Source: Sulfuriferula nivalis
Lineage (GTDB): Bacteria > Pseudomonadota > Gammaproteobacteria > Burkholderiales > Sulfuriferulaceae
Assembly: GCF_009937995.1 (NCBI RefSeq)
Contig: NZ_AP021881.1
Coordinates: 1,612,001 to 1,676,000, forward strand
Direction of reading: 5' to 3'
Length of the DNA stretch: 64,000 bases
The position numbers and the translations under genes are program-made. The notes under the pieces were generated by a model, which searched no databases, was not told where the DNA came from, and saw nothing but the letters and a program-made list of their open reading frames with translations. This document shows positions 1 to 64,000 of this stretch, piece after piece (the first letter of the stretch is position 1; every line of letters begins with the position of its first letter).

Positions 1-1
1 A

Positions 2-1096
2 AACGGCCTGGAGGCGATGTTCGAAACAACCCAACGCCAATGGGACGCCGCGACCGTGCCGAACGACCAATATCTGGCGCCTGCCGGGCGCGTGATGGAA
101 ATGCTCAGCGAGCACCAGTGCGAGGGCTGGCTCGAAGGTTACCTGCTGACCGGGCGGCATGGGCTGTTCAATTGCTACGAGGCATTCATCCACATTATCG
201 ATTCGATGTTCAACCAGCACGCCAAGTGGCTGAAAGTCACGGCGCACTTGCCGTGGCGGCGCAAAATCGCCTCGCTTAACTACCTGTTGACCTCTCATGT
301 CTGGCGTCAGGATCACAACGGCTTTACCCATCAGGATCCCGGCTTCATCGACCACGTAGTGAACAAGAAGGCCGAGGTCGTGCGAGTTTACTTTCCACCG
401 GACGCCAACTGCCTGCTATCGGTGATGGATCATTGTCTGCGCAGCCGTCATTATGTCAACGTGGTGGTCGCGGGCAAACACCCGGCACCGCAGTGGCTGA
501 CGATGGATGCCGCGATCAAGCACTGCACCCAGGGTATCGGCATATGGCAATGGGCCAGTAATGATCAGGCAGTTGCGCCCGACGTAGTCATGGCGTGCTG
601 CGGCGATGTGCCTACGCTGGAGACACTAGCTGCCGTGTCCATCCTGCGCGAGCATCTGCCCGAACTGAAAATCCGCGTGGTCAATGTCGTTGATCTGATG
701 AAACTACAGCCTGCCAGTGAACACCCGCACGGTTTGAGCGACACGGATTTTGACGAACTGTTCACCAAGGACAAGCCGGTTATATTTGCCTATCATGCCT
801 ACCCGTGGCTGATCCACCGGCTGACTTATCGCCGTACTAACCACGCCAATATCCACGTGCGCGGCTACAAGGAAGAAGGCACTATCACAACACCTTTCGA
901 TATGACCGTGTTGAACGACCTGGACCGCTTTCATCTGGTCATGGACACCATCGACCGTCTGCCGCAAACGGGTGATAAGGGCATCTACCTGAAACAGCAG
1001 CTCAAGGACAAGCTGATCGAACACAAACAGCACATCGAAAAGTACGGCCAGGACATGCCCGAGATTCGCAACTGGAAGTGGAGTAATTCCATATGA
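2..1096 (+). CDS. xfp: Phosphoketolase, C-terminal part (5' end outside window)
   Basis: The open frame enters from the left edge, so the first 430 or so residues of a roughly 790-residue enzyme are missing. Phosphoketolase is a thiamine diphosphate enzyme that cleaves xylulose 5-phosphate (often also fructose 6-phosphate) with phosphate to acetyl phosphate and an aldose phosphate. Visible family stretches are [15 protein letters not shown], the [10 protein letters not shown] loop and a C-terminal XFP domain beginning near [13 protein letters not shown]. The stop overlaps the aldolase start (ATGA), so this is the first visible gene of an operon with aldolase and the mutase/isomerase fusion. 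The product is cytoplasmic. GC-rich third positions resemble the next genes and differ from the DNA after 14.5 kb. Family assignment is secure; substrate preference between X5P and F6P cannot be read here. Confidence 0.95.
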
Positions 1097-2121
1097 ATAT
1101 ACAAGCGCTTATCAATACCGCGAAGATGCTGGTCGCCGACGACAAGGGCCTGCTGGCTATGGATGAAAGCAATCCAACTTGCAACAAGCGCTTTGCCAGA
1201 CTAGGCATTCCGCAAACGGTAGATGCCCGGCGTGCGTATCGGGAATTGCTCATCACTACGCCCAATCTCGGCGTGTGTATCAGCGGCGCGATCCTTTATG
1301 ACGAGACGATACGCCAGACGACGAGTAAAGGTATTCCCTTTGTTCAAGCCGTTATCGATGCAGGCATTATTCCCGGTGTGAAAGTGGACGCGGGGGCAAA
1401 GGACATGGCCGGCCATCCCAGCGAGAAAGTCACCGAAGGACTGGATGGGTTGCGTGAGCGCCTGAAGGAATACGCTCAAATGGGTCTGCGTTTTGCCAAG
1501 TGGCGTGCTGTGATCGTGATAGAAGAAGGTCTTCCCAGCCGGGCTTGCATTGAGGCCAACGCACATGCTCTGGCCCGTTATGCCGCGCTGTGCCAGGAAG
1601 CCGGACTGGTCCCCATAGTTGAGCCGGAAATTCTTATGGATGGGGAGCATACCCTGGCGCAGTGCTTGGCGGTGACGGAGCAAGTTCTACATACTGTCTT
1701 CGACCAGCTCCATACCCAGGGCGTGGCACTGGAGGGTATGCTTCTGAAACCCAATATGGTGCTGCCAGGATTGAGTTGTTCACGGCAGCAAAATGCGGAG
1801 GAGGTAGCCGAAGCCACTGTAAGGTGTTTTCTGCGAGCCGTGCCTGCAGCCGTTCCCGGAATCGTTTTTCTGTCGGGCGGCCAATCCGCCGAACTGGCTA
1901 CGGCTCGATTGAATGCGATGAATATGCGTTTCAAGTCGTGTGCGCCCTGGGCATTGTCATTTTCGTATGGTCGCGCCCTTCAGCAACCTGCTATGGCGAT
2001 ATGGTCGGGCCAAATCGCCAATGTGAAAGCCGCGCAACAGGCTCTGCTGCATCGTGCTCAATGTAATCGAGCTGCGTGCCGCGGAGAATACAGCGAGGCG
2101 ATGGAAGTCGCAGTCGTATGA
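1093..2121 (+). CDS. Fructose-bisphosphate aldolase, class I
   Basis: 342 residues of the eukaryote-like, metal-independent class I aldolase family, which splits fructose 1,6-bisphosphate into dihydroxyacetone phosphate and glyceraldehyde 3-phosphate through a Schiff base. The active-site lysine is in LLKPNMV (about K219). Other family stretches are [15 protein letters not shown] near residue 20, KVDAG near 97 and FLSGGQS. The length is slightly short of the usual 350-360, the loss being at the C-terminal tail. Both ends overlap the neighbouring genes by ATGA, indicating translational coupling with phosphoketolase and the mutase/isomerase fusion. Together these genes would channel hexose phosphates between glycolysis/gluconeogenesis and the phosphoketolase branch. 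Confidence 0.93.
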
Positions 2122-4457
2122 AGCCAGACACATCCAAGCCTCTGCGCCTCTATCTGATTCGACATGGCGAAACCGAGTGGTCACTCTCCGGTCGGCACAC
2201 TGGTCGTACAGACATTTCATTGACCGAAAATGGCGAGGATGAGGCGCGTGAGTTAGGTAAGCGTCTGGTGGGTATCTCGTTTGCACATGTGCTGGTCAGC
2301 CCGCTCAAGCGTGCACTGCAAACCTTTGAGTTAGCGGGGTTAGATAAAATTCCGGAGATAGAACCCGACCTTGCCGAATGGGACTATGGTGAGTATGAAG
2401 GACAGCGTTCTGTGGATATCCGCAAGGAGCGGCCAGATTGGAATGTTTATCTGGATGGTTGTCCACACGGAGAAATGCCTGCACAAGTATCAGATCGGGC
2501 TGATCGGCTTCTTGCCCGTTTGTGCGAGATGGACGGGAATATCGCGCTGTTTTCGCACGGTCAATTCAGCAGTGTTCTGGCTGCGCGCTGGATAGGATTG
2601 GCAGTAGCCAATGCACAGCATTTTATGCTTGGTACGGCATCACTGAGTATTTTCACCTTCGACCCCCACCATCCGACTGTGCCGGTTATCGCATTGTGGA
2701 ATGCTGTTTCTCATGAAATATTCAGTACCGTCAGCTCTCATTCCGTCGGCGGCACCATGACGGCTAAGGAACGATCACTTGCGCGATGGGAAAACGAGGG
2801 CGGAGAGATCCCGCAGCCCAAGCCGAGCCGGGAAAACAGTATCGTGCCACTGACTAAGCTCGCGGCATGGCAGGCACTCGAAAAGCATTACCCTAAAGTT
2901 CGGGAACTGCATCTGCGTAAGCTCTTTGCGGATGATCCGACGCGTGGCAATCGCATGACGGTCGAAGCCGTCGGCATTTACTTCGACTATTCGAAACACC
3001 GCATTACGGACGAGACTATCGAGCTACTGTTGCAATTGGCGGAGGAGTCTGGCCTGGGGTCTCGCATCGATGCCATGTTCCGTGGTGAAAAGATCAACGT
3101 TACGGAGAAGCGGGCTGTACTGCATGTGGCCCTGCGCACTCCCAAGGGGGAATCCATATTCGTGGATGGTGTAGACATCGTGCCCGAGGTTCACGCCGTG
3201 CTTAACAAGATGGCTGATTTCTCCACTAAGGTGCGTAGCGGGGCGTGGAAGGGGTACACCGGCAAACCAATACGCAACGTCATCAATATCGGCATCGGCG
3301 GGTCTGATCTGGGGCCGGTAATGGCATACGAGGCCTTGCGACATTATAGCCAGCGTGACCTGACTTTCCACTTTGTTTCCAACGTGGACGGCACCGACTT
3401 CGCCGAGGCTACCCGCGACCTCGATGCTGAAGAAACGCTGTTTATCATTGCATCGAAGACCTTTACGACGCTGGAAACGATGACCAACGCACACACGGCG
3501 CGCGACTGGGTTCTCAAAACTATGAAGGATCCTGCTGCCATTGCCAGACATTTCGTTGCGGTCTCGACTAATGCAGGGGAAGTGACCAAGTTCGGCATCG
3601 ACACCACAAATATGTTCGGGTTTTGGGACTGGGTCGGCGGGCGCTACTCAATGGACTCGGCGATTGGCCTTTCGACGATGATTGCCATTGGTCCCGAACA
3701 TTTCCACGCCATGCTCGACGGTTTTCACCAGATGGACGAGCATTTTCGTACCGCCCCATTTGAACGCAACTTGCCAGTGCTGATGGGTTTGCTGGGTATC
3801 TGGTATAACAACTTTTTTGCTGCCCAGACCGTAGCGGTACTTCCTTATGAGCAGTACCTGAAACGTTTTCCGGCCTACCTCCAGCAACTGACCATGGAGA
3901 GTAATGGCAAGCATGTCACGCTTGATGGGACGGAAGTTGACTACCAAACCGGACCCATCTACTGGGGGGAGCCAGGCACAAACGGCCAGCATTCCTTCTA
4001 CCAACTAATTCATCAGGGAACCAAGCTCATCCCTTGTGACTTTATCGGATTCGTTCAGCCACTTAATCCCCTCGGTCACCACCACGACATATTGCTGGCC
4101 AACATGTTGGCTCAGGCAGAGGCGCTTGCCATCGGCAAAACGCCGCAGGAGGTTAGCGCCGAGGGTACTCTTGAATCACTGGCGCCACACCAGACTTTTG
4201 AAGGGAATCATCCATCTAGTACGATTCTTCTGGAACGGTTGACACCGATGGCGTTAGGTAAGCTTGTTGCACTCTACGAACACTGTGTTTTTACTCAGGG
4301 CACTATTTGGCAAATCGACTCATTTGATCAATGGGGAGTTGAACTAGGGAAATCACTTGCCAAACAAATAGTCACGGAACTTGAGTCCGGAGCCACAGGC
4401 CAACTCAAGCACGATAGTTCAACCAATATGCTGATTCGGCGCAATACTATAGTCTAG
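2118..4457 (+). CDS. pgi: Histidine phosphatase (phosphoglycerate mutase-like) fused to glucose-6-phosphate isomerase
   Basis: One uninterrupted 779-residue frame. Residues about 10-205 are a histidine phosphatase / phosphoglycerate mutase-like domain with the RHGETEW motif (His16) and a second catalytic His in FSHGQF (about His147). Residues about 214-779 form a complete glucose-6-phosphate isomerase with [10 protein letters not shown], the PGI signature [18 protein letters not shown] and [15 protein letters not shown]. The start at 2118 is chosen because its ATG overlaps the aldolase stop (ATGA); a 14-codon upstream extension inside the aldolase gene is unlikely. An internal ATG at 2757 marks the domain junction, but no stop or frame change separates the parts, and no clear ribosome-binding site precedes it. 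Whether the first domain is a true mutase or a general sugar-phosphate phosphatase is not decided by the sequence. Confidence 0.92.
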
Positions 4458-4646
4458 GAATGGTTGTATGAATATTAAGGTTAGCTCAGCAAAAGTATGA
4501 CCAACAACGACTTGCAAGCATCTAATTTCTGGGGGGTATATGATGCTACAAAACATAAATAACATAGACGGGTGATCATTCTGATCGAGGTCTATGTCGA
4601 CCTATGACAGAGATTTGCGTATGGACATGGAAAGGATGACACCTGG

Positions 4647-5661
4647 ATGGCACTACGCCTGATCGAAATGGTGTTAAAAGAGAAGGACGGCGAAGAAGTC
4701 CGCGAGCTTCTCAAGGAACACAAAGTGCTCGAACACCGCCAGATCCGGTTGCCGGATGACGAAGTGCTGGTACGGATCCTGCTCGACGCGGAACAGATCG
4801 AGGCGGTGCTGGATTTATTGGAGAAACACTACACCAGTGAGGAAGGCAACCGGGTGGTGGTTCTGCCTGTGGAAGCAACCTTGCCGCGTGCCCAAGTGGC
4901 GTCGGAACCTGAGCCAGACGCTACGCCCGAACAAGCACCGGCTGTGGAAAAATCGCCGGAGCGGATCGGTCGTGAGGAATTGTACGAGGATATCAAGGAT
5001 GCCGCGCGTTGCTCACGGGTCTATCTGGCTATGGTTGTTGTCTACCATTGTGGCGGCCATCGGCCTGTATTACAACAGCGTTGCTATCATTATTGGCGCT
5101 ATGGTGATTGCGCCGTTGTTGGGGCCAAATATGGCCATGGCGTTAGCCACAACACTGGGCGACTTGCCGTTGCTGTGGCGCGCGCTGAAGGCAAGCCTGG
5201 CCGGGATCGGGACGGTGATGGTGCTGTCGGTGATGCTCGGCGTGCTGCTGCAGGTAGATCCGGCATCGCCGGAAGTGTCATCGCGCAATGCTGTGGCACT
5301 GGGTGACATTGCTGTCGCCCTGGCATCAGGCGCGGCAGGTGCACTGGCGTTTACAACGGGTGTGTCGGCGACGCTGATTGGTGTAATGGTAGCGGTGGCG
5401 CTGTTGCCACCACTGGTGACTTTCGGCTTGTTGTTAGGTGGCGGGCATATGGTGCAGGCCACCGGTGCATTGTCGTTGTTCCTGATGAACCTGATCTGCA
5501 TCAATCTGGCCGGCGTGACGACGTTTCTGGTGCAGGGCATTCGTCCTGCAACTTGGTGGGAAAAAGATCGTGCCGTTAAAGCCACGCGCATCGCCCTCGC
5601 ACTGTGGGCGGTGCTGCTGGCAGCTTTGATCAGCCTGATTCTGTTGTTACGAAAGTCCTGA
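4647..5661 (+). pseudogene. DUF389 (TIGR00341-type) membrane protein, frameshifted
   Basis: The N-terminal half is read from 4647 (MALRLIEMVLKEKDG..., a soluble ferredoxin-like domain, then the REELYEDIKDAA linker). The membrane half (LSTIVAAIGLYYNSVAIIIG, APLLGPNMAMALA, several further hydrophobic helices) is read in the next frame up to 5661. The two frames join at about 5032-5045 within a GTTGTTGTC stretch: dropping one base gives a continuous DUF389 protein of about 337 residues. The family is a widespread inner-membrane protein of unknown function. The break could be a real mutation, a sequencing error at the short repeat, or less likely recoding. The gene stands alone, 189 bp after the isomerase fusion and convergent with marC. 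I see no terminator or RNA in that 189-bp gap. Confidence 0.8.
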
Positions 5662-5720
5662 TGAACTTCTTGGTCAGCATCCCGAATGTCCTTGCGTCTG
5701 CTGATTGGGAGTCGGAACTG

Positions 5721-6398
5721 TCAGCCGTGGATGCCGACTTCTAACAGCAACGACTTGATGCCGTTCCAGCTGATTCCAACGCCTATGCACAGCATGATGA
5801 AAGCCGATAGTCTAACTACTACATTCATGCCCGTGTTTCCGATAAATTTACTGACTCGATGGGCGTAGCGATATGTCAACATAATGGACATCGCGATGAT
5901 GCCTGCACCGATGATGACGGCGATTAGTTGGATTACCGCACTTTTGACAGAGTGCGCGTGATTGGCACCGACGGTGATGGCAACCGAAATAGCCCCGGCA
6001 TCAATCGTCATCGGCAAAGTCAGTGGGGAGATTGCGCGCTCAAGCGCAAAGAGATTGGCGTGGATTGGGTCAAGTTTCACATCAGCTGGCCTGGAATTGT
6101 CATATAAGAGATCCCAGCTCAGCGCACATACCACAGCACCACCCGCCACTTGCACCACAGGTATAGAAAGATCAAACATCCGCAGGACGAACGAGCCAAG
6201 CAACAGCGAACCCAGTAACAGGAAGAATGAGTAGAAAGCGATGCGCTTTGCCAGCAATATACGGGTTGATTCATCACAACCGGGCGTCATCCTCAGGAAA
6301 ATCGGCGCGTCGCCCAGCGGGTTAACAACGGGCAGAATGGCTGCGACGATGAGCAGGATGGCACCGGTAAGTTGGGTAATGTCTGACCAGATCATCAT
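5721..6398 (-). CDS. MarC-family (UPF0056) inner-membrane protein
   Basis: 225 residues with about six hydrophobic segments. The family hallmark is near the N-terminus, ILPVVNPLGDAPIFL, and a second conserved block is VAGGAVVCALSWDLLY. MarC-family proteins are inner-membrane proteins of unclear function; the original link to multiple antibiotic resistance was not upheld. Two adjacent ATG codons (6398 and 6395) could both serve as start. It converges on the DUF389 gene and lies in the GC-rich accessory segment. Confidence 0.88.
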   Translation of the reverse strand: MMIWSDITQLTGAILLIVAAILPVVNPLGDAPIFLRMTPGCDESTRILLAKRIAFYSFFLLLGSLLLGSFVLRMFDLSIPVVQVAGGAVVCALSWDLLYDNSRPADVKLDPIHANLFALERAISPLTLPMTIDAGAISVAITVGANHAHSVKSAVIQLIAVIIGAGIIAMSIMLTYRYAHRVSKFIGNTGMNVVVRLSAFIMLCIGVGISWNGIKSLLLEVGIHG

Positions 6399-6493
6399 CT
6401 GGCAAGAACAACAATATTATTCATGTGGCTTCCAGTTAATAACAGTATTTCGACTATATGGAATATTCGCACTGCGTTGTCGAGTTCCCTTAA

Positions 6494-6802
6494 TTAGGGG
6501 GTAAGTCTTTCCACAAGTTTCTCCAGATCACCGGCGAGTATGTCCCAAACAGCCATTGGCCCCGCCTCATAGATATGCTTGTCCTGTATGATTTTCAGTT
6601 GCCTGCGTTCCTTAAGCTGCTCTAGCTGTTTGCTCAGCTGATCATGCTCCTGAGCTAGACAGTTTATTTGCATTCGTTCGTTGTCATGCTCGGGGCCGTG
6701 GCCAGCAAGCTTTCGTGCACTGGCAAACAGCTCCTGCGCATGCTTTTGCCGTGCTTCATATTGCAGAATATTCTGTTCCATTAACTCATCTATATTTGTC
6801 AT
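6494..6802 (-). CDS. Small coiled-coil protein of unknown function
   Basis: 102 residues, predicted cytoplasmic, with no signal peptide or membrane segment. The middle (about residues 15-75) is rich in Glu, Gln, Lys and Leu with heptad-like spacing (EHDQLSKQLEQLKERRQL), typical of a coiled coil. I do not recognise a family. An AAGGA ribosome-binding site lies six bases before the ATG, and codon use matches the neighbourhood, so it is probably a real gene. It follows marC on the same strand side but is separated from it by about 95 bp. Confidence 0.6.
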   Translation of the reverse strand: MTNIDELMEQNILQYEARQKHAQELFASARKLAGHGPEHDNERMQINCLAQEHDQLSKQLEQLKERRQLKIIQDKHIYEAGPMAVWDILAGDLEKLVERLTP

Positions 6803-6958
6803 CGCTTATCCTTAACTTGGGTTGTCTCATCAGTAGTCGGGGCATCGTTCATGGCACAAGGTTATGGATAACATTTTGCACCGTCTGTTTGCTGGCGCAC
6901 ATTGTAGGATTTATTCGAATGAATGCTGGGCAGGGTGGCTGATAGCTTTGTATCGCTA

Positions 6959-6974
6959 TGTACGCTGGCGTACA
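6959..6974. promoter_or_regulatory. Perfect inverted repeat TGTACGC-TG-GCGTACA
   Basis: Two 7-base arms separated by TG, centred about 60 bases before the start of the broken SpoIIAA-like gene, where an operator or promoter-proximal element would lie. A related half-site, CTGGCGCACA, occurs at about 6891-6900. The 211-bp gap 6803-7013 holds nothing else I can name. Binding of a dimeric regulator is inference. Confidence 0.4.
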
Positions 6975-7025
6975 GAATGGTCAACTATGTTGGTTTAGGA
7001 TGATAGCCATTTAATGGAGGGTCGT

Positions 7026-7363
7026 ATGCTCGAATACTCAATAATGAATCCAGAAGGAATGCTGTTGCCTAATCCCTGTACATTATTAAGCAAAGCAGAC
7101 TTTGATAGTCGCAACGCTGTTGTCGATTCCTATCTCGCCAATCGAACTTCATGGTGTATTGCTTCATACGAGGGATTTTCCGGGATGGGAGAACTTCGCT
7201 GGATTCACCACGCATATGCACTTTGTCCGTGATCACCACAAAAGGGTAAAGCGGCTGGTAATCGTGACAGATAGTTATATTGCCGGTTTGGCGGAATTAC
7301 TTGGTAAACACTTTATTTTGAAAAAATGCAGGCGCTGAACTGGTTGAAGTCTATATAAGGTAA
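7026..7363 (+). pseudogene. SpoIIAA-like (STAS/SEC14-type) protein, broken by two frameshifts
   Basis: The gene starts at ATG 7026 after a GGAGG ribosome-binding site (MLEYSIMNPEGMLL). The frame runs through FDSRNAVVDSYLANRTS and then shifts near 7150. The next frame gives LHGVLLHTRDFPGWENF, HMHFVRDHHKRVKRLVIV and TDSYIAGLAELLGKHF. It shifts again near 7320-7333 to finish as AELVEVYIR and a stop at 7361. Joined, this is a typical SpoIIAA-like protein of about 112 residues, a stress-associated family common in Proteobacteria, with the conserved DFPGWE and HHKRV blocks. Two separate shifts argue for true decay rather than one sequencing error. Confidence 0.75.
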
Positions 7364-7399
7364 CGCGACTAGTAACGGTTTTAAATTCACCATTCACAA

Positions 7400-7870
7400 G
7401 TGCACCTCCAGAAAGGTCGGGCTAGCGTGTCATTCAGGCATCAGAAAGAAATACTCGGCATTCACACCTCCACGTGGTACAGCCGATTTGCGAAATCAGC
7501 CTCACACTTCTGCGGCCGGCCTCGAACCTTTGCGTTAGCCGTCACAGTGATCGTAATCTGGATAGTCACGGGACCCGTGTTTGCGTTCAGTAATACTTGG
7601 CAGCTCGTCATAAACACAGGGACGACAATCATCACTTTTCTGATGGTGTTCCTGATTCAGAATACACAAAATCGAGACACCGAGGCCATACAAATCAAGC
7701 TTGATGAGCTGATCCGCGCAACGACGGGTGCACACAATGCATTACTTGATCTGGAGGAGCTAGAGGAGGAAACCCTTGATGGTTTTCGCCAGAAGTATCA
7801 GGCCTTGGCAACCACAGCACGGAATGAACTTAACCAGGGTAGCAAGGACACAGGAACCCCGGAACCATGA
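7400..7870 (+). CDS. Low-affinity iron permease family membrane protein
   Basis: 156 residues. Two hydrophobic helices (TFALAVTVIVIWIVTGPVF and LVINTGTTIITFLMVFLIQ) are followed by QNTQNRDTEAIQIKLDELIR, the hallmark of the small bacterial 'low affinity iron permease' family, and an acidic cytoplasmic tail. The name derives from fungal Fet4 similarity; transport by the bacterial proteins is not established. The start is uncertain: GTG 7400 gives 156 residues and GTG 7427 gives 147. It stands alone between the broken SpoIIAA-like gene and transketolase. Confidence 0.8.
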   Translation: MHLQKGRASVSFRHQKEILGIHTSTWYSRFAKSASHFCGRPRTFALAVTVIVIWIVTGPVFAFSNTWQLVINTGTTIITFLMVFLIQNTQNRDTEAIQIKLDELIRATTGAHNALLDLEELEEETLDGFRQKYQALATTARNELNQGSKDTGTPEP

Positions 7871-8001
7871 GCTCGGTGATGACACCAATCGCATACTTAG
7901 TGCGAATTTAGGGTAGTGGATGCGCTGATTGCGCCAGACCGTTACAGGCACAACTCACTGCTTTTGGACAACAGCCAAATGACGACAACACTGGAGGCAA
8001 C

Positions 8002-10080
8002 ATGACAGACATACCTGACACCACAAACCTTGACCAGCAATGCATTAATTGCCTGCGCTTTCTCTCGGTGGATATGATACAGAAGGCCAACAGCGGACAT
8101 CCCGGTTTGCCACTTGGCACCGCGCCTATGGCTTACGTACTATGGACGCGCTGGCTCAAGCACAACCCACACAATCCGCAATGGCCTGACCGCGACCGCT
8201 TCGTGCTTTCCGCTGGACATGGTTCGGCATTGTTATATAGCCTGCTGCATCTGACTGGTTACGACCTCACTCTGGATGACTTGCGCCAGTTCCGTCAATG
8301 GGGCAGCAAGGCGCCAGGACATCCCGAACGCGGTCACACGCCGGGCGTGGAAACTACCACCGGGCCACTCGGTCAGGGCTTTGGCAACGCCGTCGGTATG
8401 GCGATTGCGGAGGCGCAGCTGGCAGCTCGCTACAATCGTCCTGATCATCCATTGATCAACCATCACACCTATGTCCTTGCCGGCGATGGCGACTTGATGG
8501 AAGGCGTAACGGCTGAAGCTGCCTCGCTGGCCGGGCATCTGCAACTCGGCAAACTCATCTGTCTTTACGATGACAACCGCGTCACCTTGGCTGGTGGAAC
8601 TGACATCACTTTCACCGAAGATCGTGCGCTGCGCTTTCGGGCTTATGGCTGGCACACTGTATTGGTGGCGGACGGCAACGACCTCGCTGCGATCGACGCC
8701 GCGCTGGTTGCCGCACATGCAGAAACCGCAAGGCCGTCGCTGATTTTGGTGCGTACCCACATTGGTTATGGCTCGCCAGAGCAGGACAGTTTCAAGGCTC
8801 ACGGTTCTCCGCTAGGCGTGGAGGACGTGCGCAAGACTAAGCAGGCGCTGGGTTGGCCGATTGAGCCAGACTTCCTCATACCAGATGCTGTACTGACGGT
8901 GTTTCGCAAGTCAGTGGAACGAGGTGCGCTAAATGAATCCGCATGGAATGCCTCGCTAAATGCCTACGCGGAGACATATCAGGATGTGGCCGAGGAGCTT
9001 TGGTACCGTTTGCGCGGAGAACTGCCGCCGGGCTGGGATGCGGTCGTCCCAGGCTTTGACGCCGATGCTCATGGTATTGCCACACGCGATGCCTCTGGCC
9101 AAGTGATGAATGCCATTGCGCCCAGTCTACCGGCATTAAGCGGTGGTTCGGCGGATCTCGATCCTTCGACCAAAACCGCATTAAAAGGGTTGGGTGATTT
9201 CAATCCGCTGCCAGCACCAAAGGCAGATCAGCAAGGGTCTGATGGTGGCGGCTGGAGCTACGCCGGGCGTAATTTGCACTTTGGCGTACGCGAACATGCG
9301 ATGGGCGCCATAGTCAACGGCCTCGCCGCGCACGGCGGCTTTATTCCATATGGATCCACCTTTCTGATTTTTTCTGACTACATGCGGCCGGCTATCCGGT
9401 TGGCTGCACTGATGGGGCTGCATGTTGTGTATGTGTTTACGCACGACAGCATCGCTGTTGGCGAAGACGGTCCCACGCATCAGCCGGTAGAGCAACTGGC
9501 GAGCCTGCGGGCGATTCCTAACCTGCTCGTGATTCGTCCCGGTGACGCCAACGAAACCACGGTCGCCTGGCGGGTTGCGCTGGAAACGCGCGATATGCCA
9601 GTGTTGCTGGTGTTGACCCGTCAGGCGCTGCCTACGCTTGATCGCAGCCGTTATGCGGTAGCGGACGGATTGCGCAGCGGTGCCTATGTATTGAGTGATG
9701 CACCCAGCGGCAAACCTGAACTGATCCTGATCGCCAGCGGTTCCGAAGTTGCACTGATTGTGGCGGCAGCGGAACGCTTGCAACAGCAGGGCATCGCTGT
9801 GCGCTGTGTGTCTATGCCATGCTGGGAATTGTTTGAGGCCTTGCCACAAGTTGAACGCGATGCGGTACTGCCGCCTGAGGTTGGTGCCCGGCTCGCGGTT
9901 GAACTGGGTATATCGCAGGGATGGGATCGGTACACTGGTGCACATGGCGATATGCTTAGTGTAGATCGCTTTGGTGCTTCTGCACCGGCTGCAGTCGTAC
10001 TGCGTGAATATGGCTTCACTGTCGATAATGTCTGTGCGCGCGCGACGGCACTGTTGGCGGCGCAGGCTGCATGTAAGTAA
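8002..10080 (+). CDS. tkt: Transketolase
   Basis: 692 residues, slightly longer than the usual 660-670. Transketolase moves two-carbon ketol units between sugar phosphates using thiamine diphosphate, in the cytoplasm (pentose phosphate and Calvin pathways). Visible family features: the N-terminal [28 protein letters not shown], the diphosphate-binding [18 protein letters not shown], and the second-domain [26 protein letters not shown] ribosome-binding site precedes the ATG. It sits in the same GC-rich segment as phosphoketolase, aldolase and isomerase, so the segment carries most of a sugar-phosphate interconversion set; transaldolase lies elsewhere (52.3 kb). Confidence 0.97.
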
Positions 10081-10188
10081 GTGCTGTGTAGACTGCGGGG
10101 GCTGTGTTCGATGCCGCACAGAACCGAGTTCATTTTGTGTGTATATCTTGATCAGACTGAATAGATACCACTTTGAACGGGAGCCACC

Positions 10189-10941
10189 ATGCAAGTGAAA
10201 TACACACCAGCTATACCTATTTTTCATCGTCTGCGGAGCGTGATCATAAGCACTCGTGTGCAAAAATCGGCCATTAATTCGTCTTGCAGACGCTTACCAG
10301 ATAGTGGATTCAGACGGCACTGGCTTGGGTCTGCGTTGGTGCTGGCGTTCATTACCCCCATGACAGCTTATGCCGGAGACCTTGAAACTGTAGAATCAGG
10401 CAAAAGCGGCCACTTCACTACGCCAAATCCTGAATTGCAATACATGCTTGCGTTGCATGATCAATATACCTCAGAACAACCGTATTCCAGTACCACGGCG
10501 GTCGCCGCTCAAACTGCTACCGTAGCACCCGACAGTCAGCCGATTCGATTTGGTACTGGCGCAGACGGCAAGAATTATCTGCTTCCGGCTGAGGAAATTG
10601 TTGGCTTCAATATCCTGCTCAATCGATTCAATTACTACTTCATTGATAAGCAGGTGTATGGCACTACCTTGCAATCGGTAGGAGATAATTTGCACGGCAA
10701 ATGGATAGTCGATTCCGATCCGTTTGCCGTAAATCAGTTCATGCACCCATATCAAGGCTCGGTTTACTTCGGGCTGGCACGTTCGAGCGGGCTCGATTTC
10801 TGGGAATCAATGGGTTATACGTTTGGCGGCAGCCTGTTGTGGGAGATTGCGGGTGAAACTGGCGCGCCTTCCATCAATGATCTGGTCACCACCGGCTTCG
10901 GTGGCTCTTTGCTTGGTGAGCCGCTATTTCGCATGGCTAAC
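10189..10941 (+). pseudogene. DUF3943 outer-membrane-type protein, N-terminal fragment (split by mobile element)
   Basis: The first 251 codons of a DUF3943 protein. A GGGAG ribosome-binding site precedes the ATG, and an unusually long N-terminal region leads to a signal-like hydrophobic stretch (SALVLAFITPMTAYAGD). The conserved domain then begins, with SVYFGLARSSGLDFWES and SLLWEIAGE. Reading stops two codons inside the mobile element (GAA TAA). The codon at the junction is AAC (10939-10941), and the same AAC recurs at 13385-13387 on the far side. Joining there restores ...LFRMA-N-LLLEGGG... in frame and a protein of about 558 residues. DUF3943 proteins are predicted outer-membrane or periplasmic proteins of unknown role. 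Confidence 0.85.
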
Positions 10942-10951
10942 GAATAAGGTT

Positions 10952-10981
10952 AGATTGTGATCGCGAAGCGAGCCACAATCT
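10952..10981 (-). repeat. Stem-loop at transposase-side end of element (copy 1)
   Basis: Outer arms AGATTGTG and CACAATCT are perfect complements; inside them TCGC-GAA-GCGA forms a second stem. The structure ends ten bases from the element boundary, which is followed (transposase direction) by GTTA. IS91-family elements carry hairpins beside the replication origin next to a GTTC or CTTG tetranucleotide, so this is the best candidate for the origin end. The same structure is at 34514-34543 in copy 2. Confidence 0.65.
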
Positions 10982-11249
10982 GAACCGTTTGTTGGACAAG
11001 CCCGGCATGGCTGGGGCGGGTGTTGCTTGAGCGCTTATGGAAATATCTTTTTGACTATGCTGGCATAACTGGACGCGTTACGCATCCCACCCGCCATTTC
11101 ACGACCTTCACGTTGCCATTGCAGCAACTTATTCTATTCAACTCACCGTTTTTAGTCGGCTTTTCGGGCATGTTAACCCAATTTCAGCCTTCTTCAGGGC
11201 GAGCACGGCCATACCTGCCTAGTCTGGCAGGTGGGCGGTGTGGGCTGGT

Positions 11250-12365
11250 TTAGCGCATGGTCTCCCACCCTGTGTCATCTGCTCTGTGTTCCCGTTTTAT
11301 AGATGGGGCTGATGTGGCTAGCGGTATCGCTTTGATACGTGTGCGCACTATCTTCATCACCCCACCGCAACATTGGCAACGTATCGCTGGTCTGGGTTGC
11401 GCTGGCGGCGGATTGTTCCGTCGCCATAGGTGGGTCAGCTGTAGCTGGGTGAGTAGTTTGCTATTGGGATGCAGGTAGCCAAAGTTGCGGGCGCGGCGGT
11501 AGCCTTTGGGCAGAATGTGTTGCAGTATCAGTCGCAGGAAGGCTACACCACTCAAGGTACGGGTTTCCATTTGTTTGGTTTGGCTGTTCCGGTAACGGAA
11601 GGTGACCTGACCATGCCGGTCGGAGAGGATGTCTTTCTCCTGTATCACCCCCCGATACAGATAGCGCCCAAGGTAGATCAGAGCGTGCTGTCCAGTGCCG
11701 ACGGCTTTGCAATCCACCACCCAATCGGTCGGGTAATCGTTTGGCAGGGTGAGTCCTGCTTGTCTGATGCCTGCCAGTAATTTGGCACGAAATACTTTGG
11801 CCAGGGCTTTGTGGTTAAACAGGTAGTTGCCGTGTTTATGACGCATGCGTCGCTGTTTGGGGTTAAAGGCGACAGCGGGCATGACGAGATGCACATGGGG
11901 GTGATAGTCCAGTCGGCGGTTATGGGTATGCAGTACAGTCACCGCCCCTGCGCTGCCGCGCAGCTTGTTGTCGTTTTGGCTGAAGGTGTTGACTGTTTCC
12001 CACGCGCAGCGTGTGATCAAGTCATACATGACGCGCTGATGTTGCCAGGCCAGTGTGCGCAACTGGGCGGGCACGGTGAAGGTGAGCATGAAGTAGTTGG
12101 CGGGGATGGATTTGTGTAATTGCTGGTCTATCCAGCGCTGTGATTCGTGCGCCTGGCAATGCGGGCAATGCCGATGACCGCAGGAATGTGGCAGGTAGCT
12201 GGGTGTTTGACAATCATCACAGGCAAGTTGCATCCTCGGGCTCATCTGGCTACGGCAGGTTTGAAAGGCGGTTAAGGCAGCTTGCTGGCTGGGCAATAGG
12301 TGATGACCGTGTTGTGCAAGCAGTTTAGCTGCGTAGGTTGCTACGATGTGCGCCAGTCTGATCAT
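11250..12365 (-). CDS. IS91-family transposase (HUH, two-tyrosine), copy 1
   Basis: About 371 residues from ATG 12365, identical to copy 2. Residues about 25-85 are the N-terminal zinc-binding domain ([15 protein letters not shown]). The HUH metal-binding motif is HPHVHLVMP, and the paired-tyrosine motif is YLGRYLYRG. Such enzymes nick and rejoin single-stranded DNA in rolling-circle-like transposition. A C-terminal CQCCGG motif suggests another metal site. The start at 12365 is preferred because it overlaps the stop of the frameshifted recombinase (ATGA); a TTG five codons upstream is possible. The enzyme looks intact. Confidence 0.93.
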
Positions 12366-13275
12366 TTGACTTTGCCCCAATGAATGTGGAATTTCTCCAT
12401 TAATTGATTAAGGCGAGTGTGTGCGCTCTGATGGCGTTGTTCGGTGAGGTGGGTGTAGCGGATGGTGGTGAGGATGGACTGGTGTCCGAGTATCTGCTGA
12501 ATTTCGAGTAAATCGATGCCAGCTTCTATCAGGTGGGTGGCATAGCTGTGGCGCAGGCTGTGTGGTGTAATTCTTTTTTTAAGCCACAGTCACGGGTCAC
12601 TTGACCCAAGGTGGTCTGGATACCACCACGATCCAGCGGGGTGCGTGCCAAGTGCGATTTGGCAAGACCGCCGTGTCGATTAGGAAAGAGCAAGCTTGGG
12701 TTGCGATGGGTGAGCCAGAAACGGCGCAATACCTGCAAGGTGTTCTCTGATAACGGCACCAATCGATCACGGTTGCCTTTGGCGTTGCGTACTTGCACCC
12801 GCATCCGATCCGCATCGATATCCCCTACCTGCAAGCGTAAGCCTTCGCCTAATCGTAAGCCCAGGCTGTAGAGGGTGAAGAAGAATACGCGGTAGCTCAA
12901 TACGCGGGTGGCCATGAAGATTTGTTGTGCCTGGGCGACGGTAATGATGTCGGGCAGGCTATATGACTTGGGTGGTTTAACCAGATCCGCACCTGGCCAG
13001 GGTTGGCTGAGTACATGGGCATAATAGAACTTCAGTCCATACAGATCATGTTTGAGCGTACTCCATGAATGGGTATCCAGGATGCGAACAAAATAGTCGG
13101 TTAATTGTGGCTTGGTGAGCGCGTCTATCTGGTCATTAAAATACACCGCTGCGCGCCGTACGCCGTGTGAATACAAGGCGATGGTTTTAGGCTGCATGCC
13201 TCTGAGCTTGAGGCAATTCAGCAGTCGCTGGTGATTGTGCTCGAAGTGCGCGGGGATGGGTGTGGGGGCTGTCAA
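12362..13275 (-). CDS. Tyrosine recombinase of the IS91-like element, needs -1 frameshift, copy 1
   Basis: Identical to copy 2 at 32220-33133, where details are given. The zero frame from TTG 13275 ends at 12529 after 248 residues, without the catalytic HxxR, LGHQS and tyrosine boxes. A -1 shift on the A7 run (12574-12580) restores a 304-residue XerC/D-like recombinase ending at 12362, overlapping the transposase ATG. The start is TTG with a GAGGAG ribosome-binding site. Confidence 0.8.
12574..12580 (-). other. A7 slippery run in recombinase, copy 1
   Basis: On the coding strand the zero frame reads TTA AAA AAA GAA. A -1 slip gives AGA and continues into the catalytic C-terminus. Same as 32915-32921 in copy 2. 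Confidence 0.6.
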
Positions 13276-13387
13276 TGTCGTCTCCTCGTGGTACAGTAAT
13301 CAAAATTCCATTGCTGGGGGAGACGAAATTATGCTGCGTAATTTGATGGTTCGGGAATATTTCTCCGCGATAGCGGCTTCGTTCAAC

Positions 13388-14311
13388 CTGCTGCTTGAGG
13401 GCGGCGGCAAACACCCTAGTGCATGGCGCGAAGTAGGTGCGGCAGCGATTTCGCCTTCGCTTGGGTTCACCAGACTGGCCTACGGTGACCGCTACCGCAG
13501 CGTGTTTGATAGCCACAATCCGGCAACCTATACCTATATGCGCATAGGCTGGAACAAGGTCGATAACCTGTTTGATTCGGCCGTGTCGCAAAATGTAAAA
13601 CGAAATGCTGCGACGATGGACTTTCACATGTCCTACGGCTTACCCGGCAAGGACGGCTATACCTACACCCGGCCATTCGACTATTTCGATTTTGAGTTTT
13701 CTGCCACCAGCGCCAATGTGTTCGAGAACATCATGAGCCGTGGACTGCTAGTCGGCAAAGATTATGCGGCGGGGGAAAACTATCGTGGCGTGTGGGGGCT
13801 GTATGGCAGTTACGATTACATCTCACCACAGGTGTTTCGTGTTTCGAGCACTGCGGTGTCACTCGGTACGACTGGGCAGTTGTGGCTTTCGAAAAATGTC
13901 GCGCTACAGGGAACTGCTCTCGCTGGTGTCGGCTACGGTGCAGCGGGCACCATACATGGTTCGGGTGAGCGCGATTACCATTACGGCGCTACGCCACAGG
14001 CGCTGCTTGCTTTGCGTATGCTCTTCGGTCAGTCCGCCAACCTCGACTTAACGGCACGTTCATACTATGTCAGCGATGTCGCCTCGACAGAAAATCGGGG
14101 AACTGAGCGTATTTTGCGCGGTGATGCGGCGTTCACCGTACGTGTTCATGGCCCTCACAGCGTCACCATCAAGTACAACGCTTCACGCCGCGATGCGAGC
14201 TATCCCGACCTCGCTACCACACACCAGTCGGTGAATACCCTCAGTCTGCTGTATACGTATTCATTCGGCGATACCCGATTTGGCGCTGTGGATTGGCGCG
14301 ATACGCCATGA
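13388..14311 (+). pseudogene. DUF3943 protein, C-terminal fragment
   Basis: The last 307 codons of the gene whose first part is at 10189-10941. The frame continues open into the element, but the homologous part begins at the AAC/CTG junction (LLLEGGGKHPSAWREVGAAA). The remainder is rich in alternating aromatic and small residues (YTYTRPFDYFDFEF, LGTTGQLWLSKNVALQG, TLSLLYTYSFGDTRFG), consistent with beta-strands of an outer-membrane barrel. Without the N-terminal part it has no signal peptide, so it is probably not functional unless the element excises. No terminator is evident in the 194 bp after it. Confidence 0.85.
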
Positions 14312-14505
14312 ATTGAACAGGGAAAGTAAAAATGACAGCAGTTTTGTTGCTTGTTGAATTTTGACCATGTAATTACTGATAAAAACACCACAAATTTAGC
14401 AAAGCCTGTCAACAGAGGGTTCCCTTATTGCGTTATTTGCAGTGACGGCGATAATTTGTTATCCCGATCAACCAATCACCGATTATTTACTTTGAGGATT
14501 CCCAA

Positions 14506-14721
14506 ATGAACAAATTATTATCCGCTATCATCGCTGCTGCTTTTGCTGCTGTTTCTTTCACTGCTGTTGCTGCTGATGCACCTGCACCTGCTGCTGAACC
14601 AGCTAAAACTGAAATGGCTGCACCAGTAAAGCATAAAGCTAAAAAACATCACGCTAAGAAAAAAGTAGCTGCTAAAAAAGAAGCTGCTGCACCAGCCGCT
14701 GAAGCACCTGCTGCGAAGTAA
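14506..14721 (+). CDS. Small exported Ala/Lys/Pro-rich protein
   Basis: 71 residues. A clear signal peptide (MNKLLSAIIAAAFAAVSFTAVAA) is cleaved near AVAADA. The mature part of about 48 residues is nearly all Ala, Pro, Glu and Lys with a basic His/Lys block (KHKAKKHHAKKKVAAKK). It resembles acid-shock-type or histone-like low-complexity periplasmic peptides in composition only; I do not recognise a family. It has a TTGAGGA ribosome-binding region and its own strong terminator, so it is a monocistronic and probably highly expressed gene. It is the first gene with the lower-GC composition of the rest of the window. Confidence 0.8.
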   Translation: MNKLLSAIIAAAFAAVSFTAVAADAPAPAAEPAKTEMAAPVKHKAKKHHAKKKVAAKKEAAAPAAEAPAAK

Positions 14722-14740
14722 TTAGTTTTAGGTAGTATTG

Positions 14741-14770
14741 AAAAGGCAGGGGTATCCCTGCCTTTTTTAT
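14741..14770 (+). terminator. Rho-independent terminator after the small exported protein
   Basis: The arms AAAGGCAGGG and CCCTGCCTTT enclose GTAT, followed by a T run (TTTTTTAT). It begins 20 bases after the stop codon. Confidence 0.92.
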
Positions 14771-14813
14771 TGATTGTACTGATCAGCTTGCCGATTTTAA
14801 GGGTGTTCATTAT

Positions 14814-16010
14814 ATGGATGTAATCCGCAATATACAGTCATTCAATGCAGAACGTGAACCTGAGCGGCTGATTATTAAATACCGCAATATGCGGTTAAAT
14901 CCTTTTGTGTTCCTGCGAGGAACCTGTCATCTATTTTACGACCGCCTGCCGCGTGAGCAGGTGCTGGATCAGGCACCATTGACCTGGTTGTGTGGTGATT
15001 TGCATATTGAAAACTTTGGTAGCTATAAAGGTGATAATCGTCTCGTATATTTTGACATTAATGATTTTGATGAGGCTGTGTTGTCACCATGTAGTTGGGA
15101 TTTGGTTCGTTGTCTAAGCAGTATCCTCGCTGGCGCTAAGAGCATGGGCATCAAACGGGTCGCAGCTCTGGCTTTGTGCCAAAGGTTTCTGGATGGCTAT
15201 GTGGCTGCATTGAAGAATGGTAAGGCTCGCTGGGTCGAGCGTGATACTGCTGATGGTTTGATTCGAAAACTATTGGATAATCAGCGCAATCAATTACGTC
15301 CACAGTTTCTGGATAGTCGTACCGAGCGTAAGGGAAAACAACGCTTAATACGGGTGGACGGGAAAAAGGCATTGCCAGTGAATGATAAGCAACGCAGCAA
15401 AATTATTACATTCATGGACAGCTTTGCCAGTAAGCAGCCTAACCCTGAGTTTTTCCAAGTACGTGATGTGGCACGTCGCATTGCAGGTACGGGTAGTTTG
15501 GGTGTGGAGCGTTACATTATTCTGGTTGAGGGCAAAGGCTCACCCGATCGTAATTATCTGTTGGATTTGAAGCAGGCATTGCCATCATCGTTATCCTCGC
15601 ATTTGTTCGTTAAACAGCCAGACTGGCAAACTGAAGCGCATCGCATTGTCGCGTTACAGCAGCGGATGCAAGCCGTTCCTATGGCATTCTTGCAGCCAGT
15701 GAAGATCGGCAAAAAATCCTATGTGTTACGTGGTTTGCAACCTAGTGAGGACAGAGTCACGTTAAATGGTGCACAACAACCTCATTTACTAGATGGTGTG
15801 ATTCTAACCATGGGTGAACTTGTTGCCTGGAGTCAATTACGTAGCAGTGGTCGAAATAATTCTGCTATCACTGATATGTTGATTGATTTTGCACAGAAAA
15901 AGAAATGGCAACAAGTGTTAATGGATATCGCTGAACAATGTACTTTGCAGGTAGTGCAAGACTGGAAAGTTTATGCTGAAGCGTTTGATGATGGGGTGTT
16001 TGCCAGTTAA
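14814..16010 (+). CDS. DUF2252 protein
   Basis: 398 residues, slightly short for the family (400-460). Conserved DUF2252 blocks are KYRNMRLNPFVFLRGT near residue 22, the kinase-like WLCGDLHIENFGSYKGDN near 62 and FDINDFDEA near 82. These resemble the catalytic and metal-binding loops of aminoglycoside-phosphotransferase-like folds, so the protein may be a small-molecule kinase, but no function is established. It is preceded by the terminator at 14741-14770 and so has its own promoter. The next gene is convergent. Confidence 0.9.
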   Translation: MDVIRNIQSFNAEREPERLIIKYRNMRLNPFVFLRGTCHLFYDRLPREQVLDQAPLTWLCGDLHIENFGSYKGDNRLVYFDINDFDEAVLSPCSWDLVRCLSSILAGAKSMGIKRVAALALCQRFLDGYVAALKNGKARWVERDTADGLIRKLLDNQRNQLRPQFLDSRTERKGKQRLIRVDGKKALPVNDKQRSKIITFMDSFASKQPNPEFFQVRDVARRIAGTGSLGVERYIILVEGKGSPDRNYLLDLKQALPSSLSSHLFVKQPDWQTEAHRIVALQQRMQAVPMAFLQPVKIGKKSYVLRGLQPSEDRVTLNGAQQPHLLDGVILTMGELVAWSQLRSSGRNNSAITDMLIDFAQKKKWQQVLMDIAEQCTLQVVQDWKVYAEAFDDGVFAS

Positions 16011-16079
16011 TTTAGTTTAAGTAGCCTACAGGGTACATCTGGCATTATGTGTTTTTTTCGTGGTTTGATAATGCGAGTA

Positions 16080-16964
16080 TTATCCAAATAGCATTTTATG
16101 CGTGTGTATCTTTGGTTCCCAATTCAGGTCATTTTCGGCCTTACTGCAGTCCAGCGTTAAACTTTTATTTGCGCCATCTATCCAGCCAATTTCACCCCCA
16201 ATGCCTGTGCTGCGCCAAACGAAATTCAGCGCTGCTTTAGCTAATTTAGGTGGGAGTGGAATAGCCAGGTGATGACGTTTAATGATGGTGTCGCGGAAGC
16301 TGAAACACGGATTGGCTGAGAGGTTGTAAGCGCCTTGTGCTTTTTTTAATAAAGCGGCAACGATGGCTAGGGCAACATCATCTTCATGTACACATTGCAA
16401 CACGGGCTGCGGGTCTGGCAGTTTTACATAAAAAGGTTGCCGTAAAATGTTGATTAATAATGGTTGTGCATGCTTTCCAAGGATGATATGCGGGCGTAAA
16501 CGGCATATCTGTGGGTGGTTTTCTATTAGCCAGTGTTCCAGCTCGGTTTTGTGCTCGGCATACAAAAATCCCTTGATCGGGCGTAGTGGGGCATCTTCAT
16601 TTAGCCATATTCCATCGCCATAAACTGATGCACTGGAGAGGTGTACGATGTGTTGCATACCTGATGACACTGCGCTGGCTAAGAGTTGCTGTGAAGCGGT
16701 GATATTGATTGCACGCATGACGTCAACAGACGTTTTGCCACGAAGTACGACAAAGGCTAAGTGGATGAGTGCATCTTGTTGTTGCAACAGGGCTGGTAGA
16801 TCAGCGCTGGTCAGATCAGCTTGTGTTGCTGTGAATTTGGGGTGTTGGTAGCGACTGGGCTGAATATCGACGCCTGTAACCTGACTAATTTCAGGATGGT
16901 CACACAATAAAGGTAGTAACGCTTGTGCTAAATGACTGCTGCTGCCGGTGACTAGGACGCGCAT
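16080..16964 (-). CDS. NAD-dependent epimerase/dehydratase (SDR)
   Basis: 294 residues from ATG 16964. The extended-SDR Rossmann fold is evident: MRVLVTGSSSHLAQAL (a variant of the TGxxGxxG nucleotide motif with Ser-Ser-His in place of Gly-x-x-Gly), DLTSADLPALL, then LSSASVYG and the missing-lysine region around YAEHKTELE (Y-x-x-x-K type: YAEHK). It may act on a nucleotide sugar or other small molecule; the substrate is unknown. The stop of the upstream luciferase-like gene lies two bases before the ATG, so the two form an operon. A 14-codon upstream extension would overlap the neighbour and is less likely. Confidence 0.82.
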   Translation of the reverse strand: MRVLVTGSSSHLAQALLPLLCDHPEISQVTGVDIQPSRYQHPKFTATQADLTSADLPALLQQQDALIHLAFVVLRGKTSVDVMRAINITASQQLLASAVSSGMQHIVHLSSASVYGDGIWLNEDAPLRPIKGFLYAEHKTELEHWLIENHPQICRLRPHIILGKHAQPLLINILRQPFYVKLPDPQPVLQCVHEDDVALAIVAALLKKAQGAYNLSANPCFSFRDTIIKRHHLAIPLPPKLAKAALNFVWRSTGIGGEIGWIDGANKSLTLDCSKAENDLNWEPKIHTHKMLFG

Positions 16965-16966
16965 AT

Positions 16967-18019
16967 TCAGTCGCGTAAAGCAGGCATTACGTCTTGTGCG
17001 AGGCAATGCATGGATTCTTGTACGATTTCAGTTGGCACGGCGCCTGCACCTACTGCGCAAAGCAGATTAGTGACGCCGGCTTCACGATATTTTTGTAGTT
17101 TGTCTATGCATTCTTCAGGTGTGCCAACAACGGCCATGCCAAAAGTTTCCAGCATGGTTAAGTTGATACCCAGTTTTAACAAGTTGCGGAATTTGCCTAA
17201 ATCATGGAAATGTTCATAGCTGGGATATAGCTTTTCCAGTACGGGCAGGGTAGTTGCGAATAGTTGCTGATAAAACCAGACAAAGGCTTCTTTAGCTAGG
17301 GCTTTAGCCTTTTTACCATCAGGCAGGCAGAGTACACCTACTGTCATGCCTGTACGTGCTGGTTGCGGATTTTGCCAGGCCTCGAGGTAGTGTTTGATAT
17401 CTTGCTTGACCATAAGCCATGGTTTGAAGGGGCCGGCCAGCATGCCCAGTTGCGCCTGTGCAGCCCAAAGGAATGTATCGGGGCTGACGGCTGCGCTCCA
17501 GATGGGTGGATGTGGTGTTTGAACCGGGTAGGGCAATATGTCGAGCGCGTCCAGTTGGTAATGCTGACCATGGTAGGTCACAGGCTGTCGAGCAAAGGCA
17601 AGTTTGATGATGTCTAATGACTCGGCGGTCATGGTGCGGCTGTGCGCCATATCTGCTCCAAATGCACGATATTCCTGCGGAGAAAAACCACGGCCTATAC
17701 CAAGCTCTAAACGGCCATTAGATAAAATATCCAATGTAGCAGCACGTTCGGCTACATGGATGGGGTGGTGGTAAGGCAGTGGCGTTACACCCAAGCCTAG
17801 TCGTATATTTTGGGTGCGCTGACTGAGTGCCGCCAGTACCAAATCTGGTTTAGATGAGTGCGAATAACTACGCATAAAGTGATGCTCAACTAACCATGCA
17901 GTACCAAACCCCAAACTGTCAGCCAAAGTGATTTCTTGCATGCTTTGTTCAAACGCTTGGGCTTCTGTGCGTTGAATTTGAGGTGGCTGAGAAATTTCGT
18001 AGAATAGGTCTAGTTGCAT
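16967..18019 (-). CDS. LLM-class (luciferase-like) flavin-dependent oxidoreductase
   Basis: 350 residues of the bacterial luciferase-like superfamily, a TIM-barrel flavin monooxygenase fold using FMN and NADH or F420. Typical features are MQLDLFYEISQPPQ at the start, GTAWLVEHHF near residue 40, RLGLGVTPLPYHHPIHVAE, GRLELGIGRGF and VGTPEECIDKLQKYREAG near the end. The substrate cannot be inferred. It is co-transcribed with the SDR gene downstream and divergent from the mla operon, 118 bp away. Confidence 0.9.
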   Translation of the reverse strand: MQLDLFYEISQPPQIQRTEAQAFEQSMQEITLADSLGFGTAWLVEHHFMRSYSHSSKPDLVLAALSQRTQNIRLGLGVTPLPYHHPIHVAERAATLDILSNGRLELGIGRGFSPQEYRAFGADMAHSRTMTAESLDIIKLAFARQPVTYHGQHYQLDALDILPYPVQTPHPPIWSAAVSPDTFLWAAQAQLGMLAGPFKPWLMVKQDIKHYLEAWQNPQPARTGMTVGVLCLPDGKKAKALAKEAFVWFYQQLFATTLPVLEKLYPSYEHFHDLGKFRNLLKLGINLTMLETFGMAVVGTPEECIDKLQKYREAGVTNLLCAVGAGAVPTEIVQESMHCLAQDVMPALRD

Positions 18020-18109
18020 AGGTGTTAATCAGTTGGTTTTTAACTATGACGCCATTGTAACAAGGAAAATACTAAGCTTGGATATTGTTAGGTTGATCTG
18101 TGTTTAAGT

Positions 18110-18139
18110 TTGTTGCCGTTATGTTATTTAGGTTAGAAT
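18110..18139 (+). promoter_or_regulatory. Candidate promoter of the mla operon
   Basis: TTGTTG (18110-18115), an 18-base spacer, then TAGAAT (18134-18139). The -10 box overlaps the first possible ATG of mlaF (18138), so the transcript would begin near 18146 and the GTG at 18168 would be the working start. Confidence 0.45.
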
Positions 18140-18167
18140 GATCGCTTTAGTATCCTTATTTTGTGCC

Positions 18168-18983
18168 GTGTCCACTGATAATCTGATTGAAATTCGTGAT
18201 GTTTCATTTGCCTATGGTAGTCGTGAGATATTAAAGGGTATCAATCTCAACGCACCTCGTGGCAAAGTCATTGCGATTATGGGTGGCAGTGGTTCTGGAA
18301 AAACAACTTTACTTCGTTTAATTGGCGGTCAATTGCGTCCCACGCAAGGCGAAGTGAGTATGGATGGTCAAATTATTCATCAGCTGGGTAATGATGAACT
18401 CTACAAAATTCGCCGTAAAATGGGTATGTTGTTTCAGTTTGGTGCGTTATTTACGGATATGTCTGTCTTCGATAACGTGGCTTTTCAAATGCGTGAACAC
18501 ACCGATTTGTCTGAAGAAATGATACGTGATTTGGTATTAATGAAGTTGCACGCTGTCGGTTTACGTGGCGCGCATGAACTGATGCCGCATGAGTTATCAG
18601 GTGGTATGGCGCGGCGAGTAGCATTGGCGCGAGCTGTTGCCCTAGATCCACAGTTGATTATGTATGACGAGCCATTTGCTGGTTTAGATCCAATTTCTTT
18701 AGGTGTTATTGGTAATCTGATTAGACGTATGACTGATGCACTAGGACTGACTTCAATATTGGTCACACATGACATCCATGAGTCACTTAAAATAGTTGAT
18801 TATGTTTATTTTATTTCCAATGGGGTGGTAGAAGCCGAAGGTACACCTGAGGAAATTCTGGCTTCTAAATTGCCTTTCGTGCATCAATTTACGCATGCTG
18901 AGGAAGATGGGCCCGTACCATTTCATTATCCTGCGCCTGATTATGCAAGTGACTTGGCATTGATTAAAATGGCGGGCAAATGA
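18168..18983 (+). CDS. mlaF: MlaF, ATPase of the Mla phospholipid transporter
   Basis: About 271 residues. ABC ATPase with Walker [11 protein letters not shown]-loop MLFQFGALF, signature LSGGMARR and Walker [11 protein letters not shown], closest in pattern to MlaF. It powers phospholipid movement between the inner and outer membranes together with MlaE, MlaB and the periplasmic MlaD and MlaC. GTG 18168 ([12 protein letters not shown]) is favoured as start because the family begins just before the first strand and the likely -10 box overlaps the ATG at 18138; that ATG remains an alternative. The end overlaps mlaE (ATGA). Confidence 0.93.
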
Positions 18984-19771
18984 AAACTAAACAGGGTTTT
19001 GTTAGTCGAATTGGCCATGGTCTGATTGATAGTGTGTGGCGCTTGGGTGTTGCAACTCGTTTCTTAATGCAGATTTTGTGGCGATCGGGTCTGAGCTGGA
19101 GACGTTTTCAGTTGATTATGCGGGAAATATTTTCCAGTGGTGTGTTGTCGCTGATTATCATTGTAGTGTCAGGTTTGTTTGTAGGTATGGTATTGGGTTT
19201 GCAAGGTTATCAAACCCTACAGACTTATGGTACTGAACAATCATTAGGTGTGTTGGTGGCCCTGTCATTGGTGCGTGAGTTAGGGCCAGTTGTCGCCGCA
19301 TTGTTATTTGCCAGTCGTGCCGGATCTGCGATCACTGCTGAAGTCGGACTGATGAAAACGACTGAGCAGCTAAAGGCGTTGGAAATGATGGCGATAGATC
19401 CGATTGCGCGTGTGATTGCACCGCGCTTCTGGGGTGGTGTGATTTCTATGCCATTGTTGGCTGCGATTTTTTCAATTGTAGGTGTGTTTGGTGGCTATTT
19501 GATAGGCGTCGTGTTAATCGGTGTGGATGAAGGTGCTTTTTGGTCGCAAATGCAAGCCGCAGTGGATGTGCGCGATGATGTGTTAAACGGCGTGATTAAA
19601 AGCGTTGTGTTTGGCTTTGCGATTACAACGATAGCGTTGTTTGAAGGGTTTGATGCCATGCCCACAGCTGAAGGTATCTCGCGTGCCACGACCCGGACAG
19701 TGGTGACATCATCATTAGCTATATTGGCACTGGATTTTGTGCTCACTGCGTTTATGTTTAAAGGGGTTTAG
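18980..19771 (+). CDS. mlaE: MlaE, permease of the Mla phospholipid transporter
   Basis: 263 residues, the family's usual length, with about five or six membrane helices. Conserved blocks are [55 protein letters not shown] and the C-terminal [10 protein letters not shown]-like [13 protein letters not shown]. It forms the inner-membrane core to which MlaF and MlaD attach. It overlaps mlaF by four bases and is one base from mlaD. Confidence 0.95.
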
Positions 19772-19772
19772 T

Positions 19773-20276
19773 ATGGAAAGAGCCAAGCTGGATTTTTGGG
19801 TCGGGCTGTTTGTATTAGCGGGTTTTGCTGCGCTGCTGGGACTAGCGCTTAAAGTTGGCAACATGACTAGTTTTAGTACCGCGCAGACATATTTGGTTAA
19901 TGCCGATTTTAGTAATATTGGAAGTCTCAAAGTACGTGCACCTGTCAAAAGTGCCGGGGTAGTGGTGGGAAGGGTTAGTGACATACGTTTTGATAATCAA
20001 AATTTTGAAGCAACTGTAACTTTGAAGTTGGATGCGAAATATCAGTTCCCTAAGGACACTTCTGCCGCAATTATGACGTCAGGCCTGTTGGGTGAGCAAT
20101 TTGTTGCATTAGATGCGGGTGGTGATGTTAAAAATCTCATAACTGGTGATAAAATCAAAATTACACAATCTGCGGTTGTGTTGGAGAATTTAATCAGTCA
20201 GTTTCTATATAATAAAGCGTCAGATGCACCTAAAACGGATGCTGCACAAAAATCAACTCAAGGAATGCAACCATGA
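19773..20276 (+). CDS. mlaD: MlaD, MCE-domain substrate-binding subunit
   Basis: 167 residues from ATG 19773 (MERAKLDFWVGLF), one base after the mlaE stop. An N-terminal membrane anchor is followed by a single MCE domain (NIGSLKVRAPVKSAGVVVGRV, TSGLLGEQFVALDAGG). MlaD hexamers form a periplasmic ring through which phospholipids pass. Its last bases overlap the TolC-family start (ATGA), unlike the more usual arrangement in which mlaA or mlaC follows. Confidence 0.93.
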   Translation: MERAKLDFWVGLFVLAGFAALLGLALKVGNMTSFSTAQTYLVNADFSNIGSLKVRAPVKSAGVVVGRVSDIRFDNQNFEATVTLKLDAKYQFPKDTSAAIMTSGLLGEQFVALDAGGDVKNLITGDKIKITQSAVVLENLISQFLYNKASDAPKTDAAQKSTQGMQP

Positions 20277-21625
20277 AAAAGAGTCTTATCAGCTTATTTG
20301 TAGCCGCAGCAATAGCAAGCCCTTTGGCAAATGCGCAAACGGTAAATTTGGCTGAAGCTGTAACCATGAGCTTGAGTGCAGATCCTCGTATTAAAGAACG
20401 CGAGCAGTTAGTTGAATCCGCCCGCGCATTGCTTGATGAAGCACAGGGAAATAATGGTCTGCGTATAAGTGCGAACGTATTTGTGGGCTTGGCGCCTGCG
20501 GTTAGTGGTGGCTTTTATCAGAATGGTGCAACTTCGGGTACAACTCCCCGTTCTGATGGTCCTTTCCCTGGCGGATTATCTGATTGGACTTCATTACAGT
20601 TTTCTATCATTAAACCGCTTTATACTTTCGGCAAAATTGAGCATTACAGCGAGGCTGCTAAAGGCAATATCGATGTAAAGCGAGGTGATGTACGTATTAG
20701 CCAGGCTGATACAGTCATGGATGTGAAACGTGCGTATTATGGATATTTGACTGCAAGGGATAGTCGTCGCTTATTAGAAGACGTTCAGGGTAAATTGAAT
20801 GATGCTTTGTCACGTGTACTACGTAATCTTAAGGCGGATAATGGTGAATCCAAGCAGTCTGATTTGTATGCCCTACAAGCTGCGAATGGGATGCTGGCAA
20901 AATACCACAGCCAGGCACAAGCCATAGAAAAAATCAGCCTGGATGGATTGAAATTACTTACAGGTGTGGGTTTAGATGCCAATCTCACAGTCGCTGATGA
21001 TAGCCTGACTCCTGTAGCGTTACCGAAGGGTAGCTTAACTGACTTTGAAAATACGGCCGTTGCTAATCGTCCTGAAATGGCGCAACTGGAAGCTGGCATG
21101 CGTGCACGTCGTGCATTAGTCGCAGCGAAGAAGTCGGAAAATTATCCTAACCTTTACGCGGGTGTAATTGGGCAGGCAAATTATGCTTCACGTCGCGACA
21201 CACTGAATAATCCATATGTTTATGACCCGTTTAATAATGCAGGATTAACGCCCGTTGTCGGTATGAAGTGGGATATGGTGCAAGATGTATCCAATGCGCA
21301 AATTGCACAGGCGCAAGCTGAGTTGGAAGCATTGAATTACAAAACACAATTTGCTCAAGCAGGAATCCCGTTCCAAGTGTCCGAGGCTTACAATCAAGTT
21401 CAAGCTAATTATGATGCCCTAAAACAGCTTGCTGATGGAGCAGCCGCTGGTAGACGATGGATGATAGCTTCACTGGCAGATTTTAGTGCTGGTTTAGAGA
21501 AAGCTGACAAAGTAGCTGACGCATTAAAAACTTATGCATTGACTCAGGCTGAATACTTGCGCACAGTGAATGATTACAATATGGATGTAGCGCAATTGTC
21601 GCGCGCAATAGGTGAAACTAATTAA
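20273..21625 (+). CDS. TolC-family outer-membrane protein within the mla operon
   Basis: 450 residues with a signal peptide (MKKSLISLFVAAAIASPLANA). The family pattern of two long alpha-helical repeats is seen: VNLAEAVTMSLSADPRIKE near residue 24, an outer-strand region around TSLQFSIIKPLYTFGKIEH, and a second repeat with FENTAVANRPEMAQLEAGM. TolC proteins form trimeric outer-membrane channels for export or efflux. Its start overlaps mlaD and its end overlaps or abuts mlaC, so it belongs to the operon. No mlaA (vacJ) gene is in the window, so TolC may take the outer-membrane role; this is inference. Confidence 0.9.
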   Translation: MKKSLISLFVAAAIASPLANAQTVNLAEAVTMSLSADPRIKEREQLVESARALLDEAQGNNGLRISANVFVGLAPAVSGGFYQNGATSGTTPRSDGPFPGGLSDWTSLQFSIIKPLYTFGKIEHYSEAAKGNIDVKRGDVRISQADTVMDVKRAYYGYLTARDSRRLLEDVQGKLNDALSRVLRNLKADNGESKQSDLYALQAANGMLAKYHSQAQAIEKISLDGLKLLTGVGLDANLTVADDSLTPVALPKGSLTDFENTAVANRPEMAQLEAGMRARRALVAAKKSENYPNLYAGVIGQANYASRRDTLNNPYVYDPFNNAGLTPVVGMKWDMVQDVSNAQIAQAQAELEALNYKTQFAQAGIPFQVSEAYNQVQANYDALKQLADGAAAGRRWMIASLADFSAGLEKADKVADALKTYALTQAEYLRTVNDYNMDVAQLSRAIGETN

Positions 21626-21632
21626 CACTATG

Positions 21633-22271
21633 ATGATTTTAAGAAAAAAAATGAATTACATTGTTGGATTGTTGCTATTGGCTTTTAGTGTATTAACTTA
21701 CGCGGACAATGTGCCTCCTGATGTTTTGGTGAAAAATACAACTGTAGATGTTACAACTATATTAAAGCGTGATAAGGCTGTTTTGCTTAATGATTCACAA
21801 AAGCTGTACGCGCTAATTGATGCCAAGGTGTTGCCGCATTTTGATTTTAATCAAATGACTATGCTGGCAGTGGGACGTTATTGGCGTCAGGCGACACCCG
21901 TGCAGCAGCAGTCGCTCATTAAAGAATTTCGTACGTTATTGGTGCGGACTTATGCGAATGCATTGGCTGAATTTAATAATCAGGTAATAGAGTTTAAGCC
22001 TTTCAATATGGCAGCGAATGCAACTGATGCAACAGTGCAGACACAAGTGAAGCAGCCAGGTGCACAACCTATTCCTATTGATTACAGTATGGAAAAAACT
22101 GACGCAGGCTGGAAAGTTTATGACGTCAGTATCGATGGAGTCAGTTTGGTTACCAACTATCGTAGTTCTTTTGCTACTGAGATACGTAATTCTGGTATAG
22201 ATGGATTAATCCATACTTTGGCAGGACGTAATCAACAAAATGCGCCTACAAAACCGGCGACGACCAAGTAA
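21633..22271 (+). CDS. mlaC: MlaC, periplasmic phospholipid shuttle
   Basis: About 212 residues. The start is not certain: 21612, 21630, 21633 and 21651 are all in frame. 21633 gives a signal peptide with a basic n-region (MILRKKMNYIVGLLLLAFSV) cleaved near TYADN. The Tol-Ttg2/MlaC domain shows FNQMTMLAVGRYWRQATPVQQ near residue 75, FRTLLVRTYANAL and YDVSIDGVSLVTNYRSSF. It ferries phospholipids between the membrane complexes. Positioned between the TolC-family gene and mlaB. Confidence 0.9.
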   Translation: MILRKKMNYIVGLLLLAFSVLTYADNVPPDVLVKNTTVDVTTILKRDKAVLLNDSQKLYALIDAKVLPHFDFNQMTMLAVGRYWRQATPVQQQSLIKEFRTLLVRTYANALAEFNNQVIEFKPFNMAANATDATVQTQVKQPGAQPIPIDYSMEKTDAGWKVYDVSIDGVSLVTNYRSSFATEIRNSGIDGLIHTLAGRNQQNAPTKPATTK

Positions 22272-22274
22272 TTT

Positions 22275-22541
22275 ATGGCATTGGTTCATTCAGTTTCTGG
22301 TGAGTTAACCCTCAATACTGCTACTCAGCAGTTAGTTAATGCTTTAGACGCAATTAAACACGGTTGTGTAGAGTTTGATTTTGCTAATGTAGCTAAATTA
22401 GATTCTGCAGCCTTGGCATTCATTTTGACTTGTCAACGTGCTGCTAATGCTATTAATCAAAAGATACATTTTTCACATCTGCCTGAAAATCTTATAAATC
22501 TTGCTACGTTATATGGTGTAGCGCCTTTTCTCGATATCTGA
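22275..22541 (+). CDS. mlaB: MlaB, STAS-domain protein
   Basis: 88 residues, a single STAS domain (VEFDFANVAKLDSAALAFIL), with the Ser of LDSAA in the position found in MlaB. It is a small cytoplasmic regulator bound to MlaF. It starts four bases after the mlaC stop. Confidence 0.85.
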   Translation: MALVHSVSGELTLNTATQQLVNALDAIKHGCVEFDFANVAKLDSAALAFILTCQRAANAINQKIHFSHLPENLINLATLYGVAPFLDI

Positions 22542-22546
22542 CTGTT

Positions 22547-23446
22547 GTGATTAGTGCAATCAAAATTGAACAACTCCATAAGCATTTTGGTGGTTTACAT
22601 GCGTTAAAAGGGGTATCCCTCGATATTGCTCAAGGTGAATTTTTTGCATTGTTAGGCCCAAATGGCGCTGGTAAAACTACGCTGATTAGTATACTGGCAG
22701 GGCTTACAAGAGCGGATGGCGGCACAGTTCAAGTAATGGGGCATAATGTGGTTACGGATTATCGTGCTGCAAGGCGATTGCTCGGTGTAGTGCCGCAAGA
22801 ACTTGCTTACGATCCGTTCTTTACTGTGCGTGAGAATTTGCGTATTCAATCTGGTTATTTTGGTTTGCGCCATAATGATGATTGGATAGATGAAATTATG
22901 ACTAATTTAGGTTTGATGGATAAAGCCACTACTAATATGCGTGCCTTGTCTGGTGGTATGAAGCGACGGGTTTTGGTAGCGCAGGCATTAGTTCATAAAC
23001 CCCCAGTGATTGTTCTTGATGAACCTACGGCAGGCGTTGATGTTTCATTACGCACATCTTTATGGGAGTTTGTCAGTGGCTTGAATAAATCCGGACATAC
23101 GATTATTTTGACTACTCATTATTTAGAGGAAGCTGAAGCGCTATGTAATCGTGTGGGAATATTGAATCAAGGGCAGATTGTTGCGTTAGATACAACAGCA
23201 GAATTATTAAAATCATCTGGTGAGTTAAAGCTGAAGATTCAAATTAAGCCTAATCAGTTGCCACTGGGATTGCGCTCTTATGTTGTGAAAGAGGCGGATG
23301 ATGCTTACAGCTTGTTAATACATAAACCAGCTGAGGTTGAGGGTATATTGGCGCAGTTAAGAATGGCCGGGATAACTTTAGTAGATATGGCACTTACTAA
23401 GCCTGATCTAGAAGATGTGTTTTTGCAGATGACGTCATCAATATGA
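22547..23446 (+). CDS. ABC-2 type exporter, ATP-binding protein (YadG-like)
   Basis: 299 residues starting with GTG. Walker A GPNGAGKTT, signature LSGGMKRR, Walker B VLDEPTAGVD and H-loop TTHYLEEAE are all intact. A C-terminal extension is of the kind seen in YadG/NodI-type ATPases. Overlaps the permease gene by ATGA. The substrate is unknown; in betaproteobacteria this pair commonly follows mlaB. Confidence 0.92.
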   Translation: MISAIKIEQLHKHFGGLHALKGVSLDIAQGEFFALLGPNGAGKTTLISILAGLTRADGGTVQVMGHNVVTDYRAARRLLGVVPQELAYDPFFTVRENLRIQSGYFGLRHNDDWIDEIMTNLGLMDKATTNMRALSGGMKRRVLVAQALVHKPPVIVLDEPTAGVDVSLRTSLWEFVSGLNKSGHTIILTTHYLEEAEALCNRVGILNQGQIVALDTTAELLKSSGELKLKIQIKPNQLPLGLRSYVVKEADDAYSLLIHKPAEVEGILAQLRMAGITLVDMALTKPDLEDVFLQMTSSI

Positions 23447-24198
23447 TAGGTTTTTATACGTTGTTATATAAAGAGATGTTACGGTTCTGGAAGGTTTCCT
23501 TTCAGACCGTGCTCGCTCCTGTGATCACAGCTTTATTATATTTAATGATTTTTTCGCATGTATTGGCTGAACATGTGCAGGTATATTCAGGTGTGGGTTA
23601 TACGGCTTTTTTGATACCTGGTTTGGTAATGATGTCTATGTTGCAGAACGCGTTCGCGAATAGCTCATCTAGCCTGATACAATCCAAAATTACAGGTAAC
23701 ATTGTGTTTGTGTTGTTACCCCCCATCTCTTATGTTGAGTTTTTTACAGCCTATGTAATCGCAGCCGTTGCACGAGGTTTGGTTGTCGGTTTGGGGGTGT
23801 TTTTAGTTACTATGGTGTTCGCAATTCCACCTATAACTCATTGGATATGGTTAATTGCATTTGCAATATTAGGTTCGGCTGTTATGGGTGCGCTAGGCGT
23901 GCTGGCAGGGATATGGGCAGACAAATTTGACCAGCTTGCGGCTTTTCAAAACTTTCTTATTATGCCATTAACCTTTTTATCTGGTGTGTTTTATTCGATT
24001 CATAGCTTGCCTCCAATTTGGCTCGCAATATCAAAGTTTAATCCTGTGTTTTATATGATAGATGGATTCCGATTCGGTTTTTTTGGCGTCAGTGATGTAT
24101 CACCTAGTTTGAGTATGTTAGTTGTATTCTGTTGCTTTGTGGCATTATCTGCATTTTGTTTGATTTTATTACAACGTGGCTACAAGCTGCGACATTAA
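23443..24198 (+). CDS. ABC-2 type exporter, permease (YadH-like)
   Basis: 251 residues with six predicted helices. Begins MIGFYTLLYKEMLRFWKV; conserved stretches include FLIPGLVMMSMLQNAFANSS, GVLAGIWADKFDQLAAFQNF and PLTFLSGVFYSIHSLPP, the ABC-2 family signature. Partners with the ATPase directly upstream. Confidence 0.92.
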   Translation: MIGFYTLLYKEMLRFWKVSFQTVLAPVITALLYLMIFSHVLAEHVQVYSGVGYTAFLIPGLVMMSMLQNAFANSSSSLIQSKITGNIVFVLLPPISYVEFFTAYVIAAVARGLVVGLGVFLVTMVFAIPPITHWIWLIAFAILGSAVMGALGVLAGIWADKFDQLAAFQNFLIMPLTFLSGVFYSIHSLPPIWLAISKFNPVFYMIDGFRFGFFGVSDVSPSLSMLVVFCCFVALSAFCLILLQRGYKLRH

Positions 24199-24212
24199 GA
24201 AGTGAATTATTG

Positions 24213-25711
<1,499 letters not shown>

Positions 25712-25720
25712 GGAGGTTGC

Positions 25721-26356
25721 ATGATTACGATTGCTTTATCCAAGGGACGCATTTTTCAGGAAACCTTGCCACTATTAGCAGCTGCAGGCATTACACCGAA
25801 TGAAGATCCAGAAAAATCACGCAAACTCATCATCGGTACAAATAAACCTGATGTACGCCTGATTATCATCCGTGCGACAGATGTGCCCACGTATGTACAA
25901 CATGGCGCAGCTGATTTGGGTATAGCTGGTAAGGATGTGCTGATAGAACATGGCGGGGAAGGGCTCTATCAACCGTTAGATCTAAAAATTGCCCGCTGTA
26001 AAATGATGGTGGCTGCACATCCAGCTTTTGATTATGAACAGGCTGTGCGTCAAGGTGCGCGCTTACGTGTGGCAACTAAATACCTAAATACTGCGCGTGA
26101 ATATTTCTCTGCCAAAGGTGTGCACGTTGATTTAATCAAACTTTATGGTTCTATGGAACTGGCGCCATTAGTCAAGTTAGCTGACGTGATCGTTGATTTA
26201 GTGAGTAGCGGTAGCACATTAAAAGCCAATGGTTTGGTAAGTGTTGCTGAAATCATGGACATTAGTTCTCGTCTGGTTGTGAATCAAGCTTCACTAAAAC
26301 TTAAACGTGCTGAAATTCAGCCGTTACTTGATACCTTCGAATTAGCGATAAAATAA
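25721..26356 (+). CDS. hisG: ATP phosphoribosyltransferase, short form
   Basis: 211 residues, the short HisG form that lacks the C-terminal regulatory domain and works with HisZ. Catalyses the first step of histidine synthesis. Motifs: [28 protein letters not shown], and the phosphate-binding [16 protein letters not shown] perfect AAGGAGG ribosome-binding site precedes the ATG. No hisD follows; the LOS cluster begins instead. Confidence 0.96.
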
Positions 26357-26358
26357 AC

Positions 26359-27447
26359 ATGCCCCTAGATTTACCCAGCGATCCTAGCATACGTCGTATA
26401 TTGATTATAAAATGGAGTGCGTTGGGGGATCTCATCATGGCTACCAGCCTGATGGAAGATGTTGCGCAGGCCTTTCCACATGCACAAATAGATCTTAATA
26501 CCTTACCGCCTTGGCATAAACTTTTTGAAGGTGATCCGCGCTTCACTCAGATCACCCATGTTAATGTCCGTCAGCGTAAAGGCAAATTGCCTGCAATGTG
26601 GCAATGGATGCAAACTGTACGTCGTGGTCAATATGATTTAATTATCGATTTGCAAACTACAGACAGATCTCGTTATATGTTGGGATTGTTACGTTTAACG
26701 GGTGGTGCAGCACGCTATTTAATAGGTAATCGACTTTGTTGGCCGTACCATATCAGCACTCCTGGTGATTTCACTGATCCCAACCCAGCTCAGCGCATCC
26801 GTGCAGGATTGAATCTGGCAGGGATAGCGACTACGCATCCACGTCCGGTGTTACACATCCCGACAAATAATCAATTGCGTGCTGATGCATTGATGCAGAC
26901 CCATGGTTTGCAGGAAAACCGTTATGCCTTGTTTTTTCCAGGATGTCAGGCCGCTGGTTATTTGAAGCGTTGGGGTGAAGAAAAATATGCAGATCTTGCA
27001 CGTACCCTACTGCAAGGTGAAGTGGATCATGTGGTGCTGATAGGTGGCAAAGATGAAATTGAAGACTGTAAACGTATAACCGAGCTTGTTGGACAGGGTG
27101 CTGTGAACTTGTGTGGTGTTACAGAAATACTGGATATCATTCCATTAGCCAATAAAGCAAAATTCATGTTTGGCAATGACACAGGGACTGCACACATCGC
27201 TTCAGCATCAAGTAAGCCTATGGTCATCATATGTGGCCCAACTGACCCGCATCGAGTTAAACCGCTAGGTGATAATGTTGTAGCACTACAAGCTGAATTG
27301 TCTTGTATGAATTGTTATTGCAAGCATCCGTGTGAACATCACTCATGCATGAAAGCGATCAATACTGATCATGTCATGGCTATGTTGCAATATCACCATG
27401 CTGAGGTGGTGATGATCAAACCTCAACAGGGTTTATCAGACTCATAA
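26359..27447 (+). CDS. Glycosyltransferase family 9 (heptosyltransferase-like)
   Basis: 362 residues. N-terminal RRILIIKWSALGDLIMATSL is typical of ADP-heptose:LPS heptosyltransferases; the C-terminal nucleotide-sugar region has FGNDTGTAHIASASSKPM and CGPTDPHRVKPLG. It would act on the inner core of lipooligosaccharide at the inner membrane. The distal part has several Cys (CMNCYCKHPC), possibly a metal-binding patch. It starts two bases after hisG and converges with the next gene, overlapping its end by 25 bp. Confidence 0.88.
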   Translation: MPLDLPSDPSIRRILIIKWSALGDLIMATSLMEDVAQAFPHAQIDLNTLPPWHKLFEGDPRFTQITHVNVRQRKGKLPAMWQWMQTVRRGQYDLIIDLQTTDRSRYMLGLLRLTGGAARYLIGNRLCWPYHISTPGDFTDPNPAQRIRAGLNLAGIATTHPRPVLHIPTNNQLRADALMQTHGLQENRYALFFPGCQAAGYLKRWGEEKYADLARTLLQGEVDHVVLIGGKDEIEDCKRITELVGQGAVNLCGVTEILDIIPLANKAKFMFGNDTGTAHIASASSKPMVIICGPTDPHRVKPLGDNVVALQAELSCMNCYCKHPCEHHSCMKAINTDHVMAMLQYHHAEVVMIKPQQGLSDS

Positions 27448-28238
27448 ACGGGTGGGTTGTCGGGAGCACCAGGCGGCATCATGGATTTGCCATAACGCTT
27501 ACGTTGATGATATTCATACAGCTTAGCGTATTTTAGAAAAACATAAAAAGCACCGCAAAAAGAAGTGATAAATCCACCCCAGCCGTTCATAAATGCACGC
27601 TTGAAAAAATAGGCGCGTAAAAAATAAAAGGGTGGATAAATCACCAGCATCCAAGGATTAGGTCGTGTCCCTTTAGCAACTTTGTCTTTTACCAATCCAG
27701 TTGAATAAGCGTTTAATTTACTGACTTTGACATCAATGTCGGTTTCGCCGTAGTGGTAGAATACCGAATTGAGACTTTTGATGACACCGTCTACCTTAGG
27801 TGCGGCGTGTATAGGCATGTCAGTAATATGCCCTTTGTCTTTGCGGAATAAGCGCAAAAATTTATTAAGTCGAGTGTGCGGGTTATTCATGCGCCAGAAC
27901 ATTTGTTCTAAACGTGGAATATCATAGCCATCCGCATCTGGATGTTGAAGTACATCACGAACTTCTTGTTGAGCTTCTAGTGAAAGTGCTTCATCGGCAT
28001 CAAGTAAAAGTACCCACAGATGTGTGGTTTTTGTGAGGGCTAATTGTTTTTGTTTACCATAGCCTAGAAATGGTTGATGGAAAATTTGGCAACCATATTG
28101 TTTGGCAATGGCTAAAGTAGCATCGGTACTACCAGAATCGAGTAATACTATTTCATCAGCCCATTTTACGCTTTCCAAACAACTGGCTAAGGTTCTATCG
28201 TTATTAAAGGTAGTGACAAAAGCGGATAGTTTTTCCAT
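27423..28238 (-). CDS. Glycosyltransferase family 2 (WaaE/KdtX-like)
   Basis: 271 residues from ATG 28238 (MEKLSAFVTTFNNDRTLASC). GT-A fold with DEIVLLDSGSTDATLAIA and the DxD-type VLLLDADEAL. Further conserved parts are YDIPRLEQMFWR and PIHAAPKVDGVIKSL. The pattern matches LOS core beta-1,4-glucosyltransferases such as WaaE. A C-terminal hydrophobic and aromatic stretch suggests membrane association. An upstream extension to 28283 is open but has no family similarity. Confidence 0.85.
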   Translation of the reverse strand: MEKLSAFVTTFNNDRTLASCLESVKWADEIVLLDSGSTDATLAIAKQYGCQIFHQPFLGYGKQKQLALTKTTHLWVLLLDADEALSLEAQQEVRDVLQHPDADGYDIPRLEQMFWRMNNPHTRLNKFLRLFRKDKGHITDMPIHAAPKVDGVIKSLNSVFYHYGETDIDVKVSKLNAYSTGLVKDKVAKGTRPNPWMLVIYPPFYFLRAYFFKRAFMNGWGGFITSFCGAFYVFLKYAKLYEYHQRKRYGKSMMPPGAPDNPPVYESDKPC

Positions 28239-28285
28239 GATGCGATAGCAATAAAATAAATGTGCATGACTATAACATATCAAGG

Positions 28286-29344
28286 ATGTTTAATTTGAGA
28301 GTGCTACATGTAATTGGTTCAATAGGTGTCGGCGGGGCAGAAAAGCACGTACTGGATCTGTGCTTACAGCAACAGGCTCTGGGGCTGGATGTGCATGTTG
28401 CGTTACCATCTGTTGGTGAGTTGAGTGCAGCTTTAACTCAGCATCATATTGCTTACACAATTACTCGCGCTGGTGGGCGTTGGCATCCTTTAGCTTTATG
28501 GTCATTGCGCAATGCAATTAAAGAAGTACACCCGGATATTATTCATGCTCATATGCTGAAATCTGCTGCTATGGTTGGACGTGTTAACCGTAACGTGAAG
28601 TGTGTCGCAACTGCGCATAATATCGTTAAGCACACTAACCCCTTTATGCATTGCCAACATGTTATTTGCGTATCTGAAATGGTTCGAGACAGTTTGTGCC
28701 AATTGGGTTATCCGCAACAAAAATCTAGTGTGATTCATAATGCGGTAGAAACTCATGAGTTCAGTACCAATAATCGTGATGCCATTCGTACTAAGATGGG
28801 ATGGCAAGACTCATTGGTTGTAAGTTGCGTGGCGAGGTTAGTGCCAGCTAAAGGGCAAATCTACGCTATTCAGGCATTGGCAAAGCTGATAACTGTTGTA
28901 CCCAATATCAAATTGGTTTTAATTGGTGATGGTGATGATAGAGATAAACTTACCCAGCTTGCAAATGAACTCAATGTTATTGGATACATAGAATTGCTCG
29001 GTGCAAGAGCTGATGTGTCAGACTTGCTTGCAGCAACCGACATTTATCTGCAGCCTAGTGTTAAAGAGGGCTTCTGCATTTCATTTCTGGAAGCAATGGC
29101 AACAGGTTTAGCATGTGTAGGAACAGAAACAGGTGCGATACCCAACATGCTTAATGATGCCAACGGCATATTGATCCCACCCGCAGATGTCGTTGCAATT
29201 GTTAATGCTGTGCTACGTCTTGCGCAAAACCAGCCGTTACGTAATCAATATGCTCAAGCAGCTAAGATAACCGCTAATACACAGTTTAGCCCTGAGAAGC
29301 AGGCTAAAGACACGATGGCGGTATATCAAAGGGTGTTAGGTTGA
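28286..29344 (+). CDS. Glycosyltransferase family 4
   Basis: 352 residues from ATG 28286 (MFNLRVLHVIGSIGVGG), preceded by AAGG. GT-B fold: N-terminal GVGGAEKHVLDL, DIIHAHMLKSA, and the C-terminal donor site with VARLVPAKGQ, LIGDGDDRDKL, QPSVKEGFCISFLEAMATG and GAIPNMLND, including the EX7E-type glutamates. It is divergent from the GT2 gene and converges with the O-antigen ligase-like gene (19 bp overlap). The acceptor sugar is unknown. Confidence 0.88.
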   Translation: MFNLRVLHVIGSIGVGGAEKHVLDLCLQQQALGLDVHVALPSVGELSAALTQHHIAYTITRAGGRWHPLALWSLRNAIKEVHPDIIHAHMLKSAAMVGRVNRNVKCVATAHNIVKHTNPFMHCQHVICVSEMVRDSLCQLGYPQQKSSVIHNAVETHEFSTNNRDAIRTKMGWQDSLVVSCVARLVPAKGQIYAIQALAKLITVVPNIKLVLIGDGDDRDKLTQLANELNVIGYIELLGARADVSDLLAATDIYLQPSVKEGFCISFLEAMATGLACVGTETGAIPNMLNDANGILIPPADVVAIVNAVLRLAQNQPLRNQYAQAAKITANTQFSPEKQAKDTMAVYQRVLG

Positions 29345-30600
29345 TTTGGTTTAATCAATGTGGCAAAAAATATTGCCAACATCCACCATGTCATTGCCGA
29401 TAATATACTGGCATAAAACCCTATCCCTGCATTGATGGGCATCGTTGCGACTAATACAGCAATGCCGAAAGGTACTGGATGATGATTATGTTGGCGTATT
29501 GCCTGCCAGGTTAGTTTGATTATCAAACCCAGAAAGATAAAGTATCCGATGACGCCGATAATTCCCGTTTCAACTAAAACCTCAAGAAATATCTGGTGTG
29601 GATGAGTTGGACCCATGTGAGGGTTCTGTTGTAGGAAAAAGTCACCCTTTTCTGCGTAAGGTGGATATGCATAGCGAAAACCACGAGGACCAACACCATT
29701 GATTAAATGATCTTTGCTCATTTTTAGTGCAACTATCCAAATAGGCAGGCGAATACTCGTTGCGACATTCGCCTTGTCGTAATCTCCACTAAACAGCCCC
29801 TCTGTTGCCTCAACCTTATGTTTAAATGGTGGGTATTGATATAAACCAAAACTTAACGGTAAGGTGAGTGCAGCAGCAATGACTAGATATCTTTTTAAAT
29901 TCCGTTGTGGGTTGGTGTAATACAAATATACTGCAAATCCTATCATACCTACTGCATAAATTCCCCAAGATGCGCGACTACCTGACAATAAAACCGCTGC
30001 GGTATAGGGTGCAAGTAGCAGCCAGTATGTCCAGCCATATCGGCTTGATTTTGATAACTGTCTAACTTTTTCAAAGTAAATCGCACCAAATGGCGCAACC
30101 CACAAGCCAAACGTTAATTTTGGATAAAACAGACCGCTAATTCTTTCTCCTATCATAGGTGCACCGAGTAAATTTTTACCAGTAGCTGCCTGTAATAAAC
30201 CATCCATGATCAGCAAAGTAAACATGGCGAATATTGCGGTGTAAAGCTTGTCACGATGCTCTGTGTTTGCCAAAGCATATAGGGCAAATAATATTGCAAA
30301 TGGGAACCGTAAAAATGCCAATGCAGTGCTGGCTGTAGGCTCAAACATAAACGCATCGGGTAGTGCGGTCGCAATGGGTATCCATATGCAAGCAAAGGTT
30401 ATGAGTGCCAAGCGCATATTATAGCCTTGCAACACAGCGCGTCCTTCTTTTGCGAGCAATATCATTCCACCAATAGCCATGAGTGCCAGTGGTACTTCAA
30501 AGCCCTTGCCCAATGGTATTGCGAAGATAAAAAGGGCTACCATCCACCAGCCATATGTATATATAAACTGAGTGAATTTAGTGCTTGCGGTTATCTGCAT
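29326..30600 (-). CDS. O-antigen ligase / Wzy-type membrane protein
   Basis: 424 residues with about 11-12 hydrophobic segments. A long periplasmic loop contains GVGPRGFRYAYPPYAEKG and the Wzy_C/WaaL histidine block GPTHPHQIFLEVLVETG. Such proteins join undecaprenyl-linked glycans to lipid A core (WaaL) or polymerise O-units. In this LOS cluster a ligase is the better guess. It overlaps the CgeB-like gene upstream by 10 bp on the same strand. Confidence 0.85.
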   Translation of the reverse strand: MQITASTKFTQFIYTYGWWMVALFIFAIPLGKGFEVPLALMAIGGMILLAKEGRAVLQGYNMRLALITFACIWIPIATALPDAFMFEPTASTALAFLRFPFAILFALYALANTEHRDKLYTAIFAMFTLLIMDGLLQAATGKNLLGAPMIGERISGLFYPKLTFGLWVAPFGAIYFEKVRQLSKSSRYGWTYWLLLAPYTAAVLLSGSRASWGIYAVGMIGFAVYLYYTNPQRNLKRYLVIAAALTLPLSFGLYQYPPFKHKVEATEGLFSGDYDKANVATSIRLPIWIVALKMSKDHLINGVGPRGFRYAYPPYAEKGDFFLQQNPHMGPTHPHQIFLEVLVETGIIGVIGYFIFLGLIIKLTWQAIRQHNHHPVPFGIAVLVATMPINAGIGFYASILSAMTWWMLAIFFATLIKPNQPNTL

Positions 30601-31598
30601 GATGCTTCCTGTGGATAGCCTGAAATACAGGCCTGTTGTAATTTATATTCAGCTGCATGTGTTAGCCAGCCCTGAGTTGCTTGTAATATGCGGTGATAAT
30701 ACGTATGTTTGCTGAGTACCTGCTGACGAGCATTTGCCGCTATCTTAGCAGCTTCATTTGTGTTCACTAATAAGTATTGAACTTGCTTGAGCATTTCATC
30801 TGGTGTTTTGCTAGTCAGGATGGCAGTGCTATCAAAAAAATCGGAAAAGCCAGGTCGATAATCAGTTACTTGGGGGATGCCATAGGCAGCGCATTCAAAA
30901 GTACGCATATTAGTGCCTTGTTTCACCACTTTGGCGTGAATATTTATGCTGATTCTGTACTTGGCATAAATATATTTCATTCGCTCATTATTAACCCCTG
31001 GGTAAAAATTTGATGGGTTACGCCAAAATAAAGCTGTACGCAAAAAATAATTTCCATATATTTGAATGTCAGTTTTTTGATTGATCAGGTATTTTAGCCA
31101 ATTGTCACGTAGTGGATCTTTATTTCCTATAAAACAAATATCACGAGAGGGTTTTTGAATAAGTTGTGCAGGTTGGTGCAGTCTTGGATAGCATCCAAAC
31201 GCTAATTCACCGTGATAACGTGGTTCACTTATATTCGCCAGAAGTTTTTGTTCATAACCTAAATCGGAAATAAATATACGTTCAAATGCGTCATCCTCAC
31301 CTAATTTTATACTGGGTGCATCCGTCATCCATAATATGTTATGACGATCAGTACGTAGTTTTTTAAAGATACTAAGATGATTAATAAAAATAGCTACATC
31401 ATATTCTGCTTGATTGATGCTTGTGATGAGCTGATCTAACCAAGCTGATTTATCATGTCGGTAACGCAAATATTCTGCCACGTTATCCGGGTAAGTAGGT
31501 AGCCATTGCACCTGATGAGGGAATACATCATTTAGTGATTGAAATATGTATTTGGCTAACCCACCTTTCCATGGTTTGGCGACAAGTAGGATTTTCAT
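30591..31598 (-). CDS. CgeB-like glycosyltransferase (GT-B, DUF3880 type)
   Basis: 335 residues. N-terminal MKILLVAKPWKGGLAKYIFQ; a middle region ending CFIGNKDPLRDNWLKYL; and a C-terminal donor domain with ISINIHAKVVKQGTNMRTFE, CAAYGIPQVTD and ILTSKTPDEMLKQV, as in CgeB / glycosyltransferase family 1_2 proteins. It probably adds a sugar in the LOS or surface glycan pathway. Its start overlaps the end of the split GT2 gene by four bases, so they belonged to one operon. Confidence 0.78.
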   Translation of the reverse strand: MKILLVAKPWKGGLAKYIFQSLNDVFPHQVQWLPTYPDNVAEYLRYRHDKSAWLDQLITSINQAEYDVAIFINHLSIFKKLRTDRHNILWMTDAPSIKLGEDDAFERIFISDLGYEQKLLANISEPRYHGELAFGCYPRLHQPAQLIQKPSRDICFIGNKDPLRDNWLKYLINQKTDIQIYGNYFLRTALFWRNPSNFYPGVNNERMKYIYAKYRISINIHAKVVKQGTNMRTFECAAYGIPQVTDYRPGFSDFFDSTAILTSKTPDEMLKQVQYLLVNTNEAAKIAANARQQVLSKHTYYHRILQATQGWLTHAAEYKLQQACISGYPQEASCR

Positions 31599-32107
31599 GC
31601 CGCTCTTGCCAATTGCTCGGCATAATATTTGTAATTATTCGCTGTAGGCATACGGAATGGACTTGCTAGTACATCTTTGAATATAGATAACAGCAGCGTA
31701 GGTTGTTTTTTTCTGCTCCAGCGATATATGCGATGCAGGTTGTCACGGAAACTAAGTTTTCTGATTGCTGTTGGAATTAAATCTCCATGTTCGTCCAAGA
31801 ACTTGGCGAATGTACGCATCATTGCTTCAAGCATGAGATGCTGATTACGACTGGTGTTGTGTGGGTGATAACGATAGCTGGCTAAAACTTCGGGTAATCG
31901 TGCAATACTGTAGTCAACGGATAATCGTAGCCAACAATCCCAATCCTCCAGTTTTAAGCCTTCATCGAATCCACCTATAGCTAAAAAAGCTTCTTTGTTT
32001 ATGACGATGGTAGGGTTAGTAATCGGATTTTGTAGAAATAACTGTAGATAAGCTCTGCTAACAACACCTGCTTCAGGGCGATTTTTCTGAAGTTTCTTGA
32101 TAGTTAT
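31595..32107 (-). pseudogene. Glycosyltransferase family 2, C-terminal fragment (split by mobile element)
   Basis: About 170 codons that continue the gene begun at 34955. After the junction AAC the frame reads ITIKKLQKNRPEAGVVSRAY, then NPTIVINKEAFLAIGGFDE, GLKLEDWDCWLRLS and VLASYRYHPHNTSRN. These are the second half of a GT2 catalytic domain, including the ED/W motif near the acceptor site. It lacks the nucleotide-sugar-binding N-terminal half. Reading from the element's TTG-free leader would give a hybrid of no evident function. Confidence 0.85.
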
Positions 32108-32219
32108 GTTGAACGAAGCCGCTATCGCGGAGAAATATTCCCGAACCATCAAATTACGCAGCATAATTTCGTCTCCCCCAGCAATGGAATTTTGATTACT
32201 GTACCACGAGGAGACGACA

Positions 32220-33133
32220 TTGACAGCCCCCACACCCATCCCCGCGCACTTCGAGCACAATCACCAGCGACTGCTGAATTGCCTCAAGCTCAGAGGCATG
32301 CAGCCTAAAACCATCGCCTTGTATTCACACGGCGTACGGCGCGCAGCGGTGTATTTTAATGACCAGATAGACGCGCTCACCAAGCCACAATTAACCGACT
32401 ATTTTGTTCGCATCCTGGATACCCATTCATGGAGTACGCTCAAACATGATCTGTATGGACTGAAGTTCTATTATGCCCATGTACTCAGCCAACCCTGGCC
32501 AGGTGCGGATCTGGTTAAACCACCCAAGTCATATAGCCTGCCCGACATCATTACCGTCGCCCAGGCACAACAAATCTTCATGGCCACCCGCGTATTGAGC
32601 TACCGCGTATTCTTCTTCACCCTCTACAGCCTGGGCTTACGATTAGGCGAAGGCTTACGCTTGCAGGTAGGGGATATCGATGCGGATCGGATGCGGGTGC
32701 AAGTACGCAACGCCAAAGGCAACCGTGATCGATTGGTGCCGTTATCAGAGAACACCTTGCAGGTATTGCGCCGTTTCTGGCTCACCCATCGCAACCCAAG
32801 CTTGCTCTTTCCTAATCGACACGGCGGTCTTGCCAAATCGCACTTGGCACGCACCCCGCTGGATCGTGGTGGTATCCAGACCACCTTGGGTCAAGTGACC
32901 CGTGACTGTGGCTTAAAAAAAGAATTACACCACACAGCCTGCGCCACAGCTATGCCACCCACCTGATAGAAGCTGGCATCGATTTACTCGAAATTCAGCA
33001 GATACTCGGACACCAGTCCATCCTCACCACCATCCGCTACACCCACCTCACCGAACAACGCCATCAGAGCGCACACACTCGCCTTAATCAATTAATGGAG
33101 AAATTCCACATTCATTGGGGCAAAGTCAAATGA
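32220..33133 (+). CDS. Tyrosine recombinase of the IS91-like element, needs -1 frameshift, copy 2
   Basis: Start TTG 32220 with GAGGAG six or seven bases upstream. The zero frame encodes 248 residues and ends at 32966. It contains the N-terminal SAM-like DNA-binding domain, the first catalytic Arg (LGLRLGEGL) and the beta-hairpin Lys (NAKGNRDRL). It then turns to nonsense ([14 protein letters not shown]) just before the expected HxxR box. A -1 slip on the A7 run at 32915-32921 continues as [31 protein letters not shown] and ends HIHWGKVK at 33133, giving a full XerC/D-like enzyme of 304 residues with all catalytic residues. Its stop overlaps the transposase ATG. Programmed shifting, transcript slippage or a shared old mutation all fit. 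Confidence 0.8.
32915..32921 (+). other. A7 slippery run, candidate -1 frameshift site
   Basis: Zero frame TTA AAA AAA GAA; A-AAA-AAA is a classic tandem-lysine slip site used by insertion sequences. A -1 shift yields Lys-Lys-Arg and joins the catalytic half of the recombinase. Any downstream stimulatory structure has not been assessed. Confidence 0.6.
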
Positions 33134-34245
33134 TCAGACTGGCGCACATCGTAGCAACCTACGCAGCTAAACTGCTTGCACAACACGGTCATCACCTATT
33201 GCCCAGCCAGCAAGCTGCCTTAACCGCCTTTCAAACCTGCCGTAGCCAGATGAGCCCGAGGATGCAACTTGCCTGTGATGATTGTCAAACACCCAGCTAC
33301 CTGCCACATTCCTGCGGTCATCGGCATTGCCCGCATTGCCAGGCGCACGAATCACAGCGCTGGATAGACCAGCAATTACACAAATCCATCCCCGCCAACT
33401 ACTTCATGCTCACCTTCACCGTGCCCGCCCAGTTGCGCACACTGGCCTGGCAACATCAGCGCGTCATGTATGACTTGATCACACGCTGCGCGTGGGAAAC
33501 AGTCAACACCTTCAGCCAAAACGACAACAAGCTGCGCGGCAGCGCAGGGGCGGTGACTGTACTGCATACCCATAACCGCCGACTGGACTATCACCCCCAT
33601 GTGCATCTCGTCATGCCCGCTGTCGCCTTTAACCCCAAACAGCGACGCATGCGTCATAAACACGGCAACTACCTGTTTAACCACAAAGCCCTGGCCAAAG
33701 TATTTCGTGCCAAATTACTGGCAGGCATCAGACAAGCAGGACTCACCCTGCCAAACGATTACCCGACCGATTGGGTGGTGGATTGCAAAGCCGTCGGCAC
33801 TGGACAGCACGCTCTGATCTACCTTGGGCGCTATCTGTATCGGGGGGTGATACAGGAGAAAGACATCCTCTCCGACCGGCATGGTCAGGTCACCTTCCGT
33901 TACCGGAACAGCCAAACCAAACAAATGGAAACCCGTACCTTGAGTGGTGTAGCCTTCCTGCGACTGATACTGCAACACATTCTGCCCAAAGGCTACCGCC
34001 GCGCCCGCAACTTTGGCTACCTGCATCCCAATAGCAAACTACTCACCCAGCTACAGCTGACCCACCTATGGCGACGGAACAATCCGCCGCCAGCGCAACC
34101 CAGACCAGCGATACGTTGCCAATGTTGCGGTGGGGTGATGAAGATAGTGCGCACACGTATCAAAGCGATACCGCTAGCCACATCAGCCCCATCTATAAAA
34201 CGGGAACACAGAGCAGATGACACAGGGTGGGAGACCATGCGCTAA
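33130..34245 (+). CDS. IS91-family transposase (HUH, two-tyrosine), copy 2
   Basis: Identical in translation to copy 1 (11250-12365). Intact zinc-binding N-terminus, HPHVH metal site and YLGRYLYRG tyrosine pair. ATG 33130 overlaps the TGA of the frameshifted recombinase frame, so ribosomes that shift would arrive exactly at the transposase start. A TTG at 33115 gives five extra residues and cannot be excluded. About 310 bp after the stop (34246-34553) are noncoding and end with the stem-loop 34514-34543. Confidence 0.93.
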
Positions 34246-34513
34246 ACCAGCCCACACCGCCCACCTGCCAGACTAGGCAGGTATGGCCGTGCTCGCCCTG
34301 AAGAAGGCTGAAATTGGGTTAACATGCCCGAAAAGCCGACTAAAAACGGTGAGTTGAATAGAATAAGTTGCTGCAATGGCAACGTGAAGGTCGTGAAATG
34401 GCGGGTGGGATGCGTAACGCGTCCAGTTATGCCAGCATAGTCAAAAAGATATTTCCATAAGCGCTCAAGCAACACCCGCCCCAGCCATGCCGGGCTTGTC
34501 CAACAAACGGTTC

Positions 34514-34543
34514 AGATTGTGGCTCGCTTCGCGATCACAATCT
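34514..34543 (+). repeat. Stem-loop at transposase-side end of element (copy 2)
   Basis: Arms AGATTGTG and CACAATCT with an inner TCGC/GCGA stem; ends ten bases before the element boundary, which is followed by GTTA. Counterpart of 10952-10981. Confidence 0.65.
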
Positions 34544-34553
34544 AACCTTATTC

Positions 34554-34955
34554 GTTATTTTCATCAATGTAGTCAGCATCTGCATAAACTAGTGCTAAAT
34601 TTGGATCTGCCCAGGCTTTAATAGCATCTTGCTGATGTGCAATTTTGTCTGGGTGTATCAAGTCATCTGATCCTAACAAATGTACCCATTCTCCATTGCA
34701 TAGTGCGATTGCTTTATTTGATGTTGCACTCACACCCTTATTGTTTTGTGATTCAAAAATAATATTTGCGAATCTATTTTGGTGTCTATTTAGGAAGGCA
34801 GAAATTTTATCTGCTGTATTATCTGTTGAGCCATCATCAATGATAACAAGCTCTATATTGGGGTAAGTCTGATCAACAACCGATTGCAAACATTGCTCAA
34901 TGTAGCGTGCATGGTTGTATGCTGGTATTGCGACACTAACGAGTGGATTAATCAT
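34554..34955 (-). pseudogene. Glycosyltransferase family 2, N-terminal fragment
   Basis: The first 134 codons of the split gene. GT-A fold features: NPLVSVAIPAYNHARYIEQC, VIIDDGSTDNTADKI and the DxD-type region LLGSDDLIHPDK, then LVYADADYIDENN. Translation enters the element and ends at once (GAA TAA). With the C-terminal part (31595-32107) the original enzyme would be about 304 residues. Its start overlaps the methyltransferase stop (ATGA-type), so the insertion probably also weakens the downstream CgeB-like and ligase genes. Confidence 0.87.
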
Positions 34956-35578
34956 TTACTAGCAAGGGCAAAGTACTGTACGGCTACAAATTCTTCTAGC
35001 AACTGGTATGGATACCACCATTTTAAATATTTTTTCTTAATATTTGGTTGCGTTCTCTCAACGACCCAACCAGTATCTCTCAAAATCTTAATCAAACTTG
35101 AGCGAGTGAAAAAATGTAAATGCGTTCTATCCATAACTCCAGAGTTTTGATATTCAAATTGACCACGAAATAGCAGAGGTAGCAGTACATTTTTTTCACG
35201 AATATTAGGGACGCTAACTACCAGTTTAGTACCCGCAGCTGCATTCTGATATAACTCACTTAGTACTTTCCATGGATCCATGAGGTGTTCTAAGGAGTCA
35301 GCCATGCATATTAAGTCATAATTTTTTAGCGGAATATCAGGTAAAACTGCTTCTATCCCACCTTGCCAAACTTTATGTAAAACCAATTCTGCCTGTTTCG
35401 CAATTTCTGTATTGATTTCTACGCCATCTACATTGTTGACTACTGATGCACGCATCATTTGCGTTCCCAAGACACCAGCAGCACAGCCAATATCCAAACC
35501 ATTTTTGAATTTTTCTGGTTGTAGAAATTGCAGAAGATCATTTCTATCGGCATGAAAATAAGAATTTTTTGGTGTCAT
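34952..35578 (-). CDS. Class I SAM-dependent methyltransferase
   Basis: 208 residues. SAM-binding motif I NGLDIGCAAGVLGTQM, an acidic VDGVEINTEIAKQA, motif near YDLICMADSLEHLMDP, and the C-terminal RTHLHFFTRSSL common in glycan-cluster methyltransferases. Probably modifies a sugar or LOS intermediate, by context. Adjacent genes are glycosyltransferases on the same strand. Confidence 0.85.
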   Translation of the reverse strand: MTPKNSYFHADRNDLLQFLQPEKFKNGLDIGCAAGVLGTQMMRASVVNNVDGVEINTEIAKQAELVLHKVWQGGIEAVLPDIPLKNYDLICMADSLEHLMDPWKVLSELYQNAAAGTKLVVSVPNIREKNVLLPLLFRGQFEYQNSGVMDRTHLHFFTRSSLIKILRDTGWVVERTQPNIKKKYLKWWYPYQLLEEFVAVQYFALASK

Positions 35579-35614
35579 TGAGCGCTATACATATTGGGTG
35601 AGTTAATTGGATAA

Positions 35615-36751
35615 TTATAACCTTGGATTTTGCAGTTCACGATAAACAGAAAATGTTTTATCTTGCATTTCACCTAAGGTGAATATTGTATTTTCATTAA
35701 TGGGATACAACTGCGTTAAACATTGCTGAGCAGTTGTGATTAGTCCATTAATGTCACCTAGTTTTACTAGACCAACTGGAAACATTGCCTTTAAGACTTC
35801 TCCAACACCGCCATGATTATATCCGACTACGGGAATTCCGAGGCTGAGGGCTTCGGGTGTGATGCGACCAAATGCTTCCGGGTCTTGTGAAAGTGATAGT
35901 ACCAAATCAGAAACAGACATTACTTCTTTTAAATCAGATCTATGACCGATTAAGCTAATGTCATTGGTTAAATTAAGTGTGCTGATTTTTTCCTTAAGTT
36001 CTTGCAAAAAAGAAGCTTTCTTAGGGTCTGCTTCACCAGCAATAATCCCATGTACATTTATTCCATTTTGTTTTAAACGTGTTACAAGCTGGATGAAATC
36101 CAATTGGCCTTTCCAGCGTGTGATTCGTCCTGGCAAGGTGATAATTATTTTTCCGGATAATTGCGGATAATCATGCTGCCATTTCGCTAACCATTCTTTG
36201 CTTGGTTTGTAGCCACGAGGAAACTCTTGTGGATCTACCCCGCGATAAATAAGTCGGATCTTGTCAGGGTTAACTTTAGGGTAATTTTTTAGAATATAGT
36301 CACGTATTGTGCTGGAGACAGCAATAACACGTTCACCTTTGGTCATTACAGAGCTATAGGCGTTAACACTATATGCGCCATGGACGGTAGTGACGAGTTT
36401 GGGTCGGGTGGCCGGATCCATACCACGCCAGGCAAGGTAGCCTACCCATGCGGGCATACGTGAGCGCAGGTGCAGGATGTCAACTTTATGTTCGACTAAA
36501 AATCGACGTAATTGCCAAATTAATCGTAAGTTAAATAAGGACTTTTTGCCTATAGGCGAGGTGAAGTGCTCTCCACCTTCTGCAAGCAATTGCGGCACCA
36601 TGCGTCCGCCGGCTGACATGACTAAAGAGCAATGACCGTGTTGAACAAGATAACGTGAAATTTCTAACGTACCACGTTCAACTCCGCCAGCGTGAAGTGC
36701 GGGGAGTATCTGTAAGATGGTGAGTGGGCGCGTGGAGGAAGACAATAGCAA
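35615..36751 (-). CDS. Glycosyltransferase family 4
   Basis: 378 residues, GT-B fold. N-terminal LQILPALHAGGVERGTLEIS, the acceptor-side LHLRSRMPAWVGYLA, donor-side ITLPGRITRWKGQLDFI, LIGHRSDLKEVMS, and SQDPEAFGRITPEALSLG with the conserved glutamates. Typical of LOS/exopolysaccharide transferases. First gene of the leftward glycan operon; the flagellar gene ycgR lies upstream on the same strand with only 12 bp between. Confidence 0.88.
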   Translation of the reverse strand: MLLSSSTRPLTILQILPALHAGGVERGTLEISRYLVQHGHCSLVMSAGGRMVPQLLAEGGEHFTSPIGKKSLFNLRLIWQLRRFLVEHKVDILHLRSRMPAWVGYLAWRGMDPATRPKLVTTVHGAYSVNAYSSVMTKGERVIAVSSTIRDYILKNYPKVNPDKIRLIYRGVDPQEFPRGYKPSKEWLAKWQHDYPQLSGKIIITLPGRITRWKGQLDFIQLVTRLKQNGINVHGIIAGEADPKKASFLQELKEKISTLNLTNDISLIGHRSDLKEVMSVSDLVLSLSQDPEAFGRITPEALSLGIPVVGYNHGGVGEVLKAMFPVGLVKLGDINGLITTAQQCLTQLYPINENTIFTLGEMQDKTFSVYRELQNPRL

Positions 36752-36763
36752 TTTAGTAATGGT

Positions 36764-37513
36764 TTATACCATGCCTGTCATGCGGGCATTGCGTTGGCGT
36801 TCTAAGTGCATAATGAAGCGTTGAACTAGAGTCAGCATGCTAGGTGTCAGGCCTTGAAATTCACAGCCTATGCGACGATTTGTCTTGCCTGAGTTTAAGC
36901 TAAGATCCTGACTGTTGCGTATTTGTAGGGTGACATGAATGCTGCCATGTTCACCGAAATCCAGGTGGCAGTTTGGATATTCGTAGCCCACATCTGTGAT
37001 TAGTTGATGTTGTTCATCCAATAATGCAATGCCGCCGCCACTGATATCGACAACTTGTGCTATATGAATACCGGTATCCAGCATTAATTTGCAACTTACA
37101 ATCTGTGCGCTTGATATGTTGACACGGAAATACTCACGTCGTTGCAGGCGTATGAGCACTTGAGGGATATCAATACAAAATGCGGGGCGATCGGCTTGCG
37201 TGCATGTATTCACTTGTGAAGCGAAAAATGTAATGCGAATTTTATCCAGTGATGATGAAAATTCTATGTCATCCGATTCAATTACACGCTGATTTAACAA
37301 TGCACTCGGTGCTTGATCTATGAATAGTTTATTGTTTTTTTCATCGACTTCCAGAATAGACGTGACAATCACTTCGGCACCGCCATTGATAATTATGCTC
37401 AATAGTTGATGCGTGTCTTGAATTCCGCGCAACAGGCTTAATATTTCTCGGCGCGAATGAACTTGATAGAGTTGCTGATTTTCTGTTCCAAATTCTGGCT
37501 GATTAGTTGACAT
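36764..37513 (-). CDS. ycgR: Flagellar brake protein YcgR (PilZ domain)
   Basis: 249 residues. The N-terminal YcgR domain (about residues 15-120) is followed by a PilZ domain with the cyclic-di-GMP motifs RREYFRV (RxxxR) and DISGGGIALL (D/NxSxxG). On binding the messenger it slows or biases the flagellar motor. It lies at the end of the flagellar run and near a diguanylate cyclase gene, which could supply its signal. Confidence 0.9.
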   Translation of the reverse strand: MSTNQPEFGTENQQLYQVHSRREILSLLRGIQDTHQLLSIIINGGAEVIVTSILEVDEKNNKLFIDQAPSALLNQRVIESDDIEFSSSLDKIRITFFASQVNTCTQADRPAFCIDIPQVLIRLQRREYFRVNISSAQIVSCKLMLDTGIHIAQVVDISGGGIALLDEQHQLITDVGYEYPNCHLDFGEHGSIHVTLQIRNSQDLSLNSGKTNRRIGCEFQGLTPSMLTLVQRFIMHLERQRNARMTGMV

Positions 37514-37545
37514 ATTAGAAGATGAAAAAAAGTAAACAGCCTAGA

Positions 37546-37836
37546 TTATAGCTGAGTAGGTGGAATTGGCGTGTTATTTTGTCCATTTTCTATGCGATAT
37601 AACCATGCTAAAAGTTCGGCTACAGCACGATAAAGATTGGGTGGGATATTTTCATCTAAATCTACCTGCATCAATAATGCGACTAATTCTTTGGATTCAT
37701 GCACAAACACGCCATTTGCCTGTGCGCGGGCTATGATTTCCTCGGCGATTAGTCCTTTGCCTTTCGCAACTACCTTTGGTGCAGCATCACCAGCCTGGTA
37801 TACGAGTGCAACGGCCGATGGTGGTGGTTTATTCAT
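37546..37836 (-). CDS. FlhB C-terminal-like export switch protein
   Basis: 96 residues resembling only the cytoplasmic C-terminal domain of FlhB/EscU after the autocleavage site: AVALVYQAGDAAPKVVAKGKG, HESKELVALLMQVDLDENIP, YRAVAELLAWLY. The NPTH cleavage motif and membrane part are absent. Such short FlhB-like proteins occur beside fliK and may affect hook-length or export switching. Overlaps fliK by eight bases. Confidence 0.88.
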   Translation of the reverse strand: MNKPPPSAVALVYQAGDAAPKVVAKGKGLIAEEIIARAQANGVFVHESKELVALLMQVDLDENIPPNLYRAVAELLAWLYRIENGQNNTPIPPTQL

Positions 37837-38890
37837 TGTTTTGACTCATGGATAAATCTACTGGCACTTGTGTAGCCGATATTGCAGGCTTAATTAATAC
37901 TGCGTCGATAGGAATTCCTGCAGCAGACAGTGCGTTAACCAATAATGTCGTATTAGTCTGAAGTTTATTGGCGCTGTCCGGATTTTCTGTCTGAATCTGG
38001 ACACTTAAATGTGTACCCGTTAATCGTAAGGTGGCAGTAATATTACCCAACGCAGGTAGTTCAAATTTGACATCGCTATGCCAAGTGGATTCAGCAGATG
38101 TTTGCTGTTGATTGTGCTGCGGCGTGTCTTGGCTGATTTCCCATTGCATGGCTTGTCCAGGCCAAGCATTTCCCTGCCATATGAGGTGGTTTTGTTCTAA
38201 AGTTTGTAGCTGTGTATTGACTAGTTGTTGCAGCGTCGGATTATTTGATAGTTCAGTTAGTTTGTTAGTTGTATCAGTGGATGATGAAGTTTCTAGGCGA
38301 GGTGAAAGCTGTGCCTGCGGCTCCTGCATGAGTTGCGTCACATTCATATGCCCACTCGCCCAGTTTGCTAAATGGGACTCATAGAAAACACCCGACTGTG
38401 AGATGGCTTGTTGTAATGTTTGAGCTACTGCTTGTGGCTGGCTGGTTTGGTTCATTAGCACAGTATTGCTTTTCGCAATAATCATTGCGGGTGGCTGATT
38501 ACTTGAGTTTTGCAATAAAGTGCTTATTAAATGGGCTGTATTACTGATGTCTGTTGGTGTGCTGTTAATACCAGAAGTAATATTTTCAGCGGATGGGCTA
38601 ATGACAAACGTAGGGCGGGGTTCTTTACCAATTAATGTCAGATTAAGCTTGGAGCCGACTTCAGTTGAGTTGGGAAGGTTCATCTTGGCGACAGTATCGG
38701 CGAGCTTTACTAAAAAACTACCGTCGCTTAACTTGGACTGTACATTTGCAACTAGTTGTTGCCCTAAACTAATTTGGGTTAATCTGTGAAGTAACTCGTC
38801 CTTAATATCCCCTAAAGGGGATATCGGAGATGATGCGTGTATCAGTGTTACGGGGCGAGTGCCTGTAAGCTCTGCCGGCGCGAAGTTCAT
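37829..38890 (-). CDS. fliK: Flagellar hook-length control protein FliK
   Basis: 353 residues. Long low-complexity Gln/Ser/Asn-rich N-terminal and central part, then the C-terminal hook-control domain (LPALGNITATLRLTGTHLSV, LLVNALSAAGIPIDAVLIK). FliK is exported and measures hook length before export switches to filament proteins. Assignment rests on the C-terminal domain and gene order. A hairpin-like palindrome (38805-38824) sits in its N-terminal coding region. Confidence 0.82.
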   Translation of the reverse strand: MNFAPAELTGTRPVTLIHASSPISPLGDIKDELLHRLTQISLGQQLVANVQSKLSDGSFLVKLADTVAKMNLPNSTEVGSKLNLTLIGKEPRPTFVISPSAENITSGINSTPTDISNTAHLISTLLQNSSNQPPAMIIAKSNTVLMNQTSQPQAVAQTLQQAISQSGVFYESHLANWASGHMNVTQLMQEPQAQLSPRLETSSSTDTTNKLTELSNNPTLQQLVNTQLQTLEQNHLIWQGNAWPGQAMQWEISQDTPQHNQQQTSAESTWHSDVKFELPALGNITATLRLTGTHLSVQIQTENPDSANKLQTNTTLLVNALSAAGIPIDAVLIKPAISATQVPVDLSMSQNNE

Positions 38891-38893
38891 TTC

Positions 38894-39232
38894 TTATCGC
38901 AACGATTGACTGCCATAAGACACGGAGAGTTTTTGTTCCATCTGGGTGCTGCTAATTAAACCGGATAACTTTTCCATCCATGGCTCAGTTAAATTACGAA
39001 TTTCTTTGTCATCAGCTAAAATTTGCTTGATTACTGTTAACTTGCGATTGCGTAAAGCGGGCGTCAATTTGACAGGTGCTTCGTAAGTTGAAAGTTGGTT
39101 AATATGTGTAGCTACTTTTGATTCCAAACTAATCAAATCATCCCAGGCGCCCTGACGTGCTGCATCAAGCATGTTCTTGGTGATTTGTGCAACTGACTCG
39201 TAAGTATCAATAATTTCTTCACAATTCATCAT
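38894..39232 (-). CDS. fliT: FliT-like flagellar chaperone
   Basis: 112 residues from ATG 39232 (or 39229), four to seven bases after fliS. All-helical with IIDTYESVAQITKNMLDAARQ, WDDLISLESKVATHINQL and a helical C-terminal half, as in FliT proteins that bind FliD. Sequence similarity in this family is low; position after fliD and fliS supports the call. Confidence 0.75.
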   Translation of the reverse strand: MMNCEEIIDTYESVAQITKNMLDAARQGAWDDLISLESKVATHINQLSTYEAPVKLTPALRNRKLTVIKQILADDKEIRNLTEPWMEKLSGLISSTQMEQKLSVSYGSQSLR

Positions 39233-39236
39233 GGCA

Positions 39237-39716
39237 TTATGCCTCCACAAAGGAAATTTTACGAGGTGCCAGTGTATCGTGCGGGGTTGTTATGGGAGCG
39301 CTAGCTATAGTTGAACGCACATTATTTGTGTTATCAATAGTGATCCAAGCGCTCCGTAACTCTTCTAATAAAGATTTCACTTCATTTAGCTTGCTAATGT
39401 CGTTATGAACGTTTGCATCGAGTAAACGCATTACCATGTAACTGTACAAAGCGTCTAAGTTCAAGGCGATTTCTCCACCAACGTCCTTATTCAAGCTTGC
39501 TTGCAAACCATCACTGATGATAGACATAGCATGAGAGATTGCTCTACCCTTTGGTGCGATTTCATTGTTTTGGGTATGCGTAATGGCTTTATCGATAGCC
39601 ATTTTTGCACCATCAAACAGCATGGTAATCAGCTTATGTGGTGATGCTGCAAGTACGCCGGTTTCCAGTTCTACTTTTGCGTATGCATTTATGCCTCTTT
39701 GCGCAGATCCAAACAT
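39237..39716 (-). CDS. fliS: Flagellin chaperone FliS
   Basis: 159 residues from ATG 39716 (MFGSAQRGINAYAKVELETG). Family features are ASPHKLITMLFDGAKMAIDKA, the LQASLNKDVGGEIALNLDALYSYM region and a C-terminal helix. It keeps flagellin from polymerising before export. A seven-codon upstream extension is possible. Longer than usual (about 130) because of a Thr/Pro/Ala tail. A sigma-28 promoter lies about 75 bp upstream. Confidence 0.92.
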   Translation of the reverse strand: MFGSAQRGINAYAKVELETGVLAASPHKLITMLFDGAKMAIDKAITHTQNNEIAPKGRAISHAMSIISDGLQASLNKDVGGEIALNLDALYSYMVMRLLDANVHNDISKLNEVKSLLEELRSAWITIDNTNNVRSTIASAPITTPHDTLAPRKISFVEA

Positions 39717-39790
39717 GATTTTATCCTTATAGTCCATGCAGCTGATTGTTTCGCTTTATACCAGTACTTTACTGATACCCCATGATATTT

Positions 39791-39817
39791 ATAACGGCAA
39801 AAAGAGGTGTAAATTTA
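39791..39817 (-). promoter_or_regulatory. Sigma-28 (FliA) promoter before fliS
   Basis: On the minus strand TAAA, 15 bases, GCCGTTAT; compare consensus TAAA-N15-GCCGATAA (6 of 8 in the -10 box). Confidence 0.65.
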
Positions 39818-39865
39818 GTGTTAATCAAAAATTTATATTCTGACAGCGCTATTTAAGTGACGTAA

Positions 39866-41302
39866 TTATGCGAGTTGTTTGGTCAGGAAGCTGCTGGTGG
39901 CATTCATGCTACCTAACAATACGTTCAGATTGCTATATTGTGTAATATAGTTTTGTTTAACTGTAACTAGGCGCGCTGTTAACTGATCAATTTGTGTGTT
40001 GTCGTTTTTTATTGAGCTATTTAAACTTGCAGTACGCGTGGCAATTAGGCCATCCCCAGGTGAGAGCATAGAAGTCGCCCAGGCATTTAATCGCGTACCT
40101 ATGCCCGAAGTCGAGGACACTAGATTATTCAGATCGCTAAAATTATTAGTAATGGCATTGTTAAGCGCCGTGCTATCTAATTGCAATGAACCGTCAACCT
40201 GAAAAGCTATACCAACCTGGGCTAAGGAGCTATAAGCACCACCGGTTACTGCAGTATTAAACACATTGCGTAGTTGATCTTGCATGGCGCGAATTACGCC
40301 ATCACCAGCTAATGACCCCGCTGGTGAGGTGCTGGTGCCATAAGCTGAGCGTGAAGTGAGTTGGGTGGCAAGCGCATTATATGCGCTAACTAATCCAGTA
40401 AATGCTGTGTTAATGGTGTTTGTATCTCTAGCAACCGTTAAGGATTCTGCGGAAGTGGTTGTCTTATTAAGCGACAATGTTACGCCTTGAATAGCATCGG
40501 CAACTTTATTGGATGAGCTGGTGATCGCAATACCATTTACAGTCAGATTCGCGTTTTGCGCCGTAACTGTTTGATTGAGATTTTGTGTGCCAGCAGGGTC
40601 ATAGGCTAATAAGTTGTCAACGGCACTGTCACCACCACTAGTGGTGATTTTCATACTGTTGCTGGCACCCGAGCTATTCGACGTTAAAGTCAGGCGATAT
40701 GGCGTGCCACTACCATCGTTCACAATAGTCGCAGTAACACCCATGTTGGCCGCATTGATCGCGTCTCTGATACCTTGCAGAGAATTGTTGCTACTGTCTA
40801 TAGTGATACTTTTTGTACCGCTGGCATTGGATGTAAAGCTCGCTCCACTGTACACGCCATTTGTTAATGTGCCCGTAGGCGGTGTGCCCAGGCTAATACT
40901 GCCAAAATCAAATGTAATGGTGGTCGCTGTGCCAGTGCCTATGGCTGCAGTACTGCTCGTTTGTCCTGTAGCGACTAAATTTTGAGCTTGTGCAAGTTGA
41001 GTCACATTTAACGAGTATGTTCCAGCTACAGCAGTGCTGTCGGCAGATGCGGAAAAGATACTTGAGTCCGAAGGCGTAGCTACATAACCCTGTAAATTAT
41101 TGGTCAGGTTGGTTATTGAGGTTTGTAAGCCCGACACTAAGCTGCTAATAGTGCCCCAGGAAGATATCATGGACTGATAGCTAGTGACCGCGGCATTAAG
41201 TTTATCTACCGGTTGTTGCTCGACTGCCATCAATTGTGAAACAAGTGACTGAACATCGAGCACACCTGATGCGGTTGAAGATGCGACTGTACTTGTTGAC
41301 AT
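39866..41302 (-). CDS. fliD: Flagellar filament cap protein FliD
   Basis: 478 residues. N-terminal FliD_N coiled-coil (VQSLVSQLMAVEQQPVDKL), a Thr/Ser-rich variable middle, and the C-terminal FliD_C domain with SLAQVGIAFQVDGSLQLDST and ending STSFLTKQLA-like ATSSFLTKQLA. It caps the growing filament and directs flagellin assembly. Follows flaG by 14 bp. Confidence 0.93.
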   Translation of the reverse strand: MSTSTVASSTASGVLDVQSLVSQLMAVEQQPVDKLNAAVTSYQSMISSWGTISSLVSGLQTSITNLTNNLQGYVATPSDSSIFSASADSTAVAGTYSLNVTQLAQAQNLVATGQTSSTAAIGTGTATTITFDFGSISLGTPPTGTLTNGVYSGASFTSNASGTKSITIDSSNNSLQGIRDAINAANMGVTATIVNDGSGTPYRLTLTSNSSGASNSMKITTSGGDSAVDNLLAYDPAGTQNLNQTVTAQNANLTVNGIAITSSSNKVADAIQGVTLSLNKTTTSAESLTVARDTNTINTAFTGLVSAYNALATQLTSRSAYGTSTSPAGSLAGDGVIRAMQDQLRNVFNTAVTGGAYSSLAQVGIAFQVDGSLQLDSTALNNAITNNFSDLNNLVSSTSGIGTRLNAWATSMLSPGDGLIATRTASLNSSIKNDNTQIDQLTARLVTVKQNYITQYSNLNVLLGSMNATSSFLTKQLA

Positions 41303-41316
41303 GATATTCTCCTTGC

Positions 41317-41661
41317 TTAAGCCTTATGATTCAATAGCATACCGCTTTGATATTGGTCTATTGAGTGTGCAATCGCCAATATTGCCTTTGACGGAAATTG
41401 CATAATCACATCGCCTGTTTGGCTATCAACCACAGTGACTACGGGTCTCTTTGTTTCTGTATCCACACTGAACTGCAAGCTCTGATTTGACTGCGCCATG
41501 GCATGGTTCATAGTGTCTACCGCAGCATGTAGCTGTTGAGACGTCGCTGATTTTTCAGGGGCTGGGGCTGGCGTCGGAGTGGGTGCAGGAGAAGCGACTT
41601 TAGCCGCACCCGTGTCAGGAGTAGCGGCTAGTCCGGTTGAACCTATATTTTGGATAATCAT
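41317..41661 (-). CDS. flaG: FlaG family protein
   Basis: 114 residues. Proline/alanine-rich N-terminal half (PAPTPTPAPAPE), then the FlaG domain: LQFSVDTETKRPVVTVVDSQ, TGDVIMQFPSKAILAIAHSI. FlaG affects filament length in other bacteria; mechanism unclear. Lies between fliC and fliD. Confidence 0.9.
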   Translation of the reverse strand: MIIQNIGSTGLAATPDTGAAKVASPAPTPTPAPAPEKSATSQQLHAAVDTMNHAMAQSNQSLQFSVDTETKRPVVTVVDSQTGDVIMQFPSKAILAIAHSIDQYQSGMLLNHKA

Positions 41662-41682
41662 GATGATATCCTCCTAATGTTT

Positions 41683-41712
41683 TAGCCCTAAACAGCGATC
41701 TGTTTAGGGCTA
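41683..41712. terminator. Perfect 13-bp stem-loop between fliC and flaG
   Basis: TAGCCCTAAACAG, loop CGAT, CTGTTTAGGGCTA. No T run follows on the fliC strand (AAACATT), so it is more likely a 3'-end stabilising or attenuating hairpin for the abundant flagellin message than a complete terminator. Confidence 0.6.
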
Positions 41713-41727
41713 AGTCATACTAGCGTC

Positions 41728-42453
41728 TTATCGTAACAGTGACAAGACTGACTGGGGGTTTTGGTTAGCTTGTGCTAATGCTGCTGTCCCCGCTTGTTGC
41801 AAGATGTTGTTTTTAGATGCTGCAGCTGTCTCTGCGGCATAATCTGTATCCATGATACGGCTGTATGATGCAGATACGTTCACGGATTGCAGTTGCAACA
41901 CGGCTACAGCTGAACCATAGGTTGCCATATCTGCACCGTAGCTTGAACGAGCAGTAGAAACGGCAGTAAGGTCGGCATTAATGGTTGCAATTGATGCGGA
42001 ACTCCCGGTGGCAGTAAGCGTAGGCTTCGTACCAACTGCACCTCCTACAGTACCCGTTGAGTCAATAACTGCTCCGGTATCGCTGGTGGCTAAAGCATTA
42101 ATGCGGGTATTTTCTGCTATCAATGCTGTTGCCTCTGCGCCTGATGCCGTACCGCCCAACTGCACTCCAATCTCATATAAACGTTGCAGATTGGCGGTAA
42201 TTTGTGCCATATAGCCGTCATTGGTTTGTGCGGTTGAGATGGCGTCATTTGAATTGCGAGCTGCTTGGTTTGCACCGCGTATCGTAGTGTCGTAGGTAGT
42301 GGCAGTCGCTAGGCCAGTTGCATCATCTTTTGCGCTATTGATACGTAAGCCTGATGAAAGGCGTTCTTGAGCTGTCTGTAATGCTTGTTGTGATTTATTC
42401 AACGCTTGGCCAGCAAACAGAGCGGATACGTTAGTGTTAATGACTTGTGCCAT
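41728..42453 (-). CDS. fliC: Flagellin, compact form
   Basis: 241 residues. Conserved N-terminal D0/D1 (INTNVSALFAGQALNKSQQA, QERLSSGLRINSAKDDATGL) and C-terminal D1/D0 (NVSASYSRIMDTDYAAETAA, NILQQAGTAALAQANQNPQS, ending LLR). Only a short segment of about 70 residues lies between them, so the outer D2/D3 domains are essentially absent. Sigma-28 promoter about 100 bp upstream and GGAG ribosome-binding site. Confidence 0.95.
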   Translation of the reverse strand: MAQVINTNVSALFAGQALNKSQQALQTAQERLSSGLRINSAKDDATGLATATTYDTTIRGANQAARNSNDAISTAQTNDGYMAQITANLQRLYEIGVQLGGTASGAEATALIAENTRINALATSDTGAVIDSTGTVGGAVGTKPTLTATGSSASIATINADLTAVSTARSSYGADMATYGSAVAVLQLQSVNVSASYSRIMDTDYAAETAAASKNNILQQAGTAALAQANQNPQSVLSLLR

Positions 42454-42547
42454 GATAATTCTCCTTAAATAACTCGGGTCTATGAATCAACTTAGTACTT
42501 CAGCGCTGGAACTTCTCTTTGAAGCATTTTCACCGCTGTTATTTACT

Positions 42548-42574
42548 TTATCGGTCATCTTTTGAAGAAGTTTA
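42548..42574 (-). promoter_or_regulatory. Sigma-28 (FliA) promoter before fliC
   Basis: Minus strand TAAA, exactly 15 bases, ACCGATAA; 7 of 8 in the -10 box and perfect -35 core. Confidence 0.85.
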
Positions 42575-42683
42575 ATGTTTTTTTCTAAACTTTTACTTTC
42601 TTCAGTTCACTGCTTTGCTAGCCAGTTACCCAGTTTTCGGCTACGTTTAAGGAAAACTTTAATTTATTTATTTGTCAAAAAAC

Positions 42684-44258
42684 TTAATCGGCTGCAACTA
42701 CACGGTTTTTCCCGGTCTTTTTGGCTTTGTACATGGCTTCATCTGCACGACGAATTGTTTCAGCCATTGCTTCATTTGGTGCGCGAGTAGCGACGCCCGC
42801 ACTGAAAGTAATGAACAGTTTCTGATTGTTAAACATGAAAATACGTTTTGTTAGTTCCTTTTGTAGGCGACCAACTACATCAACTGCTTCTATTGTTGGT
42901 GTGTCGGGCAAAACAATGATGAATTCTTCACCACCGAACCGGCCAACCACGTCCATAGAGCGCAAAGTATCTTTAACGATACGTACGATATGGATAAGTG
43001 CTTCATCACCTGCTTCATGCCCATAGGTATCGTTTAGTTTCTTAAAGTCATCGATATCCAGCATAGCAATGCTTAGGGTTGTTCCATGGCGATCAGCACG
43101 AGCTTGTTCACGCTCAAACACATCATCTAGACCACGACGATTCAGGCTGTTGGTAAGCTGATCATGACTCGCTAAAGCACTGACTTCAGCTAGTTGAGAT
43201 TCTAGTAGATGAATGCGGGCTTCTGCATCTTGTGCTTCTTTATGCGCTACCAGCATTTCGTCGCGAGATTTTAATGCTTCCGCCTGGATGCTGCGTGTAT
43301 CCCGCATCACATCATCCAAAATGGTATTAAGTTCGCTAATGTGTTGTGCTTGCGCAATTTTTTGTGTGTAGATATCAATCTTGCCATGGTAATCACCGGT
43401 AGTGGTGGCGATAGAACCTAAACGATCAATAAAGATCGTAATCATGTTTTTAACAGTGATTTTAGCTTCTGACAGGCTGTCCTTTAAGGTACCTTGCTTG
43501 TAAATAACTTCCTTCAGGCTTTGTGTCGCATCTTCCAGAGCATGATGGTTGACTGGGCCGGCAATTAGATTTTGCACTACATTAATTTGGCCGCGTAGCC
43601 AGCTGTCATCATCGAGTAAGTAACTGACGTTGTCCAATAACAACCTGAATAAACGCAACAGCATATCTTGCTGTTCAGCGATATCTCCACTTTTAAGTTC
43701 GATACGGAAGCAGAGTTGTTTTAAGCGATTGCCAATATCTGTGAGCTCTGCATCAGTCCGTGCATCTTTGATTGCATTGCCCAATGCTTCAGATTCTGCT
43801 GCTAGTTCAGGTATGTTGGAGAGTAGTGAAGCGACGGCAAATGTCAGTGTGCGGGTGAGGAGTTCACGTAGCAACTGAGTTTGCTCTGTATCTGCAGCAA
43901 TAACTTGTGCAACCGTGCTTACAGCGGGTGCGGCAACGACTTGCATACTTGGTTTTATTTGGTTGTTAATAAGCTCATTCAGGTCTTCCTGATATGCAGC
44001 CCAGTTATTGGATTCAGCAGCTTTACGTAAGCGCTTTCCGAAGAATGAGGCTTCGCCAGGAAGACGAGTGAGCTCCGTGGCAAAATCATTAAGAATAATT
44101 TGAGGATTGTGTGTCTCTATAACGCCGCTGATTTTATTGTACGCTGCGTGATATGCCTCAGGAGTCGGGGCGATTTTTTGCATAGCCAACTGGCGAAATG
44201 CTTCACGAGCAATTTCTGCGGGGTTGAGCGGTGTAGAATTTTCCGGTGGGGTTTTCAT
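42684..44258 (-). CDS. Diguanylate cyclase (GGDEF protein) in the flagellar regulon
   Basis: 524 residues, no membrane segments. A helical N-terminal part (AREAFRQLAMQKIAPTPEAY) resembles the unnamed sensory region seen in many betaproteobacterial cyclases, followed by long coiled-coil stretches and a C-terminal GGDEF domain. The active-site motif is RFGGEEFIIVLPD (GGEEF), with DHDQLTNSLNRRG-like ASHDQLTNSLNRRG and MLDIDDFKKLNDTYGHEAGD. It makes cyclic-di-GMP, which YcgR in the same cluster can sense. It has its own sigma-28 promoter and a hairpin in the leader. Confidence 0.92.
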   Translation of the reverse strand: MKTPPENSTPLNPAEIAREAFRQLAMQKIAPTPEAYHAAYNKISGVIETHNPQIILNDFATELTRLPGEASFFGKRLRKAAESNNWAAYQEDLNELINNQIKPSMQVVAAPAVSTVAQVIAADTEQTQLLRELLTRTLTFAVASLLSNIPELAAESEALGNAIKDARTDAELTDIGNRLKQLCFRIELKSGDIAEQQDMLLRLFRLLLDNVSYLLDDDSWLRGQINVVQNLIAGPVNHHALEDATQSLKEVIYKQGTLKDSLSEAKITVKNMITIFIDRLGSIATTTGDYHGKIDIYTQKIAQAQHISELNTILDDVMRDTRSIQAEALKSRDEMLVAHKEAQDAEARIHLLESQLAEVSALASHDQLTNSLNRRGLDDVFEREQARADRHGTTLSIAMLDIDDFKKLNDTYGHEAGDEALIHIVRIVKDTLRSMDVVGRFGGEEFIIVLPDTPTIEAVDVVGRLQKELTKRIFMFNNQKLFITFSAGVATRAPNEAMAETIRRADEAMYKAKKTGKNRVVAAD

Positions 44259-44280
44259 GATTGCACTCGCTTTCTAGCAC

Positions 44281-44312
44281 AGTTACCATTTCGATTAGGT
44301 ATAATGGTAACT
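44281..44312 (-). repeat. Inverted repeat in the leader of the cyclase gene
   Basis: AGTTACCATT (44281-44290) and AATGGTAACT (44303-44312), perfect 10-base arms with a 12-base spacer. It lies between the sigma-28 promoter and the start codon, so it would be a leader hairpin or an operator. Confidence 0.55.
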
Positions 44313-44338
44313 GATTTACTAGAAGCGCAATCAACTGA

Positions 44339-44365
44339 TTAACGGCATAAAAACCGATTACTTTA
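44339..44365 (-). promoter_or_regulatory. Sigma-28 (FliA) promoter before the diguanylate cyclase gene
   Basis: Minus strand TAAA, 15 bases, GCCGTTAA; 7 of 8 in the -10 box. Start codon about 80 bases downstream. Confidence 0.8.
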
Positions 44366-44432
44366 GGGTTTAGGTGAAATAAATATTAAATAATTTCACA
44401 ATTTTTTATATCTAATTGATTATTAATAATAA

Positions 44433-45077
44433 TTAAACTAAATTATTTTTCATTGCATAATGCATTAATTCTGCATTATTTTTTAATTGCATCTTTTGCA
44501 ACAAGCGTGCGCGATACATGCTGACTGTTTTAACAGACAAATTCAAATCTATAGCAATGTCACTAACGCACTTCCCAGAGGCTATCATGGTCATGGTCTG
44601 GTATTCACGATCAGAAAGTGTCTCATGGGCTGATGATTGGTGTTTACCACCAATTTGATTGGCGAGTTCTTGCGCCAGTGCATTGCTAATATATTTGCGA
44701 CCAGCAAAGACTTCCCGTATAGCATCCACTAGCTCAGCAGGTGCGCTTTGTTTATTTAAATAGCCGGATGCGCCCGCTTTAAGTGAACGAATGGCATATT
44801 GATCCTCACTATGCATAGAGAGCATAAGTACCGCTATATAAGGAGCCTCTTTTTTGATTTGCTTTAATATTTCAATGCCATTGCGATCAGGCATGGAAAC
44901 ATCAAGTAGCAGGACATCAAACTCTCGGTTTCGTGCCAGTTTAATTGCCTCATGACCTGTATCAGAGTCACCAGCAACGATTAAGTCCGTAGTGTCGGCC
45001 AGAATTTGTTTCAAGCCTTCTCGTACGATAGCGTGATCGTCAACAATATATACGCGAATTTTTTTATCTGTAGTCAT
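44433..45077 (-). CDS. NarL/FixJ-type response regulator
   Basis: 214 residues. Receiver domain with DD pair (VDDHAIVREGL), phospho-acceptor Asp59 in LLLDVSMPDRNGIEIL and the conserved Lys in YLNKQSAP; then a LuxR-type helix-turn-helix (LSDREYQTMTMIASGKCVSDIAI, LSVKTVSMYRARLLQKM). It starts five bases after the kinase stop, so kinase and regulator form one unit. Position beside the flagellar genes suggests control of motility, but targets are unknown. Confidence 0.93.
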   Translation of the reverse strand: MTTDKKIRVYIVDDHAIVREGLKQILADTTDLIVAGDSDTGHEAIKLARNREFDVLLLDVSMPDRNGIEILKQIKKEAPYIAVLMLSMHSEDQYAIRSLKAGASGYLNKQSAPAELVDAIREVFAGRKYISNALAQELANQIGGKHQSSAHETLSDREYQTMTMIASGKCVSDIAIDLNLSVKTVSMYRARLLQKMQLKNNAELMHYAMKNNLV

Positions 45078-45082
45078 AATTA

Positions 45083-46534
45083 TTACTCATGAGTTAGTGG
45101 AATGTTGATGAGAATGTTAGTTCCCGTTTCGGTGCTTGATGTAATAGACAATTGCCCACCTAACGAGTTCACGCGCTCCATCATGCCGCGTATACCAAAG
45201 GACTTTAACTTCAGCCTGTCAGCTTGTTCCATACCTTTACCATTATCATCTATCTCTAAGGTGATGTCGGCTTTCTGTTTTTTCAAGTGCACATGAACTA
45301 ATGTTGCATTCGCATGTTTGCTGATATTGGTTAGCGCTTCTTGAAAAACCCTAAAAAGCGCCGTTGCCTGATCGGAATTGAGCGCAATATCATCATCTGA
45401 TGTTATAAATTCACAGGTGATACCCATTTGACGTTCAAATTCACGCGTTTGCCATTCTATCGCAGCTACCAAGCCCAAGTCTAAAATACTAGGACGTAAA
45501 TCACTGGCAATTCGCCGGACTGATTCTATGGTTCTATCCGCTAACATGTCAATATAGTTGATTTTTTCAAGGCAGCTATCGTCAGTCGCTAACCGTCGTT
45601 TGACTAATGTTACTGCCATCTTGATAGCCGTCAGATTCCCGCCTAATTCATCATGTACTTCACGTGCAATACGGGTACGTTCCTGTTCTTTAATACGCTC
45701 TGTGTGTGATGATAATTCTGCCAGTTGCGCCTGTGTCTGCTTTACTTCCATTTCCTCATGCTTGGTCTGCGTAACGTTAGTAATAACGCCATTCCACAGT
45801 GTGCTGCCATCCTTTTGTAGCGTTGGGGTTGCTCGTATTGCAATCCACTTTATATCCTGCCACGCTTCTATCCAAACTTGACCTTTCCAGTTCCATGTAT
45901 GCATGGATGAAGCCGACTGTTGCATAGTATCCCAGTAGGTTGCTCTATCATCGGGCACAATTAAATCGACAAACAGATTGGCATCATGGATTAATGCATT
46001 TGATACGATGCCTAGCAGATCAGCACAACGATCGCTAACATATGGAAAAGCAACTGAATTGTCGGGGCGACGCAGGAGCTGAAAAACCAGACTGGGAATG
46101 TTAGCGATGATTTCCTGGAAACGTGACTCACTTAATTGCAACGCCGCTGCATTGGTTTGCTGTTGGCTCAAGTCGCTCCCAATTGCGATATAGGAGTGTG
46201 CAGGATCAGGTGAGCGAAATAATCGGAAGGCAATGGGATATGTCGAGCCGTCTCGTCGCAGGTTTGTTGTTTCAATACTTACTGATTGCTGAGTATGGTT
46301 ACAAATGTTTGCCAAAAGCTCATCCAGTACTTCAGGCGTGAGCGTAGGTGAGATATCAAATTGAGTCTTTTGGGTTAATTCATTAAGGCTGTATTGCAGA
46401 TTAGTTAATGCAGATTCATTTGCATGTGCGATTTTTTTGGTTGCGCAATCAATGAAATAAATTTCACTAAAAGAACCATTTAGCACAGTGAGTAGCCATG
46501 CAACATCAATAGTTTCTTGATTAAATGGGAGCAT
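45083..46534 (-). CDS. PAS-containing sensor histidine kinase (HisKA_3 type)
   Basis: 483 residues without membrane segments, so cytoplasmic. Two PAS-like regions (about 10-125 and 135-260) precede a HisKA_3 dimerisation domain with His294 (RIAREVHDELGGNLTA) and a HATPase domain with FQEALTNISKHANAT, EIDDNGKGM and FGIRGMMERVNSLGG. It should phosphorylate the adjacent NarL-type regulator. The ligand is unknown. Confidence 0.92.
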   Translation of the reverse strand: MLPFNQETIDVAWLLTVLNGSFSEIYFIDCATKKIAHANESALTNLQYSLNELTQKTQFDISPTLTPEVLDELLANICNHTQQSVSIETTNLRRDGSTYPIAFRLFRSPDPAHSYIAIGSDLSQQQTNAAALQLSESRFQEIIANIPSLVFQLLRRPDNSVAFPYVSDRCADLLGIVSNALIHDANLFVDLIVPDDRATYWDTMQQSASSMHTWNWKGQVWIEAWQDIKWIAIRATPTLQKDGSTLWNGVITNVTQTKHEEMEVKQTQAQLAELSSHTERIKEQERTRIAREVHDELGGNLTAIKMAVTLVKRRLATDDSCLEKINYIDMLADRTIESVRRIASDLRPSILDLGLVAAIEWQTREFERQMGITCEFITSDDDIALNSDQATALFRVFQEALTNISKHANATLVHVHLKKQKADITLEIDDNGKGMEQADRLKLKSFGIRGMMERVNSLGGQLSITSSTETGTNILINIPLTHE

Positions 46535-46639
46535 GAAGGTGAGCTTATGAATGAAAGTGTCATATTCTATCTTATCAAATAGTAAAACGTACTAAATAAA
46601 TAGCATAGTTTTATGTCACTGCGGTTCAGTAGTGTTGCG

Positions 46640-46669
46640 GTGCTGAATCCCCTTGTGGAAATTCAGCAC
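46640..46669. repeat. Stem-loop GTGCTGAAT...ATTCAGCAC
   Basis: Nine-base arms around a 12-base loop, 30 bases after the stop of the leftward small gene. No T run follows, so it is only a possible termination or stabilising structure. The gap 46535-46699 holds nothing else recognised. Confidence 0.45.
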
Positions 46670-46699
46670 TAACTATCATTTGCCAACTTTGTATTGAGA

Positions 46700-47026
46700 T
46701 TATATTGATGAAATGCTTTGGCTCGCTGATTGTGAAAGCGCTTGCAGATAATCATTAACCGAAGCATATGTATTACCGGATAGGCTTTGTGCAGCCTGCT
46801 GGATATCTGCGCCTGATTGCTGAGACTGGGCGATACTTTTCATAGATGATTTGGCTTCATCACGATTCTGAACCGCTTCTGGACTGGAAAAGTTTGATAA
46901 TGCTTGAGCAAAAGAACCGCTGCCGGATTTGCAGCAGTGTTGAGCTTTTGCCATGTGGGTTTCCATTAATGATTTGGCGTTAGCTGCATTGACACCTGTT
47001 CCTATTGCACTTGGATTGAATGACAT
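46700..47026 (-). CDS. Small Ser/Gln/Ala-rich protein of unknown function
   Basis: 108 residues with an AGGAG ribosome-binding site. No signal peptide or membrane segment. Composition is Ser, Gln, Ala and Asn rich (SQSASQSISSI at the C-terminus, SSMKSIAQSQQSGADIQQAAQ in the middle), with a single HCCKSG pair of cysteines near residue 31. I do not recognise a family. The composition is reminiscent of exported helical proteins, but that is only inference. Confidence 0.6.
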   Translation of the reverse strand: MSFNPSAIGTGVNAANAKSLMETHMAKAQHCCKSGSGSFAQALSNFSSPEAVQNRDEAKSSMKSIAQSQQSGADIQQAAQSLSGNTYASVNDYLQALSQSASQSISSI

Positions 47027-47194
47027 TTTATTCTCCTAAATAAAAGTTAATGAATTTGCATGAAGCAATTTTATTGTAGGACAAAAATCTATTTTTTAAG
47101 TATTAAATAAGGGGGTTATTCTGCCTCTATTCTTAATGATTAAATCAAAGTAATTTTAATTAATTATTAAAATACAATTAATTATATTTATTAT

Positions 47195-48391
47195 TTAATG
47201 TTTATTATTGACAGAGCAATATAGCCCCCATGTGCCACGCCCAAGTAGTAAAAATATCATCATCCCTATCGCCAGATAAATTGGTGAGGCTGATAACAAA
47301 GGGGAAACAACACCTGCAACCATGGCATTAAGCATGGTTTGGACAAAACCTTGCATAGAGGATGTCAATCCACGATGTTGCGGGAATAAATCCAAGGCGA
47401 GCAGGGTAATGCTTGGCATTGCGAGTGACATACCTGCGCCATATAGCGTGATGGGTAAAACCGCCCAAGGCCACGTTGGTATGAAAAAAACGTTGTAACC
47501 GATATTGATTGTGGCCGCGCAAAGCAAAAGCACATAGGCATATTTAACAGTTTTATGTGGTGTAATGTGTCCAGCCACACGGCCTGATATGAATGCGCCT
47601 ATCATTACGCCTGCTATTGCAGGAATAAATAGGCCTGCAAATTGATCCTCTTTTAAATGTAGTGTTTGCAACACAAATACAGATGCTGATGCTATATACA
47701 GAAAAAACCCCGCAAAATGAAGTGCGACAGTGCTTGCCAATAATAAGAAGTGCGGATGACTGGCGACTTGATGATAATTAGTGACCAGGGGTCTAAATGA
47801 AAAAGTATGTCGCGCTACTGCGGGATGCGTTTCTGGCAAATAGTGGTAACTTATGACTAATAGCAGCAATCCTAGCCCAGCCATAAAAAAGAATACTGAT
47901 TGCCAGCCAAACATCATGTGTAGCCATCCACCTATAATGGGTGCAACAGCGGGAGATACTGCAAACATCATCGTGACTTTAGACATTAAGCGCTGCGCCT
48001 CTGCCCCTGTATACAGGTCTCGGATGATGGCGCGGCCTACTATCATCCCTGCACCCGCCGATAATCCTTGTAGCCCACGCAATATAATGAGTGTGTGTAT
48101 ATCCTGCGCAAATGCGCACGATATGGAGGTAAATATAAAGGCTAGCAGCGAAACAAGAATTACTGGTCGGCGACCAAATGAATCTGATAGTGAACCATGA
48201 AATAGCATCATGATGGCGAAACACAACAAATATACGCTTAACGTTTGTTGAAGCTCTAGTGGCGATGCGTGCATACTTGCCTGTATTGCAGGAAATGAAG
48301 GCATGTAGGTATCAATTGAGAACGGCCCAAGTGTAGCAAGTCCTGCCAGTAATACAGTGAGGGTAGAGCGGTGGCGGGGGTGCGTAGACAT
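47195..48391 (-). CDS. Bcr/CflA-family multidrug efflux transporter (MFS)
   Basis: 398 residues with 12 hydrophobic segments. Family features: GPFSIDTYMPSFPAIQ near the N-terminus, the MFS loop GSLSDSFGRRPVIL, and GLSAGAGMIVGRAIIRDLY (Bcr/CflA motif). Proton-driven export of drugs such as bicyclomycin, or of small metabolites, across the inner membrane. The gene is monocistronic. The AT-rich 168 bp after it shows nothing I recognise. Confidence 0.9.
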   Translation of the reverse strand: MSTHPRHRSTLTVLLAGLATLGPFSIDTYMPSFPAIQASMHASPLELQQTLSVYLLCFAIMMLFHGSLSDSFGRRPVILVSLLAFIFTSISCAFAQDIHTLIILRGLQGLSAGAGMIVGRAIIRDLYTGAEAQRLMSKVTMMFAVSPAVAPIIGGWLHMMFGWQSVFFFMAGLGLLLLVISYHYLPETHPAVARHTFSFRPLVTNYHQVASHPHFLLLASTVALHFAGFFLYIASASVFVLQTLHLKEDQFAGLFIPAIAGVMIGAFISGRVAGHITPHKTVKYAYVLLLCAATINIGYNVFFIPTWPWAVLPITLYGAGMSLAMPSITLLALDLFPQHRGLTSSMQGFVQTMLNAMVAGVVSPLLSASPIYLAIGMMIFLLLGRGTWGLYCSVNNKH

Positions 48392-48667
48392 TACAGAAAT
48401 ACGTGCTGAACTAAATGGAACATGTTACGGTAAGGTGGTAGATGAATCTAGCGTTAAATACATCAATGATGTTGATTGTAACTGTCGAAGTCTAGAAATG
48501 GCTGACGCGATGTAGCTGTATGTGCCATATGCAAGGTAATCGATTTTATCTGTTTTGTGCTGACAGCCAGATTGTCACATAATTTGGAATCGAACTTTCA
48601 TCAGATCTTGTTCCATAACTTCGCAACTAGTTACTGTGCTTCTAAATATTTAATGGGAAAAGTAAAT

Positions 48668-50047
48668 ATGTCACAAGACCAACAACCCTTGTCCAATATA
48701 GAAAAGGGACGTATCTATGCTCCGTGGGAGCGCACTTTCAACCGAGTGCTGACTCCATTTGAAGAGTTTATCCACCGCCAGACTACAAGCGGATTGCTAT
48801 TAATGGGCATGGCAATAGTCGCGCTTTTTTTGGCAAATAGTTATTTATCGGAAGCATACCTGCATTTTATTCACACCCCAGTGAATTTAAGTGTTGGTAA
48901 CTGGGCAATTAATATGAGTTTGCACCATTGGATAAACGACGGTTTGATGGCGCTTTTTTTCTTTGTTGTCGGTTTAGAGCTTAAGCGTGAAATTATGGTG
49001 GGTGAACTATCAGATTTGCGTCAAGCAGCATTGCCTATCATCGCAGCTATTGGAGGTATGATAGTGCCCGCACTCATCTACCTGGCATTTAATCATGACG
49101 GCGATGCAGCCCGTGGCTGGGGGATTCCAATGGCCACTGATATCGCATTTGCTGTGGGCGCGTTGGTGTTGTTGGCAGGTCGCGTACCCAAGGCGCTTAT
49201 TACATTTCTGGTCGCGCTAGCGATTGCCGATGATCTCGGCGCCGTATTGGTCATTGCATTATTTTATACGCAAGAATTAGCACTTAATTGGCTGCTAGCG
49301 TCCGTGGCATTGTTCGCCGTATTATTAATATTAAATTTTGTTGGGATTCGTAAGGTGATGCCTTATTTTTTAGTAGCGGTCTTGCTCTGGTATGCGCTAT
49401 TGCAATCAGGTGTTCACGCTACACTGGCAGGCGTACTGGGTGCATTTACTGTGCCGGCAAGATCTAAGTATGCCCCTGGCTTATTTATTGAACGCGTCAA
49501 AGCTCAGCTAGAACGCTTTATAGCCAATCACCAGCAAGATGACACGCTGATGACTAATGAAAAGCTGTATGCAGTTGTGCAAAATTTAGATGAAAATGTG
49601 CGGGGTGTACAAACACCACTCCAGCGTTTAGAGCATATTTGGCATATACCAGTCGCTTTTATTGTAATCCCAATTTTTGCCTTGTTTAATGCTGGCATCC
49701 CATTGCAACTTGGCGCGCTTGGCGATACTTTTACGCATCCGGTGATGCTGGGCGTAACCTTTGGGCTGCTGTTTGGTAAATTTATGGGCATTACTGGCGC
49801 TTGCTGGTTGGCTTTGCGATTGGGAGTAGGGCAACTACCTACCGGCACGCGCTTCAGCCAGATTGCAGCCGTCTCTGTTCTAGGAGGTATCGGCTTCACT
49901 ATGTCGATCTTTATCGCAGAATTGGGTTTTGCAAGTCAACCTGAATATCTGCTGATGGCCAAAACTGGCATATTGGTCGCCTCTATGCTGGCAGGGCTGT
50001 TTGGATTTGTTTGGTTGTGGTGGTTGGGACGGAATATACCTGCATAG
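48668..50047 (+). CDS. nhaA: Na+/H+ antiporter NhaA
   Basis: 459 residues. The start ATG 48668 is preceded by GGAAAAG; an open upstream extension of 37 codons lacks similarity. NhaA motifs are LHHWINDGLMALFFFVVGLE, RREI-like LKREIMVGEL, ATDIAFAVGALVLLAGRVPK and ALAIADDLGAVLVIALFYT, with the paired ion-binding aspartates DD. Exports sodium in exchange for protons across the inner membrane. About 60 residues longer than E. coli NhaA, mostly in a loop before the last helices and an N-terminal tail (PWERTFNRVLTPFEEF). Confidence 0.94.
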   Translation: MSQDQQPLSNIEKGRIYAPWERTFNRVLTPFEEFIHRQTTSGLLLMGMAIVALFLANSYLSEAYLHFIHTPVNLSVGNWAINMSLHHWINDGLMALFFFVVGLELKREIMVGELSDLRQAALPIIAAIGGMIVPALIYLAFNHDGDAARGWGIPMATDIAFAVGALVLLAGRVPKALITFLVALAIADDLGAVLVIALFYTQELALNWLLASVALFAVLLILNFVGIRKVMPYFLVAVLLWYALLQSGVHATLAGVLGAFTVPARSKYAPGLFIERVKAQLERFIANHQQDDTLMTNEKLYAVVQNLDENVRGVQTPLQRLEHIWHIPVAFIVIPIFALFNAGIPLQLGALGDTFTHPVMLGVTFGLLFGKFMGITGACWLALRLGVGQLPTGTRFSQIAAVSVLGGIGFTMSIFIAELGFASQPEYLLMAKTGILVASMLAGLFGFVWLWWLGRNIPA

Positions 50048-50097
50048 CAACTGCCTAATGCTGATGAAATGTGGGTAAAGTCGCAAAGCTACTTTAC

Positions 50098-50108
50098 GTT
50101 GGTATAAT
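50098..50108 (+). promoter_or_regulatory. Extended -10 promoter before nhaD
   Basis: TGGTATAAT gives a TGn extension (50100-50102) and a perfect -10 hexamer at 50103-50108. The -35 region is weak. nhaD starts 131 bases on. Confidence 0.5.
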
Positions 50109-50239
50109 GCTAGACGTTGCAAATTTGCCTTATAGGGCATAAAAGTAAAATATACAGAATTAAGCGTCAATTCATTTTATTAAACAACTCGCTGTCAGTT
50201 TACATTAGATAGAGTTGTTAACCTTTTATTAGTAAAAAT

Positions 50240-51523
50240 ATGATCAGCACACTCATTATTATTTTCCTTATCGCATATGCAGCAATTGCGCTGGAACACC
50301 CAATTAAAATTAATAAATCTGCTTCGGCTCTGCTAGGTGCGGGTTTGTTATGGACAGTTTATGCTGTTAGTACCAATGACCATATGCTGGTGGAGCATCA
50401 ACTTAGTGAATCACTGGCTTCAACCGCACAAATCGTGTTTTTCCTGATTGGCGCAATGACTATTGTTGAAGTTATCGATGCCCATAATGGCTTTGAAGTA
50501 ATTACTTCACGCATTAAGACCACAAAACTTTCGTCACTGATGTGGCTGGTAGGTTTTGTGACCTTTTTTCTCAGTGCAATTTTAGATAATTTAACCACAA
50601 CCATAGTTATGGTTTCTTTAATCAGAAAGCTCTTGGACAAGCGGGAAGATCGTCTTTTATTCGCAGCAATGATAGTCATCGCTGCAAATGCTGGCGGTGC
50701 ATGGTCCCCTATAGGTGATGTAACGACCACCATGCTCTGGATCGGTGGGCAAATAACTGCTATTTCGATAATCAAAGGGTTATTTCTTGCTTCTTTGGCT
50801 AATCTAATCGTACCGTTGTTAGTCGTAAGTTATAACCTTAGAGGTAAAAGTATCACTTCCCCTGTTAAACTCCAAAGCAGTAACCATTTGCAAACTAGCG
50901 ATTTTGAGCGGAATGTCATGTTTTTTGTGGGATTAGGTGTCCTGGTTCTGGTTCCCGTATTCAAGACTGCGACCCATTTGCCTCCATTTATGGGAATACT
51001 GTTAGGTCTTGGATTCCTCTGGCTGGTTGGTGATTTGATACACCGTCATAAAGAAGATGAAGAAAAGCAGCATTTAACATTGGCGCATGCGCTGATGCAT
51101 ATCGACATGAGCTCTATTGTGTTCTTTATCGGGATTTTATTAGCAGTGGCAACATTGGAACACAGCCGTATCCTTGAGGTGATTGCTAGCTGGCTAGACC
51201 AGAAGGTTGGTCGTCAGGATATGATAGTCATTATTATGGGGCTGGTCAGTGCGGTTGTGGATAACGTCCCTCTCGTAGCAGCTTCTATGGGCATGTATGA
51301 TATTAAGCAATATCCAGCAGACAGCTTCTTGTGGGAATTTGTCGCTTACTGCACGGGCACTGGCGGTTCTATGCTAATCATTGGTTCTGCAGCTGGTGTT
51401 GCGGCTATGGGATTAGAGAAAATTCAATTTCTCTGGTATATCAAAAAAATAAGCTGGCTTGCGCTATTGGGTTACTTCGCCGGGGTGGCAGGCTATCTTA
51501 TACAATACAATATGACTCACTAG
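50240..51523 (+). CDS. nhaD: Na+/H+ antiporter NhaD
   Basis: 427 residues with about 11-12 membrane helices, ion-transporter superfamily. Characteristic blocks are ILDNLTTTIVMVSLIRKLLD, NAGGAWSPIGDVTTTMLWIGG and VVDNVPLVAASMGMYD with the conserved Asp/Asn pairs. NhaD antiporters exchange sodium or lithium for protons, mostly at alkaline pH. It directly follows nhaA but has its own promoter. Confidence 0.94.
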   Translation: MISTLIIIFLIAYAAIALEHPIKINKSASALLGAGLLWTVYAVSTNDHMLVEHQLSESLASTAQIVFFLIGAMTIVEVIDAHNGFEVITSRIKTTKLSSLMWLVGFVTFFLSAILDNLTTTIVMVSLIRKLLDKREDRLLFAAMIVIAANAGGAWSPIGDVTTTMLWIGGQITAISIIKGLFLASLANLIVPLLVVSYNLRGKSITSPVKLQSSNHLQTSDFERNVMFFVGLGVLVLVPVFKTATHLPPFMGILLGLGFLWLVGDLIHRHKEDEEKQHLTLAHALMHIDMSSIVFFIGILLAVATLEHSRILEVIASWLDQKVGRQDMIVIIMGLVSAVVDNVPLVAASMGMYDIKQYPADSFLWEFVAYCTGTGGSMLIIGSAAGVAAMGLEKIQFLWYIKKISWLALLGYFAGVAGYLIQYNMTH

Positions 51524-51615
51524 AATATGCTAAATTTTTTGTATAAATACCTGTAAGTTCGTGATCAGAGAGTTATCCAGGGCATTCATTTATTACTGGT
51601 ATTTATTTGTTCAAT

Positions 51616-51653
51616 AAAAAAGGCTTTTGTGGTTGTACCACAAAAGCCTTTTT
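51616..51653. terminator. Bidirectional rho-independent terminator
   Basis: A perfect 17-base inverted repeat with A run before and T run after (arms AAAAAGGCTTTTGTGGT and its complement, loop TGT). It serves nhaD on the plus strand and the SCP2-like gene on the minus strand. Confidence 0.95.
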
Positions 51654-51672
51654 AGTAATAATTAAGTTGTTA

Positions 51673-52200
51673 TTATTTAGTAGGACATGATGCTTCTGTA
51701 GAAGGCACCTTACCTGCAAGCAACAAGAACTGTTCAAATGGACCCATTACGCTCATGGCTTCGCCTTTTGGACCTTCAAACTTTAAACGACCAAACATCA
51801 TCGCTTTCATAGGGCCGTATTCACCAGCACCCATATCATGCCATTTTTCTGTTGTAGCATACATCACATAGTCAATATCGCTGTCTAATTTAGGTGTTTC
51901 AACTTTGCCGCCATAAGAACAGAATGCCTTGCCCGCTTTTTCAGAAATACGCATTTCTACGTGTGGACTATCTTCACAGTCACTACGATACATTTGAATA
52001 ATCTTGAAACCACGACCTTTGTTGTTTTTAACCCATTTACCGCTTAAACCATCGGTAAGGATTGCGTTTTTATTAAAAGACTCGCAAGCTTGTGTTGCCC
52101 AGTCGGCAGACATTAACACAGGGGCTGCAGAGGCTGTGCCTGCAATGATAGAAAGTGCTATAGCTGAGGCGGCAGTAATGCCTTTAAGATGCTTGGTCAT
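51673..52200 (-). CDS. Periplasmic SCP2-like protein
   Basis: 175 residues with a signal peptide (MTKHLKGITAASAIALSIIAG, cleaved near ASAAP). The C-terminal half reads like an SCP2 sterol-carrier fold: DIDYVMYATTEKWHDMGAG, GPMKAMMFGRLKFEGPKGEA, MSVMGPFEQFLLLAG. Three or four cysteines (ACESFN, DCEDSP, CSYGG, SCPTK) could form disulfides in the periplasm. Probably a hydrophobic-ligand binder; ligand unknown. It has its own terminator. Confidence 0.72.
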   Translation of the reverse strand: MTKHLKGITAASAIALSIIAGTASAAPVLMSADWATQACESFNKNAILTDGLSGKWVKNNKGRGFKIIQMYRSDCEDSPHVEMRISEKAGKAFCSYGGKVETPKLDSDIDYVMYATTEKWHDMGAGEYGPMKAMMFGRLKFEGPKGEAMSVMGPFEQFLLLAGKVPSTEASCPTK

Positions 52201-52312
52201 GCAGTGTTTCTCCTAGTTTAAAAATTATATTTTGGGTTAGCGAAGCGAGCCGCGGGTAAAAGTTACCTGCTTCGAGCAATAGTGTCAAATCAAAAATAAC
52301 AGATTTATGAAA

Positions 52313-53389
52313 TCAACAGGTTGCAAGTATTTGTTGATATGCGTCGACAAATATTTTTACACCTTCCAGTTGCAATGTTTCACCCACTTCATCCGCGTAG
52401 ATACCCATACCTTCCAATGCCAGATAATCAGCTTGACTTACATCAACGCCTTTTTCCACAGTATCTGACACCGTACCATGATCCCGGAATGCATCCAATG
52501 TTGCACCTGGAACGGTATTTACTGTTTCGGCTCCGATCAAATTATCAAGATATTTGACATCAGAATAAGCTTTGTTTTTAGTGCCCGTACTAGCCCATAA
52601 CAAATATTGTGGACGGCAGCCCGCTTTTGCCAAATCTGCAAAGTAGTCACCATGGAATATTTGTTTATAGCGCTGGTATGCTAGTTTGGAGATAGCTAAA
52701 GCAGCGTGTCCTTGCAAAGCAAGTGCCGCTGGGGTGTTAATAGCTGCTAAACGTGGGTCTATGTTGGAATCTACGCGAGACAAAAATAAGCTCGCCACCG
52801 CTTTGATGTTACGACCATTCCCGCCATTAGCGAGATATATACGTAATCCACGGATATAGGCTTCAAAAGTACGAACTGTCTGGGTTATGGAAAACAATAA
52901 TGTGATGTTGACCGAGATACCCATGCCGATGACTTGTTCAAAAGCAATCAGGCCAGCTGGTGTTGCCGGGATTTTAATAAGTAGGTTAGGGCGGTTAACT
53001 TCTGCATGTAATCGTTTGGCTGCTGCAATAGTGCCTTCTGCATCATTTGCAAGGTTGGGTGATACTTCCAGACTCACGTAACCATCATCACCATCCGAGG
53101 CTTTATAGGTAGCGAGTAAAATATCACAGGCAGCTTGTATGTCAGGAATAACCATCGCCTCATAACGCATCTCTGGATCCGGCGTGGTTAACTTTAATTG
53201 ATCAAATTGTTCTTTGTAATATGGACTTTCCGTGAGTGCTTTTTGAAAAATGGCAGGATTAGAAGTAATGCCAGTGACGCCATCTTCATTCACCAATTTT
53301 GCCAGTTCACCTTCTTTGATAATAGTACGGGACAAATTATCAAGCCAGATGGATTGACCTAATTTTTTGACTTCGTGCAGCTTGCTCAT
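52313..53389 (-). CDS. tal: Transaldolase
   Basis: 358 residues, the longer transaldolase class. Transfers a dihydroxyacetone unit between sugar phosphates. Schiff-base lysine is in PNLLIKIPAT (about K139); other parts are GVTGITSNPAIFQKAL near the start, DIQAACDILL and YVSLEVSPNLANDAEGT. Located in low-GC native DNA, unlike transketolase and phosphoketolase of the left segment. Ribosome-binding site GGAGA. Confidence 0.95.
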   Translation of the reverse strand: MSKLHEVKKLGQSIWLDNLSRTIIKEGELAKLVNEDGVTGITSNPAIFQKALTESPYYKEQFDQLKLTTPDPEMRYEAMVIPDIQAACDILLATYKASDGDDGYVSLEVSPNLANDAEGTIAAAKRLHAEVNRPNLLIKIPATPAGLIAFEQVIGMGISVNITLLFSITQTVRTFEAYIRGLRIYLANGGNGRNIKAVASLFLSRVDSNIDPRLAAINTPAALALQGHAALAISKLAYQRYKQIFHGDYFADLAKAGCRPQYLLWASTGTKNKAYSDVKYLDNLIGAETVNTVPGATLDAFRDHGTVSDTVEKGVDVSQADYLALEGMGIYADEVGETLQLEGVKIFVDAYQQILATC

Positions 53390-53401
53390 GTTGTCTCCTT
53401 A

Positions 53402-54049
53402 TTAATTTTGTAGGGATGATTGCAGCAGTTCTATTCTAGCCCGAATCAGCTGCTGTTGTGTTGGATCAGGGGTGTTTTTTTCTTGTACTAGCAAATAGGC
53501 AAGTAATGGTCTGCGCCAGCCTTGTTCACTTGCGGTATTGATTGCAATGTCCAAAGTTTGGTTGTCGTATTGCTGCCTTACTACATTAACTGAAATTGCA
53601 ATCAAACGTGATAGTGGATCGCTGATCTGACTAATACGAGCATTTGATTCTGCGACAGAATCAGCTACTACCATGGCTTGATAAGAACTGGGTAGTATTT
53701 TTGCATTTAATAAACGCCAGTCTCCAATTAAAAAGTGATAATAATTTGCATCTACTGAATTCGTACTTGCCAGTGATGTATAGCCTGTACAGGGTGCGCT
53801 ATCCAGAGCCGCCATTGCCACGCCACATCGCACCAATTCTAAATGCGCTACTGCATTGATGTCGGCAGTCGCTGCACTTGCACTACGCGCCTTGTTAAAG
53901 CTGGCAAGTGCCAGTTTGCTACGGCCTTCTAAGTAATATTGGGTGTAACGTGCCATAGCAGCTTGCGTGTCGATTTGCCAATCAGGTACAGTTGGACCTC
54001 CGCCGCACGCACTTAACAGCAACACAAGGATAAGCGCGGATGTCTTCAT
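53402..54049 (-). CDS. Lipoprotein of the second MCE operon
   Basis: 215 residues. Lipobox LLLSACGGG with the lipidated Cys15, then a mainly helical, repeat-rich protein (MARYTQYYLEGRSKLALASF). No known family recognised. It is the last gene of the leftward permease/ATPase-like/MCE operon and overlaps the MCE gene by four bases, so it is probably an auxiliary outer- or inner-membrane lipoprotein comparable in position to PqiC-type partners. Confidence 0.75.
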   Translation of the reverse strand: MKTSALILVLLLSACGGGPTVPDWQIDTQAAMARYTQYYLEGRSKLALASFNKARSASAATADINAVAHLELVRCGVAMAALDSAPCTGYTSLASTNSVDANYYHFLIGDWRLLNAKILPSSYQAMVVADSVAESNARISQISDPLSRLIAISVNVVRQQYDNQTLDIAINTASEQGWRRPLLAYLLVQEKNTPDPTQQQLIRARIELLQSSLQN

Positions 54050-54996
54050 GGCAGTTTCACCTCGCCAGCTTTACCTGCGGGCAGGAAACGGTTTATTTTA
54101 GTAATAAGCTGATTCGTTTTGCTTAAGGCTTCATCAACTTCTGACCTTAGTTGCCCCATATCATCAGTACCTTGTTTGAGATTGCTGGTGAGTGCATTTG
54201 TATTAACTAATAGCTCATCGACCTTTTTAAGACTGGTGCGTATGTCGGTGAGCATCGGCGGTATTTGTGCCAACGAAGCGTCGGCTTTATCTGCCAGGCC
54301 ACCCTTATCAAAGGCCATGTGATCAATTTTTACCGATAATTGATTGAGGTTATGGGTTAAATCACGCGTGTTTTGTAATGTGTCGATTAATAATTGCGCC
54401 TGTTGTTCGCCACCAAGCAGACCTTGGCTGATGCCATATTTACCCGTCATTGCTTGCGTAATGTGCTGGACGTTGACCAGTGCGGTATTCGCCTCACCAT
54501 TACGGCGAGTGATGTAGGCAAGATTAGCCGCAAGTTGATTGAATTGGTCAAGCACACCATTCACTTTGGCAACAAGCGCCGGCACATCAACGCCACCTGT
54601 GGCAATATTCAGTGGGTGGGTTGTCTTTGTATTGAGCTCTGGGCTATTCAAATCAGCTGATTCAACTTTTATTCTGGCCGCGCCAACCAAAGGCTTGTCT
54701 AGCGAGAATTGGCTATTAGCACGCAGCCATACACTCTGCTGACTATCTACGCTAATTATAATTCGCGCCATGCCTTGCTTGGTGAGGGATAGGCTATTGA
54801 CTTGTCCGACCGGAATGCCACGAAAGCTGACAGGCATACCCACGGTAATATTTTCCGCATTGGGGGCAATTAGGGTGTAACTTAATTTTTGTTCAAACCA
54901 GCCGCGCTCATAACCTAAATAAGCGAAGAAACCAGCGGCAAATACTATGCTGCTGAATATAAATAAACCGACTTTAAATTGCATGGATTCGTTCAT
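54046..54996 (-). CDS. MCE-domain (MlaD/PqiB-like) protein
   Basis: 316 residues. N-terminal membrane anchor (KVGLFIFSSIVFAAGFFAY), then an MCE domain (ENITVGMPVSFRGIPVGQVN, KPLVGAARIKVESADL) and a long helical tail to the C-terminus (ALTSNLKQGTDDMGQLRSEV). Such proteins form periplasmic rings or tubes for lipid transport. Overlaps the ATPase-like gene by four bases. Confidence 0.9.
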   Translation of the reverse strand: MNESMQFKVGLFIFSSIVFAAGFFAYLGYERGWFEQKLSYTLIAPNAENITVGMPVSFRGIPVGQVNSLSLTKQGMARIIISVDSQQSVWLRANSQFSLDKPLVGAARIKVESADLNSPELNTKTTHPLNIATGGVDVPALVAKVNGVLDQFNQLAANLAYITRRNGEANTALVNVQHITQAMTGKYGISQGLLGGEQQAQLLIDTLQNTRDLTHNLNQLSVKIDHMAFDKGGLADKADASLAQIPPMLTDIRTSLKKVDELLVNTNALTSNLKQGTDDMGQLRSEVDEALSKTNQLITKINRFLPAGKAGEVKLP

Positions 54997-55463
54997 GGTA
55001 GCGTCTCATAAAGCGGGGTGTACCAGCTATAGTCAATAATTACATATTCGCAAGCTTCATGTAATAGACAAGCGAGTGTAGAGCGTAAAATTTGCGGATA
55101 AAATACATCGGGTAATAATAGTGCAGGACGGTCTATGACGATTAGTGGACGTTTTAGCATAATGGCACGCGCCATTTTGACGGCAAAACGCTGGCTGTAA
55201 GTTAAATCCTCATCGCGTTTCGTAGCTATATCCTGATAGCCCATGCAGGTTAGTAATTGTTGTGCTCGTTCGCTGGCATGGATCCAAGTGGCGTGCTGGT
55301 GTAGCTGGTCAATAAGTGCAATATTTTCGAGGCAAGTCAAATTGACACGTAAGGGCAATTCAGGCGAGATCAACGCACACTCATGCCCACTTGCACCTAG
55401 CAGGGTAGTGATACGCGCGCGCCGCTCAGCTTCATCCGCACAGTAATTTATATGTAATTCAAT
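54993..55463 (-). CDS. Degenerate ABC ATPase-like subunit of the second MCE operon
   Basis: Read from TTG 55373 it has 126 residues; the frame is open back to 55478 without an ATG, and an ATT start at 55463 or 55469 (after GAGGTGG) would give about 156. The Q-loop region (LTCLENIALIDQL), a signature remnant (LTYSQRFAVKMARAIMLKR) and Walker B remnant (LIVIDRPALLLPD) align with MlaF. But LSGGQ is LTYSQ, the catalytic Glu after Walker B is Arg, and the Walker A loop is absent. It cannot hydrolyse ATP in the normal way. It overlaps both neighbours, so it has been kept in the operon. Typical MlaF is about 260 residues. Confidence 0.65.
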   Translation of the reverse strand: MELHINYCADEAERRARITTLLGASGHECALISPELPLRVNLTCLENIALIDQLHQHATWIHASERAQQLLTCMGYQDIATKRDEDLTYSQRFAVKMARAIMLKRPLIVIDRPALLLPDVFYPQILRSTLACLLHEACEYVIIDYSWYTPLYETLP

Positions 55464-56296
55464 GCTAATGATGCCACCTCAATTAAAACAATTGCGAAAA
55501 AAACACGCATCATGCCCTTGAGCACTGCGACAGGTACCAGAAATAAACGTTTAGGGATTTCCAACCCCGTTTTCAGTGGGATGAGTGTGACAGCCAAGCC
55601 GAACAATATGGTTTTTACTACTACGCCCAGTATCAATGAAACAGGTAGTAATTGCGCCATCATGTGTGCATAACAGGACCAATTCTCCCAGACCCAACCG
55701 TAAATGCCGACAAAAGCCACGCATAATGCGCCTAGTATGGACAACCCTGTCAATGTGAGTACCGATGCTACGCCACCAATAACACGTGGCATGTATTCAT
55801 AACGCATAGGGTCAATTTGCGCATGCTCAAATGCGGTAATTTCATTATTGACATGCATTAACGCAATCTCAGTATTGATCGCAGCCCCCGAACGCAGTGC
55901 AACAAATAGCGCTGACAACAATGGTAAGAGTTGTGTTAATAAAAAACCGACTATCAAGCCAGGGACATAACCCGATAAGCCTAAGTCACGGGCAACAGAT
56001 ACCATGATATGTATCAGCAGGGCACTGATAATGAGCGAATAAGCCAAGAATATCGGCAGCGCTTGCACTGCGGTAAAGTAAATTTGTTTGACGATAATCC
56101 AGCGTGTCGCACTGTCGTAAGTACGTGGACTAACAGCCACTTCCAGTAAATGCATGGCGAAATAGGCCATAGCTAATACCGCAGACCAGCGTTTCAACCA
56201 TGCATTGCCCAATTGCGTAATCCAAGTTCTCAAAACAGGCTTTCTTGATAGAATTGCCAATAAGTATCTATTGTCACCGCAGATTGCGCAAGTCAA
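55448..56296 (-). CDS. MlaE-like permease of the second MCE operon
   Basis: 282 residues. An N-terminal extension with Cys residues is followed by an MlaE/DUF140 core: LIISALLIHIMVSVARDLGLSG, LLPLLSALFVALRSGAAINTE, HAQIDPMRYEYMPRVIGGV. About five or six helices. First gene of the operon permease, ATPase-like, MCE, lipoprotein. Divergent from the SH3-domain gene. Confidence 0.88.
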   Translation of the reverse strand: MTCAICGDNRYLLAILSRKPVLRTWITQLGNAWLKRWSAVLAMAYFAMHLLEVAVSPRTYDSATRWIIVKQIYFTAVQALPIFLAYSLIISALLIHIMVSVARDLGLSGYVPGLIVGFLLTQLLPLLSALFVALRSGAAINTEIALMHVNNEITAFEHAQIDPMRYEYMPRVIGGVASVLTLTGLSILGALCVAFVGIYGWVWENWSCYAHMMAQLLPVSLILGVVVKTILFGLAVTLIPLKTGLEIPKRLFLVPVAVLKGMMRVFFAIVLIEVASLALNYI

Positions 56297-56329
56297 GGTA
56301 GAATTAATCTTTTAAGTCAGGAGCGTGCA

Positions 56330-56848
56330 ATGATATATCGTCGAGAATTATCTGCTTTATTACTGAGTATAAGCATATTCAGTAGTGCCGCTATTGCAGC
56401 TACACCCGGCGTCCTGATTAAATCCGAAACGATTTATGCGTTACCTAGTAGCACTGCAAAGCCAATTACCAAGTTGAGCAAGGGAAGTACTGTAAACGTG
56501 CTTACCAAGCAAGGTGGATGGTTACAAATTGGTGTCGGTGCCAGCAAAGGCTGGGTGCGTATGTTATCTGTGCGAACATCAGGCGCGGTAGTTAGTAATA
56601 GCGGTGCTGATCTTGCAGGCATAGCACAAATGGCCACGGGTAAACGTCAGCCTGGACAAATCGTTGCAACTGCGGGTGTGCGTGGTTTGAGTGAAGAAGA
56701 TTTAAAATCGGCACATTATAGTGCGCAAGGTATGAGCGAATTGGCTAGCTACCAGGTAAGCACAAACACAGCAAAGAGTTTTGCTAAACAAGGCAAGTTG
56801 ATCAAGCAAAGTATTGCTTATCTTCCTGCTCCCGTTGATAGCCAATGA
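56330..56848 (+). CDS. SH3-domain exported protein
   Basis: 172 residues with a signal peptide (LSALLLSISIFSSAAIAA). A bacterial SH3 domain follows (TPGVLIKSETIYALPSSTAK to GASKGWVRMLSVRTSG). Probably binds cell-wall or other peptides in the periplasm. Overlaps the M48 protease open frame, with only 11 bases to its likely start, so they are co-transcribed. Confidence 0.82.
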   Translation: MIYRRELSALLLSISIFSSAAIAATPGVLIKSETIYALPSSTAKPITKLSKGSTVNVLTKQGGWLQIGVGASKGWVRMLSVRTSGAVVSNSGADLAGIAQMATGKRQPGQIVATAGVRGLSEEDLKSAHYSAQGMSELASYQVSTNTAKSFAKQGKLIKQSIAYLPAPVDSQ

Positions 56849-56859
56849 AGGATGCTGAT

Positions 56860-57750
56860 ATGAAAAAGACGATGATAAGTTTATTGTTAACAACCCTCAG
56901 CGTAACATCGGCCTACGCTTTTGACCTTAATGATTTGAATAATGTCCTGAAGCAGTTGCCTAGCAATAATACTAGTCAGACTACCGACAACATTGGGGAT
57001 ACGACAAAATCCAATAAATTAGATCCTGCTGCAGTTTTGCTAGGCGCAATCAAGGGTACTTCTGTCGATGATGAAATTCAGATAGGTCGTCAGGTTTCTG
57101 GTAATTTACTGGGTGCATCCCCACTCGTTAAGGATGCAAAATTACAGAACTATGTAAATCTGGTTGGGCGTTGGGTGGCTTTACAAAGTGAACGTCCAGA
57201 CCTGCCTTGGCAGTTCGGTGTTATCGAAAGCAATGATATCAATGCTTTTTCAGCACCGGGTGGTTTTGTATTTATTACCAAAGGTTTATATAAAAAACTC
57301 AATAATGAGTCTGACCTTGCTGGCGTACTGGGTCATGAAATCGCACACGTTGTACGCAAGCACCAGCTTAAGATTTTGCAGCAGAGTCAAATTATCGGAC
57401 TGGGAGCAGATGCGCTAGGTCGTGAAGTTAAAGGACAAGCCGCATTACAAAATCTCATAGGTAGTGGTGCTGAAATAATGTCTCGCAAGTTAGACAAGAG
57501 CGCTGAATTTGAAGCCGATCGTATGGGATTGGTACTTGCTGCTCGTGCGGGCTATGACGCTTATGGCTTACCCACTGTGCTAGAGGAAATTGGTCATGTT
57601 GCGCCAGGGGATAGTAGCGTTGCATTGCTGTTTAAAACCCATCCAGCACCTGATGTACGCTTTGCCATGTTAAGTGAGGCAGTGGGTGACCGATTAGATA
57701 ATCTCCCCGCTGGTAAAGAATTAGCTAACCGTTTTTATCGTATTAAATAG
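56860..57750 (+). CDS. M48-family metalloprotease
   Basis: 296 residues from ATG 56860 (MKKTMISLLLTTLSVTSAYA, a signal peptide), preceded by AAGGA. The zinc site is GHEIAHVVRKHQ (HExxH) with the third ligand Glu in SAEFEADRMGLVLA. Periplasmic, resembling BepA/LoiP-type proteases that process outer-membrane proteins. Lacks the TPR extension of BepA. Partner SH3 gene just upstream. Confidence 0.9.
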   Translation: MKKTMISLLLTTLSVTSAYAFDLNDLNNVLKQLPSNNTSQTTDNIGDTTKSNKLDPAAVLLGAIKGTSVDDEIQIGRQVSGNLLGASPLVKDAKLQNYVNLVGRWVALQSERPDLPWQFGVIESNDINAFSAPGGFVFITKGLYKKLNNESDLAGVLGHEIAHVVRKHQLKILQQSQIIGLGADALGREVKGQAALQNLIGSGAEIMSRKLDKSAEFEADRMGLVLAARAGYDAYGLPTVLEEIGHVAPGDSSVALLFKTHPAPDVRFAMLSEAVGDRLDNLPAGKELANRFYRIK

Positions 57751-57760
57751 AAAGTAGCGT

Positions 57761-58765
57761 ATGTATTATTATGTAGTTACAGGTGCAGCAGGTTTTATAG
57801 GTTCTAATATTGTCAAAGCGCTAAATGATAGAGGGATTACCGATATTATTGCAGTGGATAATCTGACTAAAGCAGATAAATTTAAAAATCTGGTTGATTG
57901 TGAGATTGCTGATTATATTGATAAAACTGACTTCATGAAGTTGCTTCATAACAACTCACTGGATGGCGCAGTGACCGCAGTATTTCATGAAGGTGCATGT
58001 TCTGACACTATGGAAACTGACGGTCGCTACATGATGGAGAACAATTATCGTTATTCCATGGATGTGCTGGATTTTTGCCAGGAAAATCAGGCTTCTTTCC
58101 TCTATGCTTCATCTGCTTCGGTGTACGGTTCAGGCACGGTTTTCTCTGAACGCCGCGAGCATGAATCACCTTTGAATGTGTACGGATATTCGAAATTTCT
58201 GTTTGATCAGGCAGTGCGTCGTATCTGGGAAGATAAAACTTCACAAATCGTTGGTTTCCGCTATTTCAATGTTTATGGACAACGCGAGCAACATAAAGGC
58301 CGTATGGCATCGGTTGCTTATCACTTTTTTAATCAATACATGGCTACGGGCAAGGTTAAATTGTTTGAAGGCTGTGCTGGTTATGGTAATGGTGAGCAAA
58401 GTCGTGACTTTGTATCGATAGAAGATGTCGTTAAAGTAAATATGTGGTTCCTCGATCATCCAGATGCTTCAGGTATATTTAATTTAGGTACAGGACGCAG
58501 TCAGCCATTTAACGATGTTGCTGTTGCCGTCATTAACCAATGTCGTCATCACAATGGTGAAGCAGCACTGGATTTGACTGCCTTACAGCAGCAAGGATTG
58601 ATCGAGTATATTGATTTTCCAGAAGCCCTCAAGGGGAAATATCAAAGCTTTACTCAAGCCGATATCAGTGCTTTACGTAGTATGGGGTACACCAAAGACA
58701 TGCTTACTGTGGCTGAAGGTACTGCACGATACGTAGATATATTGCGTGAGCAATATCATGCCTGA
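57761..58765 (+). CDS. hldD: ADP-L-glycero-D-manno-heptose 6-epimerase
   Basis: 334 residues. Extended [39 protein letters not shown] (family block), [11 protein letters not shown], and [12 protein letters not shown] (YxxxK). Makes the heptose precursor for LOS core, fitting the heptosyltransferase at 26.4 kb. Its end overlaps the cysM start. Confidence 0.95.
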
Positions 58766-59651
58766 TTACAAATACTTAGCCGACTTTGTTGGTAACACGC
58801 CTTTAGTTAAATTGCAGCGCATGCCCGGCGAAACCAGTAACACCATACTGGTTAAACTTGAAGGTAACAATCCTGCAGGCTCGGTCAAAGATCGTGCAGC
58901 ATTAGCCATGGTGATGCATGCCGAAGCGCGTGGCGAAATCAAGCCAGGTGACACGCTAATCGAGGCGACCAGCGGCAATACGGGTATTGCATTGGCAATG
59001 GCAGCTACCATGCGAGGCTATAAGCTTATACTCATCATGCCTGAACACATGAGCATAGAGCGTCGTCAGGTCATGCGTGCCTTTGGTGCCGAGATTATCC
59101 TAACGAGTCAGGCAGGCAGCATGGAAGAGGCGATAGATCTTGCCAAAACTATGCAACAAGCCGGGCAGGGTATTATTCTCGACCAATTTAGCAATAGCGA
59201 TAACCCACAAGCACACTTTGATACTACGGGTCCGGAAATCTGGCGCGACACCGAGGGCACGGTAACGCATTTTGTCAGTAGTATGGGTACAACAGGTACG
59301 ATTACTGGCACCGGGCGCTATTTGAAGTCACAAAATCCTGATGTGCGTATTGTCGGGGTACAGCCAGAAGAAGGTGCGCAAATTCCAGGTATACGTAAAT
59401 GGCCGGAAGCGTATTTGCCAAAAATTTATGACAAGCAATGTACCGACGAAATCCGATTGGTCAGTCAGATTGATGCAGAGGAAACTACGCGTCGTTTAGC
59501 GCGTGAAGAAGGTATTTTTGCTGGAATATCATCTGGTGGTGCATTGTTTGCGGCTTTAGAGCTGTCCAAGCAAGTTAGCAATGCTACTATTGTTTCTATC
59601 GTCTGCGACCGTGGTGATCGTTATTTATCCACGGGTGTATTTCCCGCATAA
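58758..59651 (+). CDS. cysM: Cysteine synthase B (O-acetylserine sulfhydrylase)
   Basis: 297 residues from ATG 58758 ([19 protein letters not shown]). The PLP lysine is in [12 protein letters not shown] (about K44); [14 protein letters not shown] and [14 protein letters not shown] bind cofactor and substrate. CysM can use thiosulfate as well as sulfide. Overlaps hldD by eight bases. Confidence 0.94.
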
Positions 59652-60612
<961 letters not shown>

Positions 60613-60616
<4 letters not shown>

Positions 60617-61917
60617 CTGCTGTAAGCAGTCTGCATCACCGAAATCATATAGTTGTGATCCATTACACCCGCACTTTCACGCAGACTATGCATCGCCCAC
60701 ATCGGGCAACCTACATCAACACTCGCTATGCCTAGGCGTGAGGCTAATATCGGACCTATGGTGCTGCCGCAGCCTAAATCGGTGCGGTGCGTGTAATTTT
60801 GCACAGGTACACCAGCGGCCTCACATAACAACGTAAAGCGTGCAGCAGTGTCTGCGTTAGTGCTATAGCGTTGATTGGCGTTGGTTTTAATCACCGGGCC
60901 CGCGTTAACCATGACCTTATGTTGTGGCTCATAGGCGTTGGGGAAGTTAGGATGGTACGCGTGCGCCATGTCTGCGCTGATAAAGAAGCTCGTTGCCAAG
61001 GCGCAATGCCGCGCTTCTTCGTCTAGGCCGAATGCCGAGAATATCCGCTGAATTACGTCCTGAGCAAAACTGCCATCAGCGCCTGTTGCGCTTTCACTAC
61101 CTACCTCTTCGTGGTCAAATAGTGCGCAGATATTAGTTGTGTTGGCATGGTCAGACGCCAACAAGGCAGTTAGTGCGGCATGGCATGAAGCCAGATTGTC
61201 GAGCTGACTATCGGCAATAAATTCATTGTCGATACCCCAAAAACTGCCTTTTTGGGTATCAAACACATTGAATTCGTAATTAAGGATATTTTCCACGTTG
61301 ATATTTAATGCTTGAGCAATGTGGTTTAAAAACTGTTCAGGTGCTGTTTTTTTATCTTCAGCGACCCCGAATATCAGCGGTAATTCATTTTGTTTGTGCA
61401 GCTTCAATCCTTGATCATTCACATCACGATTCATGTGTATCGCCAGATTTGGCAAGCGCACGACAGGCGTATCAAATTTCAATAAATGCGTAGAAAATCC
61501 ATCTGCTGTACGCACATTGACACGACCAGCCAGACTCAAATCCCTATCAGTAAATGTCGCTAAGATAGGCCCGCCATAGACTTCCACACCTAACCGCACC
61601 AAACCATCCGAGACCTGTGCTGCATTAGTCTTTAGACGTAAGCCCGGAGAATCAGTATGTGCGCCTATGATACGTAAACCAGACTTGGCAATCTCATGCT
61701 GTCCGATTTGAAAGGCGATCACTGAAGCGCCACCACGCACTACGTAGTATTTTCCGCCCGCAGCTAACGACCAGCGCTCGGCTTCTTGCAACTCACTATA
61801 TCCATGCGCGGTTAAATGCTGTTTCACTGTCTGCACCGCGTGCCAAGGGCTGGGGCTGGCGTCTATGAAGTTAAGGAGGTCTTGTGCTTGTGCACGAATT
61901 TGGCTGGAAATAGTCAT
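60613..61917 (-). CDS. M18-family aminopeptidase
   Basis: 434 residues. Metal-site blocks are GAHTDSPGLRLK near residue 86, ALFDHEEVGSESATGAD and YSTNADTAARFTLLCEAAG, and the C-terminal DLGCGSTIGPILASRLG. Removes N-terminal acidic residues from peptides in the cytoplasm. The coding end overlaps the L,D-transpeptidase end by four bases (convergent). Confidence 0.93.
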
Positions 61918-62010
61918 CGCAGATTATGGGATTTGGTTAATGACATTGAAACTAATGGTCTTAAGTTAAGGCATACATGCCAATTACAATCAGCATGCAT
62001 GCGCTTAAGC

Positions 62011-62832
62011 TTAAATCCCGCGCAATAACTCGTTGATACCCACTTTGCTACGCGTTTTTTCGTCTACTTTTTTCACGATTACTGCACAGTACAAGCTGTA
62101 GCTGCCGTCTTTTGATGGCAAGTTACCACTGACCACAACTGAACCCGCTGGTACGCGACCATAAGTTACCTCACCTGTTTCACGGTCGTAGATTTTGGTG
62201 CTTTGACCAATGTACACACCCATGGAGATAACGACGTTGTCTTCTACGATAACACCTTCAACCACTTCAGAACGTGCACCGATGAAGCAGTTGTCACCGA
62301 TGATGGTAGGGTTGGCTTGCACTGGCTCCAATACACCACCGATACCTACGCCGCCTGACAGGTGTACGTTTTTACCGATTTGTGCGCATGAACCGACGGT
62401 AGCCCAGGTATCAACCATGGTGCCTTCATCGACGTAAGCGCCGATGTTGATGTAGGAAGGCATCAATACGACATTTTTGCCGATGTATGAACCACGACGA
62501 GCTGCTGCAGGTGGTACAACACGGAAACCGCCTTCACGGAAATCACGGCTGTTGTAATCCGCAAATTTGGATGGTACTTTGTCGAAGTAGTTGGTGAAAC
62601 CGCCTTTGATGAAGAAGTTATCTTCCAGACGGAATGACAGCAACACGGCTTTTTTCAGCCATTGATGGGTAACCCATACACCGTTTTCTTTGCTGGCTAC
62701 ACGTAAACGACCTTTATCTAGTTCTTCCAGCACGTGTGCAATTGCATCCTTTAGCTTAGGTTCAGCATTCTTGGGGTTGATGTCAGCACGGCGTTCAAAT
62801 GCTTCTTCGATCAGTTGTTGAATATCAGACAT
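62011..62832 (-). CDS. dapD: Tetrahydrodipicolinate N-succinyltransferase
   Basis: 273 residues, usual length. Left-handed beta-helix of hexapeptide repeats ([60 protein letters not shown]). Second step of the lysine/diaminopimelate succinylase branch. Follows dapC by 11 bp. Confidence 0.96.
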
Positions 62833-62843
62833 TCTGTTTCCTT

Positions 62844-64000
62844 TTAATGAGTAAGTTGAAGAGTTAATTGTTGAATACGTTCAGCCGCTGCTACACATTC
62901 AGCGAGCGGGGCGACTAATGCGATACGGATAAAGCCTTTGCCCGGGTTGCTGCCATCGGCATCGCGGGCAAGGAAGGAACCAGGTAAGACGGTGACGTGA
63001 TAATCTGAATAAAGCTGACGTGCAAATGCCTCATCATCGCCATTCGGCACGCGTACCCACAGGTAAAATGCGGCATCAGGCATTGCGGCTGGCATTACGC
63101 TATTGAGCACAGGCTGCACGGCGGCAAATTTTTCTGCATAGAGACGGCGATTTTCCACTACGTGTGCTTCATCATCCCAGGCGGCAACGCTGGCCAGCTG
63201 TATGCTGGGTGACATAGCGGAGCCGTGATAAGTGCGATAGAGCGTGAATTTGGCAATGATGCTGGCGTCACCTGCGACGAATCCCGAACGCATGCCCGGC
63301 ACATTGGAGCGTTTGGATAAGCTGGAAAATACGACCAGATTTTTATAATCTCCGCGTCCAAATTCTTGAGCAGCTTGTAATGCGCCCAGTGGTGGATGTG
63401 CTTCGTCAAAATAAATTTCGGAATAACATTCATCAGCTGCAATTACAAAGCCATAACGGTCAGACAGCGCAAATAGTGCGCGCCATTCGTCCAGACTCAT
63501 AACTTTACCTGTGGGGTTGCCAGGCGAGCATACATACACTAATTGCGTGCGTGTCAGTATGGTTTCCGGCACGCTGCCGAAGTCCATTTGATAGTTGTTT
63601 TCGGGCGTAGTCGGTAAGAAATAGGGCTGCGCGCCTGCTAATAAAGCTGCACCTTCGTAAATCTGATAAAACGGATTCGGTGAAATAACAACAGGCTCGG
63701 CAAAACATGGATCTATGATGGTTTGTGCAAAGGCAAAAAGCGCTTCACGACTGCCATTCACTGGCAATATTTGTGTGTCTACATTGGGTATTGGGATACC
63801 ATAGCGGCGCGCTATCCAATTCGCAATTGATTTGCGTAGAACGGGCAAACCTGCAGTAAGCGGGTAACTGGCCAGACCATCCAGGTTGTTGATCAGCGCG
63901 GTTTTGATGAACTCAGGAGTTGCATGTTTGGGTTCGCCTATGGACAGATTAATCGCGCTGTGTGCAGGTGAGGGAATTACTCCCGCAAACAATTCGCGCA
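62844..64000 (-). CDS. dapC: Succinyldiaminopimelate aminotransferase (5' end outside window)
   Basis: The frame is open to the right edge; family proteins begin about 20 residues further upstream ([14 protein letters not shown] is internal), so TTG 63992 is not the start. Class I aminotransferase features: [38 protein letters not shown], and the PLP lysine in [16 protein letters not shown]. Transfers the amino group in diaminopimelate synthesis. In operon with dapD. Confidence 0.95.

Follow-up and report, generated by a model that had tools for sequence, protein, structure and literature searches.

The recombinase gene of a mobile element in Sulfuriferula nivalis raises the question of whether a reading frame that ends ahead of the catalytic residues marks a broken gene or one that is decoded in two frames. 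We analyzed a 64,000-nucleotide stretch of the genome (the window; coordinates without a prefix refer to it, and features lie on the plus strand unless stated otherwise). The original prediction had placed an A7 run at 32915-32921 and the end of the zero frame after 248 residues, and both were confirmed in the sequence. The zero frame reads the run as TTA AAA AAA GAA, i.e., as the heptamer A_AAA_AAA, and counterpart runs are present in relatives. The zero-frame product of 248 amino acids (32220-32966; TTG start at 32220, TGA stop at 32964-32966) has Pfam matches to Phage_int_SAM_4 and to the initial portion of Phage_integrase, that is, a SAM-like DNA-binding domain followed by the first part of a tyrosine-recombinase catalytic domain. 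The -1 frame adds 70 codons (32921-33133; TGA stop at 33131-33133), which read on from the run through ...ILGHQS...IRYTHLT... to GKVK, with HSLRH as HxxR. The Phage_integrase profile is divided between the frames, with positions 3-128 in the zero frame and 126-171 in the -1 frame; this split and the translation bear out that HxxR, LGHQS and the Tyr (in RYTH) are absent from the zero frame and intact in the -1 frame. The predicted shifted product has 304 amino acids (234 + 70). That total had been given correctly, while the 56 residues assigned to the -1 frame are the excess over 248 and its own part is 70 codons. Because the -1 frame of the window has a stop 15 bases before the slip point (32921) and the zero frame has one at +43, the shift must occur between them.

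Copies and relatives of the divided gene

The two copies in the window (10938-13387 and 32108-34557) are inverted repeats with 100% identity, so the caution that had been voiced about their independence was justified. Their agreement, offered as evidence against decay, is weak as such, and it is the relatives that show the conservation. The genome holds 34 near-full-length copies, 33 of them nearly identical and one a 98% hybrid, as well as three fragments, and A7 is found in all 35 own-genome copies that span the site. The fragment L115, with 92.6% identity over 866 bases, also has A7. For the N part in the zero frame, comparison of the window copy with L115 gives a dN of 0.028 and a dS of 0.233; the C part of L115 is truncated at the fragment end, and the comparison covers the N part only.

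Relatives were collected by a contig scan with the -1-frame peptide, from which the best 80 loci of 451 relatives were taken, and by N-part searches over parts of the order, class and phylum, which gave matches in at least 7 of 399, at least 9 of 369 and at least 7 of 398 genomes, respectively, the own genome being among them each time. The queries did not contain the run itself, save its Lys residues, and at each locus the frame of the N half was compared with that of the C half. Clade membership was defined as an N half at least 55% identical, which gave 62 loci with both halves matched, 43 of them intact. The 19 left out were the own-genome fragment L115, the duplicates L126, L133, L156 and L157, and 14 damaged or cut members (L021, L023, L027, L031, L034, L043, L053, L057, L061, L069, L072, L073, L076 and L142). 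Removal of L118, identical to L052, left 42 distinct intact sequences, the window counted; at L158, L159 and L160 the C half is absent.

Among these 42 distinct intact sequences, 41 move into the -1 frame at one shared codon, and the remaining one (L044) is fused. Agreement of this extent at one codon is more than chance. The run is A8 in 32 of the shifted sequences, A7 in eight (the window among them) and A9 in one. The original prediction had proposed looking in related elements for a retained A run with an identical change of frame; such elements exist, all within one clade, and the preference it stated for recoding or transcript slippage over decay is supported. Uninterrupted homologues without the run, named beforehand as contrary evidence, occur only in the sister clade and at one tip inside the shifted clade, L044.

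In a tree of N halves (57 rows, site columns excluded; the rows include the duplicate L118 and also L151, L152 and L165, whose N halves are incomplete), the 42 -1 rows, one a duplicate, form one clade together with L044, with support of 100/100 (bootstrap not settled, correlation 0.925). L044 is a tip beside L060, which has the -1 change on A9. The sister clade, whose N halves are 41-50% identical, comprises 14 tree rows, of which 12 are uninterrupted and two (L137, L139) are +1. By this topology, the split state was gained at the base of the shifted clade or lost in the sister clade, and then kept. The fused state, a single base away, is yet rare among intact members of the shifted clade. A zero-frame stop at +43 is present in 35 of 41 shifted sequences as compared to none of 11 sister-clade genes; the sister-clade genes shown have the matching Leu and then another Leu, not Ile.

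These comparisons bear on two ways in which the frame change could be spurious. One is decay, in which loss of one base inactivated the recombinase and the transposase alone drives the spread of the element. The near-identical copies in the S. nivalis genome do resemble one recent burst and sister-clade genes are mostly uninterrupted, but the recurrence of one and the same shift in 41 of the 42 distinct intact sequences, retained catalytic motifs and a dN below dS in the -1 frame (8/8 pairs, see below) make decay very unlikely, and we regard it as refuted by the comparison with relatives. The other is a sequencing or assembly error in the homopolymer. Homopolymers are error-prone, and L027 has A7 where most of its kin have A8, with a different offset. 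Against such an error, 41 sequences, several from named isolates, agree in place and direction, and A7 is shared by L115 despite 7% divergence; we consider it the least credible of the explanations. The change is best read, on comparison of sequences, as programmed recoding, with the look of a dosage control, and not as damage or sequencing error. What speaks against recoding is that sister-clade genes and L044 manage without a shift and that damaged members are mixed in offset: of the 14, five are -1 (including L021, with the run destroyed), five are +1 and four keep the same frame.

Three further observations concern individual loci. In L031 (604-1518), an upstream frame change creates a single open frame of 304 codons through the A7 run, and the protein read from it would be partly out of register. 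Three loci of the sister clade, L137, L139 and the damaged L153, carry A7 at the equivalent codon and are offset in the opposite direction, +1; L139 has a zero-frame stop before its A7, and L152, also of the sister clade, has A9 and a fused frame. The +1 cases of the sister clade perhaps represent a separate slippage of transcript type.

Constraint on the slip site and on both frames

Both Lys codons of the run are AAA in all 41 shifted sequences, whereas elsewhere in these genes AAG accounts for 386 of 558 Lys codons; under each gene's own codon usage, log10 P for all-AAA is about -49.6, shared ancestry being ignored. The remaining 35,752 bases of these ORFs contain no other run of seven or more A. 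Of the 41 sequences, 36 (window included) retain the heptamer A_AAA_AAA in phase, and the other five read T_AAA_AAA_A, their preceding codon ending in T. The codon before the run is variable (CTA, TTA, ATA, GTA, CTT, ATT).

We calculated dN and dS for 12 close pairs, of which three are identical, nine are informative for the N part and eight for the C part. All nine informative pairs have a dN lower than dS in the N part read in the zero frame. The C part shows the same in 8/8 pairs when read in the -1 frame, while the same C part read in the zero frame has a dN above dS in 7/8. Purifying selection thus acts on both frames in the pairs tested. The catalytic motifs are kept likewise, with HxxR and GH in 42/42 rows, Y-T-H/Q in 41/42 and the strict R-x-G-E in 34/42 (one row being a duplicate).

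A further alternative is a split protein, in which the -1 ORF has a start of its own and the two pieces work together. Some ATG, GTG or TTG lies upstream in the -1 frame in 19 of 41 sequences, often 15 bases before the slip point. However, 22 of 41 have none before HxxR, among them the window, whose -1 frame contains no ATG, GTG or TTG between its upstream stop and HxxR, and six of 41 have a -1-frame stop immediately adjacent to the run. A split protein would also leave the AAA constraint unexplained, and we judge it highly improbable.

Ribosomal or transcript slippage

Low-level ribosomal -1 slippage on A_AAA_AAA is the probable mechanism. Most ribosomes would stop at 32964-32966 and release the 248-amino-acid protein, which would be capable of DNA binding and lack the catalytic HxxR, H and Tyr. 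A minority would slip back by one base, with two Lys-tRNAs on AAA AAA, and produce the 304-amino-acid recombinase. Ribosomes having slipped would terminate where the transposase begins: the ATG of the transposase overlaps the -1-frame stop as ATGA in the window, and across the shifted sequences the overlap is ATGA in 40 of 41 and GTGA in one. Because of this overlap, transposase output may be tied to the shift.

In the main alternative, which would still be programmed recoding, RNA polymerase adds an A within the run, so that part of the mRNA is full-length in frame. The run lengths leave room for such transcript slippage, as A8, present in 32 of 41 sequences, permits polymerase slippage, and A9 occurs in one. 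PMC3711429 associates poly-A stretches longer than 7 with slippage of the transcript. Moreover, two relatives with A9 are in frame, namely L034, which has a broken N half, and L152 from the sister clade, and L137 and L139 of the sister clade are +1. A stimulator of ribosomal slippage was not found either: alignment folding (pseudoknot-free) detected no conserved downstream structure beyond column-shuffled controls (z -0.01 to 0.79), the 65 bases downstream of the site are less folded than the genes are on average (mean z +0.78), and an SD-like word is absent upstream of the site in 38 of 42 rows, one a duplicate. On the other side, eight of 41 sequences, window included, have only A7, the A_AAA_AAA phase is kept in 36 of 41, and the direction of the frame change is uniform across intact members of the shifted clade. 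Uniform direction is a criterion for ribosomal rather than transcript slippage according to PMC3711429, which gives 10% for a cassette of 7 A's, 40% for one of 9 and 63% for one of 11. We consider transcript slippage rather unlikely, and the uniform direction, the kept phase and the A7 runs make the ribosomal form the likely one. A point against ribosomal slippage is that tandem re-pairing is poor on T_AAA_AAA_A, the site in five of 41 sequences.

The element, its ends and its target sites

The whole element (32108-34556, 2.45 kb) has GTT at both ends (32108-32110 and 34554-34556), its extent being defined by the repeat boundaries, the ends and flanks of 32 own-genome copies and the homology limits between relatives. 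Downstream of the recombinase gene, ORF2 (33130-34245) encodes an IS91-family transposase, as identified by Pfam and NCBIfam matches (Y2_Tnp, 131.6 bits; Zn_Tnp_IS91, 84.7 bits; NF033538, 347 bits at a cut-off of 125). It is thus an IS91-family element that carries an Xer/integron-like tyrosine recombinase gene. In the window it interrupts a glycosyltransferase-like gene on the minus strand (31595-32107 and 34557-34955), and joining the flanks with one GTT yields a frame that is open across the junction.

The copies in the S. nivalis genome lie between GTT triplets, with GTT at the right end in 31 of 32 and GGT in one. Their left flanks have T at -11 in 31 of 32 copies, C at -12 in 23, G at -9 in 22 and A at -8 in 25, and the right GTT is followed by a purine (A or G) in 31 of 32, which gives a target consensus of CTYGAA-N6-GTT on the left and GTT-R on the right. 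At the left junction of the window copy (32093-32110), sequence and own-genome flank comparison identify a target-like motif CTTGAT-N6-GTT in the flank. Relatives have these ends in common with the own-genome copies, and their left flanks also have T at -11 (33/41) and A at -8 (32/41); the ends of relatives were found by GTT-containing patterns, so that their GTT is given by construction, and pattern-free limits come from homology between relatives. For IS91-family elements, insertion beside a tetranucleotide of the GAAC/CAAG type, on the side of the origin end, is typical. Two neighbouring own-genome copies abut and share a single GTT. Flanks joined with one GTT aligned without gaps to uninterrupted relatives in 3/3 cases (72-85% identity), and these relatives have no GTT there. 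From these ends, we infer that the recombinase, and not the transposase or a host integrase, makes the GTT junctions, probably by joining the element, in circular form, to sites that contain GTT. As separate observations, the left flanks of the own-genome copies L103 and L109 differ while their right flank is common over at least 24 bases, and the region C1:3207092-3214442 of the same genome (L166, L170, L001, L114) contains a true integron integrase gene (484 bits against TIGR02249) in the vicinity of two element copies, one of them a hybrid with a diverged 3' part.

Some target sites are reminiscent of integron attachment sites. AACG occurs 46-60 bases upstream in 17 of 50 relatives from both clades, as compared to 1 to 7 in five of the other intervals and 10 in the interval at the junction itself, and an attC-like layout (AACG plus a complementary arm of at least five bases) was found in 15 of 50 relatives vs. 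3 of 32 own-genome copies. In such left flanks, e.g., those of L032, L025 and L052, the element sits at the GTT core. The joined ends of the element presumably resemble attC. A stricter RYYYAAC scan returned few sites. A hairpin as a general target feature was rejected, as the left flank joined to the right one did not exceed the right flank in folding (Wilcoxon p 0.63; 30 own-genome copies, single-base-shuffle controls). attC sites make up one target class and are not the rule in this genome.

A tentative model, which we put forward as a possibility and no firmer, is that of a two-enzyme element. The HUH transposase might make single-stranded circles, and a frameshift-rationed Xer/IntI-like recombinase might paste them into GTT sites (CTYGAA-N6-GTTR, attC among them) by integron-like exchange. 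With the inactive 248-amino-acid product and the ATGA overlap, one slip site could then dose recombinase, inhibitor and transposase. If the gene is indeed recoded, this way of controlling mobile DNA would reach beyond the transposases named in reviews and include a tyrosine recombinase, encoded in an HUH-type element and linked to the transposase gene through translation. Automatic annotation would label such recombinases broken, and active elements, some of them at attC-like sites, may pass for dead. Natural variants with A7, A8, A9 or a fused frame provide a ready series for relating slip rate to run length.

Comparison with known systems

The recombinase resembles Xer and integron integrases. 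The natural one-frame ORF of L044 matches XerA (5hxy; 1.2e-25, full-length alignment) and IntI4 (2a3v; 3.7e-25). In contrast to an integron integrase, this ORF scores 160 bits against TIGR02249 at a cut-off of 265, and the two parts in the window score 71 and 54 bits, below the same cut-off. The element end GTTGRAC fits the integron core site GTTRRRY given in PMC9229058, which also describes the IS91-like ISShvi3 as adjoining an integron attC site. Unlike Xer and IntI, the recombinase described here belongs to a transposable element. Among IS91 elements, plasmid records of the sister clade likewise have the recombinase followed by the transposase with a 4-base overlap. They differ from the shifted clade in that 12 of 14 sister-clade rows are uninterrupted, whereas the shifted clade needs the -1 change. 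Our plasmid searches yielded two weak matches at the DNA level and six protein records, none of the shifted clade by identity.

The IS1, IS3, IS5 and IS630 families have DDE transposases, and a stimulator, i.e., a downstream structure or an upstream SD-like word, is usual but not obligatory for -1 frameshifting in insertion sequences. The arrangement described here shares with programmed -1 frameshifting of the IS1/IS3 type an upstream DNA-binding ORF, a catalytic part in the -1 frame and an A-rich slip site. The same four families are named for programmed frameshifting in PMC5009743, and in PMC4066793, A_AAA_AAA is a motif of a proven IS cluster. Here, however, a tyrosine recombinase stands beside an HUH transposase, and no stimulator was found. 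Literature searches, with partial coverage that left most subscription papers outside, returned no account of a frameshifted tyrosine recombinase associated with IS91; 'integrase' and 'recombinase' are absent from the text of PMC3711429, and its 'IS91' match may be IS911. Within the literature searched, frameshifting is known for DDE transposases of insertion sequences, and the tyrosine recombinase of an IS91-type element represents a new case.
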